Origin: an uncultured Kordia sp.
GTDB taxonomy: Bacteria > Bacteroidota > Bacteroidia > Flavobacteriales > Flavobacteriaceae
NCBI RefSeq assembly: GCF_947496985.1
Contig: NZ_CANMEZ010000002.1
Span: forward strand, 434,001 to 498,000
Length of the DNA stretch: 64,000 nucleotides
Direction: 5' to 3'
In this document: piece by piece, positions 1-64,000 of the stretch
How positions within the stretch are numbered: the stretch's first letter is position 1
Layout of the letters: each line of letters opens with the position of its first letter
The notes under the pieces: model-generated
What the model saw: only the letters and a program-made list of their open reading frames with translations
What the model was told of the DNA's origin: nothing
The model's database searches: none
Made by a program: the position numbers and the translations under genes

Positions 1-1
1 A

Positions 2-607
2 ACCAACATGGTATTACCAAATGCTACTGTAACTGTAATTGATGCTTATGGACGTATTGTTGACAAAATCCAAACAGACGATAAAGGAATTTTCACAACA
101 AATGTAATTCCTTACAATTCTTATACTTTACACGCTTCTAAAGATGGTTTCATTCAAACTGATGAAGATTTTGAATCATTTAGAGGTGACGATTACACGC
201 ATGAGTTAACAATTAAGTTACCACAAGCAAAAGCTGAAATCGTAGAAGTTGAAGAGAAGTTAATGATCAAAATTGAAAATATTTATTTCGATTATAACAA
301 ATGGGTAATTAAAGCTGAATCAACATTGTCTTTAAACAAAGTTGTTGATGTATTAAACGAAAACCCAGGAATGGTTATTGAAATCAATGCACATACAGAT
401 ACAAGAGGAAAAGCTGGATATAACTACAAGTTATCAAATAAAAGAGCTGCTTCTGCAAAAGCATATTTAATCAAAAATGGAATTAACGCTAGTCGTTTAG
501 TTTCAAAAGGATACGGTGAAACACAACCAATCGAAAATTGTGGTGCTAACTGTTCAGAAACCCAGCATGAAACAAACCGTAGAATTGAGTTTGTTATTGT
601 TGAGTAG
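2..607 (+). CDS. OmpA-family outer membrane protein, C-terminal part (5' end outside window)
   Basis: This is the C-terminal part of a larger protein; the frame is open to the left edge (Thr-Asn before the first internal Met), so that Met at position 8 is probably not the start. The first 60 or so residues (LPNATVTVIDAYGR, DDKGIF, YTLHASKDGF) look like a carboxypeptidase-regulatory-like beta-sandwich. The last 110 residues form an OmpA C-terminal domain (IYFDYNKWVIK, INAHTDTRG, YKLSNKRA, SKGYGE, RRIEFVI), which binds peptidoglycan through the conserved Asp/Arg of TDTRG...LSNKRA. Proteins with this architecture anchor outer-membrane complexes to the cell wall and are often paired with PorP/SprF proteins in Flavobacteria, but the upstream partner cannot be seen. 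A strong terminator follows. Confidence 0.88.
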   Translation, partial: TNMVLPNATVTVIDAYGRIVDKIQTDDKGIFTTNVIPYNSYTLHASKDGFIQTDEDFESFRGDDYTHELTIKLPQAKAEIVEVEEKLMIKIENIYFDYNKWVIKAESTLSLNKVVDVLNENPGMVIEINAHTDTRGKAGYNYKLSNKRAASAKAYLIKNGINASRLVSKGYGETQPIENCGANCSETQHETNRRIEFVIVE

Positions 608-632
608 TACTTAGTAATAAACTGATAGATAG

Positions 633-663
633 AAAAGCGCTCGTGAAAACGGGCGCTTTTTTT
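633..663 (+). terminator. Rho-independent terminator after the OmpA-family gene
   Basis: An 11-bp stem (AAAAGCGCTCG paired with CGGGCGCTTTT, one G-T wobble) with a 6-base loop is followed by a T run, 25 bases past the stop codon. Confidence 0.85.
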
Positions 664-1025
664 ATGGTTAAATATATTTTAGTTTTTATTACCTACTTGT
701 TTCTACAATCTATTTTCAATACATCTTAAAAACACACAACACGCTATTGAAAAACAGAGAAATCATTTTTTATTCAATACATGATATGCATTAAGCCTTC
801 TCGTACTTTGACATTCTTTCCTGAAATAAACAAAGCTTCTCTTATTTTAGGGCATCCAACTATAATATTTTAAATTACTTCACAAAAATATCATTCCACA
901 TAGCACTATCTTTATAGTAAACCGTAAACCCTTTTAAATTATTTATTGTGATTAGAAATCACTTCAACTTTACTATACATAATATTAGAAAGTTATACTT
1001 GATACTATAAAATACTTTTCTCATC
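664..1025. other. Intergenic stretch without a confident gene
   Basis: Between the OmpA terminator and the beta-lactamase terminator I see no gene, RNA or repeat. The only item is a short minus-strand open stretch at 875-958 whose translation reads like protein (NNLKGFTVYYKD, MWNDIF). It is bounded by stops, has no start codon upstream, and at 27 codons could easily be chance. It may be a decayed gene end. Confidence 0.3.
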
Positions 1026-1073
1026 AAAAATTAACAGCCAAAAACTACTAGCAAACTAGCAATCTTTGGCTGT
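1026..1073 (-). terminator. Likely terminator of the beta-lactamase-like gene
   Basis: A perfect 9-bp inverted repeat (ACAGCCAAA / TTTGGCTGT, 1034-1042 and 1065-1073) with a 22-base loop is followed on the minus strand by TTAATTTTT. It lies 22 bases after the stop of the minus-strand gene. Confidence 0.6.
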
Positions 1074-1094
1074 CATATACAAACATTATTTTTA

Positions 1095-2342
1095 TTATTT
1101 ACTTCTAGCTTCTTTTTTCAACATCTTCTTGTAGCGACCATTTCCGACATAGGTATAAATTAGTTCAGAAAGATAGAACTTATCATCGCGCCAAGAATCT
1201 CCCAGACGGACTATAACAATGTTTTCCGTAGGGTTTACATACACATATTGACCAAGGATTCCCAATGCGTTGTAATCGTCTCCTTGAAAGTGCGATACAT
1301 ATTTGCCGCTTTTTAATTTTCTCGCTTTTAAAAAGTCCTTATTATTTGCTTTTGCATAGGCTCTTCCTTCTTCTTCTGTATCAAAAACATCGTAATGCGA
1401 ACTTGTCCACCATTTATTTTTATAATCATTGTGTGCATAAATTTTCTTTCCGCTATCCGTTTTAGCAACCCAAGCTTCAGGCACAATTTGAACTCCATTG
1501 TATTTTCCTCCATTCAAATATAAACGTCCAAATTTTGCAAAGTCTTCTGCAGTTGCATTTAAGCAACAGAATGCTTTTACCATTTTATTGCGTTCGCTAT
1601 CTACCGTCCAAGTTGCATCAGATTTCATACCTAATGGTTTCCATATTTTTTGCGATAAGTATTCTTGTAAAGGCATTTTTGTGACACGTTCTAAAATAAC
1701 ACCTAATACTTGCGTATCAATACTTCTGTAATTGAATCGTCCTGGCGCTTCGGCAATTGTCATTCCATTGGTAATTTTTCCGCGAATATTTGTTCCGTAA
1801 TACAAACGTGCCATTCCTGTAAATGGATTGATACGTGGATATTCGTCAAACTTGATTCCGCTTTGCATGTTTAGCAAGTGTTTTACAGTTATTTTCTCAA
1901 AATCTTTATCTTGATTCAACAATTCTGGCAAGTACGCTGTAACAGGCGCATTTTCATCTAGTAAGCCTTCTTCTTGTGCAATTCCTACCAATGCAGACAC
2001 AAATGACTTGGCCACTGAAAATGAAGTTAGCAAGGAATTTTCATTATATTCATTAAAATACTTTTCATAAATAATTGTATCATTTTTAATTACCATAAAA
2101 GCATTTGTATTCGTCCCTTCTAAGTTTTCATCTAAAAAAGTAGCTAGATCCGTATCTTTTCTTACAGCAAACATAAAATCTTCTGCTCCTTTTTCTACCG
2201 TAACATTTGGCTGCCATTCATTATCTGTAATATCAGCCTGCCCATGTACAACAGTACGATAAATCATGGTACAACTCTCTAAATTGAATGCGATAAAAAG
2301 GATACTTACTAGTGCTAAGATTTTAAATATTGACTTTTTCAT
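1095..2342 (-). CDS. Serine beta-lactamase/penicillin-binding-like lipoprotein
   Basis: A 415-residue class C beta-lactamase fold protein. The start chosen is the ATG of MKKSIFKIL, because it begins a lipoprotein signal with a cysteine after NLES; an upstream in-frame codon would add a non-signal extension. The nucleophile motif SxxK is S109-V-A-K112 (TSFSVAKSF), followed by a Tyr motif FNYRSIDTQ and, near the C-terminus, a GILGQ segment. The family includes esterases, peptidases and true beta-lactamases, so the substrate is unknown; anchoring outside the inner membrane is inferred from the lipobox. It follows the LytTR regulator gene by 116 bases on the same strand. Confidence 0.85.
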   Translation of the reverse strand: MKKSIFKILALVSILFIAFNLESCTMIYRTVVHGQADITDNEWQPNVTVEKGAEDFMFAVRKDTDLATFLDENLEGTNTNAFMVIKNDTIIYEKYFNEYNENSLLTSFSVAKSFVSALVGIAQEEGLLDENAPVTAYLPELLNQDKDFEKITVKHLLNMQSGIKFDEYPRINPFTGMARLYYGTNIRGKITNGMTIAEAPGRFNYRSIDTQVLGVILERVTKMPLQEYLSQKIWKPLGMKSDATWTVDSERNKMVKAFCCLNATAEDFAKFGRLYLNGGKYNGVQIVPEAWVAKTDSGKKIYAHNDYKNKWWTSSHYDVFDTEEEGRAYAKANNKDFLKARKLKSGKYVSHFQGDDYNALGILGQYVYVNPTENIVIVRLGDSWRDDKFYLSELIYTYVGNGRYKKMLKKEARSK

Positions 2343-2458
2343 AATGAACTTTTTTATTGTTAGACAGTTCAATATTCCGACTTTACACTAGTGTTTACAA
2401 GTATTTGTGGTGAATGAATCGATTTGAGTGGTAAAATTTTTAGTCGTTGGTGAACGAT

Positions 2459-3271
2459 TTATTCTGAGGGGTTAATGAATTTTTCTATTAAAGTCTTTTT
2501 ATATGTTTTTGAAACTGGAATTTGAGTCAGATTTGGTTTCAATAGTAAGATTGTTTGTGCAGATTCACGTTTCCATTCTAAAAAGTGAATAGGGTTTATT
2601 AAGAATGAACGATGTGTTTTGAGCAAGAACGGAAACTCTTCTTGCAATACTGATATCTTGTTTCGAAAGAGTTCATTTTTTAATTCGTTTTGTAATAAAT
2701 AATGAACTTTCACATAATTGTTTGCTGACTCAATGAAAACTAATTCGGCTTCTTTTAAGTGTAATACTTCTGCTTTATTCTCTCCTTTGATGACAATGTT
2801 TTTTTCTTTCGGCTCAACCGAAATTGACTCCGTTACTGTTTTATCTCCAAATATCCAACGCAAAAATATCATTACTGGCAATAATAGAAACACGGTAGGA
2901 ATTACTTGTTGCGTAAAGAAATAACTGAAACTGTGTGCATACGGATCATTTTCCAGCAAAATGAATTTGAAGAATATGTATGCAATTCCTCCAGAAATTA
3001 CGATTAATGATACTAAAAGTATTCCTTCGTTTACTAAAGTCCATTTTCCAGCAGTTTTATACAAGAGTCTTTGCAAAGGAATCGTCACAAAATATGACAA
3101 CATTCCTACGATAGTGTATCCAAATGTAGCAAGTAATCGTTCTGGTTTTGGCAATTGATACATATCAAAAGGTTCCACATAATAGAAGAAGAGGAATAAC
3201 CAAAAACCAATAAAAAATCCAACCAATAACTGTTTCCGTATTGATTGGATATAAAAATTTTGTATTTGCAT
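2459..3271 (-). CDS. Membrane-bound LytTR-family transcriptional regulator
   Basis: A 270-residue protein. Four hydrophobic segments lie in residues 15-140 (VGFFIGFWLFLFFYY, FGYTIVGMLSYFV, GILLVSLIVISGG, VIPTVFLLLPVMIF). A C-terminal LytTR DNA-binding domain occupies residues 170-265, with VFIESANNYVKVHY and LLKTHRSFLINP as typical motifs. There is no receiver domain, so it probably senses a membrane signal or acts alone. It begins 17 bases after the stop of clpX and precedes the beta-lactamase-like gene, so it could be the last-but-one gene of a tig-clpP-clpX transcript or the regulator of the downstream lipoprotein; the second idea is inference from order only. Confidence 0.88.
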   Translation of the reverse strand: MQIQNFYIQSIRKQLLVGFFIGFWLFLFFYYVEPFDMYQLPKPERLLATFGYTIVGMLSYFVTIPLQRLLYKTAGKWTLVNEGILLVSLIVISGGIAYIFFKFILLENDPYAHSFSYFFTQQVIPTVFLLLPVMIFLRWIFGDKTVTESISVEPKEKNIVIKGENKAEVLHLKEAELVFIESANNYVKVHYLLQNELKNELFRNKISVLQEEFPFLLKTHRSFLINPIHFLEWKRESAQTILLLKPNLTQIPVSKTYKKTLIEKFINPSE

Positions 3272-3288
3272 TATCTAATAGCTGTTAT

Positions 3289-4521
3289 TTATGATACTGC
3301 TTTTAGTTTTTTGATTGCTACTTTTGATAGCTTTTTCTCAGCGTATGTTTTACTGATTTTTAATTCTTTTTCGTCAGATCCTGGCATTTCAAACATGGCG
3401 TCTGTTAGGATTGTTTCACATAATGAACGTAATCCACGAGCTCCTAGTTTATATTCAATTGCTTTTTCTACAATAAACTCTAACGCACCTTCAGTAATAT
3501 CAAACTCAATATTATCCATAGAGAATAATTTTTTGTATTGTTTGATGATTGCATTTTTAGGCTCCGTTAAGATGGCACGTAATGTGTTTGCATCTAATGG
3601 ATTCATATGCGTTAATACTGGCAAACGACCGATAATTTCAGGAATCAAACCAAAGTCTTTTAAATCTTTCGGAATGATGTATTGCAATAGATTGTCTGAG
3701 TCAATTACTTCTTCATCTTTGGAAGCGCTATATCCAACTGCTTGCATGTTCAATCTTCGTGTGATAACGCGTTCTATTCCATCAAAAGCACCTCCTGCAA
3801 TAAATAAGATATTTTCTGTATTTACTTCAATGAATTTTTGATCCGGATGTTTTCTTCCTCCTTTTGGCGGAACATTTACAACCGTTCCTTCCAATAGTTT
3901 TAACAAGGCTTGCTGCACACCTTCTCCTGAAACATCACGTGTTATTGATGGATTGTCACTTTTACGTGCAATTTTATCTATTTCATCAATGAAAACAATT
4001 CCACGTTCTGCTTTTTCAAGGTTGTAATCAGCTGCTTGCAATAAGCGTGTCAAAATACTTTCTACATCTTCTCCCACATATCCTGCTTCTGTTAAAACAG
4101 TAGCATCTACTATTGCCAATGGAACGTTTAACATACGAGCAATGGTTTTTGCTATTAATGTTTTTCCGGTTCCTGTTTGCCCAACCATGATGATATTACT
4201 CTTTTGAATTTCAATATTATCATTTGTTGGCGCTTGTAATAATCGTTTGTAGTGATTGTACACAGCAACCGACATTACTTTTTTCGTAGCTCCTTGCCCG
4301 ATGATGAATTCGTCTAAGAATTCCTTGATTTGTTTTGGTTTGCGCAATACCAATTCTGATGATAATTCATCGTTACTAGCTTGTTTTGATTCTTCTAAAA
4401 CAATTCCGTGCGCTTGTTCAATACATCTGTCGCAGATATGTGCATCTAAACCTGCGATTAACAGATTTGTTTCTGGCTTTTTTCTGCCACAGAACGAACA
4501 TTCTAATTCTTCTTTCGCCAT
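3289..4521 (-). CDS. clpX: ATP-dependent Clp protease ATP-binding subunit ClpX
   Basis: A 410-residue AAA+ unfoldase that feeds proteins to ClpP in the cytoplasm. The N-terminal zinc-binding domain is complete (C8, C11, C30, C33). Walker A is GQTGTGKT at 114-121 and Walker B is VFIDEID near 176-182; the sensor and pore loops are present (GYVGED, and [11 protein letters not shown] for the IGF region that contacts ClpP). The length is normal for the family. It is 32 bases downstream of clpP on the same strand, in the conserved order tig-clpP-clpX. Confidence 0.98.
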
Positions 4522-4553
4522 TATTTATTGTATTTACTTGTAGAGTTGTTATT

Positions 4554-5246
4554 TTATTCTCTTACAAGTATTTCATCAATCATTCCATAATCTTTAGCTT
4601 TATCGGCTTTCATCCAATAATCTCTATCCGAATCTTCATATACTTTGTCATATGATTGTCCAGAATGCTTAGAAATGATTTTATATAATTCTTCTTTTAA
4701 TATTAAGATTTCTCTTGCTGTGATTTCAATATCACTTGCTTGTCCTTGTGCGCCACCTAATGGTTGATGAATCATCACTCTTGAATGCGTTAATCCAGAT
4801 CTTTTTCCAGCTTGTCCTGCACATAATAATACAGCTCCCATAGAAGCAGCCATTCCTGTACAGATAGTTGCTACATCTGGTTTAATGAATTGCATTGTAT
4901 CATAGATTCCTAATCCTGCATATACACCACCTCCTGGAGAGTTGATATAGATTTGAATATCTTTAGAAGAGTCTACGCTTTCCATAAATAATAATTGTGC
5001 TTGCACAATATTAGCTACTTGATCGTCAATTCCTGTTCCTAAAAATATAATTCTATCCATCATTAAACGCGAAAATACGTCCATTTGAGCAACGTTCATT
5101 TGACGTTCTTCAATGATGTAAGGCGTCATTCCTACTGGGTTAGAAAATGTAGAAGGTGACATACGACTTACGATTTTATCGTAGTACATATTATTGATAC
5201 CGTGATGTTTAGTTGCGTATTTATGAAATTCTTTTTTATAGTTCAT
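4554..5246 (-). CDS. clpP: ATP-dependent Clp protease proteolytic subunit ClpP
   Basis: A 230-residue serine protease subunit that forms the barrel partnered by ClpX. The catalytic triad is visible: S135 in GMAASMGAVL, H160 in VMIHQPLGG and D209 in SDRDYW. The N-terminal extension of about 35 residues before NPVGMTPYIIEE is longer than in E. coli and is common in Bacteroidota. It lies between tig and clpX; a hairpin with a T run separates it from tig, so clpPX may be partly uncoupled from tig. Confidence 0.98.
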   Translation of the reverse strand: MNYKKEFHKYATKHHGINNMYYDKIVSRMSPSTFSNPVGMTPYIIEERQMNVAQMDVFSRLMMDRIIFLGTGIDDQVANIVQAQLLFMESVDSSKDIQIYINSPGGGVYAGLGIYDTMQFIKPDVATICTGMAASMGAVLLCAGQAGKRSGLTHSRVMIHQPLGGAQGQASDIEITAREILILKEELYKIISKHSGQSYDKVYEDSDRDYWMKADKAKDYGMIDEILVRE

Positions 5247-5265
5247 TTCGTGTCTTTCTATTTTT

Positions 5266-5305
5266 GATTAAAAAAGGCGTTAAAATAATAATTTTTTAAC
5301 GCCTT
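5266..5305 (-). terminator. Hairpin with T run between tig and clpP
   Basis: A perfect 12-bp stem (AAGGCGTTAAAA 5274-5285 with TTTTAACGCCTT 5294-5305) is followed on the minus strand by TTTT. It is placed 21 bases after tig and upstream of clpP, so it can act as terminator or attenuator inside the cluster. Confidence 0.7.
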
Positions 5306-5325
5306 AAATATAAGTATTTTATTTC

Positions 5326-6654
5326 TTAATGACCATCTCCGTACACTTCTTTAACGAAGTTTTCGTAAGTTACTTCTTTCTTTTTAAGGTTTGCTTTTTC
5401 CTTGAAAAGCTCTAATAATTTTTGACTTAACAATTGATCTGTTAATCTTCTTACCTCTTCTTGGTTAGATAAGATTCTCGCAGCGATGTCTTCTAACTCC
5501 TGATCACTAGGATTCATTTGTCCAAATTGCGCCATTTGCGCTTTAATCATTTGCTTCGAAAATTCTTTTAAGTCTTCAAATTGAACTTGAACTTCGTTTT
5601 CTTTTACTAATTTATCTTGAATTAGCTGGTAACGCAATCCCTTTTCAGATTTTCCGTATTCTTCTTCGGCTTGCTCAACTGTTAATTCTTGTTCTCCTGC
5701 AGATTGAATCCACTTTTTTAAGAAATCAGCTGGTAAGTCAAATTTTGTATTTTCAATTAATCCTTCTGTAACATCATTTAGTAAACGTTGATCAGATTGT
5801 TGTACAAATTGTCTTTCTGCATCTTCTTTGATCTTTCCTTTTACTTCTTCTAATGTACTTACATTTCCTTCTCCAAATAATTTATCAAATAATTCTTGGT
5901 TTAACTCTGCTAATTCTCTTGTATTTGCTTCGTTAATTTTAAAAGAAACTTCAATATCCAAACCATTTGCAGCATCTTGCTCCACTTTTAAAAAGTTCAT
6001 TAAATCATTATCATCATTGAATAAACCTTTTGTTTTTAACGTAAGTGTATCTCCAACTTTTGCGCCTACAAACTTGTTTGCGTTTCTTTTACCCTTGATT
6101 TTATCTAAACCAAATGTAGCATTGTTTTCAATTCCAGCTTCTTCATTTGTGAAAACACCTGTTACTTCAGATTCTTCTGAAACTTCATCTTGACTGATTA
6201 GTTTTCCGTATTGTTTTCTGATGTTTTCAACCTGACCGTCGATCATTTTATCATCAGCAATAATATTATATTGTGTAATTGCTTCTCCTTGTAAATCTAC
6301 TTTAAACTCTGGAGCTAATCCTAATTCAAATTCAAAAGAGAAATTTTCAGCGTCCCAATCAAACTCTTCTTGCATTCTTGGTAATGGATTTCCAAGTATA
6401 TCTAGTTTTTCTTCTACTAAATATTTATTTAACCCTTCTTGTAATAATTTGTTTACCTCATCAACAAGTACTGCTTTTCCGTACTGCTTTTTCACTAATC
6501 CCATTGGCACATGACCTTTTCTAAATCCTGGGATATTAGCTGTTTTTCTATAGTCTGTTAAGATTTTAGCAACTTTTTCGCTGTAGTCTGCTTCTGCAAT
6601 TTCTACTGTTACTACTGCGTTTAACGCGTCTATATTTTCTCTTGTTATATTCAT
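5326..6654 (-). CDS. tig: Trigger factor (ribosome-associated chaperone)
   Basis: A 442-residue protein. Trigger factor binds nascent chains at the ribosome exit tunnel. The ribosome-binding signature is clear near residues 39-52 (NIPGFRKGHVPMGL, matching GFRxGxxP). The middle region corresponds to the FKBP-like domain, more divergent than in proteobacteria (GVFTNEEAG, VGAKVGDTLTLKTKG), and the long helical C-terminal domain follows. Start of a classical tig-clpP-clpX cluster, with a well-formed promoter directly upstream. Confidence 0.97.
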   Translation of the reverse strand: MNITRENIDALNAVVTVEIAEADYSEKVAKILTDYRKTANIPGFRKGHVPMGLVKKQYGKAVLVDEVNKLLQEGLNKYLVEEKLDILGNPLPRMQEEFDWDAENFSFEFELGLAPEFKVDLQGEAITQYNIIADDKMIDGQVENIRKQYGKLISQDEVSEESEVTGVFTNEEAGIENNATFGLDKIKGKRNANKFVGAKVGDTLTLKTKGLFNDDNDLMNFLKVEQDAANGLDIEVSFKINEANTRELAELNQELFDKLFGEGNVSTLEEVKGKIKEDAERQFVQQSDQRLLNDVTEGLIENTKFDLPADFLKKWIQSAGEQELTVEQAEEEYGKSEKGLRYQLIQDKLVKENEVQVQFEDLKEFSKQMIKAQMAQFGQMNPSDQELEDIAARILSNQEEVRRLTDQLLSQKLLELFKEKANLKKKEVTYENFVKEVYGDGH

Positions 6655-6683
6655 CTTCGTTTTGTAATATGAAAATTGGAGTG

Positions 6684-6714
6684 CAAAAGTACGTTATTTT
6701 TAGAAGCGAATCAA
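6684..6714 (-). promoter_or_regulatory. Promoter of tig
   Basis: On the minus strand TTG (6714-6712), 20 bases, then TACTTTTG (6691-6684) match the Bacteroidota sigma factor consensus TTG/TAnnTTTG; it sits 29 bases before the tig ATG. Confidence 0.75.
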
Positions 6715-6830
6715 GTTATTCAACCAATTGTGTATCAGTTTCTTTTTACTGCAATTACAGAAATTAATCGTGATTTCATTGAGAATTGTAAAATTCGCTT
6801 CTCAAAATTGTTTTTATTAGAAATATGATC

Positions 6831-6870
6831 GCATAAAAAAAGCACTGATTTCTCAGTGCTTTTTTTATGC
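6831..6870 (-). terminator. Terminator of the SGNH/FadL pair
   Basis: A perfect 18-bp inverted repeat (6831-6848 and 6853-6870, loop TTTC, core AGCACTGA/TCAGTGCT flanked by A/T runs) lies 16 bases after the SGNH stop codon. Confidence 0.9.
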
Positions 6871-6886
6871 TCTATTTTATGCTTTC

Positions 6887-8401
6887 TTAGTTTGTAGGAA
6901 CTACAGTTACACCAGGATAATATCCGGCAGTAACTCCAGGAACATCTGAACCATATTTTGCATTGATTGCTTTAATAAAACTATCCGCTACAATTGCATA
7001 TCCTCTTGAATTTGGATGTACACCATCTAAAGAGAATACAGTTGTAGAAATTGCATCAGAAGAACCATCAAAGTAGTTGTTTGTATAGATTTGTCCGTCA
7101 GCTGTACGTAAACCAGAAACTAATACTTCTAATGTAGTTGCCATGTCAGCAACTGCTAAGTCTTTATCAGCAGCAATCGCAAGAATTGCATTGTTGTAAG
7201 CTGTTCTAGCATTTCTTACTGACTGTATTTCTGTTGCTGTTAAAACCCAGTTATCAGCTAATGGCACTCCAACTCCATTAATAGAAGCAGGGTTTGAAGG
7301 ATCAGCTAATGTTCCGATAATTCCAGATGATGGTAAAACTAGTAAGTCATTTACTGTTGCCATTCTGTAGTTAGGTAGTCCAAGACCTGCTAAAGGTGTT
7401 AAGTCTTCATCAACAATTACAACTGCATTTTGACCTGCAGAGAATTGAATTGTACGTTGCGCTACTTCACTAGCAGTAATTAAACCATTTGCTGCTGCTA
7501 ATTGTAATCCGCCATTATATTGTGCATATGCTCCATTTGCAAAAGCTGCTGTTGGCGCATCCATTGGAATTGGATTGTAAGGCACTGTTGTAAAGTAAGG
7601 GATTGAAGTTACATCAGGAAGTGTAGCAACTACACCTTTTGCTCCATTTGCTGTTAAAGCATCTACTAACGCGCTGTATGTAAATGCAAATACACTAGGA
7701 TCTGTTATATCGTTGAATCCGTATGATAATACATTTGGATTTCCTGTTTGATCAGTTCCTGCTCCTCCAGAAGTTGCATATGATAAGATATCATTGTTTC
7801 CAATCCATAATGAGAAGAATGTAGGGTTTAATGAAACTGCATCTTCTATAACCGTAATATTAGGACTTGTTGCGTGTCTTACAAAGTAAGGGTTTGCTGC
7901 TCCTACTGAAAGGTTTGCAATATTACCATACCCTGGTGCTCCTAAATGAAATGATTTTGCTCCTGGAACTCCCATGTTATTGTAAGCCGTAGCTTGTAAG
8001 CTTGACAATTCCATCGTAGGCGATACATTTAATGGTTCTGGGCCACCTTGACTAGCATCAATTACTAAACGTGTTCCAAATCCAGGTAATGGATTACCTG
8101 ATAATAAAAATCCTCCTGAATCATTTACATCATCATCATACGATGGTTGTGTAAACGTTCCTCCACCTGCAAAGGCAAATTTCTCTGCCATGATGTTTGG
8201 AAATGAGTTTTGCTGACCGCTTCTAAATACAGTTCCATCCATGAATCCTGCTGTTAATGAGTTTCCAACTGCGACATATGTTGAAAAATCAGCTGATCCA
8301 CTTGTGTACTCTCCACTTTCATCGATTGGATTATCAAATTCTGGCTCACAGGCAAATAATCCTAAAGCTAATATTGCTAAATATTTTATATTGTTTTTCA
8401 T
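6887..8401 (-). CDS. SGNH/GDSL-family hydrolase lipoprotein
   Basis: A 504-residue lipoprotein (signal MKNNIKYLAILALGLFAC, lipid cysteine C18). SGNH blocks are present: block I AVGNSLTAG with S48 (GNSL in place of GDSL), block III WIGNNDILS, and block V DGVHPNSRGY with D459 and H462. It is predicted to hydrolyse an ester, probably a lipid, in the periplasm or at the outer membrane. It begins 20 bases after an OmpP1/FadL porin gene on the same strand, so the two are probably cotranscribed and may couple lipid cleavage with uptake. Substrate unknown. Confidence 0.88.
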   Translation of the reverse strand: MKNNIKYLAILALGLFACEPEFDNPIDESGEYTSGSADFSTYVAVGNSLTAGFMDGTVFRSGQQNSFPNIMAEKFAFAGGGTFTQPSYDDDVNDSGGFLLSGNPLPGFGTRLVIDASQGGPEPLNVSPTMELSSLQATAYNNMGVPGAKSFHLGAPGYGNIANLSVGAANPYFVRHATSPNITVIEDAVSLNPTFFSLWIGNNDILSYATSGGAGTDQTGNPNVLSYGFNDITDPSVFAFTYSALVDALTANGAKGVVATLPDVTSIPYFTTVPYNPIPMDAPTAAFANGAYAQYNGGLQLAAANGLITASEVAQRTIQFSAGQNAVVIVDEDLTPLAGLGLPNYRMATVNDLLVLPSSGIIGTLADPSNPASINGVGVPLADNWVLTATEIQSVRNARTAYNNAILAIAADKDLAVADMATTLEVLVSGLRTADGQIYTNNYFDGSSDAISTTVFSLDGVHPNSRGYAIVADSFIKAINAKYGSDVPGVTAGYYPGVTVVPTN

Positions 8402-8421
8402 CTTTATTCTGCTCTTTAATA

Positions 8422-9675
8422 TTATAATTTGTAAGACACTCCGATTCCTGCTACTAAAGCATTCGACTTATATTCTCCACCAAAAGTTAATGGTTGCCCA
8501 GCTTCTCTGAAGTAATCATACGAATTTTGAATTTCATTAGAATGTACATATAATACAGAAGCATCAATTGCCCATTTACTATTTAAGTTATATGAAAATC
8601 CTGCTGTGAAGTTAACTGAATCAGGTCTTGGCGTTTCTGGCGCGAAGAATCCATCTCTAATTGGCGACTCATCAAAGTAGAAACCTGCTCTTACAGTTAC
8701 TTTTTGAGTTGCTTCATATTGTGCTCCAATTTTATATATAGAAGAGTTTTTGTAGTTTCTCGGATTTCTTGATAAACCTGCCGAATTGAAGAACTGAACA
8801 TCTAATGATTCATAAGCATCCCAGAATGTTCTTGTATAATCAAAAGCTACTAACCATTTTTCAGAAGGCTTAAAAGAAGCTCCTAATGTTAATTCAGCTG
8901 GCAATGGTAAAGATGCTGTAAAATCTCCATCAGGGAAACCTGGCGCTAAAGCAGCTGGCAAGTTTTCAAAATCAGCTGTTCCGTCTCCTCTTTCAACATT
9001 CATGTCAATTTTTGAACGATAGTTAAATCCAATATTAAAATCTTCTGTTGGACGAAACATTGCTCCTACAGTATATCCCCAAGCGTTTATTCCTGATGCA
9101 TCGATTGTTACATTAGAACGAGCACCTGTTTCATCTGTTAAACTTCTAGATAAGTTTCTGTTAAAGTTTACTGCTCCAGAAACATATATTGGTCCACCAC
9201 CAACACTTAATTTTTCACTTATTTTAATTGCAATTGTTGGTTGAATAAATATTGCAGATAATTCAATATTATTTACCAAATGAGATCCTTCCCAATCAGT
9301 TGGCCATTCTACTCTACTTCCGTAAGGTGTGTATACTGCTAAACCTGCAGATAACCAATCGTTAATTTTATAGGCTCCATATGCATAAAATGGCGTTCCT
9401 ACTGGATTGTCTGCCTCTGACTTATATCCGAATTCTCTATTTTGATATGATGTATTTGATAATACTGCTGCCGCTCCTAAAGATACATTTAGCTTTCCAT
9501 CCAAGTATACAAGACCAGCTGGATTGAAAAACGCTGATTCTGCACTTGTTACTACAGCAACTCCTGTATGCCCCATAGCTAATTGTTTATGACCTTGTAC
9601 TCCGACTCTATATCCTCCAGCGTACATTACCGAAGCCGAAAATGCGATGGTCAATACCAATAAAAGTTTTTTCAT
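8422..9675 (-). CDS. OmpP1/FadL/TodX-family outer membrane transporter
   Basis: A 417-residue outer-membrane barrel with a signal peptide (MKKLLLVLTIAFSASVMYA). The family signature is the N-terminal plug-like region GYRVGVQGHKQLAMGHTG followed by SAFFNPAGLVYLDG, and the protein ends in a hydrophobic beta strand (LVAGIGVSYKL). FadL proteins carry long-chain fatty acids and other hydrophobic compounds. It is the first gene of a two-gene unit with the SGNH hydrolase and has its own promoter. Confidence 0.92.
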   Translation of the reverse strand: MKKLLLVLTIAFSASVMYAGGYRVGVQGHKQLAMGHTGVAVVTSAESAFFNPAGLVYLDGKLNVSLGAAAVLSNTSYQNREFGYKSEADNPVGTPFYAYGAYKINDWLSAGLAVYTPYGSRVEWPTDWEGSHLVNNIELSAIFIQPTIAIKISEKLSVGGGPIYVSGAVNFNRNLSRSLTDETGARSNVTIDASGINAWGYTVGAMFRPTEDFNIGFNYRSKIDMNVERGDGTADFENLPAALAPGFPDGDFTASLPLPAELTLGASFKPSEKWLVAFDYTRTFWDAYESLDVQFFNSAGLSRNPRNYKNSSIYKIGAQYEATQKVTVRAGFYFDESPIRDGFFAPETPRPDSVNFTAGFSYNLNSKWAIDASVLYVHSNEIQNSYDYFREAGQPLTFGGEYKSNALVAGIGVSYKL

Positions 9676-9725
9676 AATTGTAAAAATTGTTGATTTAAGG
9701 TTAACTTATTGTAAAATAACAGCTT

Positions 9726-9755
9726 CAAAATTACTATAAATTATGATAAACACAA
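9726..9755 (-). promoter_or_regulatory. Promoter of the FadL-SGNH unit
   Basis: Minus strand: TTG (9755-9753), 19 bases, TAATTTTG (9733-9726). It is 50 bases before the FadL-type ATG. Confidence 0.6.
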
Positions 9756-9802
9756 GAATTATACGAATTTATTATGCATTCATAGTAAATTTAGAACGAT
9801 TT

Positions 9803-10573
9803 TTAAGAATTTAAAAAAGAAAGCGTTTTTTCGAAAAACTCTGTAGGATTTTCCGCATGTAGCCAATGACCCGAATTTGTCACTTCTCCAATAGTTGCTT
9901 TTGGAAAATATTGATGAATTAATGTTTCATCTCCTATTTGAATGTATTCAGATTTGTCACCTTTTAAGAATAGTGTTTCTTTTGTATAAATATCATTTCC
10001 AGAAAGTGCTTCTCCAATTTCTTCTACATTATCAATTAATACTTTTAAATTGATCCGTAAACCCAACGTTTTGTCTGCTTTCCAGTATAGGTTTTTTAGT
10101 AAAAATTGTCGCGTGCCAAAATCAGACACATATTCTTTCATGATCGTTTCTGCATCACTTCTACTTTTTAACGTTTCTTTTTCTACAGCAACCAAACCTG
10201 CAAGAATCTGTTCATGATGCGTAGGGTAAAATTTTGGTCCGATATCTACAATTACTAATTTCTCAAGTAATTCAGAATGATCCATTGCAAAAACCATTGC
10301 CGTTTTTCCTCCCATAGAATGCCCTATCAATGAAATTGATTTAAATTGATGATGATCACAATACTTTTTCAAATCGTCAGCAAGTATATCATAGTTAAAT
10401 TCATCTGAATGAAAACTACGCCCATGATTTCGCTGATCTATTAAATGTACTTGATATCCTTCTTTAGCAAATTTCTTTCCTAATGTTTTCCAGTTATCAG
10501 ACATTCCTAAAAAACCATGTAATATTAATAATGGTTTCCCAGCCTCTCCAATTATATTTGAATGTAAAATCAT
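9803..10573 (-). CDS. Alpha/beta-fold hydrolase (YbfF-like)
   Basis: A 256-residue cytoplasmic alpha/beta hydrolase. Visible features are the oxyanion strand LLILHGFLGMSDNW, the nucleophile elbow GHSMGGKTA, an acid in the LKGDKSEYI region and the catalytic His in NSGHWLHAENP. It resembles the YbfF/RutD-type esterases. Its ATG shares one base with the TAA of pdxJ (TAATG), so the two are translationally coupled. The natural substrate is unknown. Confidence 0.9.
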   Translation of the reverse strand: MILHSNIIGEAGKPLLILHGFLGMSDNWKTLGKKFAKEGYQVHLIDQRNHGRSFHSDEFNYDILADDLKKYCDHHQFKSISLIGHSMGGKTAMVFAMDHSELLEKLVIVDIGPKFYPTHHEQILAGLVAVEKETLKSRSDAETIMKEYVSDFGTRQFLLKNLYWKADKTLGLRINLKVLIDNVEEIGEALSGNDIYTKETLFLKGDKSEYIQIGDETLIHQYFPKATIGEVTNSGHWLHAENPTEFFEKTLSFLNS

Positions 10574-11289
10574 TACTTCAATTTATTTAAATACATATTT
10601 ACCACATTGTCTACTCCTAAATATATGGACTCTGCAATTAATGCATGCCCTATAGACACTTCCAATAAATTTGGAATTTCTTTTGCGAAGAATTCTATAT
10701 TATCTAAACTTAAATCATGTCCAGCATTAATTCCAATTCCTAGTTCATTTGCACGCACAGCACAATCAACATACGGCTGAATTGCTTTTTCATTTCCCAA
10801 ACTGTATTGATGCGCAAATTCTTCTGTATATAATTCTATACGATCAGTCCCAACTGCTTTCGCTCCATCAATCATTTCCACTACAGGATCTACAAAAATA
10901 GATGTTCGTATTCCGTGTTTTTTGAATTCAGCAATAACATCCGTTAAAAAATCTTTGTGTTGTATCGTATCCCAACCTGCATTAGAAGTAATAGCATCAA
11001 CTGAATCGGGAACTAAGGTTACCTGTGTTGGTTTTACTTCCAAAACTAAATCTATAAATTTTTTAATTGGATTTCCTTCTATATTATATTCAGTATGTAC
11101 AATAGGTTTTAAATCTCTTGCATCCTGATAACGTATATGTCGTTCGTCTGGTCTTGGATGAATTGTGATTCCTTGCGCTCCAAAATTTTGTACGTCTTTG
11201 GCAAACTTTACTAAATTAGGAACATCTCCACCTCTAGCATTTCGTAAAGTGGCAATTTTATTTATGTTTACACTAAGTTTTGTTGTCAT
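10573..11289 (-). CDS. pdxJ: Pyridoxine 5'-phosphate synthase PdxJ
   Basis: A 238-residue TIM-barrel enzyme that condenses 3-amino-1-hydroxyacetone phosphate with deoxyxylulose 5-phosphate to form pyridoxine 5'-phosphate in vitamin B6 synthesis. Typical motifs are LSVNINKIATLRNARGG at the N-terminus, GITIHPRPDERHI, LVPDSVDAITSNAGWD, GINAGHDLSLDN and SIGHALIAESIYLG. The length is standard. It overlaps the alpha/beta hydrolase start by one base and is divergent from the CBS-protein/nadK genes. Confidence 0.97.
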   Translation of the reverse strand: MTTKLSVNINKIATLRNARGGDVPNLVKFAKDVQNFGAQGITIHPRPDERHIRYQDARDLKPIVHTEYNIEGNPIKKFIDLVLEVKPTQVTLVPDSVDAITSNAGWDTIQHKDFLTDVIAEFKKHGIRTSIFVDPVVEMIDGAKAVGTDRIELYTEEFAHQYSLGNEKAIQPYVDCAVRANELGIGINAGHDLSLDNIEFFAKEIPNLLEVSIGHALIAESIYLGVDNVVNMYLNKLK

Positions 11290-11314
11290 TGCGTTCTATT
11301 TTATAACTGAGGCA

Positions 11315-11322
11315 CAAAAATA
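11315..11322 (-). promoter_or_regulatory. Candidate -7 element for pdxJ
   Basis: TATTTTTG on the minus strand matches TAnnTTTG and lies 25 bases before the pdxJ ATG. No TTG is found at the expected distance, so only half of the promoter is recognisable. Confidence 0.45.
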
Positions 11323-11385
11323 CAAAGTTAGCATGCTTAGAAGTAGTTATTTTTAATTAATTTGCGCCCACAAATCTTTTGTTCT

Positions 11386-12042
11386 ATGAATATTGCACAA
11401 TACATTTTAAATGATGTTACTCCTCTATCTGTGAAAGATCAGGTAAAAGAGGCGCAATTGGTATTTAATCAACTTACGTTTTCTCACATTCCTATCACAC
11501 AAGATGGTGTATATATAGGATGTTTGTCTGAAACTGATTCTCATTGTTTTGATGCAGATAAAATGATAGATGAATATCGATATGCTTTAGAACAGTTTTT
11601 TGTAAGAACACAAACTAATTGGATTGATGTTTTAGAAGCTTTCGCTCAGAATTCTACGAATGTGATGCCCATTTTGAATGAAAAGAATGACTATGTGGGG
11701 TATTACGAACTGAATGATATTATCAATATTTTTAATGACACACCATTTTTACATGAACTCGGAAGTGTTTTAGTAGTTGAAAAAGGCATGAAAGATTATT
11801 CATTTAGTGAAATCAGTCAAATAGTAGAATCAAATAATGCACGCTTGCTGGGTGCATTTATTTCTAAAACAGAAAACGATGTTGTACAAGTAACCATTAA
11901 GCTAAATAATGCTGGACTTAACGAAATTGTACAATCATTCAGAAGATATGGTTACAATATTATATCTGAATTTGCTGAAGATGCTTATATGCAAAACTTA
12001 AAAGAGCGTTCAGATTATTTAGATAAATACCTTAATATATAG
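11386..12042 (+). CDS. CBS domain-containing protein
   Basis: A 218-residue protein. I chose the ATG of MNIAQYILNDV; an upstream TTG would add eight residues without support. The N-terminal half resembles a pair of CBS motifs (HIPITQDGVYIGCLSETD and NVMPILNEKNDYVGYYELND), which usually bind adenine nucleotides. The C-terminal half (DYSFSEISQIVESNNARLLG, VQVTIKLN) resembles an ACT-like fold. It is 11 bases before nadK, so a role linked to NAD(P) or nucleotide sensing is plausible but is inferred from position. Confidence 0.85.
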   Translation: MNIAQYILNDVTPLSVKDQVKEAQLVFNQLTFSHIPITQDGVYIGCLSETDSHCFDADKMIDEYRYALEQFFVRTQTNWIDVLEAFAQNSTNVMPILNEKNDYVGYYELNDIINIFNDTPFLHELGSVLVVEKGMKDYSFSEISQIVESNNARLLGAFISKTENDVVQVTIKLNNAGLNEIVQSFRRYGYNIISEFAEDAYMQNLKERSDYLDKYLNI

Positions 12043-12053
12043 GAGAAGAAATC
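12041..12053 (+). promoter_or_regulatory. Shine-Dalgarno-like site before nadK
   Basis: AGGAG begins one base inside the stop of the CBS gene and sits eight bases before the nadK ATG. Most genes in this window lack such a site, as is usual in Bacteroidota, so this is unusual and supports the chosen start. Confidence 0.5.
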
Positions 12054-12938
12054 ATGAAAGTTGGTATTTACGGGCAATTTTATCATAAAGATTCTGGAGA
12101 ATACATTATGTATTTGTTAGAAGCTTTGCATCAGTTTGGTATTGAAATTCATATAGAGCAACGCTTTTATGAAATTTTCTCTTCCAAATTAAACATTACA
12201 GAAACCTATGAAACGTTTACTTCTTATGAAGATTTAGATAATTCATATGATTTATTTTTGAGTTTAGGTGGTGATGGAACAATTCTAAGAACAATAACAC
12301 TTGTTCAAGATTTAAATATTCCGATCTTAGGAATCAATACCGGAAGACTTGGTTTTTTGGCTACTATTCAAAAAGAAGAAATAAAAGATGCCATTTCTAA
12401 AATCATAGGAAAAGAGTTTGAAGTTATTGAACGTAGTGTATTAGCGGTAAAAACTTCGCCCGAAAACAAAGATCTCAAAAAAATGAATTTTGCTCTAAAT
12501 GAAGTTACCGTAGCTCGAAAAGATACAACTTCGATGATTACAGTAAAAACCCATTTAAATGACGAATATTTAAATTCGTATTGGGCAGATGGACTTATTG
12601 TAGCAACTCCAACAGGTTCTACAGGATATTCCTTAAGTTGCGGCGGACCTGTAATTACTCCAAACAGTCACAATTTTGTACTAACACCAATAGCTCCGCA
12701 TAATTTAAATGCACGTCCGTTAGTAATTCCTGATCACATGAACATACAACTTGAAGTTTCTGGTCGTGAAGACAAACATCTAATTTCATTAGATTCTAGA
12801 ATAGCTACTGTAGACATAAACACTATAATTACAGTACAAAAAGCACCGTTTACAGTTAAACTTGTACAACTTCAAGGACAGAGTTTCCTTAAAACACTCC
12901 GAAAAAAGCTCCTTTGGGGAGAAGATAAACGAAATTAA
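12054..12938 (+). CDS. nadK: NAD kinase
   Basis: A 294-residue enzyme that phosphorylates NAD to NADP. The GGDGT motif is at residues 72-76 (LSLGGDGTILRT), followed by GINTGRLGFLA, the NE motif in FALNEVTVAR, and the conserved ATPTGSTGYSLSCGGP and APHNLNARPLVIPD segments. The length and motif order are standard. It is in tandem with the CBS protein and upstream of the envelope genes DUF6089-uppS-bamA. Confidence 0.97.
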   Translation: MKVGIYGQFYHKDSGEYIMYLLEALHQFGIEIHIEQRFYEIFSSKLNITETYETFTSYEDLDNSYDLFLSLGGDGTILRTITLVQDLNIPILGINTGRLGFLATIQKEEIKDAISKIIGKEFEVIERSVLAVKTSPENKDLKKMNFALNEVTVARKDTTSMITVKTHLNDEYLNSYWADGLIVATPTGSTGYSLSCGGPVITPNSHNFVLTPIAPHNLNARPLVIPDHMNIQLEVSGREDKHLISLDSRIATVDINTIITVQKAPFTVKLVQLQGQSFLKTLRKKLLWGEDKRN

Positions 12939-12991
12939 AAGCAATAAAATCCAGCAAATTATGTTTAAATCCCATAGGTTTATTTTTACAA

Positions 12992-13022
12992 TTGCCTATA
13001 ACAAAAGAGAATACTATATTTG
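12992..13022 (+). promoter_or_regulatory. Promoter of the DUF6089-uppS-bamA-skp run
   Basis: TTG (12992-12994), 20 bases, TATATTTG (13015-13022): an exact Bacteroidota-type promoter 15 bases before the ATG at 13038. Confidence 0.75.
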
Positions 13023-13037
13023 CAAACTTTTGATACT

Positions 13038-13724
13038 ATGAAGAGACTCGTCTTAATGTTGGTTGCTTTTACTTTAGCCCACACCGCAAACGCACAACTC
13101 CATGAAATTGGAGCGTATGTTGGGTACAGTAATTTTATTGGTGATGTTGGTTCCACAAACTACATTAACCCAAACCATTTGGCGTACGGAGCTATTTACA
13201 AATGGAATAGAAGTGAAAGGCATTCATTTAGAGCGTCTATCACAAGAACACTGCTCGAAGGAAAAGATATCAATTCAGATGATCCAGCCCGAATAGCAAG
13301 AGGATTACAATTTACAAATACAATTACAGAGTTGTCTGCTGGATTAGAATTTACCTTTTGGGAATTCAATCTTCACGACCTAGATCCGCAAGGAACTCCA
13401 TATTTATATACTGGAATTTCTTATTTTAGCTACGATACTCTATTTTTAGACGAAGGAAATATTGTTTCTTACGGAGATGATAGTACATTTGCCATTCCAA
13501 TGGTTATTGGATACAAAGCAACAATTTCACCTAGTATGATATTAGGTTTTGAAATTGGAGCACGCTATACCTTTACGGACGATTTAGATGGAAGTAATCC
13601 TGTAAAAGACAAAAAAGACTTTGATAGTTTAAAGTTTGGAAATATAAACAGTAATGATTGGTATATGTTTATGGGAGTTACCCTTACATATACTTTTGGA
13701 AAAAAGCCCTGCTTCTGCTACTAG
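13038..13724 (+). CDS. DUF6089-type outer membrane beta-barrel protein
   Basis: A 228-residue secreted protein; the ATG of MKRLVLMLVAF starts a signal peptide ending near ANAQ. The rest alternates beta strands ending in an aromatic residue (LHEIGAYVGYSNFIGDVG, YKWNRSERHSFRAS, PYLYTGISYFSY, WYMFMGVTLTYTFG), as expected for a small outer-membrane barrel. A similar protein is commonly found directly before uppS and bamA in Flavobacteria. The exact role is unknown; position suggests envelope assembly. The next gene, uppS, starts 20 bases after its stop. Confidence 0.85.
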   Translation: MKRLVLMLVAFTLAHTANAQLHEIGAYVGYSNFIGDVGSTNYINPNHLAYGAIYKWNRSERHSFRASITRTLLEGKDINSDDPARIARGLQFTNTITELSAGLEFTFWEFNLHDLDPQGTPYLYTGISYFSYDTLFLDEGNIVSYGDDSTFAIPMVIGYKATISPSMILGFEIGARYTFTDDLDGSNPVKDKKDFDSLKFGNINSNDWYMFMGVTLTYTFGKKPCFCY

Positions 13725-13744
13725 CAAAGCATGCAATTATAGAA

Positions 13745-14485
13745 ATGAATTTAGTAGATCAAATACAAAAAGACTTTTTGCCAAAGCATTTAGCCATTAT
13801 TATGGACGGAAATGGTCGTTGGGCAAAACAAAAAGGGAAGCTTCGTGTATTTGGACATGAAAATGGATCGAAAGCAGTACGACGTACTATTGAAGCCTGT
13901 GGCGAACTTGGCATACCTAACCTAACCTTATACGCATTTTCTACTGAAAACTGGAATCGTCCAAAACTAGAAGTAGAAGCATTAATGCGATTATTAGTCT
14001 CTTCTTTACGTAAAGAATTAAAACAACTTGTTAAAAACAACATAAAATTACAAGCTATCGGGAACTTAGATTCGCTTCCTGAGAAAGCCCGAAAAGAGTT
14101 ATTTGAAGTTATTGAAAAAACTAAAAATAACACGCGTATGACGCTAACACTAGCGCTCAGCTATGGTTCAAGAGAAGAAATAAAAAATGCTGTTAAAGAA
14201 TTATGTCATAAAGTTAAAAATAATATAATTTCTTTAGAAACTATTGATGAATCAATTATTAATCAGCATCTTTACACGCAAAATTTACCCGATGTAGATT
14301 TACTTATACGCACCAGTGGTGAGCATCGTATAAGTAATTTTTTGTTATGGCAAATAGCGTATGCGGAACTTTATTTCACAAATGTATTATGGCCAGACTT
14401 TAGCAAAGAGCACTTATATGAAGCGTTGATTAATTATCAAAATAGAGAACGAAGATTTGGAAAAACAAGCGAACAAATTAATTAG
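13745..14485 (+). CDS. uppS: Isoprenyl transferase / undecaprenyl diphosphate synthase
   Basis: A 246-residue cis-prenyltransferase that elongates farnesyl diphosphate to the lipid carrier used for peptidoglycan and polysaccharide synthesis. The ATG of MNLVDQIQKD was chosen because the family starts about 15 residues before HLAIIMDGNGRWAK (catalytic D21); upstream in-frame sequence overlaps the previous gene. Other motifs are GHENGSKAVR, LYAFSTENWNRP and RTSGEHRISNFLLWQ. The usual Gln after SGE is His here, a small deviation. bamA starts 7 bases after the stop. Confidence 0.96.
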   Translation: MNLVDQIQKDFLPKHLAIIMDGNGRWAKQKGKLRVFGHENGSKAVRRTIEACGELGIPNLTLYAFSTENWNRPKLEVEALMRLLVSSLRKELKQLVKNNIKLQAIGNLDSLPEKARKELFEVIEKTKNNTRMTLTLALSYGSREEIKNAVKELCHKVKNNIISLETIDESIINQHLYTQNLPDVDLLIRTSGEHRISNFLLWQIAYAELYFTNVLWPDFSKEHLYEALINYQNRERRFGKTSEQIN

Positions 14486-14492
14486 AATTTTA

Positions 14493-17117
14493 ATGCAAAA
14501 AAAGTACCTAAAATTATTTTTACTAGTATCATTACTGTTTTGCAGTATCGCGACACATGCGCAGGAGACGACTTTTGATAAAGGAAAGAAATATATCATT
14601 GGCGGCATTAAAGTTACAGGACTAAAAAGTTATAACGAACAAACTGTTGTAACGTATACTCAATTACGTAAAGGACAAGAAATTTTAGTGCCTGGTGAAG
14701 AAATCAGTGCTGTCATCAAAAAACTTTGGGGATTAGAACTTTTCAGTGACATCAATTTCTATATTGAACGTATTGAAGGTGACAACATATTCTTAGAGTT
14801 AAACATTAAAGAATTACCAACACTTTCAGAAGTAGAAGTACGTGGTATAAAAGAAAGTAAGGCATCTACTATTATCAAAGAAACAGAACTTAAAAAAGGT
14901 AAAAAAATTACCGAAAGTTTCTTAGCCAATACAAAAAATTACATTCAGAATAAGTACAAGAAAAAAGGATATTACAGCACAAAAGTAAATATCACTACTG
15001 TTGCTGATACTGCAAATACTGAATCTAAAAATGCCATGAAACTCGTGGTAAATGTTGATCGTGGTAAAAAAGTAAAAGTCAAGAAAATTCGTTTTACAGG
15101 AAACACACAATTCAAAGATGGAAAGCTGCGTAAAACAATGCGTAATACAAAGCAAAAATTTCCATTACGTATTTTTAAATCTTCTAAATTCATTCCTGAA
15201 GACTACAAAGAAGATTTAGCTTCTATAATTGAGAAGTATAAAGAAAATGGATTCCGTGATGCCAGAATTACGAAAGACTCAATTAGCTGGAATGATGACA
15301 ATACTATTAATATAGACATTGCTCTTGAAGAAGGAAATAAATATTACTTTGGAGATATTACATTCTTAGGAAACTCTGTATACACTGACGACGAACTAAG
15401 ACGATTAATGGGAATCAACAGAGGTGATACATATAATGGTGTTTTACTTGAAAAACGTATTGCTGACGAGACTGATCCTGATGCAAACGACTTAACAAAT
15501 AAATATCAAAACAACGGATATTTATTCTCTAACATTAACCCTGTTGAGGTTTCAGCAAAAAATGATACTATTGACTTTGAAATTCGTATTATCGAAGGGA
15601 AACCTGCGTATTTCAACAACATTTCGGTAAAAGGAAATGAAAAAACAAATGATCACGTAATCTACCGTGAAATCAGAACAAAACCAGGAGAATTATACAG
15701 TAAAGATAAAATCATTCGTACCATTCGTGAATTAGGTCAATTAGGTTTCTTTGATGCTGAGCAAATCAAGCCAGAAATCAAAAATCCAGATCCAAATAGC
15801 GGAACAGTTGATGTTGAATACTCAGTTGCAGAACGTGGTGGAAGCCAGATAGAACTACAAGGTGGTTATGGTGGTGGAGGTTTCATTGGAACCTTAGGAT
15901 TATCATTCAATAACTTCTCTATTCGAAACTTATTCAACGGAGATGCCTACAAACCACTTCCAACAGGAGATGGACAAAAATTAGCACTACGTGCACAAGC
16001 AAGTAGATTTTTCCAAACATTTAGTTTCTCATTTACAGAACCATGGCTAGGAGGAAAAAAACCAGTACAGTTTACAACTTCTTTATCGCACACAGTACAG
16101 TTCTTATTCAACCCGCAAACAAACAATGCTGATAAAGACAGACGTTTCTTAATTACAGGTTTATCTGTAGGTTTAGCAAAAAGATTAGCAGAACCAGATG
16201 ATTACTTTGTATTATCACAAGCGCTAAGTTTCCAACATTACAACTTAAAAAATTACAATACTGGATTATTTACATTTGGTGATGGATTCTCAAACAACTT
16301 CTCATACACAGCTGCGTTAAGTAGAAATTCATCCGGACCAAATCCAATCTATCCAACATCTGGATCTGAATTTACAATAAGTGCAAAACTTTCATTACCA
16401 TATTCATTATTCAATAATGTAGATTATGGAAATCTTGAAAATGAAGAAGAATATCAACTAAGAGATGCTAACGGAAACTTCTTAAATGCAAATGCTGGAC
16501 AACCTGGAGAACCTGCAAACTTAGGCCCAACACTAGATGATGGTGAAGTTTCAGTGGTAGACAGAGGAAAAGTAGATCAAGAAAAATTTAAATGGTTAGA
16601 ATTCTATAAAATTAAATTTAAAGGTGCTTGGTATCAAAAAATTGTTGACAAATTAATATTAAAAACGGAAGCTAATTTTGGTTTCTTAGGAGCATATAAC
16701 AATGATAGAGGAATTATTCCTTTTGAAAGATTCTTCGTTGGTGGAGACGGTTTAGGAACGTTTAGTTTAGATGGTAGAGAGGCAATTGCACTACGTGGAT
16801 ATCCAAATCAATCACTTTCTGATTTAGATGGAGGTACTATTTACAATAAATTTTCGTTAGAGTTACGTTATCCGATTACTTTGAAGCAAACAGCATCCAT
16901 TTATGCGTTGACATTTTTAGAAGCTGGTGGCTCATTTAATTCGTTTAAAGAATATAGCCCATTTGAATTAAATCGCTCAGCTGGAGCAGGATTACGTATA
17001 TTTATGCCAGCGTTCGGGTTATTAGGTATTGATTTTGGATATGGATTTGATCCAATTCCAGGAACAACACAACGAAATGGATGGGAAACACATTTCATAA
17101 TCGGACAGCAATTTTAA
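14493..17117 (+). CDS. bamA: Outer membrane protein assembly factor BamA
   Basis: An 874-residue Omp85 protein that inserts beta-barrels into the outer membrane. The ATG of MQKKYLKLFLL was chosen because it begins a signal peptide ending at THAQ; an upstream TTG overlaps uppS. Residues 25-440 hold five POTRA domains (for example IGGIKVTGLKSYNEQTV, VKVKKIRFTGNTQF, YYFGDITFLGNSVY, YFNNISVKGNEKTNDHV). The barrel follows, including the lid-loop region FFVGGDGLGTFSLDGREAIALRGY with an xRGY-type motif, and the protein ends in a Phe (FIIGQQF). It sits between uppS and two skp-like genes. Confidence 0.97.
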   Translation: MQKKYLKLFLLVSLLFCSIATHAQETTFDKGKKYIIGGIKVTGLKSYNEQTVVTYTQLRKGQEILVPGEEISAVIKKLWGLELFSDINFYIERIEGDNIFLELNIKELPTLSEVEVRGIKESKASTIIKETELKKGKKITESFLANTKNYIQNKYKKKGYYSTKVNITTVADTANTESKNAMKLVVNVDRGKKVKVKKIRFTGNTQFKDGKLRKTMRNTKQKFPLRIFKSSKFIPEDYKEDLASIIEKYKENGFRDARITKDSISWNDDNTINIDIALEEGNKYYFGDITFLGNSVYTDDELRRLMGINRGDTYNGVLLEKRIADETDPDANDLTNKYQNNGYLFSNINPVEVSAKNDTIDFEIRIIEGKPAYFNNISVKGNEKTNDHVIYREIRTKPGELYSKDKIIRTIRELGQLGFFDAEQIKPEIKNPDPNSGTVDVEYSVAERGGSQIELQGGYGGGGFIGTLGLSFNNFSIRNLFNGDAYKPLPTGDGQKLALRAQASRFFQTFSFSFTEPWLGGKKPVQFTTSLSHTVQFLFNPQTNNADKDRRFLITGLSVGLAKRLAEPDDYFVLSQALSFQHYNLKNYNTGLFTFGDGFSNNFSYTAALSRNSSGPNPIYPTSGSEFTISAKLSLPYSLFNNVDYGNLENEEEYQLRDANGNFLNANAGQPGEPANLGPTLDDGEVSVVDRGKVDQEKFKWLEFYKIKFKGAWYQKIVDKLILKTEANFGFLGAYNNDRGIIPFERFFVGGDGLGTFSLDGREAIALRGYPNQSLSDLDGGTIYNKFSLELRYPITLKQTASIYALTFLEAGGSFNSFKEYSPFELNRSAGAGLRIFMPAFGLLGIDFGYGFDPIPGTTQRNGWETHFIIGQQF

Positions 17118-17166
17118 GTCATTTTTAATTTTGGCACGATATTTTCTATTAACAAACCGACACAGT

Positions 17167-18063
17167 ATGAAAACTAAAGTTCTTTTATTATTAACAATGC
17201 TTTTTGCAGTATCAATACAAGCACAGAAACGTGTAAATGGTGCAAGAGTTGGCTACATAGATATGGAATACATTTTAGAAAATGTAACTGCGTATCAGGA
17301 AGCAAATACACAATTAGAAGCAAAAGCAAATCGCTGGAAAGCTGAAATGCAAAAAAAGCAAGGCGAGATTGAGCAAATGAAAAAAAACCTCAGCGCCGAG
17401 CGTGTATTACTCACAAAAGAATTGGTAGATGAACGTGAAGAGGAAATACAAATTTTAGAAGAAGAATTGATAAAATATCAGCAAGATCGTTTCGGTCCTA
17501 ACGGAAGTTTAATGATTCAACGTCAAAACTTAGTAAAGCCAATTCAAGATCAAGTATTGAATGCTGTTCAAGAAATTGCAAAGAAAAGAAGATACGATTT
17601 CGTATTTGATAAATCAGCAGATGTTGTAATGTTATATTCGGCAAAGAAATTTGACATTAGTGATCTTGTTTTAAGAACAATTAATAGAGAAGTAAAACGA
17701 GAAGGAAGAGCTGCCAAATTAAAAGAAGCAAGCGAAAAGTCTAAGTTTGATGATGAAAAAGAAGTCAATCCAGAAGTAGAAGCTAAAAAACAAGCTGCTG
17801 CAGAAAAGAAAGCTGAACGTCAAAAAGTATTAGAGGAACGCAAACAAAAACGCTTAGAAGAACGTGAAGCAAAAAAGAAAGCATACGAAGAAAAACGTAA
17901 AAAATTAATTGCGGATCGTGAAGCTAAGAAAAAAGCTGCTGAAGAAAAACGTAAAAAACGAGCTGAAGACAAGAAAAAGAAAGATGAAGAGCGCAAAAAG
18001 CAGCAAGAAGAAAACAAAAATGAAGAAGAAAATGAAGGCAGCGGTGCTGGAAATGGAGAATAA
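17167..18063 (+). CDS. OmpH/Skp-family periplasmic chaperone with long charged tail
   Basis: A 298-residue secreted protein, signal MKTKVLLLLTMLFAVSIQAQ. Residues 30-165 are an OmpH/Skp domain (ARVGYIDMEYILENVTAYQEA, a coiled coil, then FDKSADVVMLYSAKKFDISD). After it comes a tail of about 110 residues made almost only of Lys, Glu, Arg and Ala (repeated KKKAEEKRKK-type units). Skp chaperones keep outer-membrane proteins unfolded on the way to BamA, whose gene is 50 bases upstream. The tail is longer than in standard Skp and is probably a single helix or coiled coil. One of two tandem paralogues. Confidence 0.93.
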   Translation: MKTKVLLLLTMLFAVSIQAQKRVNGARVGYIDMEYILENVTAYQEANTQLEAKANRWKAEMQKKQGEIEQMKKNLSAERVLLTKELVDEREEEIQILEEELIKYQQDRFGPNGSLMIQRQNLVKPIQDQVLNAVQEIAKKRRYDFVFDKSADVVMLYSAKKFDISDLVLRTINREVKREGRAAKLKEASEKSKFDDEKEVNPEVEAKKQAAAEKKAERQKVLEERKQKRLEEREAKKKAYEEKRKKLIADREAKKKAAEEKRKKRAEDKKKKDEERKKQQEENKNEEENEGSGAGNGE

Positions 18064-18108
18064 CAACAATTAAATATAAATAACACTTAAAGTAAATAAT
18101 TGAAAATC

Positions 18109-18621
18109 ATGAAACAAATGAAAAAGCTAATAGCTATTGCAGTCTTATTTTTTGGAGTAGTAAGTTTTACAAATGCACAAACTAAAGTTGCTCACATTAA
18201 TACGCAACAATTGATTAGCGCAATGCCGGAAATGAAAGCTGCTAAGACAGAATTCGACAAATTACAAGAATCTTTAGGAGCTGATATTCAAGCTTCAGTT
18301 ACAGAATACAGAAACAAATTAACACAGTATACAAACGAAGCTCCAACAAAAACTGACGCTGAAAACGACAGTAGAAAAAAAGAGTTAGTTGAATTAGAAA
18401 CTCGTATTCAAGAAGCACAAGCTGCTGCACAAAAAACTGCTGAGCAAAAGTATATTGACTTAACAAAGCCTATTCAAGAAAAAGCATTAGCTGCTATTCA
18501 AAAAGTTGCTAAAGCACAAGGATTTGCTTATGTACTTGATGCTACTCAAGGTTCAGGATTGCTACTTGCAGACGGAACTGACTTAATGGCTTCAGTAAAA
18601 AAAGAATTAGGTATTCAGTAA
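18109..18621 (+). CDS. OmpH/Skp-family periplasmic chaperone
   Basis: A 170-residue protein with signal peptide MKKLIAIAVLFFGVVSFTNAQ (an ATG three codons earlier is equally possible). The OmpH domain is complete: TKVAHINTQQLISAMPEMKAA, a central Gln/Ala/Glu-rich coiled coil, and FAYVLDATQGSGLLLADG. Its length is that of classical Skp/OmpH. It is 45 bases after the longer paralogue. In flavobacteria one Skp homologue (SkpA) has been found associated with the SprA translocon, which is also encoded in this window, but which paralogue that would be is not decidable here. Confidence 0.95.
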   Translation: MKQMKKLIAIAVLFFGVVSFTNAQTKVAHINTQQLISAMPEMKAAKTEFDKLQESLGADIQASVTEYRNKLTQYTNEAPTKTDAENDSRKKELVELETRIQEAQAAAQKTAEQKYIDLTKPIQEKALAAIQKVAKAQGFAYVLDATQGSGLLLADGTDLMASVKKELGIQ

Positions 18622-18642
18622 TTTTACAATACCATACACTAT

Positions 18643-18672
18643 AAAAAAGCTTCCAAATTGGAAGCTTTTTTT
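18643..18672. terminator. Bidirectional terminator between ompH and the RiPP precursor
   Basis: A perfect 12-bp stem (AAAAAAGCTTCC / GGAAGCTTTTTT, loop AAATT) has T runs on both strands. It is 21 bases after the ompH stop and 24 bases after the stop of the convergent precursor gene. Confidence 0.88.
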
Positions 18673-18696
18673 GTTTTACCTAAAATATCTATATTA

Positions 18697-18930
18697 TTAA
18701 CATCCTCCATGACAAGTTCTACAGTGTAACGGATCACTTAATGGATGATTATTCGTTAAACAGTTATTCGTGCCACATGCAGCAGTTCCACAATTAAAAG
18801 TGCCACAGTTAGCAGTTCCACAATTTCTGGTTGGACAATAAAATGTTATATAACCTCCTTTAACTTCTCCTAAGTTTGAAACGTTTGTTTTCCCTAATAA
18901 TAGTTTTCTACTTAATTTCTTTTTTTTCAT
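18697..18930 (-). CDS. Putative ribosomally made peptide (class I lanthipeptide-like) precursor with six TxxC repeats
   Basis: A 77-residue peptide; the ATG of MKKKKLSRKLLL was preferred over a GTG three codons earlier. Residues 1-26 form a leader of the Bacteroidota type (LLLGKTNVSNLGEVKGG), rich in Lys and Leu and ending in Gly-Gly, the usual cleavage site for peptidase-containing exporters. The 51-residue core has nine Cys and eight Thr. From core residue 3 to 31 it reads as six units TFYC, TRNC, TANC, TFNC, TAAC and TNNC, each separated by one residue (Pro or Gly), so Thr and Cys recur every five residues. A tail with LHCRTCHGGC follows. Thr dehydration and Cys addition would give four-residue methyllanthionine rings. 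No lanthipeptide dehydratase, cyclase, radical SAM enzyme or exporter is encoded in the window; the product identity is inference. Confidence 0.72.
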   Translation of the reverse strand: MKKKKLSRKLLLGKTNVSNLGEVKGGYITFYCPTRNCGTANCGTFNCGTAACGTNNCLTNNHPLSDPLHCRTCHGGC

Positions 18931-18958
18931 AATTTGCACTTTAATGTTTATAATATTT

Positions 18959-18966
18959 CAAATATA
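18959..18966 (-). promoter_or_regulatory. Candidate -7 element of the precursor peptide gene
   Basis: TATATTTG on the minus strand matches TAnnTTTG, 28 bases before the ATG. The region between (AACATTAAAG...) is A-rich as in other leaders here. No TTG lies at the usual distance. Confidence 0.45.
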
Positions 18967-19076
18967 ATACTATAAAACATGTGTCATATCGTACATTTTG
19001 CAGGATTAACATTCTTATATAAATTCTACTTTCAAATGATACACAAACGCTATTTTTTTTGCTTATTTTTACACTT

Positions 19077-19856
19077 ATGAGTAATTCCCCAATTGGCATA
19101 TTTGATTCTGGTGTTGGTGGCACATCTATTTGGAAAGAAATTCACAAGCTACTACCACATGAGAACACCATCTATTTGGCCGACAGCCAAAACGCTCCGT
19201 ATGGACCAAAAGGAAAAGAAAAAATCACGGAGTTAAGCATCAAGAATGTAGAATTTCTATTATCAAAAAATTGCAAAATCATTGTGGTTGCTTGTAACAC
19301 AGCTACCACAAATTCTATACAACAACTTCGGGAAACTTACGACATTCCGTTTATAGGAATTGAACCTGCCATTAAACCAGCTGCATTACAGACGAAATCC
19401 AACACGATTGGCATTTTGGCAACAAAAGGAACCTTATCAAGCGAATTGTTTCACAAAACGTCTGATTTGTATGCAAATGGCGTGAAAATAATTGAACAAG
19501 TTGGCGAAGGATTAGTTCCACTCATTGAAAACGGACGTATTGAATCTCCAGAAATGGACAAACTACTACAAAAATATCTAAAACCTATGCTTGATGCAAA
19601 TATTGATTATTTGGTATTAGGTTGCAGTCATTATCCCTATTTGATTCCAAAACTAAAAACGTTATTACCGAAACATCTAAAAATTATAGATTCAGGAATT
19701 GCGGTTGCCCGACAAACCAAAGCAATTTTAGCACAACATAGTTTACTTACTACTTCACAAAAAGAAAGCACCTGTACATTTTACAGTAATGGAAATCCTG
19801 AAATTTTAAATGATTTGATTGCTAATGAATTTTTAGCAACGAAACTACAGTTCTAG
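19077..19856 (+). CDS. murI: Glutamate racemase
   Basis: A 259-residue enzyme that makes D-glutamate for peptidoglycan. The ATG of MSNSPIGIFDSGVGG was chosen since GIFDSGVGG normally lies close to the start. The two catalytic cysteines are in VVACNTATT and LGCSHYPYLIP, and the LADSQNAPYGPKG segment is typical. Its stop codon overlaps the end of the convergent carbonic anhydrase gene by four bases. Confidence 0.97.
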   Translation: MSNSPIGIFDSGVGGTSIWKEIHKLLPHENTIYLADSQNAPYGPKGKEKITELSIKNVEFLLSKNCKIIVVACNTATTNSIQQLRETYDIPFIGIEPAIKPAALQTKSNTIGILATKGTLSSELFHKTSDLYANGVKIIEQVGEGLVPLIENGRIESPEMDKLLQKYLKPMLDANIDYLVLGCSHYPYLIPKLKTLLPKHLKIIDSGIAVARQTKAILAQHSLLTTSQKESTCTFYSNGNPEILNDLIANEFLATKLQF

Positions 19857-20368
19857 TCTTCTTTAAACCAACCAGAATACGTTACATAATTATCCGCGAT
19901 ACGATTGATTTCTCCAGAAATGAGTTCTTTACTAATATCTTTTACCTTTTTTGCAGGAACACCTGCATAAATACTTCCTGATGCTACATGTGTATTTTTA
20001 GTAACTACAGCGCCTGCAGCAATAATACTATTACTTTCCACAATACAATCATCCATCACAATACTTCCCATTCCAATCAACACATTATCATGGATGGTAC
20101 AACCATGCACAATGGCATTGTGACCAATAGAAACATTATTTCCAATAGTTGTTGGTGATTTTTGATACGTAGCATGAATGACAGCACCATCCTGCACATT
20201 TACCTTATCGCCCATTTTAATAAAATGAACATCGCCACGCAAAACCGCATTGAACCAAACACTACATTGGCTCCCCATAGTTACTTCGCCGACAATGGTA
20301 GCGTTTTCAGCAATGAAACAATCGTCTCCAATTTGTGGATGTTTTCCGTTTACAGGTTTTATGATCAT
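19853..20368 (-). CDS. Gamma carbonic anhydrase-family hexapeptide protein
   Basis: A 171-residue left-handed beta-helix protein made of hexapeptide repeats (ATIVGEV, SVWFNAVLRGDV, TTIGNNVSIGHNAIVHGC). The three zinc-ligand histidines of gamma carbonic anhydrases are present: H65 (VIHATY), H83 and H88 (GHNAIVHG). Members are also called YrdA/PaaY-like, and some lack anhydrase activity. It converges on murI with a four-base overlap. Confidence 0.92.
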   Translation of the reverse strand: MIIKPVNGKHPQIGDDCFIAENATIVGEVTMGSQCSVWFNAVLRGDVHFIKMGDKVNVQDGAVIHATYQKSPTTIGNNVSIGHNAIVHGCTIHDNVLIGMGSIVMDDCIVESNSIIAAGAVVTKNTHVASGSIYAGVPAKKVKDISKELISGEINRIADNYVTYSGWFKED

Positions 20369-20472
20369 GGTTTTTCAGGTGTTAAGGTTTTGAGTAAGAT
20401 GTTTCTTTACTTATCGTTTGTGAACTGATTTATCTATTATCAAAAAAAGATTTCGATTTTCAACTTCATATT

Positions 20473-21204
20473 TTACTTAAAATATGATAATAGGTTTGCT
20501 TTTTTAGTAGAAGAAACCATTACTTCTTTTCCGTTAGATAGCACCACACTTCCTCCTTTTCCTTTTTTATATTTCACAACCTCATTTACATTTACTAAAT
20601 ACGATTTATGTACACGAGCAAAAGGATATTGACTTAATGTTTCTTCAAAATATTTTAATGTTTTACTTACGACAATTTTTGAATCGTTAATGTAGATCTC
20701 CGTGTAATTATCATCAGCTTTGCAATACACTATTTCGGCAACATTTAACACTTCAAAACCATCTTGTTGCGGAATTGTGATTTTACCATTAATCGTTTCA
20801 ATTTTTGGAGAAAGCACAGCATCTGACAAACTATTTTCTTTCGTTTTTATTGATACTACATGATCTACCGCTTTGATCAATTCATCAATAGAAATCGGCT
20901 TTAACAGGTAATATGAAGCATGGCTGTTCAAAGCTTCTATTGCATAATGATCGTATGCGGTTACAAATATAGTTTCAAACGAACGATCGCCTACTTTTTC
21001 CAACAAATCAAAAGCATTTCCAAAAGGCATTTCCACATCTAAGAAAACCAAATCTAACTCGTGGTTTCGAATCAATACCAAAGCATCTTCAATGTTGGAT
21101 GCTTCTCCTACAATATGAACATTTGGACAATACTTTCCAACATATTTTTTCAGGATTTCTCTACTGATTTCTTCGTCTTCAACAATAATTGTTTGGAGTT
21201 GCAT
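20473..21204 (-). CDS. LytTR-family response regulator
   Basis: A 243-residue two-component regulator. The receiver domain spans residues 1-120 with the acidic pair D10/E11, phosphoacceptor D56 in LDLVFLDVEMP, and the conserved Thr/Lys region (FVTAYDHYAIEAL, YYLLKPIS). The LytTR DNA-binding domain lies at about 140-243 (EIVYCKADDNYTEIY, FARVHKSYLVNVNEV). Its ATG follows directly after the TAA of the sensor kinase gene with no gap, so the two are coupled and form one signalling pair. Confidence 0.95.
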   Translation of the reverse strand: MQLQTIIVEDEEISREILKKYVGKYCPNVHIVGEASNIEDALVLIRNHELDLVFLDVEMPFGNAFDLLEKVGDRSFETIFVTAYDHYAIEALNSHASYYLLKPISIDELIKAVDHVVSIKTKENSLSDAVLSPKIETINGKITIPQQDGFEVLNVAEIVYCKADDNYTEIYINDSKIVVSKTLKYFEETLSQYPFARVHKSYLVNVNEVVKYKKGKGGSVVLSNGKEVMVSSTKKANLLSYFK

Positions 21205-23421
21205 TTAGTCTTTTTTGAGTGTTAATATTACTTTGGTTCCTTGCCCATCTTCTAATAAGTCAGAGATAGCAACATCTACTTTATCTTTATACATATCATT
21301 TAAAATGGCAATACGTTTTTTAATATTCCCCATTCCTTTTGACTTTTGGCGTAATTGATTTTTCGTTTTGAGTTCCATAGAACGCTTCCTTCCTATTCCA
21401 TTATCTTCAATCGTAATTTGAAGCATTTCATTGTCTTTTTTGGTGATAGAGATGTTCAACATCCCTTTTTCCTCTTTGTAACGCAACCCATGCCAAATAG
21501 CATTTTCAATGTAAGGTTGCAGCAACATTGGTGGAATTTGAAAGTTTGACACTTTTACTGTTTCATCAACAGTTATGGTATATTCAAATTTATCTTGAAA
21601 GCGCATATGCTCTAATCTCACATACAATTCTAATAGCTCTAATTCTTTGGCAAGTGGAATAAAATCTTCGTCCGAATTTTCTAAAACGGTTCGCATTAAA
21701 GTAGAAAACTCAGATAAATATCGATTCGCATTTCGTTCGTCATTGATCGCTATATAATTATTTACAGAATTCAACGCATTGAAGATAAAATGTGGATTCA
21801 TTTGCGTTCGTAATGATTTTAACGCTAATAAATTATTGGCTAATTTCTGTTGTTTGCTATTTCTGTAAAGTAAATAAATAGTAAAAATGAGCAATGATAT
21901 TGCAAAAATTAGTGAGTAAATAGTGTACTTCTGACTTTTATTCGTTTTTTCTGTGAGTTCTTGCTCAATGAGATTATTGTCAAATCGTGCTTCACGCAAT
22001 TCACGATCGGCTTCTAAACTTCGAATTCGTAATTGATTGTCCTGAATTCGTTTTGCAAATCGACTTGCTTGAGAAATTTCTTGTTCTCTACGCAATACCA
22101 ATTCATTTACAACTTCTACATAGTCTTCAAATACTTTTTTGGCTTGATCAAAATCACCGATATTTTCTAAACTTTCCGATAATTTTCGCGTAGCATCTTT
22201 TTTGATGATTAAATCTTCCTTCTTCCCTGCTTCAGAAATACTTTTCTCAAAATATGGAATCGCTTCATCATATTTTTCTTGTAACAAGAAAGCATTTCCA
22301 ATTTTATAATTAATTTTTTGAGATGTAATTGCGGTAGAATCTGCTATAAATCCAGAAAGTGTTTTATTTTCAAATCCCGATCTCTCTAAATCTACTAAGT
22401 TTTGCTTACGCAGTTCTATTTCTTTATCAAAAGAATTTGTTGAGTTGTAAAAATCCGCTACTCTATTTTGTTCTACAATTGCTCTTCCTTCATTCTGCTT
22501 TAATGCTAAATCTAAAGAATTTGAAAACAAATTATCTGCTTTTTTCACATCACCTTGTGCAGCGTAATTTTCAGCAATTTTAGAGTTTAAATCTGTAATT
22601 TTTGGCGTAATTAAGTCTTTTTGTGCTATTGCTAAGCCTTTATTGTAGTTATCTAATGCCTTCTTATATTGTTTCAGTGCTTTGTGTGCATCACCCAAAC
22701 CTTCATATACAATTGTTTGTTGATAACGAGACAAGTTGTTACGCAAAATAGTTTCAAACGAAATAATAGCTTCGTCATATTCTTTATTATATAATTGAGT
22801 GGTTCCAATTGCAATCCACAAACGCGTTGTACTATAGGTTTTTAAAGCAATTCTGTAATTACTAATTGCCAAATCATATTGTTTCCAATAGACATAAATA
22901 TCTCCTAAAACTGCATAAGAATCTGATAGTTTCTTATCGTCAGTACTATCATATATATTCTCTAAAGATTTTTCAACATACTGAATACTTTTGTCAATAT
23001 CTTTTTTCTTGAACATGACCGCAGAATCCAACAATACACGATGAGACACAGCATTCTCTCTACGTTTGAACTTTTTTCTTTTTAATTCTTCCTCATAGCC
23101 TTCAACGACAACTTCAATACGCTCATCACTGTTTATTACATGATATTCTCTTCCAAAACTAGGATGCTCTATAATTAATTGATCGCCCATTTTTGTTCGT
23201 ATAGAGAAATGACCATATTTATTGGTTTTCGTTTCTTCACCTCCAATAATACGAATAGTTGCATTCGGTATTGGTGTTCTTTTGGCTTCTCCAACAACTT
23301 CTCCTTTTACCGTAAAAACAGTATTGCTTCTTTCTTTTTTTATATCAGAATTGTTTTGTGCTGAAAAATTCTGAAATGAAAAAAGGCATACAATTAAAAA
23401 TATGTACGTGAGTTGCTTCAT
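21205..23421 (-). CDS. LytS-like sensor histidine kinase with carboxypeptidase-like and TPR domains
   Basis: A 738-residue kinase. Domains in order: signal peptide (MKQLTYIFLIVCLFSFQNFSAQ), a carboxypeptidase-regulatory-like domain at about 35-100 (FTVKGEVVGEAKRTPIPNAT), tetratricopeptide repeats at about 140-430, a coiled-coil segment, one membrane helix near 500-520 (YTIYSLIFAISLLIFTIYLL), then a His_kinase domain with phosphorylatable H544 in MNPHFIFNALNSVNNY and an ATPase domain with IENAIWHGLRY and IEDNGIGRKRS. The periplasmic sensor part is therefore large. The partner regulator starts immediately after its stop. The signal sensed is unknown. Confidence 0.93.
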   Translation of the reverse strand: MKQLTYIFLIVCLFSFQNFSAQNNSDIKKERSNTVFTVKGEVVGEAKRTPIPNATIRIIGGEETKTNKYGHFSIRTKMGDQLIIEHPSFGREYHVINSDERIEVVVEGYEEELKRKKFKRRENAVSHRVLLDSAVMFKKKDIDKSIQYVEKSLENIYDSTDDKKLSDSYAVLGDIYVYWKQYDLAISNYRIALKTYSTTRLWIAIGTTQLYNKEYDEAIISFETILRNNLSRYQQTIVYEGLGDAHKALKQYKKALDNYNKGLAIAQKDLITPKITDLNSKIAENYAAQGDVKKADNLFSNSLDLALKQNEGRAIVEQNRVADFYNSTNSFDKEIELRKQNLVDLERSGFENKTLSGFIADSTAITSQKINYKIGNAFLLQEKYDEAIPYFEKSISEAGKKEDLIIKKDATRKLSESLENIGDFDQAKKVFEDYVEVVNELVLRREQEISQASRFAKRIQDNQLRIRSLEADRELREARFDNNLIEQELTEKTNKSQKYTIYSLIFAISLLIFTIYLLYRNSKQQKLANNLLALKSLRTQMNPHFIFNALNSVNNYIAINDERNANRYLSEFSTLMRTVLENSDEDFIPLAKELELLELYVRLEHMRFQDKFEYTITVDETVKVSNFQIPPMLLQPYIENAIWHGLRYKEEKGMLNISITKKDNEMLQITIEDNGIGRKRSMELKTKNQLRQKSKGMGNIKKRIAILNDMYKDKVDVAISDLLEDGQGTKVILTLKKD

Positions 23422-23634
23422 TTTTTACGCTTAAGAATGATAAACATACGTACTTTCAGTGATATACTAAAATGTAAACTCTGCAAAAGCATTGAATTCG
23501 CTTATTTTTTCTTGTATTTTATGATACTTCTCTCAGCAATGTATCAATTACACTCATTCAAATTACTTGTTAACTCATTCCTTATTTTTTTCGGGTTTTG
23601 TTGCCAGTATTTTAGCTCAAATTTAAAAATCATC

Positions 23635-24660
23635 ATGAAAAAAATAAGTTTAGTTCTCTGTTTACTTCTTACGCAGTTTATAGTTGCGCAACATAAAGGA
23701 AATTATGATAAGAATGCTCAAATTTCCAGGCAAAATGTACTTTCATCTGCGTATGGAAATGCACAAGTTCATGGTCCGCAAACTTCAAACCCTAGAAGAA
23801 ATGTAAATCCAACCTCAGCAATTACGCTAGATGTTCATGCTCTTTTTAATGCCAAAGCAAGTTCATATACTGCAATTTTTAATGTAGCACAAATTGGTCC
23901 TTCTGCTGATGGAGCAAGCACGTTGATGAATGAACGCATTTCAAATATTAAAAAAGAATTATTAACGATTGGTATTAAAGAAACTGACATTGCTATTGAC
24001 GTGATTTCTTTTGTTCCTGTGTATGAAATTGAAGTGACTAAAAAGCTGTTTAGTAAAAAGTACAATGAAGTTCCAAAAGGTTTTGAATTACAACAAAACA
24101 TTCATATCCAATTTAAAAACACGCAACAATTTGAAAAGATACTAGCTACTTGTGCTTCTAATGAGATTTACAATTTGGTGAAAGTTGATTATTTCATTGA
24201 AAATATTAAAGAAGTATATAAAAAGTTGCAAGATGCATTGATAAAATTGATTCAAGAGAAAAAGGAATATTACAAGATATTAGGTTTTGATCTTGCCAAT
24301 TATAATGCAATAATGGCAGACGACAAATATTGTTATTTCCCAAAAGATTTTTACAAAAGCTACCAAGCATTCAATAGCATTTCTTTTGAAGCTTTAAAGA
24401 AAAAGAAAGGTGTTACTAAAGCCAAGAAACAGACTTCGTATTACTATCAACCTGTTTCATACGAGAACTATGATATTGTAATGAATCCTGCTATTTTGGA
24501 ACCTGTTGTACAAGTTGGAATGCAAATAAAGTTGGTGTATTCACCAAAACCAAAAGAGCAAAAACCAGCTCCTAAAACAGAGATCAAAACTGAACATAAA
24601 TATTATGTGATTTCTCCAGACGGAAAGATTGACGTTAAACAATTAAACACAAATAATTAA
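23635..24660 (+). CDS. Secreted SIMPL (DUF541)-like protein
   Basis: A 341-residue exported protein. I start at the ATG of MKKISLVLCLLLTQFIVAQ because it begins a signal peptide; the frame is open upstream for 74 codons but that part would put the signal peptide in the middle. The region SAITLDVHALFNAKASSYTA, then GIKETDIAIDVISFVPVYE, resembles the SIMPL fold (repeated betas with a conserved GI...DI...S..P.Y pattern). Function is unknown. It is 59 bases before the vWA lipoprotein gene on the same strand. Confidence 0.6.
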   Translation: MKKISLVLCLLLTQFIVAQHKGNYDKNAQISRQNVLSSAYGNAQVHGPQTSNPRRNVNPTSAITLDVHALFNAKASSYTAIFNVAQIGPSADGASTLMNERISNIKKELLTIGIKETDIAIDVISFVPVYEIEVTKKLFSKKYNEVPKGFELQQNIHIQFKNTQQFEKILATCASNEIYNLVKVDYFIENIKEVYKKLQDALIKLIQEKKEYYKILGFDLANYNAIMADDKYCYFPKDFYKSYQAFNSISFEALKKKKGVTKAKKQTSYYYQPVSYENYDIVMNPAILEPVVQVGMQIKLVYSPKPKEQKPAPKTEIKTEHKYYVISPDGKIDVKQLNTNN

Positions 24661-24719
24661 TAAGCACAACCGCCACTGTTTTAACCAGATTTGAATTAAA
24701 AATTAAAAACGAATAACAA

Positions 24720-25895
24720 ATGAAAAAATTAAACGTACTCCTTGTAAGTACATTGCTACTAACGATGTCGTGCAAAGGAAATTCAAAAAAAGACACTGCG
24801 TTATTAGAAGATGCAGCTACAAAAACGGTTATTGAAACAACAGTTTTAGAAAACAGAACTAAAAATACAATTAAAGTTGCTTTGCTATTAGACACTAGCA
24901 ATAGCATGGATGGTTTAATTCATCAAGCAAAAGCACAATTATGGGAAATTGTAAATGAATTGTCGTACGCAAAGTGTGATAATGAAAAACCTAATTTGGA
25001 AATTGCTTTGTATGAATACGGAAATGACAATTTGCCTTCTTCAGAAGGACATATACGACAAGTATTAGCATTTAGCAGTGATTTGGACGAAATATCTGAA
25101 AAATTATTTTCACTCACTACACGTGGCGGAAGTGAGTTTTGCGGACATGTAATTCAAACTTCAATGGATCAACTAGATTGGGGAAATAATAATAAAGATT
25201 TGAAACTACTTTTTATTGCCGGAAACGAACCTTTCACACAAGGAACCGTTAATTATAAAAATGCCATTACCAATGCGCTTGAAAAAGATGTTGTCGTAAA
25301 TACTATTTTTTGCGGTGCATACGAACAAGGAATTTCTGGAATGTGGAAAGATGGCGCTATGTTAGGCAAAGGTGATTATATGACTATTGCACACACAAAA
25401 AGTATTGTACATGTACAAACACCTTATGATAAGAAGATTATGGAGTACAATACACAATTGAACAACACATATATTGGTTATGGTAAAAAAGGATATTTAA
25501 ATACAATTAGACAATCTACACAGGATGCAAATGCAATTTCGGTAGATGAAGAAATCGCAGTGGAACGTGCCGTTTCTAAAAGTTCATCTTTGTATAAAAA
25601 TTCATCTTGGGATTTGGTAGATGCAGTTGAAAATAATGAAGTGAAAATTGAAGAATTGACAAAAGACGAATTACCAAAAGAATTGAAAAATAAGTCCAAA
25701 GAAGAAATTGCAGCGTATGTAAAAAAGCAACGTGATAGCAGAAAAGAAATTCAGCTTAAAATTCGTGAGTTAGACACAAAGCGTAAATCTTATATTGTTG
25801 ATTCTAAAAAAGGAGATCCTAAGAAATCTGATTTAGAAAGTGCAATGATTAAAGCTATTAAAACACAGGCTGCCCGTAAAGGATATGTTTGGTAG
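24720..25895 (+). CDS. Von Willebrand factor A domain lipoprotein
   Basis: A 391-residue lipoprotein with lipid cysteine C18 (LLTMSC). A vWA domain begins at residue 52 (IKVALLLDTSNSMDG) and carries the metal-binding MIDAS motif D58-x-S60-x-S62; a later threonine lies in SLTTRGGSEF and an aspartate-like position in LLFIAGNEPF. The C-terminal 120 residues are charged and helical (ELTKDELPKELKNKSKEEI). vWA proteins bind protein partners through the metal site. It is placed after the SIMPL-like gene and followed by a terminator. Confidence 0.9.
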   Translation: MKKLNVLLVSTLLLTMSCKGNSKKDTALLEDAATKTVIETTVLENRTKNTIKVALLLDTSNSMDGLIHQAKAQLWEIVNELSYAKCDNEKPNLEIALYEYGNDNLPSSEGHIRQVLAFSSDLDEISEKLFSLTTRGGSEFCGHVIQTSMDQLDWGNNNKDLKLLFIAGNEPFTQGTVNYKNAITNALEKDVVVNTIFCGAYEQGISGMWKDGAMLGKGDYMTIAHTKSIVHVQTPYDKKIMEYNTQLNNTYIGYGKKGYLNTIRQSTQDANAISVDEEIAVERAVSKSSSLYKNSSWDLVDAVENNEVKIEELTKDELPKELKNKSKEEIAAYVKKQRDSRKEIQLKIRELDTKRKSYIVDSKKGDPKKSDLESAMIKAIKTQAARKGYVW

Positions 25896-25974
25896 TTTTT
25901 AGATTACTTACACTGTTAGATCCAAGATCGATTTGCTGATAGAATATAGGCAGGTATATTTAAAAATGACATCT

Positions 25975-26008
25975 AAAAGTTCGGTAATTATTATCGAACT
26001 TTTTTTTG
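25975..26008 (+). terminator. Terminator of the SIMPL/vWA unit
   Basis: Stem AAAAGTTCG / CGAACTTTT (25975-25983 and 25995-26003), extended by four weaker pairs, is followed by a T run. Confidence 0.85.
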
Positions 26009-26123
26009 TTACCAAATTGACAAAGATGTTTATTACTTAGAACAGAATACAATAATCAGATATTAGATCACTGTGCTTTTAGAAGCTAGATTAGCTAAAA
26101 ACTATAAAGTACACTCAAAATAA

Positions 26124-26151
26124 AAAGGCTTGCAATAACTTGCAAGCCTTT
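26124..26151 (-). terminator. Terminator of porP
   Basis: A perfect 12-bp stem (AAAGGCTTGCAA / TTGCAAGCCTTT, loop TAAC) is followed on the minus strand by TTATTTTG, 22 bases after the PorP stop. Confidence 0.82.
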
Positions 26152-26173
26152 AATATATTATTTTGTATGTGTC

Positions 26174-27178
26174 TTAGTTAATTGCTGGACAGTTACAATC
26201 GTAAGGATCTCTTCTGTCTCCGAAGTCATATCCTAAAGTAATCTGGTGGAAACCTCCATTAGATAATACTAAAGAGTTTGCTTGGTATGAATACGTATAT
26301 GCAAACATAAACTTCTTATAATTTACACCAACAAATGGCGTAATGTATTGTAATTTTTGATTGTCTACTTGTGTTCCGTTTACAAATTCAGCTCCATCTA
26401 AACTTCTTCTGTATGACAAACCTCCCCAAATAGTTCCAAAGTCTACATCTTTATAAACTTTCATGTTTGCATCAATAGATGATTCTTGTGTTTCATCTGT
26501 ATATTGAAACATTACTGAAGGCTCATATTTCCAATCGCTATCATATCCGCCAAATACATATCCTGTAGATGCTAAATAACGACGTTGGTTTTGTGATTCA
26601 AATTGCTCAGAGAATAAATCTCTTTTTGTTGGCAATGCATTTTTGATTGTTAAATGCGCATAAAAGTCAAGGAAATAGTATGATGCCCCAAAATCTACAT
26701 TGAAATACGTAGCGTTTTGCTGAGTTCCAGAAATTATTGGATCAGGATTATTTATAATATCAAAACCTGTTTCATCTAATGTTCCTTGTGTAAATCCTGT
26801 ACTAATTCCAAAAGACAATTGATTTAAATCAACTCTGTTTCTCGATAGTAGTAAATGGTATGCAAAAGTTAAATATGCTCCTTGTTGTGAAAAATTACCA
26901 TTTGCATCGTTATATACAATAGCTCCAAATCCTACTTTATCTCCAACTCTGGTGTTGAAACTCAATGTTTGCAAAGAAGGTGCGTCTTCAACGTCAAACC
27001 ATTGTTGTCTTGCTGTTAATCTCAATTTAGCAGCTGAAGAAGCTCCGGCCATCGAAGGATGAATTAAATATAAATTATCCGAAAGGTAATCTGAATAAAC
27101 AGGAATTCCATCTTGAGAAAACGAACATTGCATTCCGAATGCGATGGCAACAATAGCTAAGTATTTTTTAAAATTCAT
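26174..27178 (-). CDS. PorP/SprF-family type IX secretion system membrane protein
   Basis: A 334-residue outer-membrane barrel protein with signal MNFKKYLAIVAIAFGMQCSFSQ. The PorP/SprF signature is at the start of the mature protein (YSDYLSDNLYLIHPSMAGAS, LRLTARQQWFDVEDAP), followed by a barrel with VGFGAIVYNDANGNFSQQGA and a final strand FHQITLGYDFG. PorP/SprF proteins interact with PorE-like proteins and are needed for secretion or surface attachment of particular T9SS cargo such as gliding adhesins. No adhesin gene is adjacent here. A 436-base regulatory gap lies upstream. Confidence 0.92.
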   Translation of the reverse strand: MNFKKYLAIVAIAFGMQCSFSQDGIPVYSDYLSDNLYLIHPSMAGASSAAKLRLTARQQWFDVEDAPSLQTLSFNTRVGDKVGFGAIVYNDANGNFSQQGAYLTFAYHLLLSRNRVDLNQLSFGISTGFTQGTLDETGFDIINNPDPIISGTQQNATYFNVDFGASYYFLDFYAHLTIKNALPTKRDLFSEQFESQNQRRYLASTGYVFGGYDSDWKYEPSVMFQYTDETQESSIDANMKVYKDVDFGTIWGGLSYRRSLDGAEFVNGTQVDNQKLQYITPFVGVNYKKFMFAYTYSYQANSLVLSNGGFHQITLGYDFGDRRDPYDCNCPAIN

Positions 27179-27350
27179 TAGTGTTTATCTTTTTGTGTAA
27201 AAAAGTGGCCGATATTTCTTTATTATATCGAACGCTTAATGCAACTTATTATTTGATAACGAGGCCTTTAAATATTGTGTTTCAATTAGTTGTATGCAAT
27301 ACTACCTTGAAATAGGTGTTTTTCACATTGTAAAATGTTACACATTTGGT

Positions 27351-27389
27351 CAAATATATAAATTATTTGATAAGAATGTAATTCTTATC
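27351..27389 (-). promoter_or_regulatory. Candidate porP promoter element with overlapping palindrome
   Basis: Minus-strand TATATTTG (27358-27351) fits the -7 element. The perfect inverted repeat GATAAGAAT-GTA-ATTCTTATC (27369-27389) covers the place where the -33 TTG should be, so it could be an operator for a repressor or activator. Confidence 0.4.
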
Positions 27390-27589
27390 TCAATTTATTA
27401 CTCAATGTTGGCACTAAGAATCTCATTTTAACAAAACGATTTTCTTTAACTCGCAATTTTCAGGCGTCAATTTATTAAAAACGCATTTATTTCTTAATTA
27501 TTTTAACATAAAAAATAAAATTATTTTAAAGTTAGCCCTAAACCTGCATAAATTCCTTTCATAGAGTTACACAATACAACGATTATGGT

Positions 27590-27597
27590 TACTTTTG
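27590..27597 (+). promoter_or_regulatory. Candidate -7 element of nifU
   Basis: TACTTTTG matches TAnnTTTG and lies 17 bases before the ATG; TTA rather than TTG is found 20 bases upstream of it (27567-27569). Confidence 0.55.
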
Positions 27598-27614
27598 TAA
27601 AAAAATAAAAACCC

Positions 27615-28520
27615 ATGAGTGGTATTACAATACGTATAGAGAAAACAAGTAATCCTGCAATTATAAAGTTTGAAGCAAGCACGTTTTTAACAAGACACAG
27701 CAGTTATGAGTTTAAAAATATAGATGACGCAAAAGATTCTCCCCTAGCACAACAATTATTTTATCTTCCATTTGTAAAAACAATCTTTATTTCTGGAAAT
27801 TTTATTGCTATTGAACGTTACAACATTGTAACCTGGGAAGATGTACAAACTGAAGTTGCCGAACAGATTGAAACATACATTAATGAAGGAAAAGAAGTAA
27901 TCAGTGAATCCGCAACTCCTAAAAAAGTTGTTCCGGTTACCGTATATGCTGAAAGTACACCAAACCCAACAGTAATGAAGTTTGTTGCCAATAAGAAAAT
28001 TATTGATCGCATGTTAGAGTTTAAAAGCATTGACGACACAAAATATGCACCGTTAGCGCAATCATTATTTCATTTTCCATTTGTTAAAGAGATTTTTCTT
28101 GATAAAAACTACATTTCTATCACTAAATATGATATGGTAGAATGGAATGATATTGTGATGGAAATTCGCGAATTCATTCGTAATTATATTCAAGAAGGAA
28201 AAGAAGTAGTTTCAAAAGATATTCCTGCTGAACAGAAAGAACAGATTGAATTGTCTGAAGAAAGTTTTGAAGCTTTGGATGATATTTCTAAAGAAATTGT
28301 AAATATTTTAGAAGAATATATCAAGCCTGCTGTAGCAAGTGACGGTGGAAATATTATGTTTGATTCATATGATCCAAATTCTAAAGTTGTAAAGGTGGTA
28401 TTACAAGGCGCTTGTAGTGGATGCCCATCATCAACAATGACTTTAAAAAGTGGTATTGAAAACACTTTAAAAAATCTATTAAAAGGTCATGTAAACGAAG
28501 TAGTTGCTATTAATGGCTAA
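27615..28520 (+). CDS. NifU-family iron-sulfur scaffold with duplicated Nfu N-terminal domain
   Basis: A 301-residue Fe-S cluster carrier. Two copies of the Nfu_N domain are seen: residues 3-93 (EKTSNPAIIKFEA, SPLAQQLFYLPFVKTIFISG, EGKEVI) and about 110-200 (ESTPNPTVMKFVA, APLAQSLFHFPFVKEIFLD, EGKEVV). The C-terminal NifU domain has the cluster-binding C267-x-x-C270 in GACSGCPSSTMTL. The NifU domain assembles a 4Fe-4S cluster between two monomers and passes it to target proteins. The duplication of the N-domain is clear at the protein level. It is a single gene followed by dodecin. Confidence 0.94.
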   Translation: MSGITIRIEKTSNPAIIKFEASTFLTRHSSYEFKNIDDAKDSPLAQQLFYLPFVKTIFISGNFIAIERYNIVTWEDVQTEVAEQIETYINEGKEVISESATPKKVVPVTVYAESTPNPTVMKFVANKKIIDRMLEFKSIDDTKYAPLAQSLFHFPFVKEIFLDKNYISITKYDMVEWNDIVMEIREFIRNYIQEGKEVVSKDIPAEQKEQIELSEESFEALDDISKEIVNILEEYIKPAVASDGGNIMFDSYDPNSKVVKVVLQGACSGCPSSTMTLKSGIENTLKNLLKGHVNEVVAING

Positions 28521-28598
28521 ATTCCAACTTTTATTATTGAAAGAATTACCGTAGTTTTAGAGAACTAAATTATTATGTAACCTTTAAATAACGGTATT

Positions 28599-28799
28599 AT
28601 GGCAATATTGAAAGTAATTGAAGTTCTGTCGAACTCAAAGAAAAGTTGGGAAGATGCAACAGCAAAAGCTGTGAAACAAGCATCTAAGTCGGTAAAAAAT
28701 ATTAGATCTGTATATGTACAAGATCAAAGTGCTATTGTTCAAGATGGCGCTGTTGTTGAATACAGAGTAAATCTAAAACTTACCTTTGAAGTAAAATAA
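28599..28799 (+). CDS. Dodecin family flavin-binding protein
   Basis: A 66-residue protein matching dodecins in length and pattern: KVIEVLSNSKKSWEDATAKA, followed by KNIRSVYVQDQSA and a final strand VEYRVNLKLTFEVK. Dodecins form hollow 12-mers that store or buffer flavins in the cytoplasm. The gene starts 78 bases after nifU and ends before a terminator. Confidence 0.93.
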   Translation: MAILKVIEVLSNSKKSWEDATAKAVKQASKSVKNIRSVYVQDQSAIVQDGAVVEYRVNLKLTFEVK

Positions 28800-28822
28800 A
28801 ACATTTTTAGCCTATCATATAG

Positions 28823-28858
28823 AAAAGCGTTGTCAGTATTTGGCAATGCTTTTTTTTA
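28823..28858 (+). terminator. Terminator of dodecin
   Basis: Stem AAAAGCGTTG with CAATGCTTTT (one G-T pair) and a T run, 23 bases after the stop codon. Confidence 0.75.
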
Positions 28859-28887
28859 TACTTATAGTTTTTTCATACCTTCCACAT

Positions 28888-29256
28888 ATGAAAATCTTAC
28901 TAACCATTTTAATTGCGCTTGTCGCGATAGAACACGTTTACATTTTATATATAGAAATGTTTTTATGGACACAACCAAAAGGCATGAAAACATTCGGATT
29001 GAAATCGAAAGAGTTTGCCGAAGAAACCAAAACACTTGCTGCAAATCAAGGGTTGTACAATGGCTTTTTGGCCGCTGGCTTGTTTTGGTCTTTATATACA
29101 GGTGACCTTTCTGTAAGTCTATTTTTTATTATTTGTGTATGCGTTGCAGCCTTGTACGGCGCATATTCTACAAAAAGTAATCGTATTTTAATTGTTCAAG
29201 GAACACCTGCATTTATAACACTTGCTGCGTTGTTAATTAATCGATTTTTTATGTAG
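28888..29256 (+). CDS. DUF1304 family membrane protein
   Basis: A 122-residue protein. The ATG of MKILLTILIALVAIEH was chosen since the family starts there; the longer frame would overlap the dodecin terminator. It has about four membrane helices. Family motifs are VAIEHVYILYIEMFLW, KTFGLKSKEF and NQGLYNGFLAAGLFW. The function of the family is not known. It is a single gene between terminators and mscS. Confidence 0.9.
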   Translation: MKILLTILIALVAIEHVYILYIEMFLWTQPKGMKTFGLKSKEFAEETKTLAANQGLYNGFLAAGLFWSLYTGDLSVSLFFIICVCVAALYGAYSTKSNRILIVQGTPAFITLAALLINRFFM

Positions 29257-29313
29257 TTTACAGAAACTATATATTTTCACATTTTTATTTCATTCAACAA
29301 TGATTTGATTCTC

Positions 29314-29321
29314 TATTTTTG
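29314..29321 (+). promoter_or_regulatory. Candidate -7 element of mscS
   Basis: TATTTTTG matches TAnnTTTG, 25 bases before the mscS ATG. No TTG at the usual distance. Confidence 0.45.
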
Positions 29322-29346
29322 TTTAAAATTAAAAATCTAAAAAATT

Positions 29347-30183
29347 ATGCAAATTAATGCTACAGAAGTAGTCACGGAAAAAGACTGGATTACACAATTA
29401 AAAGACATTGTAATTGATTACGCTCCAAAAATAGTAGCTGCTTTGGTTATTTTAATTGTTGGACTATTTGTCATCAACATGATTGTACGATTGGCAAAGC
29501 GCATCATGAAGAAACGAGGAATTGATGCTACTTTACAAAAGTTCTTAGGCAACTTGTTGAGTTGGACACTCAAAATTTTATTATTTGTGGTTGTAGCATC
29601 TAAATTAGGTGTAGAAACTACTTCGTTTGCTGCTGTTATTGGTGCCGCTGGTTTAGCAATTGGACTTGCTTTACAAGGTTCGTTATCAAACTTTGCGGGT
29701 GGTGTTTTAATTATGATTTTTAAACCTTATAAAATTGGAGATCTTATTGAAGCACAAGGTGTTCTTGGTGTTGTAAAAGAAATTCAAATTTTCACAACGC
29801 ACTTAAACACACCAACAAATAAATTAGCCATTTTACCAAACGGTGCCGTTTCTAATGGTAATATTGTTAATTATTCTGCTGAAGGAAAATTAAGAGTTGA
29901 CCACGTAATTGGTGTTTCATACGACGCAGATATTAAACAAACTAAAGATGTTTTGATGGACGTTTTAACTTCACATCCTAAAGTTTTAAAAGATCCTGCT
30001 CCTACGGTTAACGTATCTGAATTAGCAGATAGCTCTGTGAATTTTGCTGTACGTCCTTGGGCAAATGTTGCAGATTATTGGGATGTATATTTTGATGTTT
30101 TGGAGAATACTAAAATTGCACTAGACAAAGCTGGAATTGAAATTCCTTACCCACATGCTGTTGAAATACAGAAAAAAGAGTAA
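29347..30183 (+). CDS. mscS: Small-conductance mechanosensitive channel (MscS family)
   Basis: A 278-residue inner-membrane channel that opens on osmotic downshock. It has three N-terminal helices (IVAALVILIVGLFVINMIV, LLSWTLKILLFVVVASKLG, and the pore helix FAAVIGAAGLAIGLALQGSL) followed by the beta domain FAGGVLIMIFKPYKIGD and the C-terminal alpha/beta domain. The Gly/Ala packing pattern of the pore helix and the length are those of E. coli MscS-type channels. Confidence 0.95.
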   Translation: MQINATEVVTEKDWITQLKDIVIDYAPKIVAALVILIVGLFVINMIVRLAKRIMKKRGIDATLQKFLGNLLSWTLKILLFVVVASKLGVETTSFAAVIGAAGLAIGLALQGSLSNFAGGVLIMIFKPYKIGDLIEAQGVLGVVKEIQIFTTHLNTPTNKLAILPNGAVSNGNIVNYSAEGKLRVDHVIGVSYDADIKQTKDVLMDVLTSHPKVLKDPAPTVNVSELADSSVNFAVRPWANVADYWDVYFDVLENTKIALDKAGIEIPYPHAVEIQKKE

Positions 30184-30207
30184 TCTTTTTGAATTATATA
30201 AGTCAAG

Positions 30208-30243
30208 AAAAAGCCTGAAACGTACTAGTTTCAGGCTTTTTTT
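30208..30243 (+). terminator. Terminator of mscS overlapping the end of tsaB
   Basis: A perfect 14-bp stem (AAAAAGCCTGAAAC / GTTTCAGGCTTTTT, loop GTACTA) follows mscS. Its last two bases lie in the stop codon of the convergent tsaB. Confidence 0.88.
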
Positions 30244-30919
30244 ATTTCTTTTTTGGTTTTGTAACTACAAAATCTTTCAAGTAATACGGTTCAAAGTAAG
30301 CCACATCTTCAGTTTCGTTTTTATGATGTTTATCTATTCCAAGTGAAATCATGTGTTTGGCAGATGGGAAATATATTTCATCAAAGAAAACCGCATTTTC
30401 ATGTGTAATAACGTCTTTGCATTTTTCAGCACCATTTCCAACAAAATAAACTTTTCCCTGCGCTAAATACGCTGCAAACGAATCTTCTGCAATGATTTCT
30501 GCTTTCGTTTCTCTCACTTGCTCATATGACGTATTAAACACTGCTGCATATACTTCCATTCGGCGTGCATCAAGTAATGAGATGATGACACCTTCTGTAA
30601 TGTTGATTGATTGTGCTAAGATGTCAAGCGTTTCAATCGCAATCAATGATATATCTGATGCAAAACACAATCCTTTTGCCGTAGAAACACCAATACGCAA
30701 TCCAGTATACGATCCTGGCCCTTTTCCAACAACAACAGCATCTAAGTCATTTGGTGTTATTTTCGCTGTCTCACACGCTTCTTTAATGAATACATGTAAC
30801 TTTTCTGAATGTGAATAGTTTTTATCATTTTCTTCCTTGAAATATAAAATTTCTTCATCATCCGCAATACAAACCGAACAGTTTGTTGTTGCTGTTTCTA
30901 TATACAATCGTAATGCCAT
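30242..30919 (-). CDS. tsaB: tRNA threonylcarbamoyladenosine biosynthesis protein TsaB
   Basis: A 225-residue protein of the ASKHA fold that works with TsaD and TsaE to make t6A37 on tRNAs decoding ANN codons. Motifs: LYIETATTNCSVCIADD at the N-terminus, YSHSEKLHVFI, and VVGKGPGSYTGLRIGVSTAKGLCF in the centre. It is single, has its own promoter and converges on mscS. Confidence 0.94.
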   Translation of the reverse strand: MALRLYIETATTNCSVCIADDEEILYFKEENDKNYSHSEKLHVFIKEACETAKITPNDLDAVVVGKGPGSYTGLRIGVSTAKGLCFASDISLIAIETLDILAQSINITEGVIISLLDARRMEVYAAVFNTSYEQVRETKAEIIAEDSFAAYLAQGKVYFVGNGAEKCKDVITHENAVFFDEIYFPSAKHMISLGIDKHHKNETEDVAYFEPYYLKDFVVTKPKKK

Positions 30920-30939
30920 GTAATTTCAAGTATTTTATA

Positions 30940-30970
30940 CAAAAGTAAAGTGTATTGTTTCGTATAACAA
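30940..30970 (-). promoter_or_regulatory. Promoter of tsaB
   Basis: Minus strand TTG (30970-30968), 20 bases, TACTTTTG (30947-30940), 20 bases before the tsaB ATG. Identical -7 element and spacing to the tig promoter. Confidence 0.75.
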
Positions 30971-30983
30971 GCCTTAAACTAAA

Positions 30984-31018
30984 AAAAGCATCAACCTTTT
31001 GAAAGTGTTGATGCTTTT
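30984..31018 (-). terminator. Terminator of the efflux operon
   Basis: A perfect 12-bp stem (AAAAGCATCAAC / GTTGATGCTTTT) is followed on the minus strand by a T run, 21 bases after the TolC-like stop. Confidence 0.85.
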
Positions 31019-31039
31019 GTGTGTATTATGTAATCTCTT

Positions 31040-32368
31040 TTATAGATTCGTCAATGGAAGTCCAAAGTAGAATTCTAAGATTTTTAATCTAAAGATATAG
31101 TCAAATTTAGTTCTAACCACGTCAGATTCTGCAGACTCTAAACGCTGTTGTGATTGACTAAAGTCAAATGAATTCATCATTCCTTCACTAAAACGTTCTG
31201 TTGAGTTTCTGTGTGCTTCTCTACGTGATGTTAACGTTTTCTCCGAAGCTTCATATGCTTTTAAAGCACCTTTTGCATCATTGTACGCTTGGTTTACTGT
31301 AGATTCTAAATTGATTTTTGTTTGTTCTAAATTGAATTTAGTTCTTTCAATATTAACAATGTTTCGTCTTATATTGTTTCGTGTTCTAAATCCATTTAAG
31401 ATTGGAATGTTTAAACTCAATCCGAATGAGTGACCTTTGTTATCAGAGACCTGATCAAAGAATGGTGCTGGACTAAATAATTCCGTTTGGAAATATCTTG
31501 TATTGAATCCGTAGAAACCTGAAAGGCTTGGATACCTAGCTCCTTTTGCAATCTTTAAATCATATTCTGCCAATTCAATATTTGATTGTGCAATTTTCAC
31601 ATCATTTCTAACATCTAATGACTTCTCATAAATTTGCTTTGGCGTGTTATTCATGATTGTTGTTGCAGGAACCATATAATCACCATCAGCAATATCAAAG
31701 TTTTCGTAATCTGTAATTAATAATAATTGTGCTAAAGAAATTTTAGAGAAGCGTAACGCATTTTCAGCATTGATTATTTGCTGTTCTTGCGTTGCCGCAG
31801 TTGCTTCAATTTCCAATAAATCACCTCTAGCTACAACACCTTCTTTTACTAATTCTTTGGTACGATTTAATTGTTCTTGTGTTACATCATACTGAGCTTG
31901 ATTTACTTTTAAGAATTCTTTATTGAAAAGAACTTGTAAAAACGCTTGTACTACTTGTAATGAAGTATTGTCTTTGATATCATCTATTTGATATTGATTT
32001 GCCAACAATGCAAGATTTGCCCTGTGTAAACGATTTATATTTTGCAATCCATTATATATAGTAATGTTTGCATTTAATCCTCCACTAGAACTTTGCGTAG
32101 TTGCCGTAACGTTTTGACCTGTTACTGGGTTTGGGTTCAAACCAATATTCCACGAATGCGAAGCAGATGCACTTAATGTAGGTAAAAATGCTCCTTTTGC
32201 ATCACTCTTGTTCAACTCAGCATCTTGTCTATTTAATTGCGCTTGCTTTATCGCAATATTATTTTCTAATGCGTAATCAACACACTCTTTTAAGGTCCAT
32301 TTCTTTTGCGCGTTTACCGCAGTAATAGAACCTGTGATTAGTAATATATATATTAAAACTTTTTTCAT
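31040..32368 (-). CDS. TolC-family outer membrane efflux protein
   Basis: A 442-residue outer-membrane channel, signal MKKVLIYILLITGSITAVNAQ. It carries two OEP repeats with long helices (WTLKECVDYALENNIAIKQA, ANITIYNGLQNINRL, VNQAQYDVTQEQLNRTKELV and LSLNIPILNGFRTRNNIRR). It is the last gene of a minus-strand operon: ABC ATPase, two permeases, adaptor, TolC. Together these resemble the MacAB-TolC exporter, which moves substrates from the periplasm outward. The substrate is unknown. Confidence 0.94.
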   Translation of the reverse strand: MKKVLIYILLITGSITAVNAQKKWTLKECVDYALENNIAIKQAQLNRQDAELNKSDAKGAFLPTLSASASHSWNIGLNPNPVTGQNVTATTQSSSGGLNANITIYNGLQNINRLHRANLALLANQYQIDDIKDNTSLQVVQAFLQVLFNKEFLKVNQAQYDVTQEQLNRTKELVKEGVVARGDLLEIEATAATQEQQIINAENALRFSKISLAQLLLITDYENFDIADGDYMVPATTIMNNTPKQIYEKSLDVRNDVKIAQSNIELAEYDLKIAKGARYPSLSGFYGFNTRYFQTELFSPAPFFDQVSDNKGHSFGLSLNIPILNGFRTRNNIRRNIVNIERTKFNLEQTKINLESTVNQAYNDAKGALKAYEASEKTLTSRREAHRNSTERFSEGMMNSFDFSQSQQRLESAESDVVRTKFDYIFRLKILEFYFGLPLTNL

Positions 32369-32395
32369 GCTTGTTTCTGTTAATGTATTTTTTTG

Positions 32396-33562
32396 TTAAT
32401 CATTTGATTCGTCTTCTTCGCTATCATCATTTTCTTCGCCTTCAGTCGCTTCAGCTTCTTCTTTTTTGACAGCTTTTACGTTCCAAACTTTTATTTCATC
32501 TCCTTCTTCAATTCCTGAAAGAATTTCGATGTTTTTTCCATCAGAGATTCCAAGCTCTATGTATTTTCTTTCAAACTCTTGGTCACCACCAGTTTTGATT
32601 TCTACATATGGCTTGTCATCGTTTCTAGCATCAAAGCGCAATAACGCTTCGTCTATTACTAATACATTTTCCTTTTTTTCTAATTCAATTGAAGCATTTG
32701 CACTGTATCCTGCTCTGATAAAAAAGTCATCATCTAGTGCAACATCTGCTTTTATTTTAAATTGAACTGCTCCACTTTCTTCTACACCTTTTGGCGCTAC
32801 AAATGTAAGTTTTGCATCAAATTCTTTGTCTTCAATAGCTCCTAAACTCACTTTTAGTTCAGAGTTAGGTTTTAGTTTTCCAACTTCCGCTTCATCAACT
32901 TTTCCTTCGAAAATCATTTTTCCAAGATCGGCAATCGTTGCAATACTTGTTCCTGCATTGAACGTGTTACTTTCAATTACTTGATCTCCTTCTTTTACAG
33001 GAATTACCAAAATTGTACCAGAAACAGTCGCTCTAATATTAGTATTGGCTGATGAACCTCCTACAGAACCTTTTTTGATAATTTGCAAATCACTTTGCGC
33101 ATTTCTTAGGTTTTGTTTTGCTTGGTTATATGACAGCTGTGCATTTTCAAATTCTTGTGAAGAAATGATGCCTTTATCAAAAAGTGTTTTATTTCTATCA
33201 AAAATAATCTTTGAGTTATCTAGTACAATTTGTAGGTTTTTGATTCCATTTTTTGCACTATTCAATGATTGTTCATTTGGCACTACTTTGATTCTAGCAA
33301 TTAAATCACCAGTTTGGATTTTATCACCTTCTTCTACATACATTTTTTCAATGATTCCAGAAATCTGAGGTTTAATTTCTACTTCGTCTTCTGGAATTAC
33401 TGTTCCAGCAGCTACTGTTTTTCTAACAATTGAAGTTCTAAACGGTTTCTCTGTTTCGAATACTTCAACACTTGTTTCGTTTGATGAAATAAAGTAACCT
33501 GCAGCGGCAACTATTGCTACAACAAATATGAATAGGAATAGTATTAATAAAAATTTTTTCAT
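32396..33562 (-). CDS. Efflux periplasmic adaptor subunit (MacA/HlyD-like)
   Basis: A 388-residue membrane-fusion protein with an N-terminal anchor (LLILFLFIFVVAIVAAAGYF). Then come the lipoyl half motifs (VEIKPQISGIIEKMYVEEGD and IRATVSGTILVIPVKEGDQV) flanking a coiled-coil hairpin (NQAKQNLRNAQSDLQ), and beta-barrel and membrane-proximal domains (LGISDGKNIEILSGIEEGDEI). The C-terminus is very acidic. It bridges the inner-membrane ABC permeases and the TolC-like channel, whose gene starts 27 bases downstream. Confidence 0.93.
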   Translation of the reverse strand: MKKFLLILFLFIFVVAIVAAAGYFISSNETSVEVFETEKPFRTSIVRKTVAAGTVIPEDEVEIKPQISGIIEKMYVEEGDKIQTGDLIARIKVVPNEQSLNSAKNGIKNLQIVLDNSKIIFDRNKTLFDKGIISSQEFENAQLSYNQAKQNLRNAQSDLQIIKKGSVGGSSANTNIRATVSGTILVIPVKEGDQVIESNTFNAGTSIATIADLGKMIFEGKVDEAEVGKLKPNSELKVSLGAIEDKEFDAKLTFVAPKGVEESGAVQFKIKADVALDDDFFIRAGYSANASIELEKKENVLVIDEALLRFDARNDDKPYVEIKTGGDQEFERKYIELGISDGKNIEILSGIEEGDEIKVWNVKAVKKEEAEATEGEENDDSEEDESND

Positions 33563-33607
33563 TTTTTTGGTTCTTAAATTATAATTTGATATTGACTGAT
33601 GTTATGG

Positions 33608-34870
33608 TTATTCTTCTCTTAATGCTTCAATAGGTCTGACACTAACTGCACGTTGTGCTGGTATAAGCCCAATAAGTGAGCCTAGTGTTATCATTATTAG
33701 CAATGCCATTCCTATGTATTGTATACTTACCGTTGGATTTAGAAATGGAAAATCGTCTAAATTTTGTGTAATTGAATTAATAAGTCTTAAAGAAACACCT
33801 CCTGTAGTGATTCCTAAAGTTCCTGCTAATAAAGTTAAAAAGACAGATTCTAATATGATTTGACCACGAATTTCTCCTGGTGTTGCTCCCAAAGCCCTAC
33901 GAATTCCAATTTCTTTGGTTCGTTCTTTTACTGTAATAAGTAAGATATTTCCAATGGCAATAACTCCTGCTAATATGGTTGCTATACCTACTACAAGTGC
34001 TGTAAATTTTAATCCTTTTACAAATCCTGTGATTTTCCCAAACATTTCTCCAAAGTTGGCTGAACCAAATGCTCGCTCATCATCAGGATGTACAGAGTAT
34101 CTTCTTTTTAGCAATGCTTTTACTTTTGTTTCTACTTGTACAATGTCTTCATCTGGATAACCAGCAATCACCATCCAACTGATACGATTTCCTGAATTGT
34201 ATACTTTTTTGAATGTTGTAAATGGAATAAAAACGGAATCATCACCTTCAAAGAAGTCCGTAGTATTTTCTTTGTAAACTCCAACTACTTGAAAGTATAC
34301 GTTACTAATTTTTATGTATTGTCCTATTGGGTCTTCATCTTTGTCGAATAGTTCTGTTAGAACACGTTCTCCTATCACACATATTTTTCGATTTTCATCA
34401 ATGTCTTTCTGGTTTAGAAAACGTCCCTTTCTTATTTTCTTTCTCGCAATTTTATCTATAATTGGATAATCTCCAAAAACTTTATAGCTTCCTGATTTTG
34501 TATCATTAACAACTAATGGTGCCGCTCCTCCAAAAACACCTCTTGCATTACGTGGTGCAACAAAATCGACTCCTTCAATTTGATTTGCAATTCTGTCCGT
34601 ATCACTTAATTCTAATCGAATACTTCTATTTCTATTGAATCCACCATGTGGCATTCCCGTTTGTTGTCCCCAAAGAAATATACTGTTGGTTGCCATGCCT
34701 TTAAAGGCATTGTCAAATCCATTTTCCATTCCTTTTGCAGCTCCTTGAAGTACAATGAAGAGTAAGATTCCCCAGAATACACCAATGATCGTAATTGCCG
34801 TTCGCATTTTGTTTTTGCGAATTGCGCCGAATATTTCTTGCCAAGTATCTCGTGTGAATATAAATTTCAT
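33608..34870 (-). CDS. MacB-type ABC transporter permease
   Basis: A 420-residue permease with an N-terminal helix (MRTAITIIGVFWGILLFIVL), a periplasmic MacB_PCD-like domain and three C-terminal helices with the FtsX signature (ERTKEIGIRRALGATPGEI, IGLIPAQRAVSVRPIEALR). No ATPase domain is fused, unlike E. coli MacB. It is 18 bases downstream of a homologous permease gene, so the two may form a heterodimer. Confidence 0.92.
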   Translation of the reverse strand: MKFIFTRDTWQEIFGAIRKNKMRTAITIIGVFWGILLFIVLQGAAKGMENGFDNAFKGMATNSIFLWGQQTGMPHGGFNRNRSIRLELSDTDRIANQIEGVDFVAPRNARGVFGGAAPLVVNDTKSGSYKVFGDYPIIDKIARKKIRKGRFLNQKDIDENRKICVIGERVLTELFDKDEDPIGQYIKISNVYFQVVGVYKENTTDFFEGDDSVFIPFTTFKKVYNSGNRISWMVIAGYPDEDIVQVETKVKALLKRRYSVHPDDERAFGSANFGEMFGKITGFVKGLKFTALVVGIATILAGVIAIGNILLITVKERTKEIGIRRALGATPGEIRGQIILESVFLTLLAGTLGITTGGVSLRLINSITQNLDDFPFLNPTVSIQYIGMALLIMITLGSLIGLIPAQRAVSVRPIEALREE

Positions 34871-34888
34871 CTGTGTTGTCTTTTCATG

Positions 34889-36118
34889 TTATTCGTCTCT
34901 TAATGCTACAATTGGTTGAACTTTCGCTGCTCTTCTGGCTGGAATATATCCTGCAATTAATCCTGAAAAGATTAAAATAACTGTTGCCCAAACAATGGTT
35001 GATTGACTTACATTTGGATTGGTAATGAACCAATCTTCTAATTTGGTTCCCATGGAGTTGAGTATATAGTTCCCTAGAAAGATTCCTAAATACCCAAATA
35101 GCATTGTAATGATTAATGTTTCTTGTAAAATCATTCCAATTACAGAACCAGGTGTTGCGCCAAGCGCTTTCCGGATTCCTAGTTCTTTGGTCCGTTCTTT
35201 TACAATATATACCATAATATTACTAATACCGATAACTCCTGCCAATAAGGTTCCAATTCCAATAACCGTTACTATAAGTTGTAATACGTTTGCAATAGCT
35301 AAGTTTTGTTCCAAATCTTCAATCACGCTACCAATGTAGATTCCGTTTTGATCACTCGGCGCAACATTGTGTTTGTTTTTCAAGAATCTTTCTATGTCAC
35401 TTGAAAGTCTTCTGGCTCCAGAAGCTCCTAATTCCATATTATATGATAAATTGATTTGATCAATTACTTCTGTGTTTTTGTAGATTAATTGCGTTGTACT
35501 GACTGGCAAGTAAATGGTACGTTCTTCTCTATCTCCGCCAGCATCACTAAAGACTCCTACAACACGATAGATAATTTTATTTAATGAAATAAATTTTCCA
35601 ACTGCATTTTCTCTCCCGAATAAATCTTTTTCTATTAGACGGCCAATCACAGCAATACGCGCATCATTTCTAATGTCGTATTCATTGATGTAACGACCTT
35701 TATCCATGATTGTTTTTTCTAAATATTGATGATCTGGATGTACTGCTCGTACATTATACGAACCGTATTCACTTTTGTATTTTGCAGTAACACCTTTGTA
35801 GATTCGTGCAGTAGTGTATTCTATTCGATCACCAAACTTTTCTTTGATGAGTTCTAAATCTTCATTTTCAAACTCAATTCTTCGGTTTTCCTTAAATCCT
35901 TTGAATGGCTTTGTTGCAAATCCGGGAGATATGAATAGCGTGTTTTGCGCATCATCTTGGAAAAATTTGTAGAATGTATTTTTGAGTCCATTCCCCATCC
36001 CAAATAATACCGTAAATATTAAAATTCCAAGCGTTACTGTAAAACCTGCTAAGAGTGTTCTTAACTTGTTTTTGTTGATAGTTTGGAATATTTCTCGCCA
36101 ACGATCTAAATCAAACAT
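34889..36118 (-). CDS. MacB-type ABC transporter permease
   Basis: A 409-residue permease with the same layout as its neighbour: N-terminal helix (LRTLLAGFTVTLGILIFTVL), periplasmic domain, and C-terminal helices with ERTKELGIRKALGATPGSV and AGYIPARRAAKVQPIVALR. It overlaps the ATPase gene by 8 bases, which supports coupled translation and one transporter complex. Confidence 0.92.
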   Translation of the reverse strand: MFDLDRWREIFQTINKNKLRTLLAGFTVTLGILIFTVLFGMGNGLKNTFYKFFQDDAQNTLFISPGFATKPFKGFKENRRIEFENEDLELIKEKFGDRIEYTTARIYKGVTAKYKSEYGSYNVRAVHPDHQYLEKTIMDKGRYINEYDIRNDARIAVIGRLIEKDLFGRENAVGKFISLNKIIYRVVGVFSDAGGDREERTIYLPVSTTQLIYKNTEVIDQINLSYNMELGASGARRLSSDIERFLKNKHNVAPSDQNGIYIGSVIEDLEQNLAIANVLQLIVTVIGIGTLLAGVIGISNIMVYIVKERTKELGIRKALGATPGSVIGMILQETLIITMLFGYLGIFLGNYILNSMGTKLEDWFITNPNVSQSTIVWATVILIFSGLIAGYIPARRAAKVQPIVALRDE

Positions 36119-36812
36119 ATTGTGAAGCTCTTATTTGTTCTACCTTTTTATCTTCTAAGATTCTACCATCTTTTAACATCACAATTCTTTTAGTCATGTC
36201 TGCGATGTCTGGTTCATGCGTCACTACTAAAATTGTTTTTCCTTCATCATTAATACTTTGAAGAAAATCCATTACTTCGTAAGATGTTTTGGTATCTAAA
36301 GCTCCTGTTGGCTCATCTGCCAGTAATACTTTTGGTTCTGAAGCCAATGCACGTGCTATTGCTACACGTTGTTTTTGTCCTCCCGAAAGTTCACTCGGTA
36401 AGTGATGCGCCCAATCTGCCAATCCTACTTTCTCCAAATAGTATAGTGATTTTTCTTTTCTAATTTTTCTAGAAATCCCTTGATAGTATAGTGGTAATGC
36501 CACATTTTCAGCTGCATTTTTATAATTGATCAAGTTGAATGATTGAAATATGAAACCTAAGAATTTGTTACGATATACCGCTGCTTTCTTTTCACTGAGA
36601 TTTTTGATAGGAACATTATCTAATACGTATGAACCTTTATCAGCCAAATCTAACATTCCAATAATATTTAGCAATGTAGATTTCCCTGATCCTGAAGAAC
36701 CCATTATTGAGACAAATTCGCCTTCTTTTATGTCAAGATTAATTCCTTTTAATACGTGAAGCTCGTTGCTTCCCATATGATAGGATTTGTGTAATTCATC
36801 TATTTGAATCAT
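36111..36812 (-). CDS. ABC transporter ATP-binding protein (MacB/LolD type)
   Basis: A 233-residue ATPase. Walker A is GSSGSGKST at 38-46, the signature is [15 protein letters not shown] and Walker [12 protein letters not shown], with the D-loop and the H-loop [10 protein letters not shown]. It is the first gene of the exporter operon and drives the two downstream permeases. The leader upstream holds a 7-bp inverted repeat (TCTTATT / AATAAGA, 36880-36896) that could be an operator or weak hairpin. Confidence 0.95.
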
Positions 36813-36926
36813 AATTGGTCGGTTTTTTTTTTCACAATATTACATATTTGTCTTGATACAATTATTAATATTGTGTTAATCTTATTTTTAATAAGACTAC
36901 CCAAGAATGATTTCGTTACAAAAAAT

Positions 36927-37166
36927 TTAATTTTTTTTTGCAGATGTTTTTTTATTGTATGTCCTGTAGATGTAAAATCCGAGTGTAGCTACTAGTATAT
37001 AAGGAATTGCCATTAAATATACAATTCCATTATTAACACCTTTTGCTTGCGATGGGTCAGACTCAGACTCTAAAACAGCTCTACACATAGCACATTGTGC
37101 TTCAAGCGGGATAACGCTTAGCAACAATAGAATAACTATGACACATGTTAGTCTTGTATTATACAT
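36927..37166 (-). CDS. Small membrane protein with CxxC motif in the cytochrome oxidase assembly cluster
   Basis: A 79-residue protein. An N-terminal hydrophobic segment resembles a signal peptide (LTCVIVILLLLSVIPLEAQ) and is followed by C-A-M-C, then a second membrane helix (IVYLMAIPYILVATLGFYIY) and a Lys-rich tail. It overlaps the DUF420 gene by 8 bases and so belongs to the SCO operon. The CxxC directly after the signal suggests metal or redox chemistry at the outer face of the membrane, which is inference. No defined family function is known to me. Confidence 0.8.
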   Translation of the reverse strand: MYNTRLTCVIVILLLLSVIPLEAQCAMCRAVLESESDPSQAKGVNNGIVYLMAIPYILVATLGFYIYRTYNKKTSAKKN

Positions 37167-37689
37167 AGTATGGAGATATCATTAAGTAAACTACAACACC
37201 CGTAATTGCAACATATAACCAAATCGGGAATGTGATTTTTGCAATTTTTCTATGTTTATCAAAACGTTTTGCTAATGCTTTTACATACGTGATTAAGACT
37301 AATGGGATAATTGCAATACTTAAAACGATATGCGTTATTAAAATAAATAAATAAATATATTTTATTGCTCCTTCTCCGCCAAAACTTGTTGAATTAGATG
37401 TCATATGATACGCCACATACATTGCTAAGAAAGCAACTGATAATCCGATGCATGTTTTCATCAGATTTTCGTGTAGTTTTACTTTTTTATTTTTGATAGC
37501 TATAACTGCTGCTATTAACAGAATTGCTGTAATTCCATTGATTGTAGCATATATTGGTGGCAGAAAAGTTAACGGTGTTGCATCTTCAATTTTTACACCA
37601 AATAAAATTGCAACTACTAATGGAATTGCAATGGATAAGATGATGATCCACTTTTTGTATTTCTGTTCTATATCATTCGTTGTTTCCAT
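37159..37689 (-). CDS. DUF420 family membrane protein
   Basis: A 176-residue protein with five membrane helices (IILSIAIPLVVAILFGV, YATINGITAILLIAAVIAI, CIGLSVAFLAMYVAYHMT, YLFILITHIVLSIAIIPLV, ITFPIWLYVAITGVVVYLM). Conserved His residues in LMKTCIGL...YHMT and ITHIVLS are typical of the family, which is found with cytochrome oxidase and SCO genes and is also called CtaM-like in some bacteria. It is 16 bases after the SCO gene. Confidence 0.9.
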   Translation of the reverse strand: METTNDIEQKYKKWIIILSIAIPLVVAILFGVKIEDATPLTFLPPIYATINGITAILLIAAVIAIKNKKVKLHENLMKTCIGLSVAFLAMYVAYHMTSNSTSFGGEGAIKYIYLFILITHIVLSIAIIPLVLITYVKALAKRFDKHRKIAKITFPIWLYVAITGVVVYLMISPYYV

Positions 37690-37705
37690 ACGATTTGACT
37701 CTTTT

Positions 37706-38407
37706 TTATTCTTCGTCTAATAAGTTTTGAATGTCTTGCTTTAGCATTTTCACTTCCGCTTCATCCGTTCCTTGATAGTATATTTTTGGATTCCCATGAT
37801 TGTCTTTACGCGAACGTATGAATCCGTTTTTATCTATTAAAGCAAAATGTCCTTGGTGTTCAAATCCACCTGCGACTTCCGGATTGATTCCAGCAAAGAT
37901 ATTAAACCCTGTATTTGAGAGTTTGTGTATATCTTCCATCTCTCCTGTTAAGAAATGCCAGTTCAGCGATTTTACTCCATAACGCTCAGCATATTCTTTT
38001 AATACTTTAGGTGTATCCGTTTCTGGGTCTATAGTAAAGGAAGCGATTGCGAAATCATCTCTCTTGTGAAACTCTTCATCTAATGTACGCATGTTGCTAT
38101 TCATTACAGGACAAATAGTCGGACAGGTAGTAAAGAAAAATTCCATTACTGTTACTTTTCCTTTGAAATCGTCATTTGAAATTTCTAAATTGTCTTGATT
38201 TGTAAATAAGAAATCAGGAACACTTCGTGCTTTTCCGTCTATTTTTATATATAAAAGTTTCGTATTGCGTTCCGTTCCTTCAATATTCATTCGATCTTTC
38301 TCAACAATACTTTCCCCTTGTACTCTGTCTACAATTTTTGGAATAAATATGATTCCAAAAACCAAGATTATAAAAGCAATTCCTATATATGAATAGTTTT
38401 TTTTCAT
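37706..38407 (-). CDS. SCO family copper chaperone for cytochrome oxidase
   Basis: A 233-residue protein anchored by an N-terminal helix (YIGIAFIILVFGIIFIPKIV), with a thioredoxin fold in the periplasm. The copper motif C95-x-x-x-C99 (TTCPTICP) and the conserved His of FEHQGHFALID are present. SCO proteins deliver copper to the CuA centre of cytochrome oxidase. It lies one base downstream of a cysteine-less relative and in the same operon as DUF420. Confidence 0.95.
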   Translation of the reverse strand: MKKNYSYIGIAFIILVFGIIFIPKIVDRVQGESIVEKDRMNIEGTERNTKLLYIKIDGKARSVPDFLFTNQDNLEISNDDFKGKVTVMEFFFTTCPTICPVMNSNMRTLDEEFHKRDDFAIASFTIDPETDTPKVLKEYAERYGVKSLNWHFLTGEMEDIHKLSNTGFNIFAGINPEVAGGFEHQGHFALIDKNGFIRSRKDNHGNPKIYYQGTDEAEVKMLKQDIQNLLDEE

Positions 38408-38408
38408 C

Positions 38409-39119
38409 CTATTGTTTTTTTTCTGTCTTTATGACTTCTTTTCTTCTGTCTTGTGATTGTTCTTTTTTAGATTTCCCTCTGTATTCTTCAAATAGAATTC
38501 TAATGTCGTCTGTCATTTTTCCTGAAAGTTCAGAAATTTCAATTGTATCGTATCCATATAACATATACGAATCTTTCTTTTCATTTATTTCTGATGTTGA
38601 TCTGTCATCAAAACGTCCACGAAGGTTTCGATCTTTATCGATGATATATACATAATCAGAACTTTTATAACCATCTAATAGCAAAGGTGATTCTAGCTCA
38701 TCAAATATTCGCGTAAGCTCTTTTTCATCAACCTCCACAAAATTCCATGATTTTAGTTCATCTGCAAAACGGCTGATTTCATATTTTAGGTCTATTATTT
38801 CTTTTTCTTGCCCTGGTGTAACTAACATTACCAATTGGAAATGCTTAAACCCACTAAAACGTTTGTATATTTTCTGATTAAGATTTAAAATATTTATTTT
38901 TCGATCTTTTACATTGGAACCTAGAAATCCAAGAATTGTAATTTTCCCATCGAATTGAATATTTTCTTTTTTCTCTATGGATGAGTAGTTAACCAATTCG
39001 GCAACTGTGTGTTTACCAATTACAGGTAGCGGATTGTAATTATGTGTGGTAAAAAGAAGAATGAGTACAATAGAAACTGGCAATAGAAATAAAACTGCTA
39101 ATATGATCTTCTTTTTCAT
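38409..39119 (-). CDS. SCO-like membrane protein lacking the copper-binding cysteines
   Basis: A 236-residue protein; start at the ATG of MKKKIILAVLFLLPVSIVLIL, which begins a membrane anchor. The body follows the SCO layout: VIGKHTVAEL in the position of the pre-fold strand, DGKITILGFLGSNV where SCO has GKVTVMEFFFTTCP, then LLLDGYKSSDYVYIIDKDRNLRGRFDD in the place of the SCO redox-histidine region. Both cysteines of CxxxC are missing, so it is not a copper carrier of the usual kind. It ends in a Lys/Glu/Gln-rich tail. Its stop is one base before the real SCO gene. The relationship to SCO is inference from layout. Confidence 0.7.
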   Translation of the reverse strand: MKKKIILAVLFLLPVSIVLILLFTTHNYNPLPVIGKHTVAELVNYSSIEKKENIQFDGKITILGFLGSNVKDRKINILNLNQKIYKRFSGFKHFQLVMLVTPGQEKEIIDLKYEISRFADELKSWNFVEVDEKELTRIFDELESPLLLDGYKSSDYVYIIDKDRNLRGRFDDRSTSEINEKKDSYMLYGYDTIEISELSGKMTDDIRILFEEYRGKSKKEQSQDRRKEVIKTEKKQ

Positions 39120-39193
39120 CTTCTTGAATGTTATAAAATAGTTTGAAACACAATAGAAAACCATTGAATTCTTATACTATTTTTTTGATAGTG

Positions 39194-39201
39194 CAAAAAT
39201 A
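39194..39201 (-). promoter_or_regulatory. Candidate -7 element of the SCO operon
   Basis: Minus-strand TATTTTTG matches TAnnTTTG, 74 bases before the ATG of the SCO-like gene. No TTG at the expected distance. Confidence 0.35.
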
Positions 39202-39327
39202 AAAATCAAGAAGCGATTACACGCTATATTTTTCGTTTTTTTTACGTTTAGTTGACTTTTATAAAAGAATTTAACAGCTTGATTTATTACTTTATTAAAT
39301 GAACTCCATTTGTGATTAGTATGCATA

Positions 39328-39356
39328 AAAAAGACGGTTAAAAAAACCGTCTTTTA
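39328..39356 (-). terminator. Terminator after the cytochrome oxidase subunits
   Basis: A perfect 11-bp stem (AAAAGACGGTT / AACCGTCTTTT) with flanking A/T runs, 24 bases after the subunit IV stop. It separates the subunit genes from the SCO operon. Confidence 0.82.
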
Positions 39357-39379
39357 AATAAATATATTTTGTTTCTGTC

Positions 39380-39769
39380 TTAGAAATTCCATTTAACGAA
39401 ACCGTTTGTTTTAACGCCTTCAATGTATGTTCCTTCTTGTAGTAGTATAAATATTAAATACGCTACTAAAAATATTCCTGTCCAAACAATAGCTCTTCTA
39501 AATGAACTTTTCTCATCACGTAAATGCATAAAGTCCCAAGCAATATAATATGCCTTAACCAAAGTAAGAATAATGAATACCCAGTTTAATAATTTCATTC
39601 CAAGGAAATAATTATCAACTAAAAACCCTGGTTTAACAATACCAAATCCTACTTCTACAATTGTTATTAAAGATAAGAAGATAAGTACGCCCCAAATTTT
39701 CTGAACGTTTGACTTAAATTTTAGAGTCCCTCTAAATATTGCTAATTTATGTGTGTTATCGTGTCCCAT
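39380..39769 (-). CDS. Cytochrome c oxidase subunit IV family protein
   Basis: A 129-residue protein with three membrane helices (IWGVLIFLSLITIVEVGFGI, LLNWVFIILTLVKAYYIAWDF, AIVWTGIFLVAYLIFILLQEG). The segment KAYYIAWDFMHLRDEKSSFR is the family signature of caa3/CyoD-like subunits. It is the last gene of the cyoE-subunit III-subunit III-subunit IV row, 28 bases after the preceding gene. Confidence 0.92.
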   Translation of the reverse strand: MGHDNTHKLAIFRGTLKFKSNVQKIWGVLIFLSLITIVEVGFGIVKPGFLVDNYFLGMKLLNWVFIILTLVKAYYIAWDFMHLRDEKSSFRRAIVWTGIFLVAYLIFILLQEGTYIEGVKTNGFVKWNF

Positions 39770-39797
39770 GATATACTGTTATACTTTTTACTTATAA

Positions 39798-40883
39798 TTA
39801 AACTAGGTAGAAGAATGTGAATACGAATACCCAAACTAAATCGACAAAATGCCAATACAGTCCAACTTTTTCTACCATTTCATAATTATTTTTTCTTCTG
39901 TCGTATGTCCCTAAGATTACGTTGAAGAAGATAATTATGTTAATGACAACTCCTGAAAACACGTGGAATCCGTGAAATCCAGTAATGAAGAAGAAGAAAT
40001 CTCCAAATAATCTATTTCCATATTCATTATGGATAAGATTTGCTCCTTTTACATATACAACTGCATTTTTTAATGCCTTTTCAGATTCAGCTCTTGTCAA
40101 CACTCCTTTTTGACCTGTTTGATCTGCATTTACATAGATAGATTCAAAACGTGCTGCTTTAGCAACATCTGCAGGATCATCAGAAGCTTTCAACTGCTCA
40201 ATATTTGGCATTAGCTCTTGTGTTCTTACAGCTAAGTGTTTTTTATGATTAAATCCTGTGATTACATCTTGCACTGAATACTCTGGCAATGCTGGCTCGG
40301 ATACAAACCAAAGTCCTGATTTGCGTTCGTGTTGCACTCTGTCTTTGTGAGAAGCAGTTGCAAAATCGTCTACAGAAACTCGATGCATTTTTTCATCCCC
40401 TTCTTCCATATGTGTATCCACAAATTGAAGAATTTGACCACCTTTTGTTTCCAAAGCTCCATAAGAACCTTTGATAAAGTTTGTCCATTCCCAAGCTTGA
40501 GAACCTAAGAATATTGCTCCACCAATAATAGTTAAGAACATATAGAAAGTTACTTTCTTCTTATCCATATGGTGACCAGCATCTACAGCAAGCACCATTG
40601 TTACAGAAGAAGCAATTAATATAAATGTCATTAAGGCAACAAAGTACATTGGGTTGTCACCATGTGAACCCGGAAAGTGATTGTAGACTTCATCGGCAAT
40701 TGGCCAAGAATCAATGAATTTGAATCTTGAAAATCCGTATGCAGCCAAAAATCCTGAGAATGTCAGTGCATCAGATAATAAAAAGAACCACATCATCATT
40801 TTTCCATAGCTGGCTTTTAGCGGTTGATTTCCGCCTCCCCAGACTTTACCTTCTGTACCTGTATTTGAAACAGTAGCTTCCAT
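39798..40883 (-). CDS. Cytochrome c oxidase subunit III with a large hydrophilic insertion
   Basis: A 361-residue subunit III. Helices carry family motifs (YGKMMMWFFLLSDALTFSGF, FLGSQAWEWTNFIK, GDFFFFITGFHGFHVFSG, VGLYWHFVDLVWVFVFTFFY). Between residues 140 and 290 lies a charged stretch of about 150 residues (LQFVDTHMEEGDEKMHRVSV, TQELMPNIEQ) not found in standard subunit III; it splits the usual helix pair at the FIKGSYG/NRLFGDFF junction. The subunit stabilises the heme-copper oxidase. It is 46 bases after the other subunit III gene. Confidence 0.93.
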   Translation of the reverse strand: MEATVSNTGTEGKVWGGGNQPLKASYGKMMMWFFLLSDALTFSGFLAAYGFSRFKFIDSWPIADEVYNHFPGSHGDNPMYFVALMTFILIASSVTMVLAVDAGHHMDKKKVTFYMFLTIIGGAIFLGSQAWEWTNFIKGSYGALETKGGQILQFVDTHMEEGDEKMHRVSVDDFATASHKDRVQHERKSGLWFVSEPALPEYSVQDVITGFNHKKHLAVRTQELMPNIEQLKASDDPADVAKAARFESIYVNADQTGQKGVLTRAESEKALKNAVVYVKGANLIHNEYGNRLFGDFFFFITGFHGFHVFSGVVINIIIFFNVILGTYDRRKNNYEMVEKVGLYWHFVDLVWVFVFTFFYLV

Positions 40884-40929
40884 AAAAAGTATGCATTTTT
40901 AAAAAATTGTTCAAATTTACGTTTTTTTC

Positions 40930-41511
40930 TTATCTAAAGAAATATAAAAATAAAAACAAATAGACCCACAGAAAATCTAGGAAATGCCAAAACATTGCAC
41001 CTAGTTCTAAACCAAGTGTTTGCCCTTGTTTATACTTTTGTTTAAAATGATTATAAATTACAACTAATAACACTAATATTCCAGCTAGTACGTGTACTAA
41101 GTGCGTTACCGTTACAATGTAAAGGAAAGATGTTGTTACTGTACTTCCTTTTCCTGTAAAATGATATCCGCTTTCAATGATTTCTGAAAACCCTGCGAAT
41201 TGCGAAAACACAAACACAAGACCTAGTCCTAATGTTACTAAAAGATATATAGTTGTTATTTGGTGTAATCCTTTTTGAATTGCATTTTTTGCTAAGTGAA
41301 ATGTAACACTACTTATCAAAATAGCAATGGTACTGATGTAAAATGCATTTGGAATAGCAAAGTCATTTAGCCAATCTGGACGTTCTTTACTTACTATATA
41401 AGCACTTGTTAGCCCTCCAAACATCATAAACATGCTAATCATTGCAAACCAAAGCATCATTTTCTTTGATCTTGCTTGCTTTTCCTCAAATGTTCCTTGC
41501 GTTAAATCCAT
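40930..41511 (-). CDS. Cytochrome c oxidase subunit III family protein (short form)
   Basis: A 193-residue membrane protein with five helices. The first (KMMLWFAMISMFMMFGGLTSAYIV) and the last (MFWHFLDFLWVYLFLFLYFF) are typical for heme-copper oxidase subunit III, and HLVHVLAGILVLLVVI provides the conserved His/Gly pair. It lies 6 bases downstream of cyoE and upstream of the longer subunit III, a common duplication in Bacteroidota. Confidence 0.92.
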   Translation of the reverse strand: MDLTQGTFEEKQARSKKMMLWFAMISMFMMFGGLTSAYIVSKERPDWLNDFAIPNAFYISTIAILISSVTFHLAKNAIQKGLHQITTIYLLVTLGLGLVFVFSQFAGFSEIIESGYHFTGKGSTVTTSFLYIVTVTHLVHVLAGILVLLVVIYNHFKQKYKQGQTLGLELGAMFWHFLDFLWVYLFLFLYFFR

Positions 41512-41517
41512 TTGTTT

Positions 41518-42426
41518 TTATATAAATTTATCTACTACAAATACTATTTGTATTAATGTAATGTATGCTACACTTGCTAGCATTAATGTTTTTGCTGCTT
41601 TGTCATCCATTTTTTTGTACAATTGAACTCCATAATATAATAAACCTATTCCAATCACAAATACTATTATTGCCGCTGGAATTGATAAACTTAGTGCTCC
41701 TGTAAGTCCTGTAGCTGGAAACACAGAAACAAGTATCAACCATATTGTGTACATAATAATTTGCAAAGCGGTTGCTTTGTTTTTCTTTCCTGTTGGCAAC
41801 ATAAAGAAGCCTCCTTTTTTATAATCTTCAAAAAGAAACCATCCAATTGCCCAAAAGTGTGGAAATTGCCAAAAGAACTGAATCATAAATAATGTTCCTG
41901 GTTCTATTCCAAAATCATTCGTTGCTGCAACCCATCCTAACATAAATGGAATAGCTCCTGGCAATGCGCCAATAAATACAGCTAATGGTGTTTTTGTTTT
42001 TAGCGGTGTGTATATACATGTATATAGGAAGATAGATATAGCTCCAAACATTGCCGTTTTAGGATTGACAATGTACAATGTTACAATTCCTAATACTGTA
42101 AGAATTGATGCAATAGTGAAAGCTACACTAACAGACATACGCCCCGAAGGAATTGGCCTGTCTTTGGTACGATCCATTAAAGCATCTAAGTCACGTTCTA
42201 TGATTTGATTAAATGCATTGGACGCTCCTACCATAAAGTAGCCTCCAATTGCTAATAAAGCTAGCACTTTGAAATCAACACCTTCAGCTCCTACACCTAA
42301 TAAATATCCCGCCAAGGAAGAAAAAACAACACTAATAGCAAGACCTACTTTTGTGAGTTGTTTAAAATCTTCAATTATTGAAGCGAATGAGTATGTTTTT
42401 TTGAATGTATTCAATGCAGTTTTCAT
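41518..42426 (-). CDS. cyoE: Protoheme IX farnesyltransferase (heme O synthase)
   Basis: A 302-residue UbiA-type prenyltransferase that adds farnesyl to heme b to give heme O for the terminal oxidase. The ATG at 42426 is preferred to the TTG just before it. The two aspartate-rich motifs are NAFNQIIERDLDALMDRT and the DYKKGGFFML loop; TKVGLAISVVFSSLAGYLLG is the first helix and FIGALPGAIPFMLGW a family segment. Nine membrane helices. It is the first gene of the oxidase row. Confidence 0.96.
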   Translation of the reverse strand: MKTALNTFKKTYSFASIIEDFKQLTKVGLAISVVFSSLAGYLLGVGAEGVDFKVLALLAIGGYFMVGASNAFNQIIERDLDALMDRTKDRPIPSGRMSVSVAFTIASILTVLGIVTLYIVNPKTAMFGAISIFLYTCIYTPLKTKTPLAVFIGALPGAIPFMLGWVAATNDFGIEPGTLFMIQFFWQFPHFWAIGWFLFEDYKKGGFFMLPTGKKNKATALQIIMYTIWLILVSVFPATGLTGALSLSIPAAIIVFVIGIGLLYYGVQLYKKMDDKAAKTLMLASVAYITLIQIVFVVDKFI

Positions 42427-42445
42427 CAACCTTTCTAAATTCCTG

Positions 42446-42476
42446 CAAAGATAATCTAGAAATCCTTCGTATGCAA
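42446..42476 (-). promoter_or_regulatory. Promoter of the cyoE-oxidase operon
   Basis: Minus strand TTG (42476-42474), 20 bases, TATCTTTG (42453-42446), 19 bases before the cyoE ATG. Confidence 0.75.
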
Positions 42477-42529
42477 TGATTTTTAAACAGTTTTACAGCT
42501 TTTCTAAATAGATTTCGTATTTCTATTTT

Positions 42530-42537
42530 TATCTTTG
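42530..42537 (+). promoter_or_regulatory. Candidate -7 element of the MBL-fold gene
   Basis: TATCTTTG on the plus strand, the same sequence as in the divergent cyoE promoter, 47 bases before the ATG. No TTG at the usual distance. Confidence 0.5.
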
Positions 42538-42584
42538 GAAAGGAAGACGGTTTTTAAACGACTATTGTCTAAAATTTATGTCCT

Positions 42585-43487
42585 ATGAAATTTCAAAAAA
42601 TTACACTTATTCTAGCCTTTTTCTTATACTCATTTATTGGATTCTCACAACAAAAAGAAGTCCAGATAAAAGCTAGTAACGTTGCAAACAATGTATATAT
42701 GCTTGTTGGGCAAGGTGGAAATATTGCTATTTCTGTTGGAGAAGACGGCGTTTTTATGATTGATGATCAGTTTGCTCCGTTAACTCCAAAAATTTTAGCC
42801 GCTATTAAGAGTGTAACTGATAAACCTGTAAAGTTTTTGATTAATACACATTGGCATGGTGATCATACTGGTGGAAATGAAAATATGCAAAAAGAAGGTG
42901 CAGTAATTGTAGCACACGAAAATGTTAGAAAGCGTATGAGTGTTGATCAGTTTAACAAAGAACGAAATAGAACAACACCTGCATCACCTAGAGAAGCACT
43001 ACCTGTAATTACTTTTTCGAAAGATGTTTCATTTCATTTTAATGATGAAGATATTTTTATTTTTCATGTACATGAAGCACATACAGATGGAGATGCCATG
43101 GTTTATTTTACAAAAAGTAATGTATTACACATGGGAGACACTTATTTTCAAGGAAAATACCCTTATATAGATTTGAATTCTGGCGGAAGCACACAAGGAT
43201 ATATTGCTGCCATTAAGAAAGCATTGCTCTTGATAAATGAAGATACTAAGATTATTCCCGGACACAGAAATGTTTCTGACAAAGCAGCTTTACAGAATTA
43301 TGTAACGATGCTTGAAGAGATAGAAAAAAATATTCTAGCTGAAATTAAAGCAGGTAAATCCGAAGAAGAAGTTACTAAAAATACTTTATTGACAAAAAAA
43401 TACGATGATTTAAAGTATGGTGATTGGTTTATTTCAGGAGAAGTTTTGAGAAAAACATTCTATCGCAGTTTACAAAAACTCAAGTAA
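42585..43487 (+). CDS. Secreted metallo-beta-lactamase-fold hydrolase
   Basis: A 300-residue enzyme with signal MKFQKITLILAFFLYSFIGFSQ. The zinc motif is complete: H89-x-H91-x-D93-H94 in NTHWHGDHTGG, then the third histidine in HEAHTDGDAMV, an Asp in HMGDTYF and the last His in IIPGHRNV. The layout resembles subclass B lactamases and related secreted hydrolases. The substrate is not known; I do not claim antibiotic resistance. It is divergent from the oxidase operon and its 3' end overlaps a small convergent gene by 18 bases. Confidence 0.92.
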   Translation: MKFQKITLILAFFLYSFIGFSQQKEVQIKASNVANNVYMLVGQGGNIAISVGEDGVFMIDDQFAPLTPKILAAIKSVTDKPVKFLINTHWHGDHTGGNENMQKEGAVIVAHENVRKRMSVDQFNKERNRTTPASPREALPVITFSKDVSFHFNDEDIFIFHVHEAHTDGDAMVYFTKSNVLHMGDTYFQGKYPYIDLNSGGSTQGYIAAIKKALLLINEDTKIIPGHRNVSDKAALQNYVTMLEEIEKNILAEIKAGKSEEEVTKNTLLTKKYDDLKYGDWFISGEVLRKTFYRSLQKLK

Positions 43488-43673
43488 GTTTTTAAGATTT
43501 GCTACAATTATCCCAGCTATTCCAAAAAAGATACAACTTAGTAGGAATACTGGGTATTCTTTTACGATGTAACTTGAACCTCTTTGCTTTTTGTATATTG
43601 ATACGTCTAGAGATTTATAACCAAGGTATACGAATGGTATCACCACTAGAAAAATAACGACAAGTTTGATCAT
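43470..43673 (-). CDS. Hypothetical small membrane protein
   Basis: A 67-residue frame starting at the ATG of MIKLVVIFLVVIPFVYLGY. Two membrane helices (residues 2-20 and about 42-60, PVFLLSCIFFGIAGIIVANL) are separated by a basic loop (SIYKKQRGSS). It is on the same strand as the RemB-like gene, 107 bases after it, and overlaps the convergent MBL-fold gene. I do not recognise a family. Confidence 0.5.
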   Translation of the reverse strand: MIKLVVIFLVVIPFVYLGYKSLDVSIYKKQRGSSYIVKEYPVFLLSCIFFGIAGIIVANLKNLLEFL

Positions 43674-43780
43674 TTTATTTAAGAATAGGTTTTGGTGGTC
43701 ACACAAGAATAAATTCTGTGTTTTTAATAAATATCGAGGCTATGTTCACAAATTTAAGAAAAAAAATGAAAACTTCAACA

Positions 43781-45892
43781 TTAAAAGTCCGAATACCAAT
43801 TAAAAATATCCGTTCGTATTCCCAATGAAAACCATGTAGTATTTTCTTTAAAATCTACTAACGTATTTGCTTCTGGATTGAAGCTTCTGTATGTAAGATT
43901 CGCAAATATTTTCAGGTTTGTTTTTGGATTAATGATATATCCAGCATTTAAATCAGCTAAAAATATATTGGCTTTATTCCCTTGCAATAATTCAACTCCT
44001 GTATCACTTACTCTTTCATCATTGTCAATAAATATATTTCCCCCATAACTTGCTGCATCCGTAGCTGGATCAAAATCCAATCCACGTTGTCCGTAGATCA
44101 TTTTAGCACTTCCAAACCATCGATTATAATTGTAACGCGCAATTCCAATGACTTCTTTAAAGTTTGCTCCCCATAAATGTGCCAACGATTGATTGTTATG
44201 ACCATAATTGGTTGCTACTTCATTGTGAGAGTATGTGTAAGGACGTACTTGATTGTATTCTAACTGTAAGAGCAAATTATCTACTTTGAATGCATTGTAA
44301 TATTTAGCTCCTAGTTGAAAACCATATTTGTTTTTCCAACTTTTGTTTCCTGCTTTGATATCATTCAATGAAAACTCATCCAAAATAAATTGTCCATAAA
44401 AATTTACATTGTCATTCCATTTGTATTTTGAACTCAGTCCTACAATAGCATTTCCTGCTCTAGAACCTGTAGAAAATTCGATAGCTCTATAAAATATGAT
44501 TGGATTTACATAATTGAAATCAAATCCGCGATTGTTATCATTTTTCCAAATTACAGATTCAAATAAACCTATGTTTAGCTTTTTAGACACATTCCAGCTC
44601 AAATAATGATTTGCTATGTATTTTGTTAAAAACGCTCCATCTTCCGTCACTTCTGGACGTACATCACGCAACCACATCCACGTGTTTGTATATTTTATTT
44701 TCCAGAAAGATGTATTTAGTTTAAAAAATGGGTATGGACTGGTTGCATCACTTACAAATAATGAACGATATCCATCACCAATGAAGTTTTTACCATGTCC
44801 TAGTTGAATATTAAACATTTTACTTGGCGCATAGGAAATGTATCCTTCCGCAACTGGATAATCATACGAATCAGTCTTGAATTCTTTTGCAATTCCTCTT
44901 CCAGGAATGATAGCCGGGTTTCCTCCAGATGGCTTTATACTTTCAGCATATCTATTAAAGTAATCAGCAAATCGTCCTTGACTTTCAAATATAGTAGCCG
45001 AAAAGTTTAAATTTCTTCCTAAACCACCTTGTACCTGAACTCCTCTGGTATTGTTGTATGTATAGTCTATTTCACTATTTGTATTTTTTCCAAGTTGTAA
45101 GTCTACAATAGGATCTAATACAAACCAATAGTCTTTACCTTTGACAGTAACCATGTGTTCATTCCAAAGTTTTCTACCAATCCAAGTTGACACTTTTCTT
45201 TGCAGTTTGGTTTGCTGTTCATTAAAATCATAATAGTTTGAAACTGTATTGTACAAATAAGGTTTTGAAGCTGTATGACTGTTTGTTCCTACCAAATTGA
45301 CAGCTCTATCAAAGTACGCATACATGTCATGCGAAAAAGGAATATTTAAGTTACTATTATATAATTCATCTTTATAGGTTCCTAATGAATCATTTACACT
45401 GTCAAATTCTTTTTTTGCCGCAACCTCAAGCTCATTTTCTTTTTTCTCTTTTTCCTCCTCACCTTCGATCACTTCAACGCCTTCCAAAGGAACGTTTAAT
45501 CGCATTGTAAATTGCATATATGTTTCTCTCCCACTATAAGTTGCTGGTTTTACAACTGGAAGCAAACCAAAGATACGATTCATTTCTTCTTTGAGTTCTT
45601 TGTATGTTGCATCAACATATAACATTTTGAATTTCCCTTCTTTCGTAACTTCAAACAAGAATATCATTTCTCCAGTATACTTATCTTTTGATACAATTTC
45701 TGGAAGTTTGAAATTTTTATTGATAAACGTACGCATGGTTGTATTGAAACAATTTTCTAAGTTTTCAATACTTTCGTTTTCACATTCAGGAAATACCGGA
45801 TATTTTTCATAATTACTAGTAGATATTTGTCCTATAGCAATTTGAACTATTAAAAAAACAAGTATAGATAGAGACGTTTTAAGTCGGCACAT
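43781..45892 (-). CDS. RemB-like outer membrane protein: TonB-C-like domain fused to a Wzi-type barrel
   Basis: A 703-residue protein with signal peptide (LSILVFLIVQIAIGQ). Residues 28-140 resemble the C-terminal domain of the TonB proteins encoded next door (YPVFPECENESIENLENCF, MIFLFEVTKEGKFKM, LLPVVKPATYSGRETYM). Residues 185-703 look like a capsule-assembly Wzi-type beta-barrel (GRKLWNEHMVTVKGKDYWF, VQVQGGLGRNLNFSATIFES, LGHGKNFIGDGYRSLFVSD). This combination is seen in proteins called gliding motility protein RemB in Flavobacteria; the name is given by resemblance. It lies on the same strand after two tonB genes. Confidence 0.82.
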   Translation of the reverse strand: MCRLKTSLSILVFLIVQIAIGQISTSNYEKYPVFPECENESIENLENCFNTTMRTFINKNFKLPEIVSKDKYTGEMIFLFEVTKEGKFKMLYVDATYKELKEEMNRIFGLLPVVKPATYSGRETYMQFTMRLNVPLEGVEVIEGEEEKEKKENELEVAAKKEFDSVNDSLGTYKDELYNSNLNIPFSHDMYAYFDRAVNLVGTNSHTASKPYLYNTVSNYYDFNEQQTKLQRKVSTWIGRKLWNEHMVTVKGKDYWFVLDPIVDLQLGKNTNSEIDYTYNNTRGVQVQGGLGRNLNFSATIFESQGRFADYFNRYAESIKPSGGNPAIIPGRGIAKEFKTDSYDYPVAEGYISYAPSKMFNIQLGHGKNFIGDGYRSLFVSDATSPYPFFKLNTSFWKIKYTNTWMWLRDVRPEVTEDGAFLTKYIANHYLSWNVSKKLNIGLFESVIWKNDNNRGFDFNYVNPIIFYRAIEFSTGSRAGNAIVGLSSKYKWNDNVNFYGQFILDEFSLNDIKAGNKSWKNKYGFQLGAKYYNAFKVDNLLLQLEYNQVRPYTYSHNEVATNYGHNNQSLAHLWGANFKEVIGIARYNYNRWFGSAKMIYGQRGLDFDPATDAASYGGNIFIDNDERVSDTGVELLQGNKANIFLADLNAGYIINPKTNLKIFANLTYRSFNPEANTLVDFKENTTWFSLGIRTDIFNWYSDF

Positions 45893-46095
45893 ATTTGAGG
45901 TTTTATATGCTCGAAAGATACTATATTTTGATAAAAACTGATCTATTCATTTTATTTATCATGTATAATGAATAAAAAGAAATGTTTTTTTCGATATAAT
46001 GAAACCATCAAAAAAGATAAAATACACAAAATCAGACATGAAAAAGCTAACATTTTGTCTTAAAAAAGTTAATATACACCGATAATATGCAGAAA

Positions 46096-46215
46096 TTAAC
46101 GGTTTAAAAAGCTGAGTCCGTTAGTTTTTCGTACTTTTGCACTGTACTTTTTGATTAAATGACCTTTGTAAGTCTTGGTAACATTTACAAAAGGCTTTAA
46201 GTTGACATTTTTCAT
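46096..46215 (-). CDS. Possible 39-residue small protein sharing leader and N-terminus with TonB
   Basis: A short minus-strand frame from ATG (46215) to TAA, starting MKNVNLKPFVNVTK and ending NGLSFLNR. Its upstream 24 bases are identical, except one base, to those before the tonB start at 47124. An ungapped comparison of the first 34 residues with that TonB N-terminus gives 12 identities (V-N-x-K, V, T, H-L-x-K-K). It lies past the tonB terminator and 204 bases before the RemB-like start. It may be a real small protein, or the remnant of a duplicated tonB. The frame is short enough that chance must be kept in mind. Confidence 0.4.
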   Translation of the reverse strand: MKNVNLKPFVNVTKTYKGHLIKKYSAKVRKTNGLSFLNR

Positions 46216-46240
46216 AATAATCGGTTTTAATGTTAATGTA
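46216..46240 (-). repeat. Copy of the tonB untranslated leader (second copy at 47125-47149)
   Basis: ACATTAACATTAAAACCGAT followed by TATT and ATG occurs before the 39-residue frame, and the same sequence with one extra T occurs directly before the tonB start at 47124. A shorter related form (AACATTAAAAC) precedes the other tonB (48055). Confidence 0.7.
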
Positions 46241-46267
46241 ATGATATGTCACAGAAAGTATACCTAA

Positions 46268-46292
46268 AAAACCGAGTTAATAACTCGGTTTT
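46268..46292 (-). terminator. Terminator of tonB
   Basis: A perfect 11-bp stem (AAAACCGAGTT / AACTCGGTTTT, loop AAT) is followed on the minus strand by TT and on the plus strand by CCTTTTTT, so it may work in both directions. It is 28 bases after the TonB stop. Confidence 0.82.
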
Positions 46293-46320
46293 CCTTTTTT
46301 AGTATACTATGTATTTTAAT

Positions 46321-47124
46321 TTAATTTACGATGAAATTAATAGGTAGTGTATATTTCACTTTTACATTTTCTTTTCTTTGCTGACCTGGTTTCATTTTAG
46401 GAAGCAACTTTACTACACGTTCTGCTTCTTTTTCTAACTTTGGATGCGGTCCACGTGATTTAATATCAGTTACAACTCCTTTCTCATCAATGGTAAATAA
46501 GACTGTGATTCTTTTTCGACCTTCATTCAAACCTAAATCGTTTGCTAAATCTGTATTGAATTTTCTATTTACATGTTTCTGAATTTTTTCAGACATACAT
46601 TTTTTACGATCTGCTTTTGTTTTGTACTTTTCACAACCTGGAAATACTGGCGCATCTTCAATCATTACAAAAGGAACTTCTTCTATTTCCTCATTATCTT
46701 CATCTGCTACATCTACATCACCTGTACTGACTAATTCTGTTACCTCTTTAGCATCTTGTTCAGTTTTGATTACTTCCTTTTTTATTTCTGTATCATCCTT
46801 TACAGGGTCCACTTCATCATAAATCATTTTAGATTCTACTTTTGGCTCAGGCTCTTTGATTTTTTCAACTAACTTTTGCTCTACTCTAAAATCTTCCATT
46901 ACATATGTATCTGGATCTTGAATTGGTGCTACTTCCGCGACTTCATCTTGCGCTACTGCCGCTTGTACTTGAAATACTGTGTATACTAAAAATAAACTCA
47001 GCATAAGACTCACTGAGAATCGTAAAAAAGGATTTTTTTGAATGCGGAGATCGTCCTTTTTTGCTAGGTGACTTTCACGTACACCAGTTCCGCTCACATT
47101 GTTCTTGTGATTAACTTTGCTCAT
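46321..47124 (-). CDS. tonB: Energy transducer TonB
   Basis: A 267-residue protein with a cytoplasmic N-terminus (about 32 residues), one membrane helix at 33-56 (FLRFSVSLMLSLFLVYTVFQ), an acidic linker with few prolines (EVTELVSTGDVDVADEDNEE), and a TonB C-terminal domain at 155-267 (DAPVFPGCEKYKTKADRKKC, NRKFNTDLANDLGLNEGRK, LLPKMKPGQQRKENVKVKY). It links the proton motive force to TonB-dependent receptors. It is a paralogue of the next upstream gene and shares its PVFPGCE...C pattern. Confidence 0.93.
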   Translation of the reverse strand: MSKVNHKNNVSGTGVRESHLAKKDDLRIQKNPFLRFSVSLMLSLFLVYTVFQVQAAVAQDEVAEVAPIQDPDTYVMEDFRVEQKLVEKIKEPEPKVESKMIYDEVDPVKDDTEIKKEVIKTEQDAKEVTELVSTGDVDVADEDNEEIEEVPFVMIEDAPVFPGCEKYKTKADRKKCMSEKIQKHVNRKFNTDLANDLGLNEGRKRITVLFTIDEKGVVTDIKSRGPHPKLEKEAERVVKLLPKMKPGQQRKENVKVKYTLPINFIVN

Positions 47125-47284
47125 AATAAATCGGTTTTAATGTTAATGTTCTGTTAACAACAAGAAGCATACCAAAAGACAGGTTCTTCTGATTTTCAGG
47201 TCACTATTTAACAAAAATTAAATATAAAGCCATCGATACAAGCCTGACATAAAAGTTTTTATAATTTTTATTTAGATTATAGCA

Positions 47285-47320
47285 TAAAAAAAGTCCAAGC
47301 AAATGCTTGGACTTTTTTAT
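47285..47320 (-). terminator. Terminator of the second tonB
   Basis: A 16-bp stem (core AAGTCCAAGC / GCTTGGACTT, loop AAAT) with A/T flanks, 19 bases after the stop. Confidence 0.88.
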
Positions 47321-47338
47321 ATTTTTATGTGTATGCTA

Positions 47339-48055
47339 TTACTGTACCTTGAAAACGATTGGTAAGTTATAAGTTACTTTTACAGTTTTTCCTCTTTGCT
47401 TACCTGGCTTCATTCTTGGCAAACTCTTTACTACCTTTTCAGCTTCTTTTGCTAATCTTGGGTGTGGAGCTCTTGAACGTACACCTGTAATATTTCCTTG
47501 TTTATCAATTGTAAATACTACATATATCTTTTGAATTCCGTCTAAATCTAAGTCAGAAGCTAGTTCTGTGTTAAATTTTCTGTTTACGTGCTTTTGCACT
47601 TTTTCAGACATACATTTTTTTCTTTCTGCCTTACTTGAATATTTCTCACATCCTGGAAATATTGGTGCATCTTCAATAATTGAGAATGGTACATCTTCAA
47701 TTACTTCTTCTTCTTCAACAACCTCAACGTCTTCAACTTCTTCAATTACTTCGTCTTCTGTTGTTTCTGTAGATTCGATTACAGTTTCTTCCACTTCTTC
47801 CTCATCTTCTACAACTTCAATAATTTCTGGAGCTGGTGGCGGTGGCGGTGGCGGTGGTTGCTGTAATTGCTGAGTCATGATCATTTCTTCTTCATCATCT
47901 TCAAGCATTTCAGCAGCTTCTTGCTTTGCTACTTTATCATAGGCAGTCCATTCTATACCTTGCCATATTAGAAACGTCACTAACGCGAGTCCTAAAGCTA
48001 GGTAGAAAAAGCTGTTTTTCCTTAAATCAACATCTGGATTCTTCTTTGCTTCCAT
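47339..48055 (-). CDS. tonB: Energy transducer TonB (proline-tract form)
   Basis: A 238-residue TonB: membrane helix at 16-33 (FFYLALGLALVTFLIW), eight prolines in a row at 67-74 (QQPPPPPPPPAPE), then a very acidic Glu/Val linker instead of the usual Lys-Pro stretch, and the C-terminal domain (DAPIFPGCEKYSSKAERKKC, KVTYNLPIVFKVQ). The C-terminal domains of the two TonB proteins are about two thirds identical by eye. It is downstream of vanZ on the same strand. Confidence 0.94.
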   Translation of the reverse strand: MEAKKNPDVDLRKNSFFYLALGLALVTFLIWQGIEWTAYDKVAKQEAAEMLEDDEEEMIMTQQLQQPPPPPPPPAPEIIEVVEDEEEVEETVIESTETTEDEVIEEVEDVEVVEEEEVIEDVPFSIIEDAPIFPGCEKYSSKAERKKCMSEKVQKHVNRKFNTELASDLDLDGIQKIYVVFTIDKQGNITGVRSRAPHPRLAKEAEKVVKSLPRMKPGKQRGKTVKVTYNLPIVFKVQ

Positions 48056-48110
48056 AATAATATTAGTTTTAATGTTTGCTAATTTAATTATTTATTAGCA
48101 AAAAAAACAA

Positions 48111-48503
48111 TTAAATTTTCGTTTTTAACTTTATTCTGTATCCTAAGTAATACTTTATCAATATTCCTGCCAAGATTGCTCCTGCCGAATTTGCCAAGGC
48201 GTCTAACCAGTCTCCATGCCTATTTTCAATTAATGTTTCCTGCATAAACTCCATGATAATCCCATAAAGTATTGCGAATAGAACACTTAAAAATATTGCA
48301 TTTTTAGCAAAAAAAGAAGTCTTTTCCCTCTTTGAGAATGCAAGAAACCAAGCTAATGCAAATATAAAGTAGATGCCAGCATGTATTACTTTATCTGCAA
48401 AGGCAAATGGTAAATCTGGACCATCTTTCATTGGAGCCAAACTTAAATAAGTAATTATTAACGTCCAAGCAACTGCTAGGGTTAAAAATACGTACTTACG
48501 CAC
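48111..48503 (-). CDS. VanZ-family membrane protein
   Basis: A 130-residue protein with four membrane helices ([76 protein letters not shown]). VanZ family patterns [19 protein letters not shown] and [13 protein letters not shown] are present. The start is GTG, which overlaps the gcvH stop region by 8 bases; no better start is available because the first helix begins at once. Function unknown; the sprA-gcvH-vanZ order is common in Flavobacteria. Confidence 0.9.
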
Positions 48504-48876
48504 CTACCACTTCTTTGTATGCTTCAGCGCTGAGTAAATCGTCAACTTGTGACATATCGCTGATTTTGATTTTAATCATCCACCCTTCTCCGTAAGGATC
48601 TTTGTTAACCAATTCTGAATCATCTTCTAATACTTCATTAAATTCAATTACCTCTCCAGATAATGGCATGAATAAGTCAGAAACAGTTTTTACAGCTTCT
48701 ACAGTTCCAAAAACCTCGTCTTTGCCTACTTCTTCATCTAATGTTTCCACATCAACATATACAATATCTCCTAATTCGCTTTGCGCAAAATCAGTGATTC
48801 CTACGGTAGCAACGTCTCCATCAATTTTCACCCATTCGTGATCTTTTGTATATTTTAAGTCCGCTGGTATGTTCAT
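48496..48876 (-). CDS. gcvH: Glycine cleavage system H protein
   Basis: A 126-residue lipoyl carrier that shuttles the aminomethyl group between the P, T and L proteins. The lipoylation lysine is K63 in [15 protein letters not shown]; the start [26 protein letters not shown] is typical and the length is standard. It has its own promoter in the gap after sprA and overlaps vanZ by 8 bases. Confidence 0.97.
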
Positions 48877-48906
48877 TTTTTGTGTTTTTTTTATTTATGT
48901 TGTGAG

Positions 48907-48937
48907 CAAATGTAATTCTTTCTCTTTAAGTTTTCAA
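48907..48937 (-). promoter_or_regulatory. Promoter of gcvH
   Basis: Minus strand TTG (48937-48935), 20 bases, TACATTTG (48914-48907), 30 bases before the gcvH ATG. Confidence 0.75.
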
Positions 48938-48949
48938 CTCCAATTATTG

Positions 48950-51900
48950 TTAATTTCCAAAATTGTAACGAAGTGTAAACCCTGATCGTATTGTTGTTTG
49001 TGGAAATGCTGTAGATACAGCAAATTTAGAGAACGTATGATCATAATAGAATAATGCAGTTAGGTTTTTACTTAACGCATAGTCTGCCGTGAATTTTAAC
49101 GACCATAATGTTTGCCCTGCCGTAACTTGGTTGTTGAATAAATCTAAGCTTCTGATAATTGTAATATTATCACGTAAGGATAAATCTGCTTTTAGATTTA
49201 GATCTCCTTTAAGCGTTGTTTTCTTTCCTGCGATTCGCGTATCAATACGAACATCTTTAAAACGATATCCTAATCCTACGATGTATTCATTTCCTGAAAC
49301 TTCTGTAAGCAAGTTGTTATCAAAACTTAACGATAATGCTCTGTCACGTTTTACTTCTGCTAAGATTTTAACAGAGTTTTTCATTTCAAAGTCAATTCTA
49401 ATTAATGGATTGAATTGCTCAACTAAGTTAATATTAGAAAATATGTTTTGATTGTGGAAGTTTCCTCCTTGATCTACATTTGAAGTCGCAAATGGATTGG
49501 CGGCATCATAATCTAAATTATTTCTAAATGAATTGATTGTATAGCTTGAACGATATCCGTGCGATAATGAGAAACGCTTGAAACGTTTTTTGAACCATTT
49601 TAGTCGCATTAAACCAGTATATTTCACTGTCCAATTAGGAATTGGCACATCTCTAAACGCACCCAGTTTTACATCATTTGCATCTTGGCCCGAGTATGCT
49701 GCTAAGAATGCTGGCAATAATACCGCTTGATTCGTTTTTCCGTATCCATCAGGGAAGCCATCTCCATCAGTATCTGTAAGCGGTTGTCCGTTTGCAACTG
49801 CCAAACGCCTTGCAATTATTTCTCTATTATTTTCAAATTGAGAGAATGTTTCTGAGTTGTTTTCATCACTTTGTTTAAAAGCTGTTCTAATTAGTAACGT
49901 TGAGATTCCAAAGTTTCCGAATGTATTTCCTGCTCCATTTGGCGATAATGATGTGTATTCACCATTTTGTACATTGAACTGCTCTGAGAAGTTTTCTGAG
50001 TAATTACGATTAGCAACTACATCAATTTTTAAATCTCTCATTGGTTCAACCGTTGCCGTTATGTCTAAATTCTTGTTATGAACTTGCGTAAATTGCTGGT
50101 TGAATTCAGTAAATTCTGTTAGATATCCTCTACGCGCAGCCTCGTAACGCACATCAGCTTGGCTACCAAATACGAAACCAATAGATGGCTTTAACGTACC
50201 TATAAATCCAATTGACGGTGTGTATCCCGGTAATACTTTACCGTTGTTTTCAGAGTAACTTATGTTGATTCTTTTTACACTTCCTAAAATATCTACAGCC
50301 GTGTTGAATATTTTAGCACCTACACCATTTTTAGAACTGCTTTTCTTGTCTTGATTTGCAATTGCATTTCCTGGCGTTCCTGGTTGCGATCGACCGCTTC
50401 CTCCTCGTAAATTTGTTTTACGGTTTCCTTTACGTTTTTTCACAAATCCTATGTATTTATAGAATTTCGTCATGTCAAGAGCTGCATTTATATTATGCGT
50501 GTTTGCGTTTTGAATTGTATTCAAGCGTTCTCCGGCTACTTCTTGTAATACATCAGAACCACGTTGCCAGTTAAAGTCTCCCGTGTATGTGTATGTAGCA
50601 TTTATAAAACTAAATGTTGGAATTTTATTTAGCGGCAATTCATACGTTAATTGCAATGATTGCGTATGCGTGTTTGGATCACCAACATCCCAGAATCCGT
50701 CCCAAATTCCATAATCTACATCTATATCTCCATTGTCATCAAAGTAATTGTTTACAATATTATTGTTTGCAGCCGTAAAGTTGAAACGTAATGAGTTTGT
50801 CAAGTTATAGTTAATTGCATATGACCAATCGAATAAGAAATTACGCTGTTGTAATCGTGGTAAGTTTTCTAATTCTGCATCTGGCAATAATGGATCTCTA
50901 TATACTTGATCATTGAAACTTCTTGTAATGTTTGAGTTTAATGAAATACTTGTTGGTAATGGATTAAAGTTTAAATCTTTTAACCATTTCCAATATCTTC
51001 CAGTAAATAAAGAGTCTGATTTTTTAAACGGCTCAATAGATTTTGGCTGGAAGTTGTAGTTATAGTCAAAACCTGCACGTACATTTTGATCACGTAATGA
51101 TTTCACTTCATAATCATGATGCTCCGTTTCGTTGTACGAATATGATAGTGTAAAGTTTTCAACATCATAGAAGTGTGGTTTTTGCTCTGCAGCTCTTTCT
51201 TTTCGAACACCAATGAAGTTAATACTTTTCCGTTTCGTATAACTTATTGCTTCTTCTGTAATTCTATCTTTTTCTGCTTGCGTTTCTGCTAAATCTAATC
51301 GATCATCTAAACGAATATCTTGATAGAATGGATCAAACTCGGGTGTTATGATTTCTTCTCCAACACTGTAGTTGAATGGAATTTTTACACCCCATTTTTT
51401 TGGCAATAATTGCCCAACATTTACATTGGTTACTACATCGTATTGTTTCACATCTTCTCTACTACGCTCATTTGGCGTTTGCTCTAAAGTTCCAAAACCT
51501 ACTGTGCTTATTCTTCCTGTTGCAGATATATTTGCAAAATCAGCAATATTAGCATCTAATGAACCAACAGCTGCCCAACCGCCTTCATTTTCTAATTCTG
51601 CCAAGCGTAATTCATTAAACCAAAATTCTCCACAAATTGGAAATCCACCTATAGGTGTATCCGTTGCATCTAAACTTTGTGCTGTTGCATTTTTTATACC
51701 AACCATCATAGAACGTACACGTCCAATAGTAGGGTTACCTATAATAGCAATTCTCATACGTTCGTCAGCTCCATAATCTGCAAATTGGTTTGCAATTGGC
51801 TCTGCATTTTCGTTGTAATATGCTGCTTGCGTAGCACCTAAGGCGTTGGTAAAGTTTGCTGCTTTTATTCGCGTAAGCACTGACAATGGAATGTCAAATT

Positions 51901-54900
51901 CATTTCTCCATACATCTTCTGGTGAAGATTCATTGTCTAATGTAACGTTTAATGGAATTTCTATTTGATAGTAGTTTTGCGTAAAGTCATTACCTATTCT
52001 CAGGAAAGCGACTGCTTGTTGATCTGCCAATTGGTTAGATTGTCCTACTAAAGATTCAGCATGGACAAACATCTTTAACTTTTTATACTGTCGCAAATCA
52101 ATATCAATGTTTTTGAATACACCTCTAGAATCTCCCGATTCTAAGTCACATATTGACATTGCTAGTGATTGTTCATTTTGACGCAGTACGGTGTTGTTAT
52201 TATTTAATTGTTCACGAACAACTCCTGGAGGCGTTACATATCCGATAGGATCTTTGTTTGCATTTTCCTCAATGTTTACCGTATTTACATCAAATTGTGT
52301 TAATTCATCTCCTCCCGTTAACGGATCGTCTCCATTTTCTTGTAATGTTAAATTATAACGTCTCCAATCTCCACGAATTAAATCTAATGTTGCAAAACGT
52401 AATACTACTGGTTCGTCAAATCCAGTCATATACATACGAATGAAACGAATAGAACGTAAATCGTTTAATGGAATTCTTTCGTCTGGTGTTACAATTGCAT
52501 CCGCAGATCGGTTAAAGTCTGCAATTGGAATTTTCACTTGCAACCAACGAGAACGAACAATAGATTGGTTTGGCGCTTCTCTTTCTGTAAAAAGTTCATT
52601 AATTACATAAGGAACAGATGTATTTACCGTAGAATTGATTGGAATTCTGAATTGATAGTAATTATCAATTGTATTCATCGTTTGATCTCGGTTGATATCT
52701 TCTACATCAGGAACCGTTGTTGATCCTCTATTGGTATCCGATACTCCTATTGGTGAGTTTCCTTGTGTACCATTGAAGTTTTTATAACGCTCTAATACAT
52801 TACCACTCGCATTTAAAAAGTATTGGTAGTTATCTGCTGCCGGATCGGCTTCTCCTGCGTAGTTATTATATTTTAAAGCTTCTTCTGTATCATCTAATCC
52901 ATCTAAACCAATATCCTGCGCCTGTCTATTAGCATCATCTGCATCAAAAGCATATACTAATGACTGTGTTTGCGGCACTTCTCCCCAAGCAGTTTCTGTT
53001 ACTAATGGGTTTAATGCTCCTGATTCAGGCAATCCATTTTCATATTGTTTACGTCCATCTTTTAATACATCTTCAGAGATATTACCAATATTAAATACTA
53101 ATTCTCCACTAATGTTATTAGTTGAGCCATCTTCTTGATACGTAGGATCCATTACCCAAAACTGTATAAACTCCACGTTTGCTTGCTCAAAGTTTGTCGT
53201 AGTTACAGGTCGCATAATTCCTCCAAAATTATTTTGTGGAAGTTGCGTATTGAAATTCGGGTTGTTGTTATATGGCCCTCTTTCTTCTGGATAGTATGCT
53301 AAGTCTAATGTATTTTGAAGCGTTGTTTGCCCGATAGCAATGTCTGTTTGTGGGAATATTTCGTCTACAAATACTCTACGTGTTTGGTTTGTAGATAAAT
53401 CACCATCATTTATTTCTCCAGGCGCTTGATTCCCATAGAATACAGGATCAATAGTATACCATGCCACTTTTGCTCTTTGGTATCCAACTTCTATTTGATC
53501 GTTTCCAAATTGCCCTCCTAAATTATCTCCTAAAGAGTTTCCTGGTGTTCCTGGTGCACTGGCTAAGAACCAACCTAATGGAGATTTGATATCAATAGTA
53601 GATTGAGCACCTTCAAAATCGTCAACATAAGCTGTAGATTCTCCTGCAAAGTCAGCATTTTTTGGACTTCCAGGTGATAGATATGCAAATTCACCACGTA
53701 CAGATAGGTTGGAAACAACATCTGTATCAATGTTTGGCAATTTGTTTACCAAACGTGTCAAGAAAGGTACTTCTGTAGAGTAGTTTCCGTTTATTCCAAA
53801 AATAGAATTGTTTACAGGTTCTGCTCCGTAGTTTGCTTTTTGCGTTATTGGTCGCTCGTTTAAGTTTAAGAAAGTCGCGCCAAGCAAGAAATTTTTATTG
53901 AATTGATGCTCAACATTTATTCCTGTAAATCGTTTTGTTTGTTGTCCAAATAGTGAATTGTTTTCTACCGAAACATCTATTGGCGTATTTGATGCTTTTA
54001 AAGCTTCATCTAAAATTTGAACTCTTCCTAATTGATAGTTTACCGTATAGTCTATTCCTTCTTGTAACACTCTTCCTCCAGCCGTTACTACTACCGAACC
54101 TCTTGGCACATTGAATGCTCCTAACGGAATTCCGTCTCCACCTTGAGATTTGTATCTACCTTTTAATTGGAATTTATTCAATTCTGCATCATCTAACGCA
54201 CCCGCTTTTGTTTCTGCATACATTGATCTGTATACATATTTTGCTTGGTTGGGATTGTAGTTGTTTGGGTTATCATAATCTTCTATAGCCGCATTACGTA
54301 ATCTTTCGAATAAGAATTCTCCAAACGGTTCTACTTTCGTAAAGATGATTCGACCAAACTCTTGATCAACCGTAATTCCTGGATAGTAATCGAAGAAACC
54401 ATCTCCTCCAGCTTGTGGATTTTGATAAATATCTAATCGATCTAAATTGAATACTTTTAATAAAATTTCATCCGCAACATCTGCCGGAAGTGGCACTGCA
54501 GGGTTTGTTATTGTGCCTTCTGCAGCCGTAATGTAGTTTACTGGTGATGGATCTGTATATAAGATATTTAATCTGAAATCATCAGGACTTAATTGATATG
54601 CATTTGTTGCATAGATGTTTTTCATCATTAAATCCCAAATAGGGTCTGATACTTGTGTAATACTACTTTTTAATAGTTTTACAACTAAGTTTTGATTTTC
54701 TATTTGTGTTGGATTTCCATTTGCATCTGTGCTTGTCACCTGCGTAGCATCAATTCCTCCATTGGCAAATTCACCAACTTGATACACCTGCCCATTTGCC
54801 GTATATTGGAATGCTACAGCTAATACTTCATCATTACTTAAACGTTGATTTAATGAAATGTACCCAAGTTTTGTATCTATTTGATATTCGTTTTCATTAA

Positions 54901-56221
54901 GTTTTCTTGCATTTTCAAGATATACATAATCAAACCCTTCTTGTACATTGTTTTGCAATGTTCCAAATCCTTGTTGAATGGTAGCAATATCTCTAATATC
55001 ATCTGTTAAGACAGAACCTATTGTACCGATGGCTTCAGGGTTATAGTCGTTATTTTCGTTATTAGGAAAATCGTTAGGATTTAATGTGTTAAAGAATGTT
55101 GCTTGCCCAGGAAATGGCGCCTGATTGATTTTTGTTTTATCAGGATTTGCCTCTCCTAAATCTTGCAAACCAACAATGTTTCTAACATTTTCTGTACGCG
55201 CAGATCGGTTAGTTACCCAAACTTCAACTCTTGTAATTTCAACAGGTGTATTTTTGAATGGATAGCTTTCTAAAGCGATATCATATCGATCTCTAAAATA
55301 TTGTGATAAGAAAAAGTGACGATCTTCATCATAGTCTAAAGCAAAAAGCTCAAATTCTTCAATTGTTCCTCCACCTTGAGCTGTAATTGTTCTGGTTTGC
55401 GAACGTTGTTCAGAGAATACTCCTGTTACACGTGTTTTTCCAAATTGCAATTCCGTTTTTACTCCAAATAAACTTTGCGCTCCTGTAATTAACGAACTGT
55501 TTAATGGCATACTTACGTTACCAACTTCTATTTTTTGAAGAATGTCATCCTCTGTTGGCGTGTATTCTAATTTGATTTGATTTTGAAAGTCAAACGTAGA
55601 TTCCGTGTCATAGTTTGCTGTTACTTTTAATCGTTCACCTACTTTACCGAGTAAACTTAAACTGATTCGTTGATCAAAGTCAAAACTTAGATTACTTCTG
55701 TTTCTTGGTGATAATGCTGGATTGTCATTTTTTTGGAAACGAACTCCTAAATCCATTGCTACCGAACCTTGCGGAATTACTTCTATGGTGTTTCCTCCAA
55801 ATATACTTTCGAAAAAGTTAGAGTTGACATAGAATTTAGGCAATAAATTTTTCTGTGCATCTTCTGAACCGTCTTTTTTCCCAGAGATTGCATCTAGTTT
55901 TTCCTTGAAGTATCCTTTCATACTTTCTTTTAACAATAACTCACGATATTGTTTTGGCGTTAAGATTAAAGGATAACGGATATCAAAGTTTGCAACAGAT
56001 TCAGTATAAATATATCTATCGATTTTTGGATCGTAGGTATATTTTAGTACAATACTAGATGGATTTTTGAGTTTTATTTTACCCAAAGCATATCCTGTTT
56101 GCGTTGCAGTTGAATCTGGCGGTTGCGGATCTTGCGCCAAAAGTATTGTTGAAAATAACAAGATAAATACGACTAGCGTATTTTTTGCGGTTTTTGTTAT
56201 TAAGTCGGTAATATTTTTCAA
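48950..56221 (-). CDS. sprA: Type IX secretion outer membrane translocon SprA/Sov
   Basis: A 2423-residue protein, one of the longest single-chain outer-membrane barrels known (36 strands in the solved family structure). It forms the export pore of the type IX secretion system used for gliding adhesins and secreted enzymes. The start is TTG; no in-frame ATG exists before or within the signal peptide (LVVFILLFSTILLAQ). N-terminal segments YALGKIKLKNPSSIVLKYTY, FDFDQRISLSLLGKVGERLK and many aromatic-ended strands are typical, and the last strand is SGFTLRYNFGN. The gene starts 5 bases after ruvA, so they are coupled. The neighbour order ruvA-sprA-gcvH is conserved in the family. Confidence 0.96.
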   Translation of the reverse strand: MKNITDLITKTAKNTLVVFILLFSTILLAQDPQPPDSTATQTGYALGKIKLKNPSSIVLKYTYDPKIDRYIYTESVANFDIRYPLILTPKQYRELLLKESMKGYFKEKLDAISGKKDGSEDAQKNLLPKFYVNSNFFESIFGGNTIEVIPQGSVAMDLGVRFQKNDNPALSPRNRSNLSFDFDQRISLSLLGKVGERLKVTANYDTESTFDFQNQIKLEYTPTEDDILQKIEVGNVSMPLNSSLITGAQSLFGVKTELQFGKTRVTGVFSEQRSQTRTITAQGGGTIEEFELFALDYDEDRHFFLSQYFRDRYDIALESYPFKNTPVEITRVEVWVTNRSARTENVRNIVGLQDLGEANPDKTKINQAPFPGQATFFNTLNPNDFPNNENNDYNPEAIGTIGSVLTDDIRDIATIQQGFGTLQNNVQEGFDYVYLENARKLNENEYQIDTKLGYISLNQRLSNDEVLAVAFQYTANGQVYQVGEFANGGIDATQVTSTDANGNPTQIENQNLVVKLLKSSITQVSDPIWDLMMKNIYATNAYQLSPDDFRLNILYTDPSPVNYITAAEGTITNPAVPLPADVADEILLKVFNLDRLDIYQNPQAGGDGFFDYYPGITVDQEFGRIIFTKVEPFGEFLFERLRNAAIEDYDNPNNYNPNQAKYVYRSMYAETKAGALDDAELNKFQLKGRYKSQGGDGIPLGAFNVPRGSVVVTAGGRVLQEGIDYTVNYQLGRVQILDEALKASNTPIDVSVENNSLFGQQTKRFTGINVEHQFNKNFLLGATFLNLNERPITQKANYGAEPVNNSIFGINGNYSTEVPFLTRLVNKLPNIDTDVVSNLSVRGEFAYLSPGSPKNADFAGESTAYVDDFEGAQSTIDIKSPLGWFLASAPGTPGNSLGDNLGGQFGNDQIEVGYQRAKVAWYTIDPVFYGNQAPGEINDGDLSTNQTRRVFVDEIFPQTDIAIGQTTLQNTLDLAYYPEERGPYNNNPNFNTQLPQNNFGGIMRPVTTTNFEQANVEFIQFWVMDPTYQEDGSTNNISGELVFNIGNISEDVLKDGRKQYENGLPESGALNPLVTETAWGEVPQTQSLVYAFDADDANRQAQDIGLDGLDDTEEALKYNNYAGEADPAADNYQYFLNASGNVLERYKNFNGTQGNSPIGVSDTNRGSTTVPDVEDINRDQTMNTIDNYYQFRIPINSTVNTSVPYVINELFTEREAPNQSIVRSRWLQVKIPIADFNRSADAIVTPDERIPLNDLRSIRFIRMYMTGFDEPVVLRFATLDLIRGDWRRYNLTLQENGDDPLTGGDELTQFDVNTVNIEENANKDPIGYVTPPGVVREQLNNNNTVLRQNEQSLAMSICDLESGDSRGVFKNIDIDLRQYKKLKMFVHAESLVGQSNQLADQQAVAFLRIGNDFTQNYYQIEIPLNVTLDNESSPEDVWRNEFDIPLSVLTRIKAANFTNALGATQAAYYNENAEPIANQFADYGADERMRIAIIGNPTIGRVRSMMVGIKNATAQSLDATDTPIGGFPICGEFWFNELRLAELENEGGWAAVGSLDANIADFANISATGRISTVGFGTLEQTPNERSREDVKQYDVVTNVNVGQLLPKKWGVKIPFNYSVGEEIITPEFDPFYQDIRLDDRLDLAETQAEKDRITEEAISYTKRKSINFIGVRKERAAEQKPHFYDVENFTLSYSYNETEHHDYEVKSLRDQNVRAGFDYNYNFQPKSIEPFKKSDSLFTGRYWKWLKDLNFNPLPTSISLNSNITRSFNDQVYRDPLLPDAELENLPRLQQRNFLFDWSYAINYNLTNSLRFNFTAANNNIVNNYFDDNGDIDVDYGIWDGFWDVGDPNTHTQSLQLTYELPLNKIPTFSFINATYTYTGDFNWQRGSDVLQEVAGERLNTIQNANTHNINAALDMTKFYKYIGFVKKRKGNRKTNLRGGSGRSQPGTPGNAIANQDKKSSSKNGVGAKIFNTAVDILGSVKRINISYSENNGKVLPGYTPSIGFIGTLKPSIGFVFGSQADVRYEAARRGYLTEFTEFNQQFTQVHNKNLDITATVEPMRDLKIDVVANRNYSENFSEQFNVQNGEYTSLSPNGAGNTFGNFGISTLLIRTAFKQSDENNSETFSQFENNREIIARRLAVANGQPLTDTDGDGFPDGYGKTNQAVLLPAFLAAYSGQDANDVKLGAFRDVPIPNWTVKYTGLMRLKWFKKRFKRFSLSHGYRSSYTINSFRNNLDYDAANPFATSNVDQGGNFHNQNIFSNINLVEQFNPLIRIDFEMKNSVKILAEVKRDRALSLSFDNNLLTEVSGNEYIVGLGYRFKDVRIDTRIAGKKTTLKGDLNLKADLSLRDNITIIRSLDLFNNQVTAGQTLWSLKFTADYALSKNLTALFYYDHTFSKFAVSTAFPQTTIRSGFTLRYNFGN

Positions 56222-56226
56222 GGTAC

Positions 56227-56808
56227 TTATAAGTTTTTTAATGCCAATTTGATCAATTCTTCAACACTTCCATTTGGCATTTCTTTAATTATTTTATCGA
56301 GGATTCTTTCAGATTGTTTTCTTGCAAAACCTAATACTTCCAAAGCAGATAACGTTTCTTCTTTGTTTGTATTGCTCTGAGACATTGAAACTTCTTCAAG
56401 ATCGTATAATTTTAAGACTTTATCTTTTAATTCTATGATGACACGTTGCGCTGTTTTGGCTCCGATTCCTTTTACACTTTGAATAGTTGCTACATCTCCT
56501 GAACCAATAGCTTCGCATATTTTTTCAGAAGTTAAGGAAGATAACATGGTACGTGCAGTACTTGTTCCAATACCTGAAACAGAGATTAATAAACGAAAGA
56601 TAGCACGCTCACTTTTTTGGAAAAATCCATAAAGTGTTTGCGAATCTTCACGCACATGTAAATGTGTGAATAGCTTTATATTTTCTTGATTCGGGATTTG
56701 AGAATACGTCGTTAATGAAATATTGATGAAATATCCCACTCCATTACACTCTATCACGACATCCGTTGGATTTTTCTCTACGAGTTTCCCTTGTATGTGA
56801 GTAATCAT
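56227..56808 (-). CDS. ruvA: Holliday junction branch migration protein RuvA
   Basis: A 193-residue DNA-binding subunit that recruits RuvB to Holliday junctions. Motifs are MITHIQGKLVEKNPTDVVIE, the helix-hairpin-helix segments LLISVSGIGTSTARTMLSSL and IQSVKGIGAKTAQRVIIELK, and a short C-terminal RuvB-binding domain (TLSALEVLGFARKQSERIL). It is 5 bases upstream of sprA. RuvB is encoded at the end of this window, about 7 kb away. Confidence 0.97.
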   Translation of the reverse strand: MITHIQGKLVEKNPTDVVIECNGVGYFINISLTTYSQIPNQENIKLFTHLHVREDSQTLYGFFQKSERAIFRLLISVSGIGTSTARTMLSSLTSEKICEAIGSGDVATIQSVKGIGAKTAQRVIIELKDKVLKLYDLEEVSMSQSNTNKEETLSALEVLGFARKQSERILDKIIKEMPNGSVEELIKLALKNL

Positions 56809-56831
56809 TTATTTGTAGCTAGTTAAAGTCC

Positions 56832-56839
56832 CAAATGTA
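56832..56839 (-). promoter_or_regulatory. Candidate -7 element of ruvA-sprA
   Basis: Minus-strand TACATTTG, 23 bases before the ruvA ATG. The TTG element is not seen. The 160 bases further upstream hold no gene. Confidence 0.5.
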
Positions 56840-57002
56840 ATAAATTTATTCACATTTACTCGATAATCGAGGTTTAAAATGCTCCGAGACTTGCCTCTAT
56901 ATTTTATGCGAACTCCTTATACATAGCTCACGAGCTTCCTTTTAGGTAGTTTTCCTAATAATTTTCAGACTTTAATATATCATTTTAGTATACTAAAGGC
57001 TT

Positions 57003-59300
57003 TTAAGATTCTTCTTTTCGCTGTTGCCATTTTTCTTTTTCCTGTGCATCCACCACTACAACAGCCGCCATATTTATCATTTCGTCAACGCTTGCTCCTA
57101 ATTGTATAATGTGTACTGGCTTGCTCATTCCTAGCATTATTGGCCCAATAGAATCTGCCTTATTTAGCTCTTTCATAAGCTTATAAGTAATATTTGCTGC
57201 ATCTAAGTTTGGAAATACAAGTGTATTTACTTCTTTTCCTGCCAATTTTGAGAATGGAAATTTTTCTGATAACATTTCTCTGTTTAAAGCAAAATCTGAT
57301 TGCACAGCTCCATCTACGTTGATGTCAGGATAGTATTTGTGTAAGTAATCAACTGCTTCACTTACTTTTTTAGCACGTTCATGTTCTGAAGAACCAAAGT
57401 TTGAATAGGATAGCATGGCAATATTTGGCTCAAGTCCAAACATTTTTACAGTTAAGGCTGTCATTTGTGCAATTTTTGCCAATTCGCGTGCCGAAGGATC
57501 AATATTGATAGAAGTATCAGACAAAAACATTGGTCCACGTTCCGTGATCATAAGATTTGTTGTCGCTACTTTTTTCACTCCGTTAGCTGTTCCAATTAAT
57601 TCTAACATTGGTTTTACAACTGTTGGATAACTTCTTGAATATCCTGAGATTAACCCGTCAGCATATCCATCATTCACTAACATCCCTGCAAAGTAGTTAC
57701 GTTCGCGCATTTTCTTTTGTGCATCAATTATCGTAACACCTTTACGTTTTCTGGATTCCCAATATATTTTCGCAAATTGTTCTCTGCGTTCCGTTTGTTC
57801 ATCACTTTTAGGATCAATGATTTCTACATCGCCATCAAATTCTAATTCTGCACGTAGTTCACGAATTGTTTTTTCGTTCCCTAATAAGATAGGAATTGCA
57901 ATACCTTCATCATACACATATTGCGCAGCTTTTAACACATCTAAATAGTCTGCTTCTGCAAATACAATTCGTTTTGGATTTGTACGTGCTCTTTTGTGCA
58001 ATAGACGAATGATTTTATTATCAGCTCCTAAACGGTGCAAGAGTTCATCTTCGTAACGTGCCCAATCTTCTATAGGTTCTGTTGCTACTCCAGATTCCAT
58101 TGCGGCTTTAGCAATAGCTGGCGGAATTTTTGCAATTAGTCTTGGATCAAATGGTTTTGGAATAATGTAATCTTTTCCAAAGTTTAGCTTTGTTTCTCCG
58201 TAAGCAATGTTTACTTGTTCTGGCACAGGTTCTTTGGCTAATTCTGCCAATGCTTTTACTGCTGCCATTTTCATAGCTTCGTTAATTTTGGTAGCTCTTA
58301 CATCTAAAGCTCCTCGAAATATAAATGGAAAACCAAGTACATTGTTTACTTGATTTGGATGATCTGACCGTCCTGTAGCCATGATGATATCTTCACGCGA
58401 AGTAATAGCTTCCTCATATGAGATTTCAGGTGTCGGATTTGCCATAGCAAATACAATTGGGTTATCTGCCATTGAGCGTAACATATCTTGCGACACTATA
58501 TTTCCTACTGAAAGTCCTAAAAACACATCTGCATTTTTCATAGCATCCGCTAATGAATCATAGTGTTTATCTGTTCTAAAACGCGCTTGCATCGGCGATA
58601 AATCTGTTCTACCTTTATGCAACAAACCGTCTGCATCAAACATTGCGATGTTTTCCAGTTTTGCGCCAAGCGCCACATATAAATTCATACATGAAACCGC
58701 TGCCGAACCAGCTCCTGAAACTGCAAAACGTACATTTTCAATTTTTTTACCTGCTAATTCTAAGGCATTGATTAATGCTGCAGAAGAGATAATTGCTGTC
58801 CCATGCTGATCATCATGCATTACAGGAATATCTAATTCTTCTATTAATCGGCGCTCTATTTCAAAAGCTTCTGGTGCTTTGATGTCTTCTAGATTTATGC
58901 CTCCAAAAGTTGGCGCTATATTTTTAACCGTTTCGATGAACTTGTCTACATCTTTCGTATCCACTTCAATGTCAAATACGTCAATATCTGCAAATATTTT
59001 AAAGAGCAATCCTTTTCCTTCCATCACAGGTTTTGAAGCTTCCGGACCAATATCTCCTAAACCTAATACAGCCGTTCCGTTTGATATTACTGCTACTAAG
59101 TTTCCTTTAGTTGTGTATTTGTAAACGTTCTTTTTGTCTTTTTCTATTTCTAAACAAGGCTCCGCAACACCAGGCGAATAGGCTAATGATAGATCACGTT
59201 GGGTAGAATATCTTTTGGTAGGAACCACCTTAATTTTTCCTGGTTGTGGTTTTGCGTGGTATATTAGCGCTTCTCTCCTTTTACGTTCTGTATTACTCAT
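57003..59300 (-). CDS. maeB: NADP-dependent malic enzyme with phosphotransacetylase-like domain
   Basis: A 765-residue enzyme that decarboxylates malate to pyruvate. I chose the ATG of MSNTERKRREALIYHAKPQP because MaeB proteins start just before that motif; earlier TTG and ATG codons lie almost on the promoter. The N-terminal malic domain (RDLSLAYSPGVAEPC, VMEGKGLLFKIFADIDVFDI) is followed by the NAD(P)-binding domain (FAVSGAGSAAVSCMNLY) and, after about residue 430, a PTA/PTB-like domain (RIVFAEADYLDVLKAA, MFLSDTSINIDPSA). The C-terminal part is usually regulatory (acetyl-CoA binding) rather than catalytic. Confidence 0.95.
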   Translation of the reverse strand: MSNTERKRREALIYHAKPQPGKIKVVPTKRYSTQRDLSLAYSPGVAEPCLEIEKDKKNVYKYTTKGNLVAVISNGTAVLGLGDIGPEASKPVMEGKGLLFKIFADIDVFDIEVDTKDVDKFIETVKNIAPTFGGINLEDIKAPEAFEIERRLIEELDIPVMHDDQHGTAIISSAALINALELAGKKIENVRFAVSGAGSAAVSCMNLYVALGAKLENIAMFDADGLLHKGRTDLSPMQARFRTDKHYDSLADAMKNADVFLGLSVGNIVSQDMLRSMADNPIVFAMANPTPEISYEEAITSREDIIMATGRSDHPNQVNNVLGFPFIFRGALDVRATKINEAMKMAAVKALAELAKEPVPEQVNIAYGETKLNFGKDYIIPKPFDPRLIAKIPPAIAKAAMESGVATEPIEDWARYEDELLHRLGADNKIIRLLHKRARTNPKRIVFAEADYLDVLKAAQYVYDEGIAIPILLGNEKTIRELRAELEFDGDVEIIDPKSDEQTERREQFAKIYWESRKRKGVTIIDAQKKMRERNYFAGMLVNDGYADGLISGYSRSYPTVVKPMLELIGTANGVKKVATTNLMITERGPMFLSDTSINIDPSARELAKIAQMTALTVKMFGLEPNIAMLSYSNFGSSEHERAKKVSEAVDYLHKYYPDINVDGAVQSDFALNREMLSEKFPFSKLAGKEVNTLVFPNLDAANITYKLMKELNKADSIGPIMLGMSKPVHIIQLGASVDEMINMAAVVVVDAQEKEKWQQRKEES

Positions 59301-59355
59301 ATGGATGGGTTTCATCGCCTTGGCTCGTTTGTCAATTGTAGGCAATATGAATTTG

Positions 59356-59363
59356 CAAATTTA
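59356..59363 (-). promoter_or_regulatory. Candidate -7 element of maeB
   Basis: Minus-strand TAAATTTG, 55 bases before the chosen ATG. Its closeness to the TTG at 59345 argues against that codon being the start. Confidence 0.5.
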
Positions 59364-59455
59364 AATGTCTGAAACTAAAGGAAAAAATTTAATCTGATTT
59401 CTTTGATTTTATTTAACGTTAACCATTGAAAACACTCTTTTTCTTAAAGATAGAA

Positions 59456-60712
59456 TTATTGATATTTTGTTGGAATTGTGGATTTATCAATAAGAATGAT
59501 TCCATCAAACCATTTTGATATGATTAACTCATTGCTTCCACTAAGATTTAGAAAAGAATCATTTACTAAGATTTTTTCTTGAAGCCATTTTCCATCATGC
59601 GATATTTTAGTTGGCACATCTATGAAATGAACACGTCCGCTTAGTGTTTTTATGATGTGTTTTATATCTAATTTTGATTCATTGATTGGTTTGAATTTAT
59701 TTTCCTTTCCACTTTGCCAATATGTCCCAGCACCAATAAACGCACCTATACTATACATTTCATCACCTAATTCTCGCTTCAAAAATTCCCCCATTACTTC
59801 TTCTTGTTCGTTATGATTAGATATGTGAAAATTATGAGCAATAATGATTATTTTTCTATTCTTATAGATATTTTCAATTAACCATTTCACATTATTTGCC
59901 ATACCAAGATCTCTAGCTTCCCATCTTTTATTGTAATTTTTATCTTTAGCAAACTGCAACATGTATCTCAGGAAATCGATACGATTTTCAATTGTTTTTA
60001 ATGTAAATGCTAGTTCTTTCGTAATGAAACCTTTATTATTTTCAGGTTGTAACAAAGCATGGATCTTTTGATACGCAACTATCATTTCCATGGTCTTATC
60101 TAAAACATTTTCATAGACTGTTTTTCTATTTGCCAGCTCTTTTTTTAATCCAATGAATTGATTTTCTATATTTTTATACAGCAATGTATCAATGTTTTTT
60201 TTGCGACTTTCTTCTATAAATATTTTATCAAAAAAACCTCCAAAACCTCTTTGAATATCAAAGCCTGCAACTGAAATGTTATTTGATTTTACAAATGAGA
60301 ATAAGTCCAAAATCTCTTGATTTTGCCATTGCCAAATTAAGCTATACGTCATTGTTTTAGCATGCAATTTGCTTTTGCACGAATCAACCACAAAAACTTC
60401 TCCTATACCTGCTTCAAACAGAATTACATCAAAACCAGCTTTTTTGTATAAAAATTTTATCAAGTCATTACGTACTATAAAATTTTCTTTTACTCCGTGA
60501 TTCAATTCTCCAAGAAGCACAATTCTTTTGTCTTTTACTTGTTCTAAAACTGGTTCCCAATGTCCAGCTACATAGTTTGTATCTACAGCTATGTTTTTAG
60601 CATTTTCTTTAATGTAGGCTATATTCTTTTTTGATAGTATTTGCGCACTTACTGAAGTAAATGAAATTACGGTGATTAGTATTGAAAAAAATAAGTGATC
60701 TGTATTTTTCAT
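59456..60712 (-). CDS. Secreted erythromycin esterase-like protein
   Basis: A 418-residue protein with a signal peptide (HLFFSILITVISFTSVSAQ); I start at the ATG of MKNTDHLFF rather than ten codons earlier. The erythromycin esterase family pattern is seen: IVLLGELNHGVKENFIVRND (conserved Glu and His), FDVILFEAGIGEVF, and IIIIAHNFHISNHNEQEE. The long helical insert between them (residues 130-250) is usual. Members such as EreA hydrolyse macrolide lactones, but many homologues do not and act on other esters; the role here is unknown. Single gene, no resistance neighbours. Confidence 0.85.
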   Translation of the reverse strand: MKNTDHLFFSILITVISFTSVSAQILSKKNIAYIKENAKNIAVDTNYVAGHWEPVLEQVKDKRIVLLGELNHGVKENFIVRNDLIKFLYKKAGFDVILFEAGIGEVFVVDSCKSKLHAKTMTYSLIWQWQNQEILDLFSFVKSNNISVAGFDIQRGFGGFFDKIFIEESRKKNIDTLLYKNIENQFIGLKKELANRKTVYENVLDKTMEMIVAYQKIHALLQPENNKGFITKELAFTLKTIENRIDFLRYMLQFAKDKNYNKRWEARDLGMANNVKWLIENIYKNRKIIIIAHNFHISNHNEQEEVMGEFLKRELGDEMYSIGAFIGAGTYWQSGKENKFKPINESKLDIKHIIKTLSGRVHFIDVPTKISHDGKWLQEKILVNDSFLNLSGSNELIISKWFDGIILIDKSTIPTKYQ

Positions 60713-60883
60713 TTTGATTTTTTTACTGAAGCCACTATACATTTAGTTAGTATTAAAGCTACAACAATCTTATCCAAAGTCAAATAACCTAAAGATTTTT
60801 AACATTTTCAGCACTTAATATGTATTTGAAGTTTTTTACAATATCACTGATTACTTCATAAACTTTTTTAACAGTGGTTTTAA

Positions 60884-61021
60884 CTACATGAGGTTGTCTT
60901 TTAGGGGATGAATTGATCGCCAATAGGTACTTTTATATATCATTTTTTGAGATTGATTTGTTTTCACATCTCCTTTTCTTTTTTCAGCTTCAAGCAACAT
61001 CAACGCTAAACCTCCCCACAT
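60884..61021 (-). CDS. Possible 45-residue small protein or gene remnant
   Basis: A minus-strand frame of 51 open codons with an ATG giving 45 residues (MWGGLALMLLEAEKRKG..., ending HPLKDNLM). Composition looks protein-like, with an amphipathic helix followed by basic residues. The frame is closed upstream by TGA and there is no recognisable promoter or partner. It lies in the 377-base gap between queG and the esterase gene. It may be a small gene, a decayed gene end or part of a dispersed repeat; I do not recognise it. Confidence 0.3.
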   Translation of the reverse strand: MWGGLALMLLEAEKRKGDVKTNQSQKMIYKSTYWRSIHPLKDNLM

Positions 61022-61089
61022 TTCTCTAAATAATTGTTTGTTCTGAGGTCAATATAGATTCAAAACTCCTATTCCTTCTATAGTTTACT

Positions 61090-62025
61090 TTAGGTTTTGT
61101 TTTTGTCTAAGAAATTAATGTTCCGAATTAAACCTGTATATTTTGTTCGTTTTACCGCAGATTTTTTAAAGATTTGACTGAATACTTCTTGCGTGATTTC
61201 TTCCCAATCTTTTTTACTCATGGAAAGTAATTCTGGATGTGGATTGAACAAGGGTTCGTTATGCGGTTTTGAGAAACGATTCCATGGACATACATCTTGA
61301 CAAACATCACAACCAAACATCCAATCATCAAATTGCCCATGCATATGTATTGGAATTTCATTTTTTAGTTCGATGGTAAAATATGAGATACATTTACTTC
61401 CATCTACCACATACGGTTCTACAATGGCTTGCGTAGGACAAGCGTCTATACACGCTGTACAGCTTCCACAATGATCCGTTACTGGCGCATCATAGTCTAA
61501 TTCTAAATCTATGATCAATTCTGCAATAAAGTAGAACGAGCCAACTTTTTGCGTAAGCAAGTTGCTATGTTTTCCAATCCAACCCAAACCACTTTTTGCT
61601 GCCCAAGCTTTGTCTAATACCGGTGCCGAATCCACAAAAGCACGTCCTGAAACTTCCCCTATTTCATCCTGAATGAAGTTTAGTAAGTGTTTTAATTTGT
61701 CTTTGATGACAAAATGATAGTCTGTTCCGTAGGCATATTTAGATATTTTTGGCGCTTCAGTATCTTGTTGTATTTCTGAAGGAAAGTAGTTTAAAAGTAA
61801 TGAGACTACTGATTTGGAATCGTCAACTAATTTTGTTGGATCTAATCTTTTGTCGAAATGGTTTTCCATATAACTCATTTCGCCATGCATGTTTTTATTG
61901 AGCCAAGCTTCTAATCGTGGTGCTTCTTCTTCTAAAAATTCAGTTTTTGAAATTCCGCACGATAGAAACCCTAAGCGTTTCGCTTCTTCTTTGATAAGTT
62001 TGGTATGTGTTGCTTTTACACTCAA
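61090..62025 (-). CDS. queG: Epoxyqueuosine reductase
   Basis: A 311-residue cobalamin-dependent iron-sulfur enzyme that reduces epoxyqueuosine to queuosine in tRNA. The two 4Fe-4S motifs are [16 protein letters not shown] and [13 protein letters not shown]; the active-site region [20 protein letters not shown] is typical. The start is TTG (within TTTTTGAGTG), overlapping the stop of the P450 gene by four bases; no ATG lies before residue 40. Family proteins begin at the same distance from LGFLSCGIS, which supports it. Confidence 0.95.
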
Positions 62026-63356
62026 AAAGTACGCTTTGTAAATTTTAGTTGTAGATCTATTGGTTTTAATGTGATTAATGGCGCAACTTCTATGTCTGTT
62101 TGATCTGTTTCTATATGATATTTTTTCAATACCGAATTTACAGATAACATCATTTCATATAATGCAAAACCATTTCCGATACACATTCTTGGACCTGCAC
62201 CAAATGGAAAGTAGTGTCCGGCTGTTTTTTTACGATTTTCATCAGAGAAACGTTCTGGTATAAACGCATCTGGATTATCCCAATATTTTTTATTTCGATG
62301 TAATTCATAAAATGAAATACCAATCATGGTTCCTTTTTCAATATTGAATTCTGCAAAAGAATCATCTTCAATCGCTACTCTGTCAGTAATCCACGCTGGT
62401 GGATATAATCGCATAGATTCTTCTACGCAGTTTTTTACATAGTTTAACTTACTCAACTTTTCCATGTGTGGTAAGTTGTCATCCACCATATCTACTTCAG
62501 CAACTGCTTTTTTCAGTATTTCTGGATTACTGGCTAATAAATGAAACGTAAATGTTAATGCATTTGCGGTTGTTTCATGTCCAGCAACAAAGAAGATTAA
62601 AATTTCGTCAATTAATTGCTCATTAGTCATGGAAGTTTCATCATCTTCATATTTAGCCTCTAATAACATATCTAATAAATCGTCGTGCTGTTCTTTTGAC
62701 AAACGACGTTCATCTATTACTTTGTTAATAATAGCTCTACTTTCATTGACTAACGCCATATGTTTCGCAACCAAACCACTTATTTGATACCACCATTTTT
62801 TGTGTGGCTGACGAATTTCGCGAATAATAAAGTCTTGTAATTTTTCAATGATTTCTTGCAAACGATGCATTGTATTGTCGTCCGAAGAATAATTAAACAA
62901 TGATTTTGCCACCACATGAAACGCCAGTTGGTTCATAATTGGATATAAATCTATTGTTTTGTTTTCTTGAATAGTTTCTAATTGCTTTTCAATTTCACCT
63001 TCCATAATAGCAACTAACTTTTGTAGTTTTTCTTTATGAAATGCTGGTTGAATGAGCCTGCGTTGTTTTAACCAATAATCACCACTCGCCGTTAACAAAC
63101 CTTTTCCAACATACTTAGATAAGTATTTTGTTTGAATTTTAGATTTGTTATAGTTTCGATGATTTTTTCGCAGAATGTGCTTTGTAATTTCGGCATCGCG
63201 TGTTAGCATGACCGTTTTTGCAAATGGTGCTTTTATTGAAAATGAATCCCCATGTTTATCAAAACCTTCTTTGTGAAACGGAATCGGATTTCGTGTAATC
63301 GACGAAGATCTAGATAACAATTTTAGGAAAGGAATTCTATTTGGATATTTATACAT
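62022..63356 (-). CDS. Cytochrome P450
   Basis: A 444-residue heme monooxygenase. The oxygen-activating I-helix motif is [14 protein letters not shown], the K-helix motif is E-x-x-R in ESMRLYPP, and the heme-binding loop is [14 protein letters not shown] with C392 as iron ligand. There is no N-terminal membrane anchor, so it is probably soluble or weakly bound. It resembles the CYP102/CYP4-like fatty-acid hydroxylase groups in its motifs. It overlaps queG by four bases; no ferredoxin or reductase gene is nearby, so the electron donor must be elsewhere. Substrate unknown. Confidence 0.94.
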
Positions 63357-63458
63357 AGGTTGTTAGGTATTGAATTATGGCTTAATATCCTTTAAATTAA
63401 ACTTACATTGGTTATTTAAAAAACACTTTTACATTTAAAGGTTCAGTATTTATAATTC

Positions 63459-64000
63459 CTAAAAAAGTCCGCCTTGAGTTGCACCTTTGATTCTTCCTAG
63501 GTGTTTGTATGCAAGTTCCGTAACTTCTCTTCCTCTTGGTGTTCTGATAATGAATCCTTGTTGAATAAGAAATGGCTCGTATACTTCTTCAATCGTTTCT
63601 CCACTTTCAGAAACTGCAGTTGCCAATGTTGTGATTCCAACTGGTCCACCTTTGAATTTATCTATGATTGTAGATAGAATTCTATTGTCCATTTCATCTA
63701 ATCCATACGCATCTACATTTAATGCTTTTAAGCTGTAACGCGCTATTTCGATATCAATACTACCATTTCCTTTAATTTGCGCAAAATCACGCACTCTGCG
63801 CAATAATGCATTTGCGATACGAGGTGTTCCACGACTTCTTCCTGCAATTTCTATAGCAGCTTCCATACTAATTGGAACATTTAAGATTTGTGCACTTCGC
63901 TGCACTATTGTAGAAAGCAATTCTGTTGAATAGTATTGTAATCGGCTCGCAATTCCAAAACGTGCGCGCATAGGAGCTGTTAGCAATCCTGAACGCGTAG
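63459..64000 (-). CDS. ruvB: Holliday junction branch migration helicase RuvB, C-terminal part (5' end outside window)
   Basis: The frame runs off the right edge of the window. Visible are the arginine-finger region [16 protein letters not shown], the AAA+ lid with [23 protein letters not shown], and the winged-helix domain [20 protein letters not shown] and [14 protein letters not shown] with [17 protein letters not shown]. RuvB is the hexameric motor of RuvABC. The apparent start codon inside the window is an internal Leu codon (TTG). Confidence 0.96.

What the first reader, a model, noticed from the sequence alone, without database searches (positions are those of the whole stretch)
18697..18930. 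Orphan RiPP precursor with six Thr-x-x-Cys units on an exact five-residue period
Seen directly: a 77-residue peptide with a Gly-Gly-ended leader and a core in which TFYC, TRNC, TANC, TFNC, TAAC and TNNC are each separated by one residue (DNA 18760-18846), so Thr and Cys each recur every five positions, ending in LHCRTCHGGC. Known: Bacteroidota class I lanthipeptide leaders have this Lys/Leu-rich form with a GG cut site, and T-x-x-C is the spacing of the smallest common methyllanthionine ring. Inference: maturation would give a ladder of six identical four-residue rings, which I do not know from a described lanthipeptide. Alternatives are a metal-binding or azole-containing peptide, also favoured by Cys/Thr.
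Basis: partly seen in the sequence, partly recalled or inferred. Interest (0 to 1): 0.87.

Follow-up and report, generated by a model that had tools for sequence, protein, structure and literature searches.

The report
Lanthipeptide precursor from a 200-gene library
This short gene very probably encodes a ring-studded secreted peptide, and it is one of more than two hundred related peptide genes scattered through a marine Kordia genome that seem to share one set of ring-forming and export proteins encoded elsewhere in that genome.

Summary
A 77-aa ORF on the MINUS strand (18697-18930) has a Gly-Gly leader and six TxxC units at exact period five. It is a real gene: orthologues beside murI in 4 of 11 Kordia genomes, a syntenic homologue elsewhere in 11 of 11, dN/dS about 0.03-0.17.

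It is not an orphan. 92 stretches that I fetched (10.7% of the genome) hold 207 precursors of the same leader type. One LanB dehydratase was found, split, in a hub with LanC, HlyD and the only C39-ABC exporter found; the hub is syntenic in all 11 genus genomes. No YcaO was found, and none of the four SPASM radical-SAM proteins found nears CefB.

Cysteines in the 207 cores are coupled to upstream Ser/Thr: 908 of 1013 can each claim their own Ser/Thr 3-6 residues N-terminal, against 525 with the peptides reversed and about half in shuffles. That fits N-to-C (methyl)lanthionine rings.

Best reading: a class I-type lanthipeptide precursor modified and exported in trans: six four-residue rings plus two or three C-terminal rings. 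In 9 of 11 syntenic homologues a Gly-rich stretch replaces the ladder; the C-terminal module is what persists. Chemistry, shared processing and function are untested.

The parts
18697..18930 (-). Precursor peptide gene, 77 aa plus stop
   Evidence: orthologues beside murI in 4 of 11 genus genomes (own included) and a syntenic homologue at a second site in 11 of 11; dN/dS 0.03-0.17 from the NG86 values
18853..18930 (-). Leader, residues 1-26, with L-x-L-x-K-x5-L (L10, L12, K14, L20) and Gly-Gly at 25-26
   Evidence: Sequence; motif as described for Bacteroidetes class I LanA leaders in PMC7268733 (passages); NF038153 14.7 bits, below the 22-bit cut-off
18760..18846 (-). Six T-x-x-C units at exact period five, residues 29-57; proposed six four-residue methyllanthionine rings
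   Evidence: ring closure is inference
18700..18759 (-). C-terminal module LTNNHPLSDPLHCRTCHGGC, residues 58-77; proposed rings S65-C70 and T72-C77, C73 with T59 or left free
   Evidence: This module, not the ladder, recurs with changes in all 15 homologues aligned; ring assignment is inference
18643..18671 (.). Palindromic terminator-like hairpin (14-nt arms) between the convergent OmpH-like gene (+) and this gene (-)
   Evidence: consensus match only

Best explanation
The gene encodes a class I-type lanthipeptide precursor that is modified in trans. Inferred steps: the L-x-L-x-K-x5-L leader is recognised by the one LanB found in the genome, which is split into a 751-aa glutamylation protein and a 308-aa elimination protein; these dehydrate up to nine Ser/Thr. 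A LanC then adds the Cys, each mainly to the dehydrated residue three to five positions N-terminal, giving six four-residue rings in a row and two or three rings in the C-terminal module. The C39 domain of the hub's ABC exporter cuts after Gly-Gly, and the peptide leaves with the HlyD partner. The same hub would serve more than 200 other dispersed precursors. Shown: gene, leader type, conservation, ring-compatible spacing, one LanB and one C39-ABC exporter found, hub synteny. Inferred: that these enzymes act on this peptide, ring topology, secretion. Function is a guess: a secreted competition or signalling peptide in which the conserved C-terminal module is the active head and the ladder a stiff, replaceable stalk.
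For: One Lant_dehydr_N match in the own genome and exactly one in each of 11 genus genomes. Hub LanC, LanB_N, LanB_C, HlyD and C39-ABC confirmed by Pfam and found in the same order in the 10 other genus stretches, the C39-ABC gene being wholly or partly inside 9 of those 10. The other three C39 matches of the genome are a 200-aa stand-alone C39 protein and two VKOR proteins, none with an ABC domain. Hub LanB_N matches NisB structures, and hub LanC keeps WCYG and CHG in alignment to a LanC-like structure. One of the hub's two precursors carries GTNNCGTNNCGSNNC. 207 precursors: 200 with GG, 206 with Cys in the core, 3 Cys in all leaders together. Cys matched one-to-one to upstream Ser/Thr at distance 3-6: 908 of 1013, reversed 525, shuffles about 50%; 190 less redundant cores 89.5% against 50.0%. 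Ser/Thr is at least Cys in 204 of 207 cores, pooled shuffles 182.6 on average and 193 at most. The finding and the five other ladder-bearing homologues have exactly 9 Ser/Thr and 9 Cys. In 120 genomes of the family, leader hits over the cut-off occur in 4, all among the 10 with LanB.
Against: No maturation gene lies beside this precursor; the hub is on another contig. The peptide is under the cut-off of the lanthipeptide leader model. In 9 of 11 syntenic homologues the ladder is replaced by a Gly-rich stretch, with more Ser/Thr than Cys. C73 has no free Ser/Thr partner at 3-8 residues. Three other LanC-like places exist and could serve some precursors. Of the 10 LanB genomes in the family sample 6 show no leader hit over the cut-off, and of 17 with any leader match at E <= 0.1, 11 lack LanB, all 11 under the cut-off. 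PF14028 (LanB_C) and radical-SAM proteins without a SPASM match were not sought genome-wide. Nothing here shows expression or chemistry.
Confidence: 0.77

Rival explanations
1. A radical-SAM RiPP of the CefA kind (Cys-every-fifth peptide), cross-linked by a SPASM maturase.
For: NF038108 CefA matches residues 31-59 at 20.3 bits; TIGR04149, an rSAM-modified peptide family, matches 8 of 150 sampled genome-mates at E <= 0.1.
Against: NF038108 is under its 30-bit cut-off and matches 1 of 150 sampled members, this peptide. Four SPASM proteins were found in the genome at E <= 0.01; all four were scanned, and the best scores shown are 71.4 bits for CefB (cut-off 600) and 74.3 for TIGR04148, which I take for the TIGR04149 partner by recall (cut-off 300); three of the four lists were cut at 25 rows. 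The directional Ser/Thr coupling is not what I would expect of sactipeptides.
Confidence: 0.06
2. Unmodified Cys-rich secreted peptide, disulfide-bonded or metal-binding.
For: Cys-rich core, His in the tail; secretion would need only the GG leader and the C39 exporter.
Against: Cys spacing should then not depend on Ser/Thr, yet it does and in the N-to-C direction (908 against 525 of 1013 when reversed). The one replacement in a T/C column of the ladder is Thr to Ser.
Confidence: 0.09
3. Azole-containing peptide (LAP type) made by a YcaO cyclodehydratase.
For: Cys- and Thr-rich core.
Against: No YcaO match in the own genome at E <= 0.01, while the same search rings in 5 of 14 control genomes.
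Confidence: 0.02
4. Lanthipeptide, but processed by a different LanC or partly by another system in the genome (C15 LanC locus or the class V-like C1 locus) rather than by the hub.
For: Four LanC-like places; the C15 LanC stands with three precursors and a nucleotidyltransferase; a HopA1/APH/LanC locus exists.
Against: One Lant_dehydr_N gene and one C39-ABC exporter were found, both in the hub; one of the hub's own precursors has the same ladder units.
Confidence: 0.15

Closest known systems
Bacteroidota class I lanthipeptides with LxLxKx5L-GG leaders (pinensins and the Pedobacter lusitanus peptides are the examples I recall or saw only cited)
   Same: Leader motif, GG site and a C39 peptidase often in the cluster (PMC7268733, passages); LanB and LanC
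   Different: Here one hub faces more than 200 dispersed precursors, and this core is a period-five ladder
Prochlorosins / synechococsins of marine picocyanobacteria
   Same: Many precursor genes that can be scattered over the genome, one promiscuous synthetase (29 and 79 precursors: PMC12328550 and PMC10783134, passages)
   Different: Those are class II (LanM) with Nif11-family precursors; here LanB/LanC and a different leader
RiPP-rich Kordia genomes in Microbiome 2024, PMC11118758 (section 7 read; passages)
   Same: Names Kordia as an example of RiPP-rich Flavobacteriaceae (rSAM-modified peptides and lanthipeptides), with LanC and nucleotidyltransferase beside precursors; reports up to 176 RiPP precursors on one Bacteroidota genome
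   Different: The parts I read do not describe the single LanB hub, this ladder peptide, the directional ring signature or its orthologues; its supplements were not available
CefA/CefB Cys-every-fifth system (NCBIfam NF038108/NF038107)
   Same: Cys at every fifth residue
   Different: Below the CefA cut-off, and none of four SPASM proteins nears CefB

Membership tests
Class I lanthipeptide precursor, Bacteroidota type | LxLxKx5L leader motif (PMC7268733) | tested here: met
   L10-x-L12-x-K14-x5-L20 read in the sequence
Class I lanthipeptide precursor, Bacteroidota type | Gly-Gly site and a C39 peptidase exporter in the genome | tested here: met
   GG at 25-26; one C39-ABC exporter
Class I lanthipeptide precursor, Bacteroidota type | LanB and LanC encoded by the same genome | tested here: met
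   not beside this gene but on another contig
Class I lanthipeptide precursor, Bacteroidota type | Core with Cys and ring-compatible Ser/Thr | tested here: met
   9 Ser/Thr, 9 Cys; 8 of 9 Cys matched at 3-6 residues against 0 of 9 reversed
Class I lanthipeptide precursor, Bacteroidota type | (Methyl)lanthionine in the product, made by LanB and LanC | not testable with these tools
   Needs mass spectrometry
NCBIfam NF038153 (class I lanthipeptide leader L1a) | Score at or above the curated cut-off of 22 bits | tested here: not met
   14.7 bits; 35 other places of this genome pass it, of 147 listed
CefA (NF038108) | Score at or above 30 bits, with CefB maturase | tested here: not met
   20.3 bits; best CefB score shown 71.4 against 600 among the four SPASM proteins found
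Prochlorosin-like | Nif11-type leader and LanM synthetase | tested here: not met
   No Nif11 family among the matches at E <= 10; all four LanC-like proteins stay under the LanM cut-off of 304 bits (99, 83.6, 275.7 and 75 bits); the dehydratase found is LanB
Linear azole peptide | YcaO cyclodehydratase | tested here: not met
   0 matches in the genome at E <= 0.01

The most novel reading that the evidence does not exclude
A class I counterpart of the prochlorosins: one split LanB, one LanC and one C39 exporter modify and secrete well over 200 different lanthipeptides encoded all over one Kordia genome, with the same hub and large leader families in all 11 genus genomes examined, and some of the peptides, like this one, are stiff rods of six to nine identical small thioether rings carrying a conserved head.
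Probability: 0.6. Interest if true: 0.8.

Novelty: new variant of a known kind. Interest (0 to 1): 0.62.

Why it matters
If one LanB/LanC/C39 set really handles more than 200 substrates, it would be a class I enzyme set of very broad tolerance and a natural combinatorial peptide library, larger than the synechococsin example (79 precursors) quoted in PMC10783134. It is directly testable: one set of enzymes, a library of substrates with known natural sequences. The ladder would give a rigid repeat of one ring type, useful for asking whether LanC zips rings in a fixed direction. It also warns that mining limited to the neighbourhood of LanC misses most such precursors: 9 of 207 here lie within 10 kb of a LanB or LanC place.

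Tried and rejected
Azole route: no YcaO. CefA/CefB route: none of four SPASM proteins is near CefB. Relatives in the plasmid collection: none at E <= 0.01. Phage families: none. PDB relatives of the precursor: none at E <= 10. RNA families in 18000-19800: none over gathering score. Pfam Pentapeptide_2 is below cut-off (16.4 against 26.4 bits) and reflects the period only. Promoter of the TAnnTTTG type: one copy 36 nt upstream of this start; 29 of 206 precursors have one within 150 nt against 23.3 in shuffles and 24 on the reverse strand, though 16 of the copies crowd at -45 to -31, so a subset may be real; not claimed here. My first attempt to read the orthologue peptides ignored strand and was wrong for minus-strand loci (its table of neighbouring ORFs stands); redone. 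Structure prediction and fold search were not used.

Rows dropped: searches gave 154 intervals, and I added one broad interval by hand near the hub precursors (155 in all; counted); they fell into 154 frames, 7 of which were outside 40-140 aa and were dropped before building the leader model from 147. Of the model's 231 rows at E <= 10, 211 had E <= 1e-3; 3 without a Met start and 1 duplicate were dropped, leaving 207. The model was built from the hits, so its E-values are circular for most of them (145 of 207; 62 were new); the GG, Cys and spacing tests are the independent support. In the 7 peptides without GG the core was taken to start at residue 31.

Papers: PMC11118758 section 7 read whole plus passages; PMC7268733, PMC7477175, PMC10734526, PMC10783134, PMC12328550, PMC9576775 passages only; other papers search listings only. 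'Not in print' is not claimed.

Full report
WHAT IS THERE. The ORF lies on the minus strand at 18930-18697, between an OmpH-like (Skp) gene on the plus strand and a racemase gene, murI by its place and Pfam family. A 14-nt-arm palindrome at 18643-18671 sits between it and the convergent OmpH-like gene. The 77-aa product has a Lys-rich leader ending Gly-Gly and a 51-aa core with nine Ser/Thr and nine Cys. The ladder is far from chance and is not a fresh tandem duplication at DNA level.

IT IS A REAL GENE. All 11 genus genomes hold a match at E <= 1e-5. Four of them (G000, G004, G008, G009) have the gene beside murI; all 11, G000 included, have a second syntenic homologue beside a kinase-like 208-aa gene named by eye ('A' and 'B' are my names for the two groups). 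NG86 values over A give dN 0.054-0.251 with dS 0.58-2.02, that is dN/dS about 0.03-0.17; several dS values are near saturation. Named relatives confirmed in the public genomes are 4 loci, all Kordia, one of them K. jejudonensis. The host is therefore taken to be a Kordia species.

WHAT IS CONSERVED. In the four A peptides every ladder Thr/Ser and Cys is kept, with one Thr to Ser change, while 8 of 17 other ladder positions vary (Fisher p = 0.043; four related sequences, so a modest test). Pairwise, T/C codons show 3-7 synonymous against 0-1 amino-acid changes. Two losses look compensated: in G006 the Thr of RTC is lost and a new Thr appears in ETGWC; in G008 the Ser of the tail moves two positions (read). 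All six ladder-bearing homologues keep 9 Ser/Thr to 9 Cys; exact equality occurs in 16 of the 207 own-genome cores, the two ladder peptides included. Against a simple story, 9 of the 11 B homologues lack the ladder and carry a Gly-rich stretch, with 10-13 Ser/Thr and 6-7 Cys. The leader and a tail like xCxTxxHPxSDPxHCRTCxxxC persist. So the tail is the better candidate for the active part, the ladder for a variable stalk (inference).

IT IS ONE OF MORE THAN 200. A search of the own genome with this peptide gave 30 places at E <= 10. The class I lanthipeptide leader model gave 147 places at E <= 10, 35 of them over its cut-off, with only 150 of 246 first-look candidates scored; some of the weak ones are plainly other genes. 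I fetched 92 stretches around these and around the LanC genes, 584,704 bases or 10.7% of the genome. A leader HMM built from 147 peptides found 231 rows at E <= 10 among 5588 segments; 207 remained after filtering, at 92 separate places on 18 contigs, 37 of them singletons. 200 of 207 have GG at residues 15-46; 206 of 207 cores have Cys; all leaders together have 3 Cys. The same HMM on 628 segments of the window finds only this gene (E 3.8e-11, next 0.017). NF038153 matches 106 of 150 sampled members at E <= 0.1.

THE MACHINERY IS ENCODED IN TRANS. The own genome has one Lant_dehydr_N match, four LanC-like places, one C39-ABC exporter plus a 200-aa stand-alone C39 protein and two VKOR proteins with a weak C39-like stretch, and no YcaO. 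The LanB sits in a hub on contig C1: a sigma-70-like gene, a TPR protein, LanC (405 aa), LanB_N (751 aa), LanB_C (308 aa), a TPR-AraC regulator, two precursors, one with GTNNCGTNNCGSNNC, then HlyD and the C39-ABC exporter. The 10 other genus genomes have the same order, at 84.7-97.0% identity for LanC, LanB_N and LanB_C; some have two TPR-AraC genes; the C39-ABC gene is wholly or partly inside 9 of the 10 stretches, the tenth stretch ending before it. LanB_N aligns with NisB (1.8e-23) and with a thiopeptide-type biosynthesis protein structure (2.3e-51). LanC aligns with 8byk, keeping WCYG and CHG, the zinc-ligand motifs as I recall them. The 699-aa part of the exporter that I held aligns from residue 2 to 699 with the ABC-type bacteriocin transporter 4ry2.

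OTHER GENERA. In 120 genomes of the family (drawn evenly, each from a different genus), LanB occurs in 10; leader hits over cut-off occur in 4, all among those 10. Leaving out the own genome, three of three by chance from 9 of 119 is about 3e-4 (my arithmetic). On the other side, 6 of the 10 LanB genomes show no leader hit over the cut-off, and of 17 genomes with any leader match at E <= 0.1, 11 lack LanB, all under the cut-off and most of them inside long frames. One LanB genome, G087, also has precursors scattered over three contigs.

THE RING SIGNATURE. If Cys are captured by dehydrated Ser/Thr N-terminal to them, each Cys should have its own Ser/Thr a few residues upstream. Over 207 cores, maximum matching at distances 3-6 pairs 908 of 1013 Cys (89.6%), against 525 (51.8%) when each core is reversed and about 50% in shuffles; all Cys of a core are paired in 118 of 207 cores, 7 when reversed. 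At distances 3-8 it is 972 of 1013 against 638. Distances 7-10 show a smaller asymmetry (597 against 495), so Ser/Thr lying early in the core explains at most part. Leaving out 7 ladder peptides changes little (852 of 948 against 509). 190 less redundant cores give 89.5% against 50.0%. Ser/Thr are enriched at -3, -4 and -5 from Cys (z 6.0, 4.5, 4.9) and also at +2 (z 8.8), depleted at -2 and +4 (z -3.5, -3.9). I read the +2 peak as the start of the next ring (inference). This argues against plain disulfide or metal-binding peptides and for N-to-C thioether rings.

THIS PEPTIDE. Likely rings: T29-C32, T34-C37, T39-C42, T44-C47, T49-C52, T54-C57, S65-C70, T72-C77. C73 has no free partner at 3-8 residues (8 of 9 Cys matched) and may pair with T59, 14 residues away, or stay free. 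That is eight or nine rings; chemistry untested.

LITERATURE. PMC7268733 (passages) describes the LxLxKx5L leaders, often with GG and a C39 partner, and limits its search to seven genes around the LanC. PMC11118758 (section 7) already names Kordia as RiPP-rich and gives up to 176 precursors for a Bacteroidota genome, so abundance itself is not new; its supplements could not be read. PMC10783134 (passages) gives 79 precursors for one SyncM. The library searched holds no text with 'Cys-every-fifth'.

VERDICT. A class I-type lanthipeptide precursor, part of a very large dispersed set with one hub: a new variant of a known kind. Shared processing of all 207 by one hub is the bold part and is inferred.

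Noticed in passing
L065 / G000:C2:202284: A paralogue whose core is a longer ladder: nine Cys at exact spacing five, each with Ser three residues before it (CPSDGCPSDFCPSNGC...).
   Followed up: partly
L134 2399-7268 (G000:C1:147000-160000): A HopA1-family protein, an APH-type kinase and a LanC stand together, as I recall for class V lanthipeptide synthesis, downstream of a 460-aa protein full of GPTGTQGCTQP-like repeats that could be a giant precursor.
   Followed up: partly
Upstream of the precursors, about 20-30 nt before the start codon: TTATTAA stands at -34 to -15 in 35 of 206 precursors against 2 of 308 other ORFs of 200 aa or more taken from their first ATG; perhaps a shared regulatory or translation element of a subset. 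The gene of this finding lacks it.
   Followed up: partly
L083 / G000:C3:237625: The one precursor of 207 without Cys: a core of Thr-rich TFTHTFTDT-like repeats behind a normal GG leader.
   Followed up: no
L128 4723-7977 (G000:C15): LanC with a nucleotidyltransferase and three precursors; the kind of locus that PMC11118758 mentions for Kordia.
   Followed up: partly
L135 6312-8192 (G000:C5): A 626-aa LanC-like protein beside a 1734-aa protein that reads like an NRPS and a glycosyltransferase-like gene; named by eye except the LanC match.
   Followed up: partly
L164 1306-2957 (G000:C5:321132): A radical-SAM/SPASM protein like cyclophane-forming maturases (YhhB/FxsB, below cut-off) follows a 106-aa ORF containing FGGK, possibly a separate RiPP system.
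   Followed up: no
L151 and L152 (G000:C1:46865, C11:44250): Two VKOR proteins with an N-terminal C39-like stretch; their role is unknown.
   Followed up: partly
L177, L182-L186 (G087, another genus): A second genus with dispersed precursors of the same leader type and a LanB hub, including CPTQGCPPPTQGCVTQGC-type repeats.
   Followed up: partly
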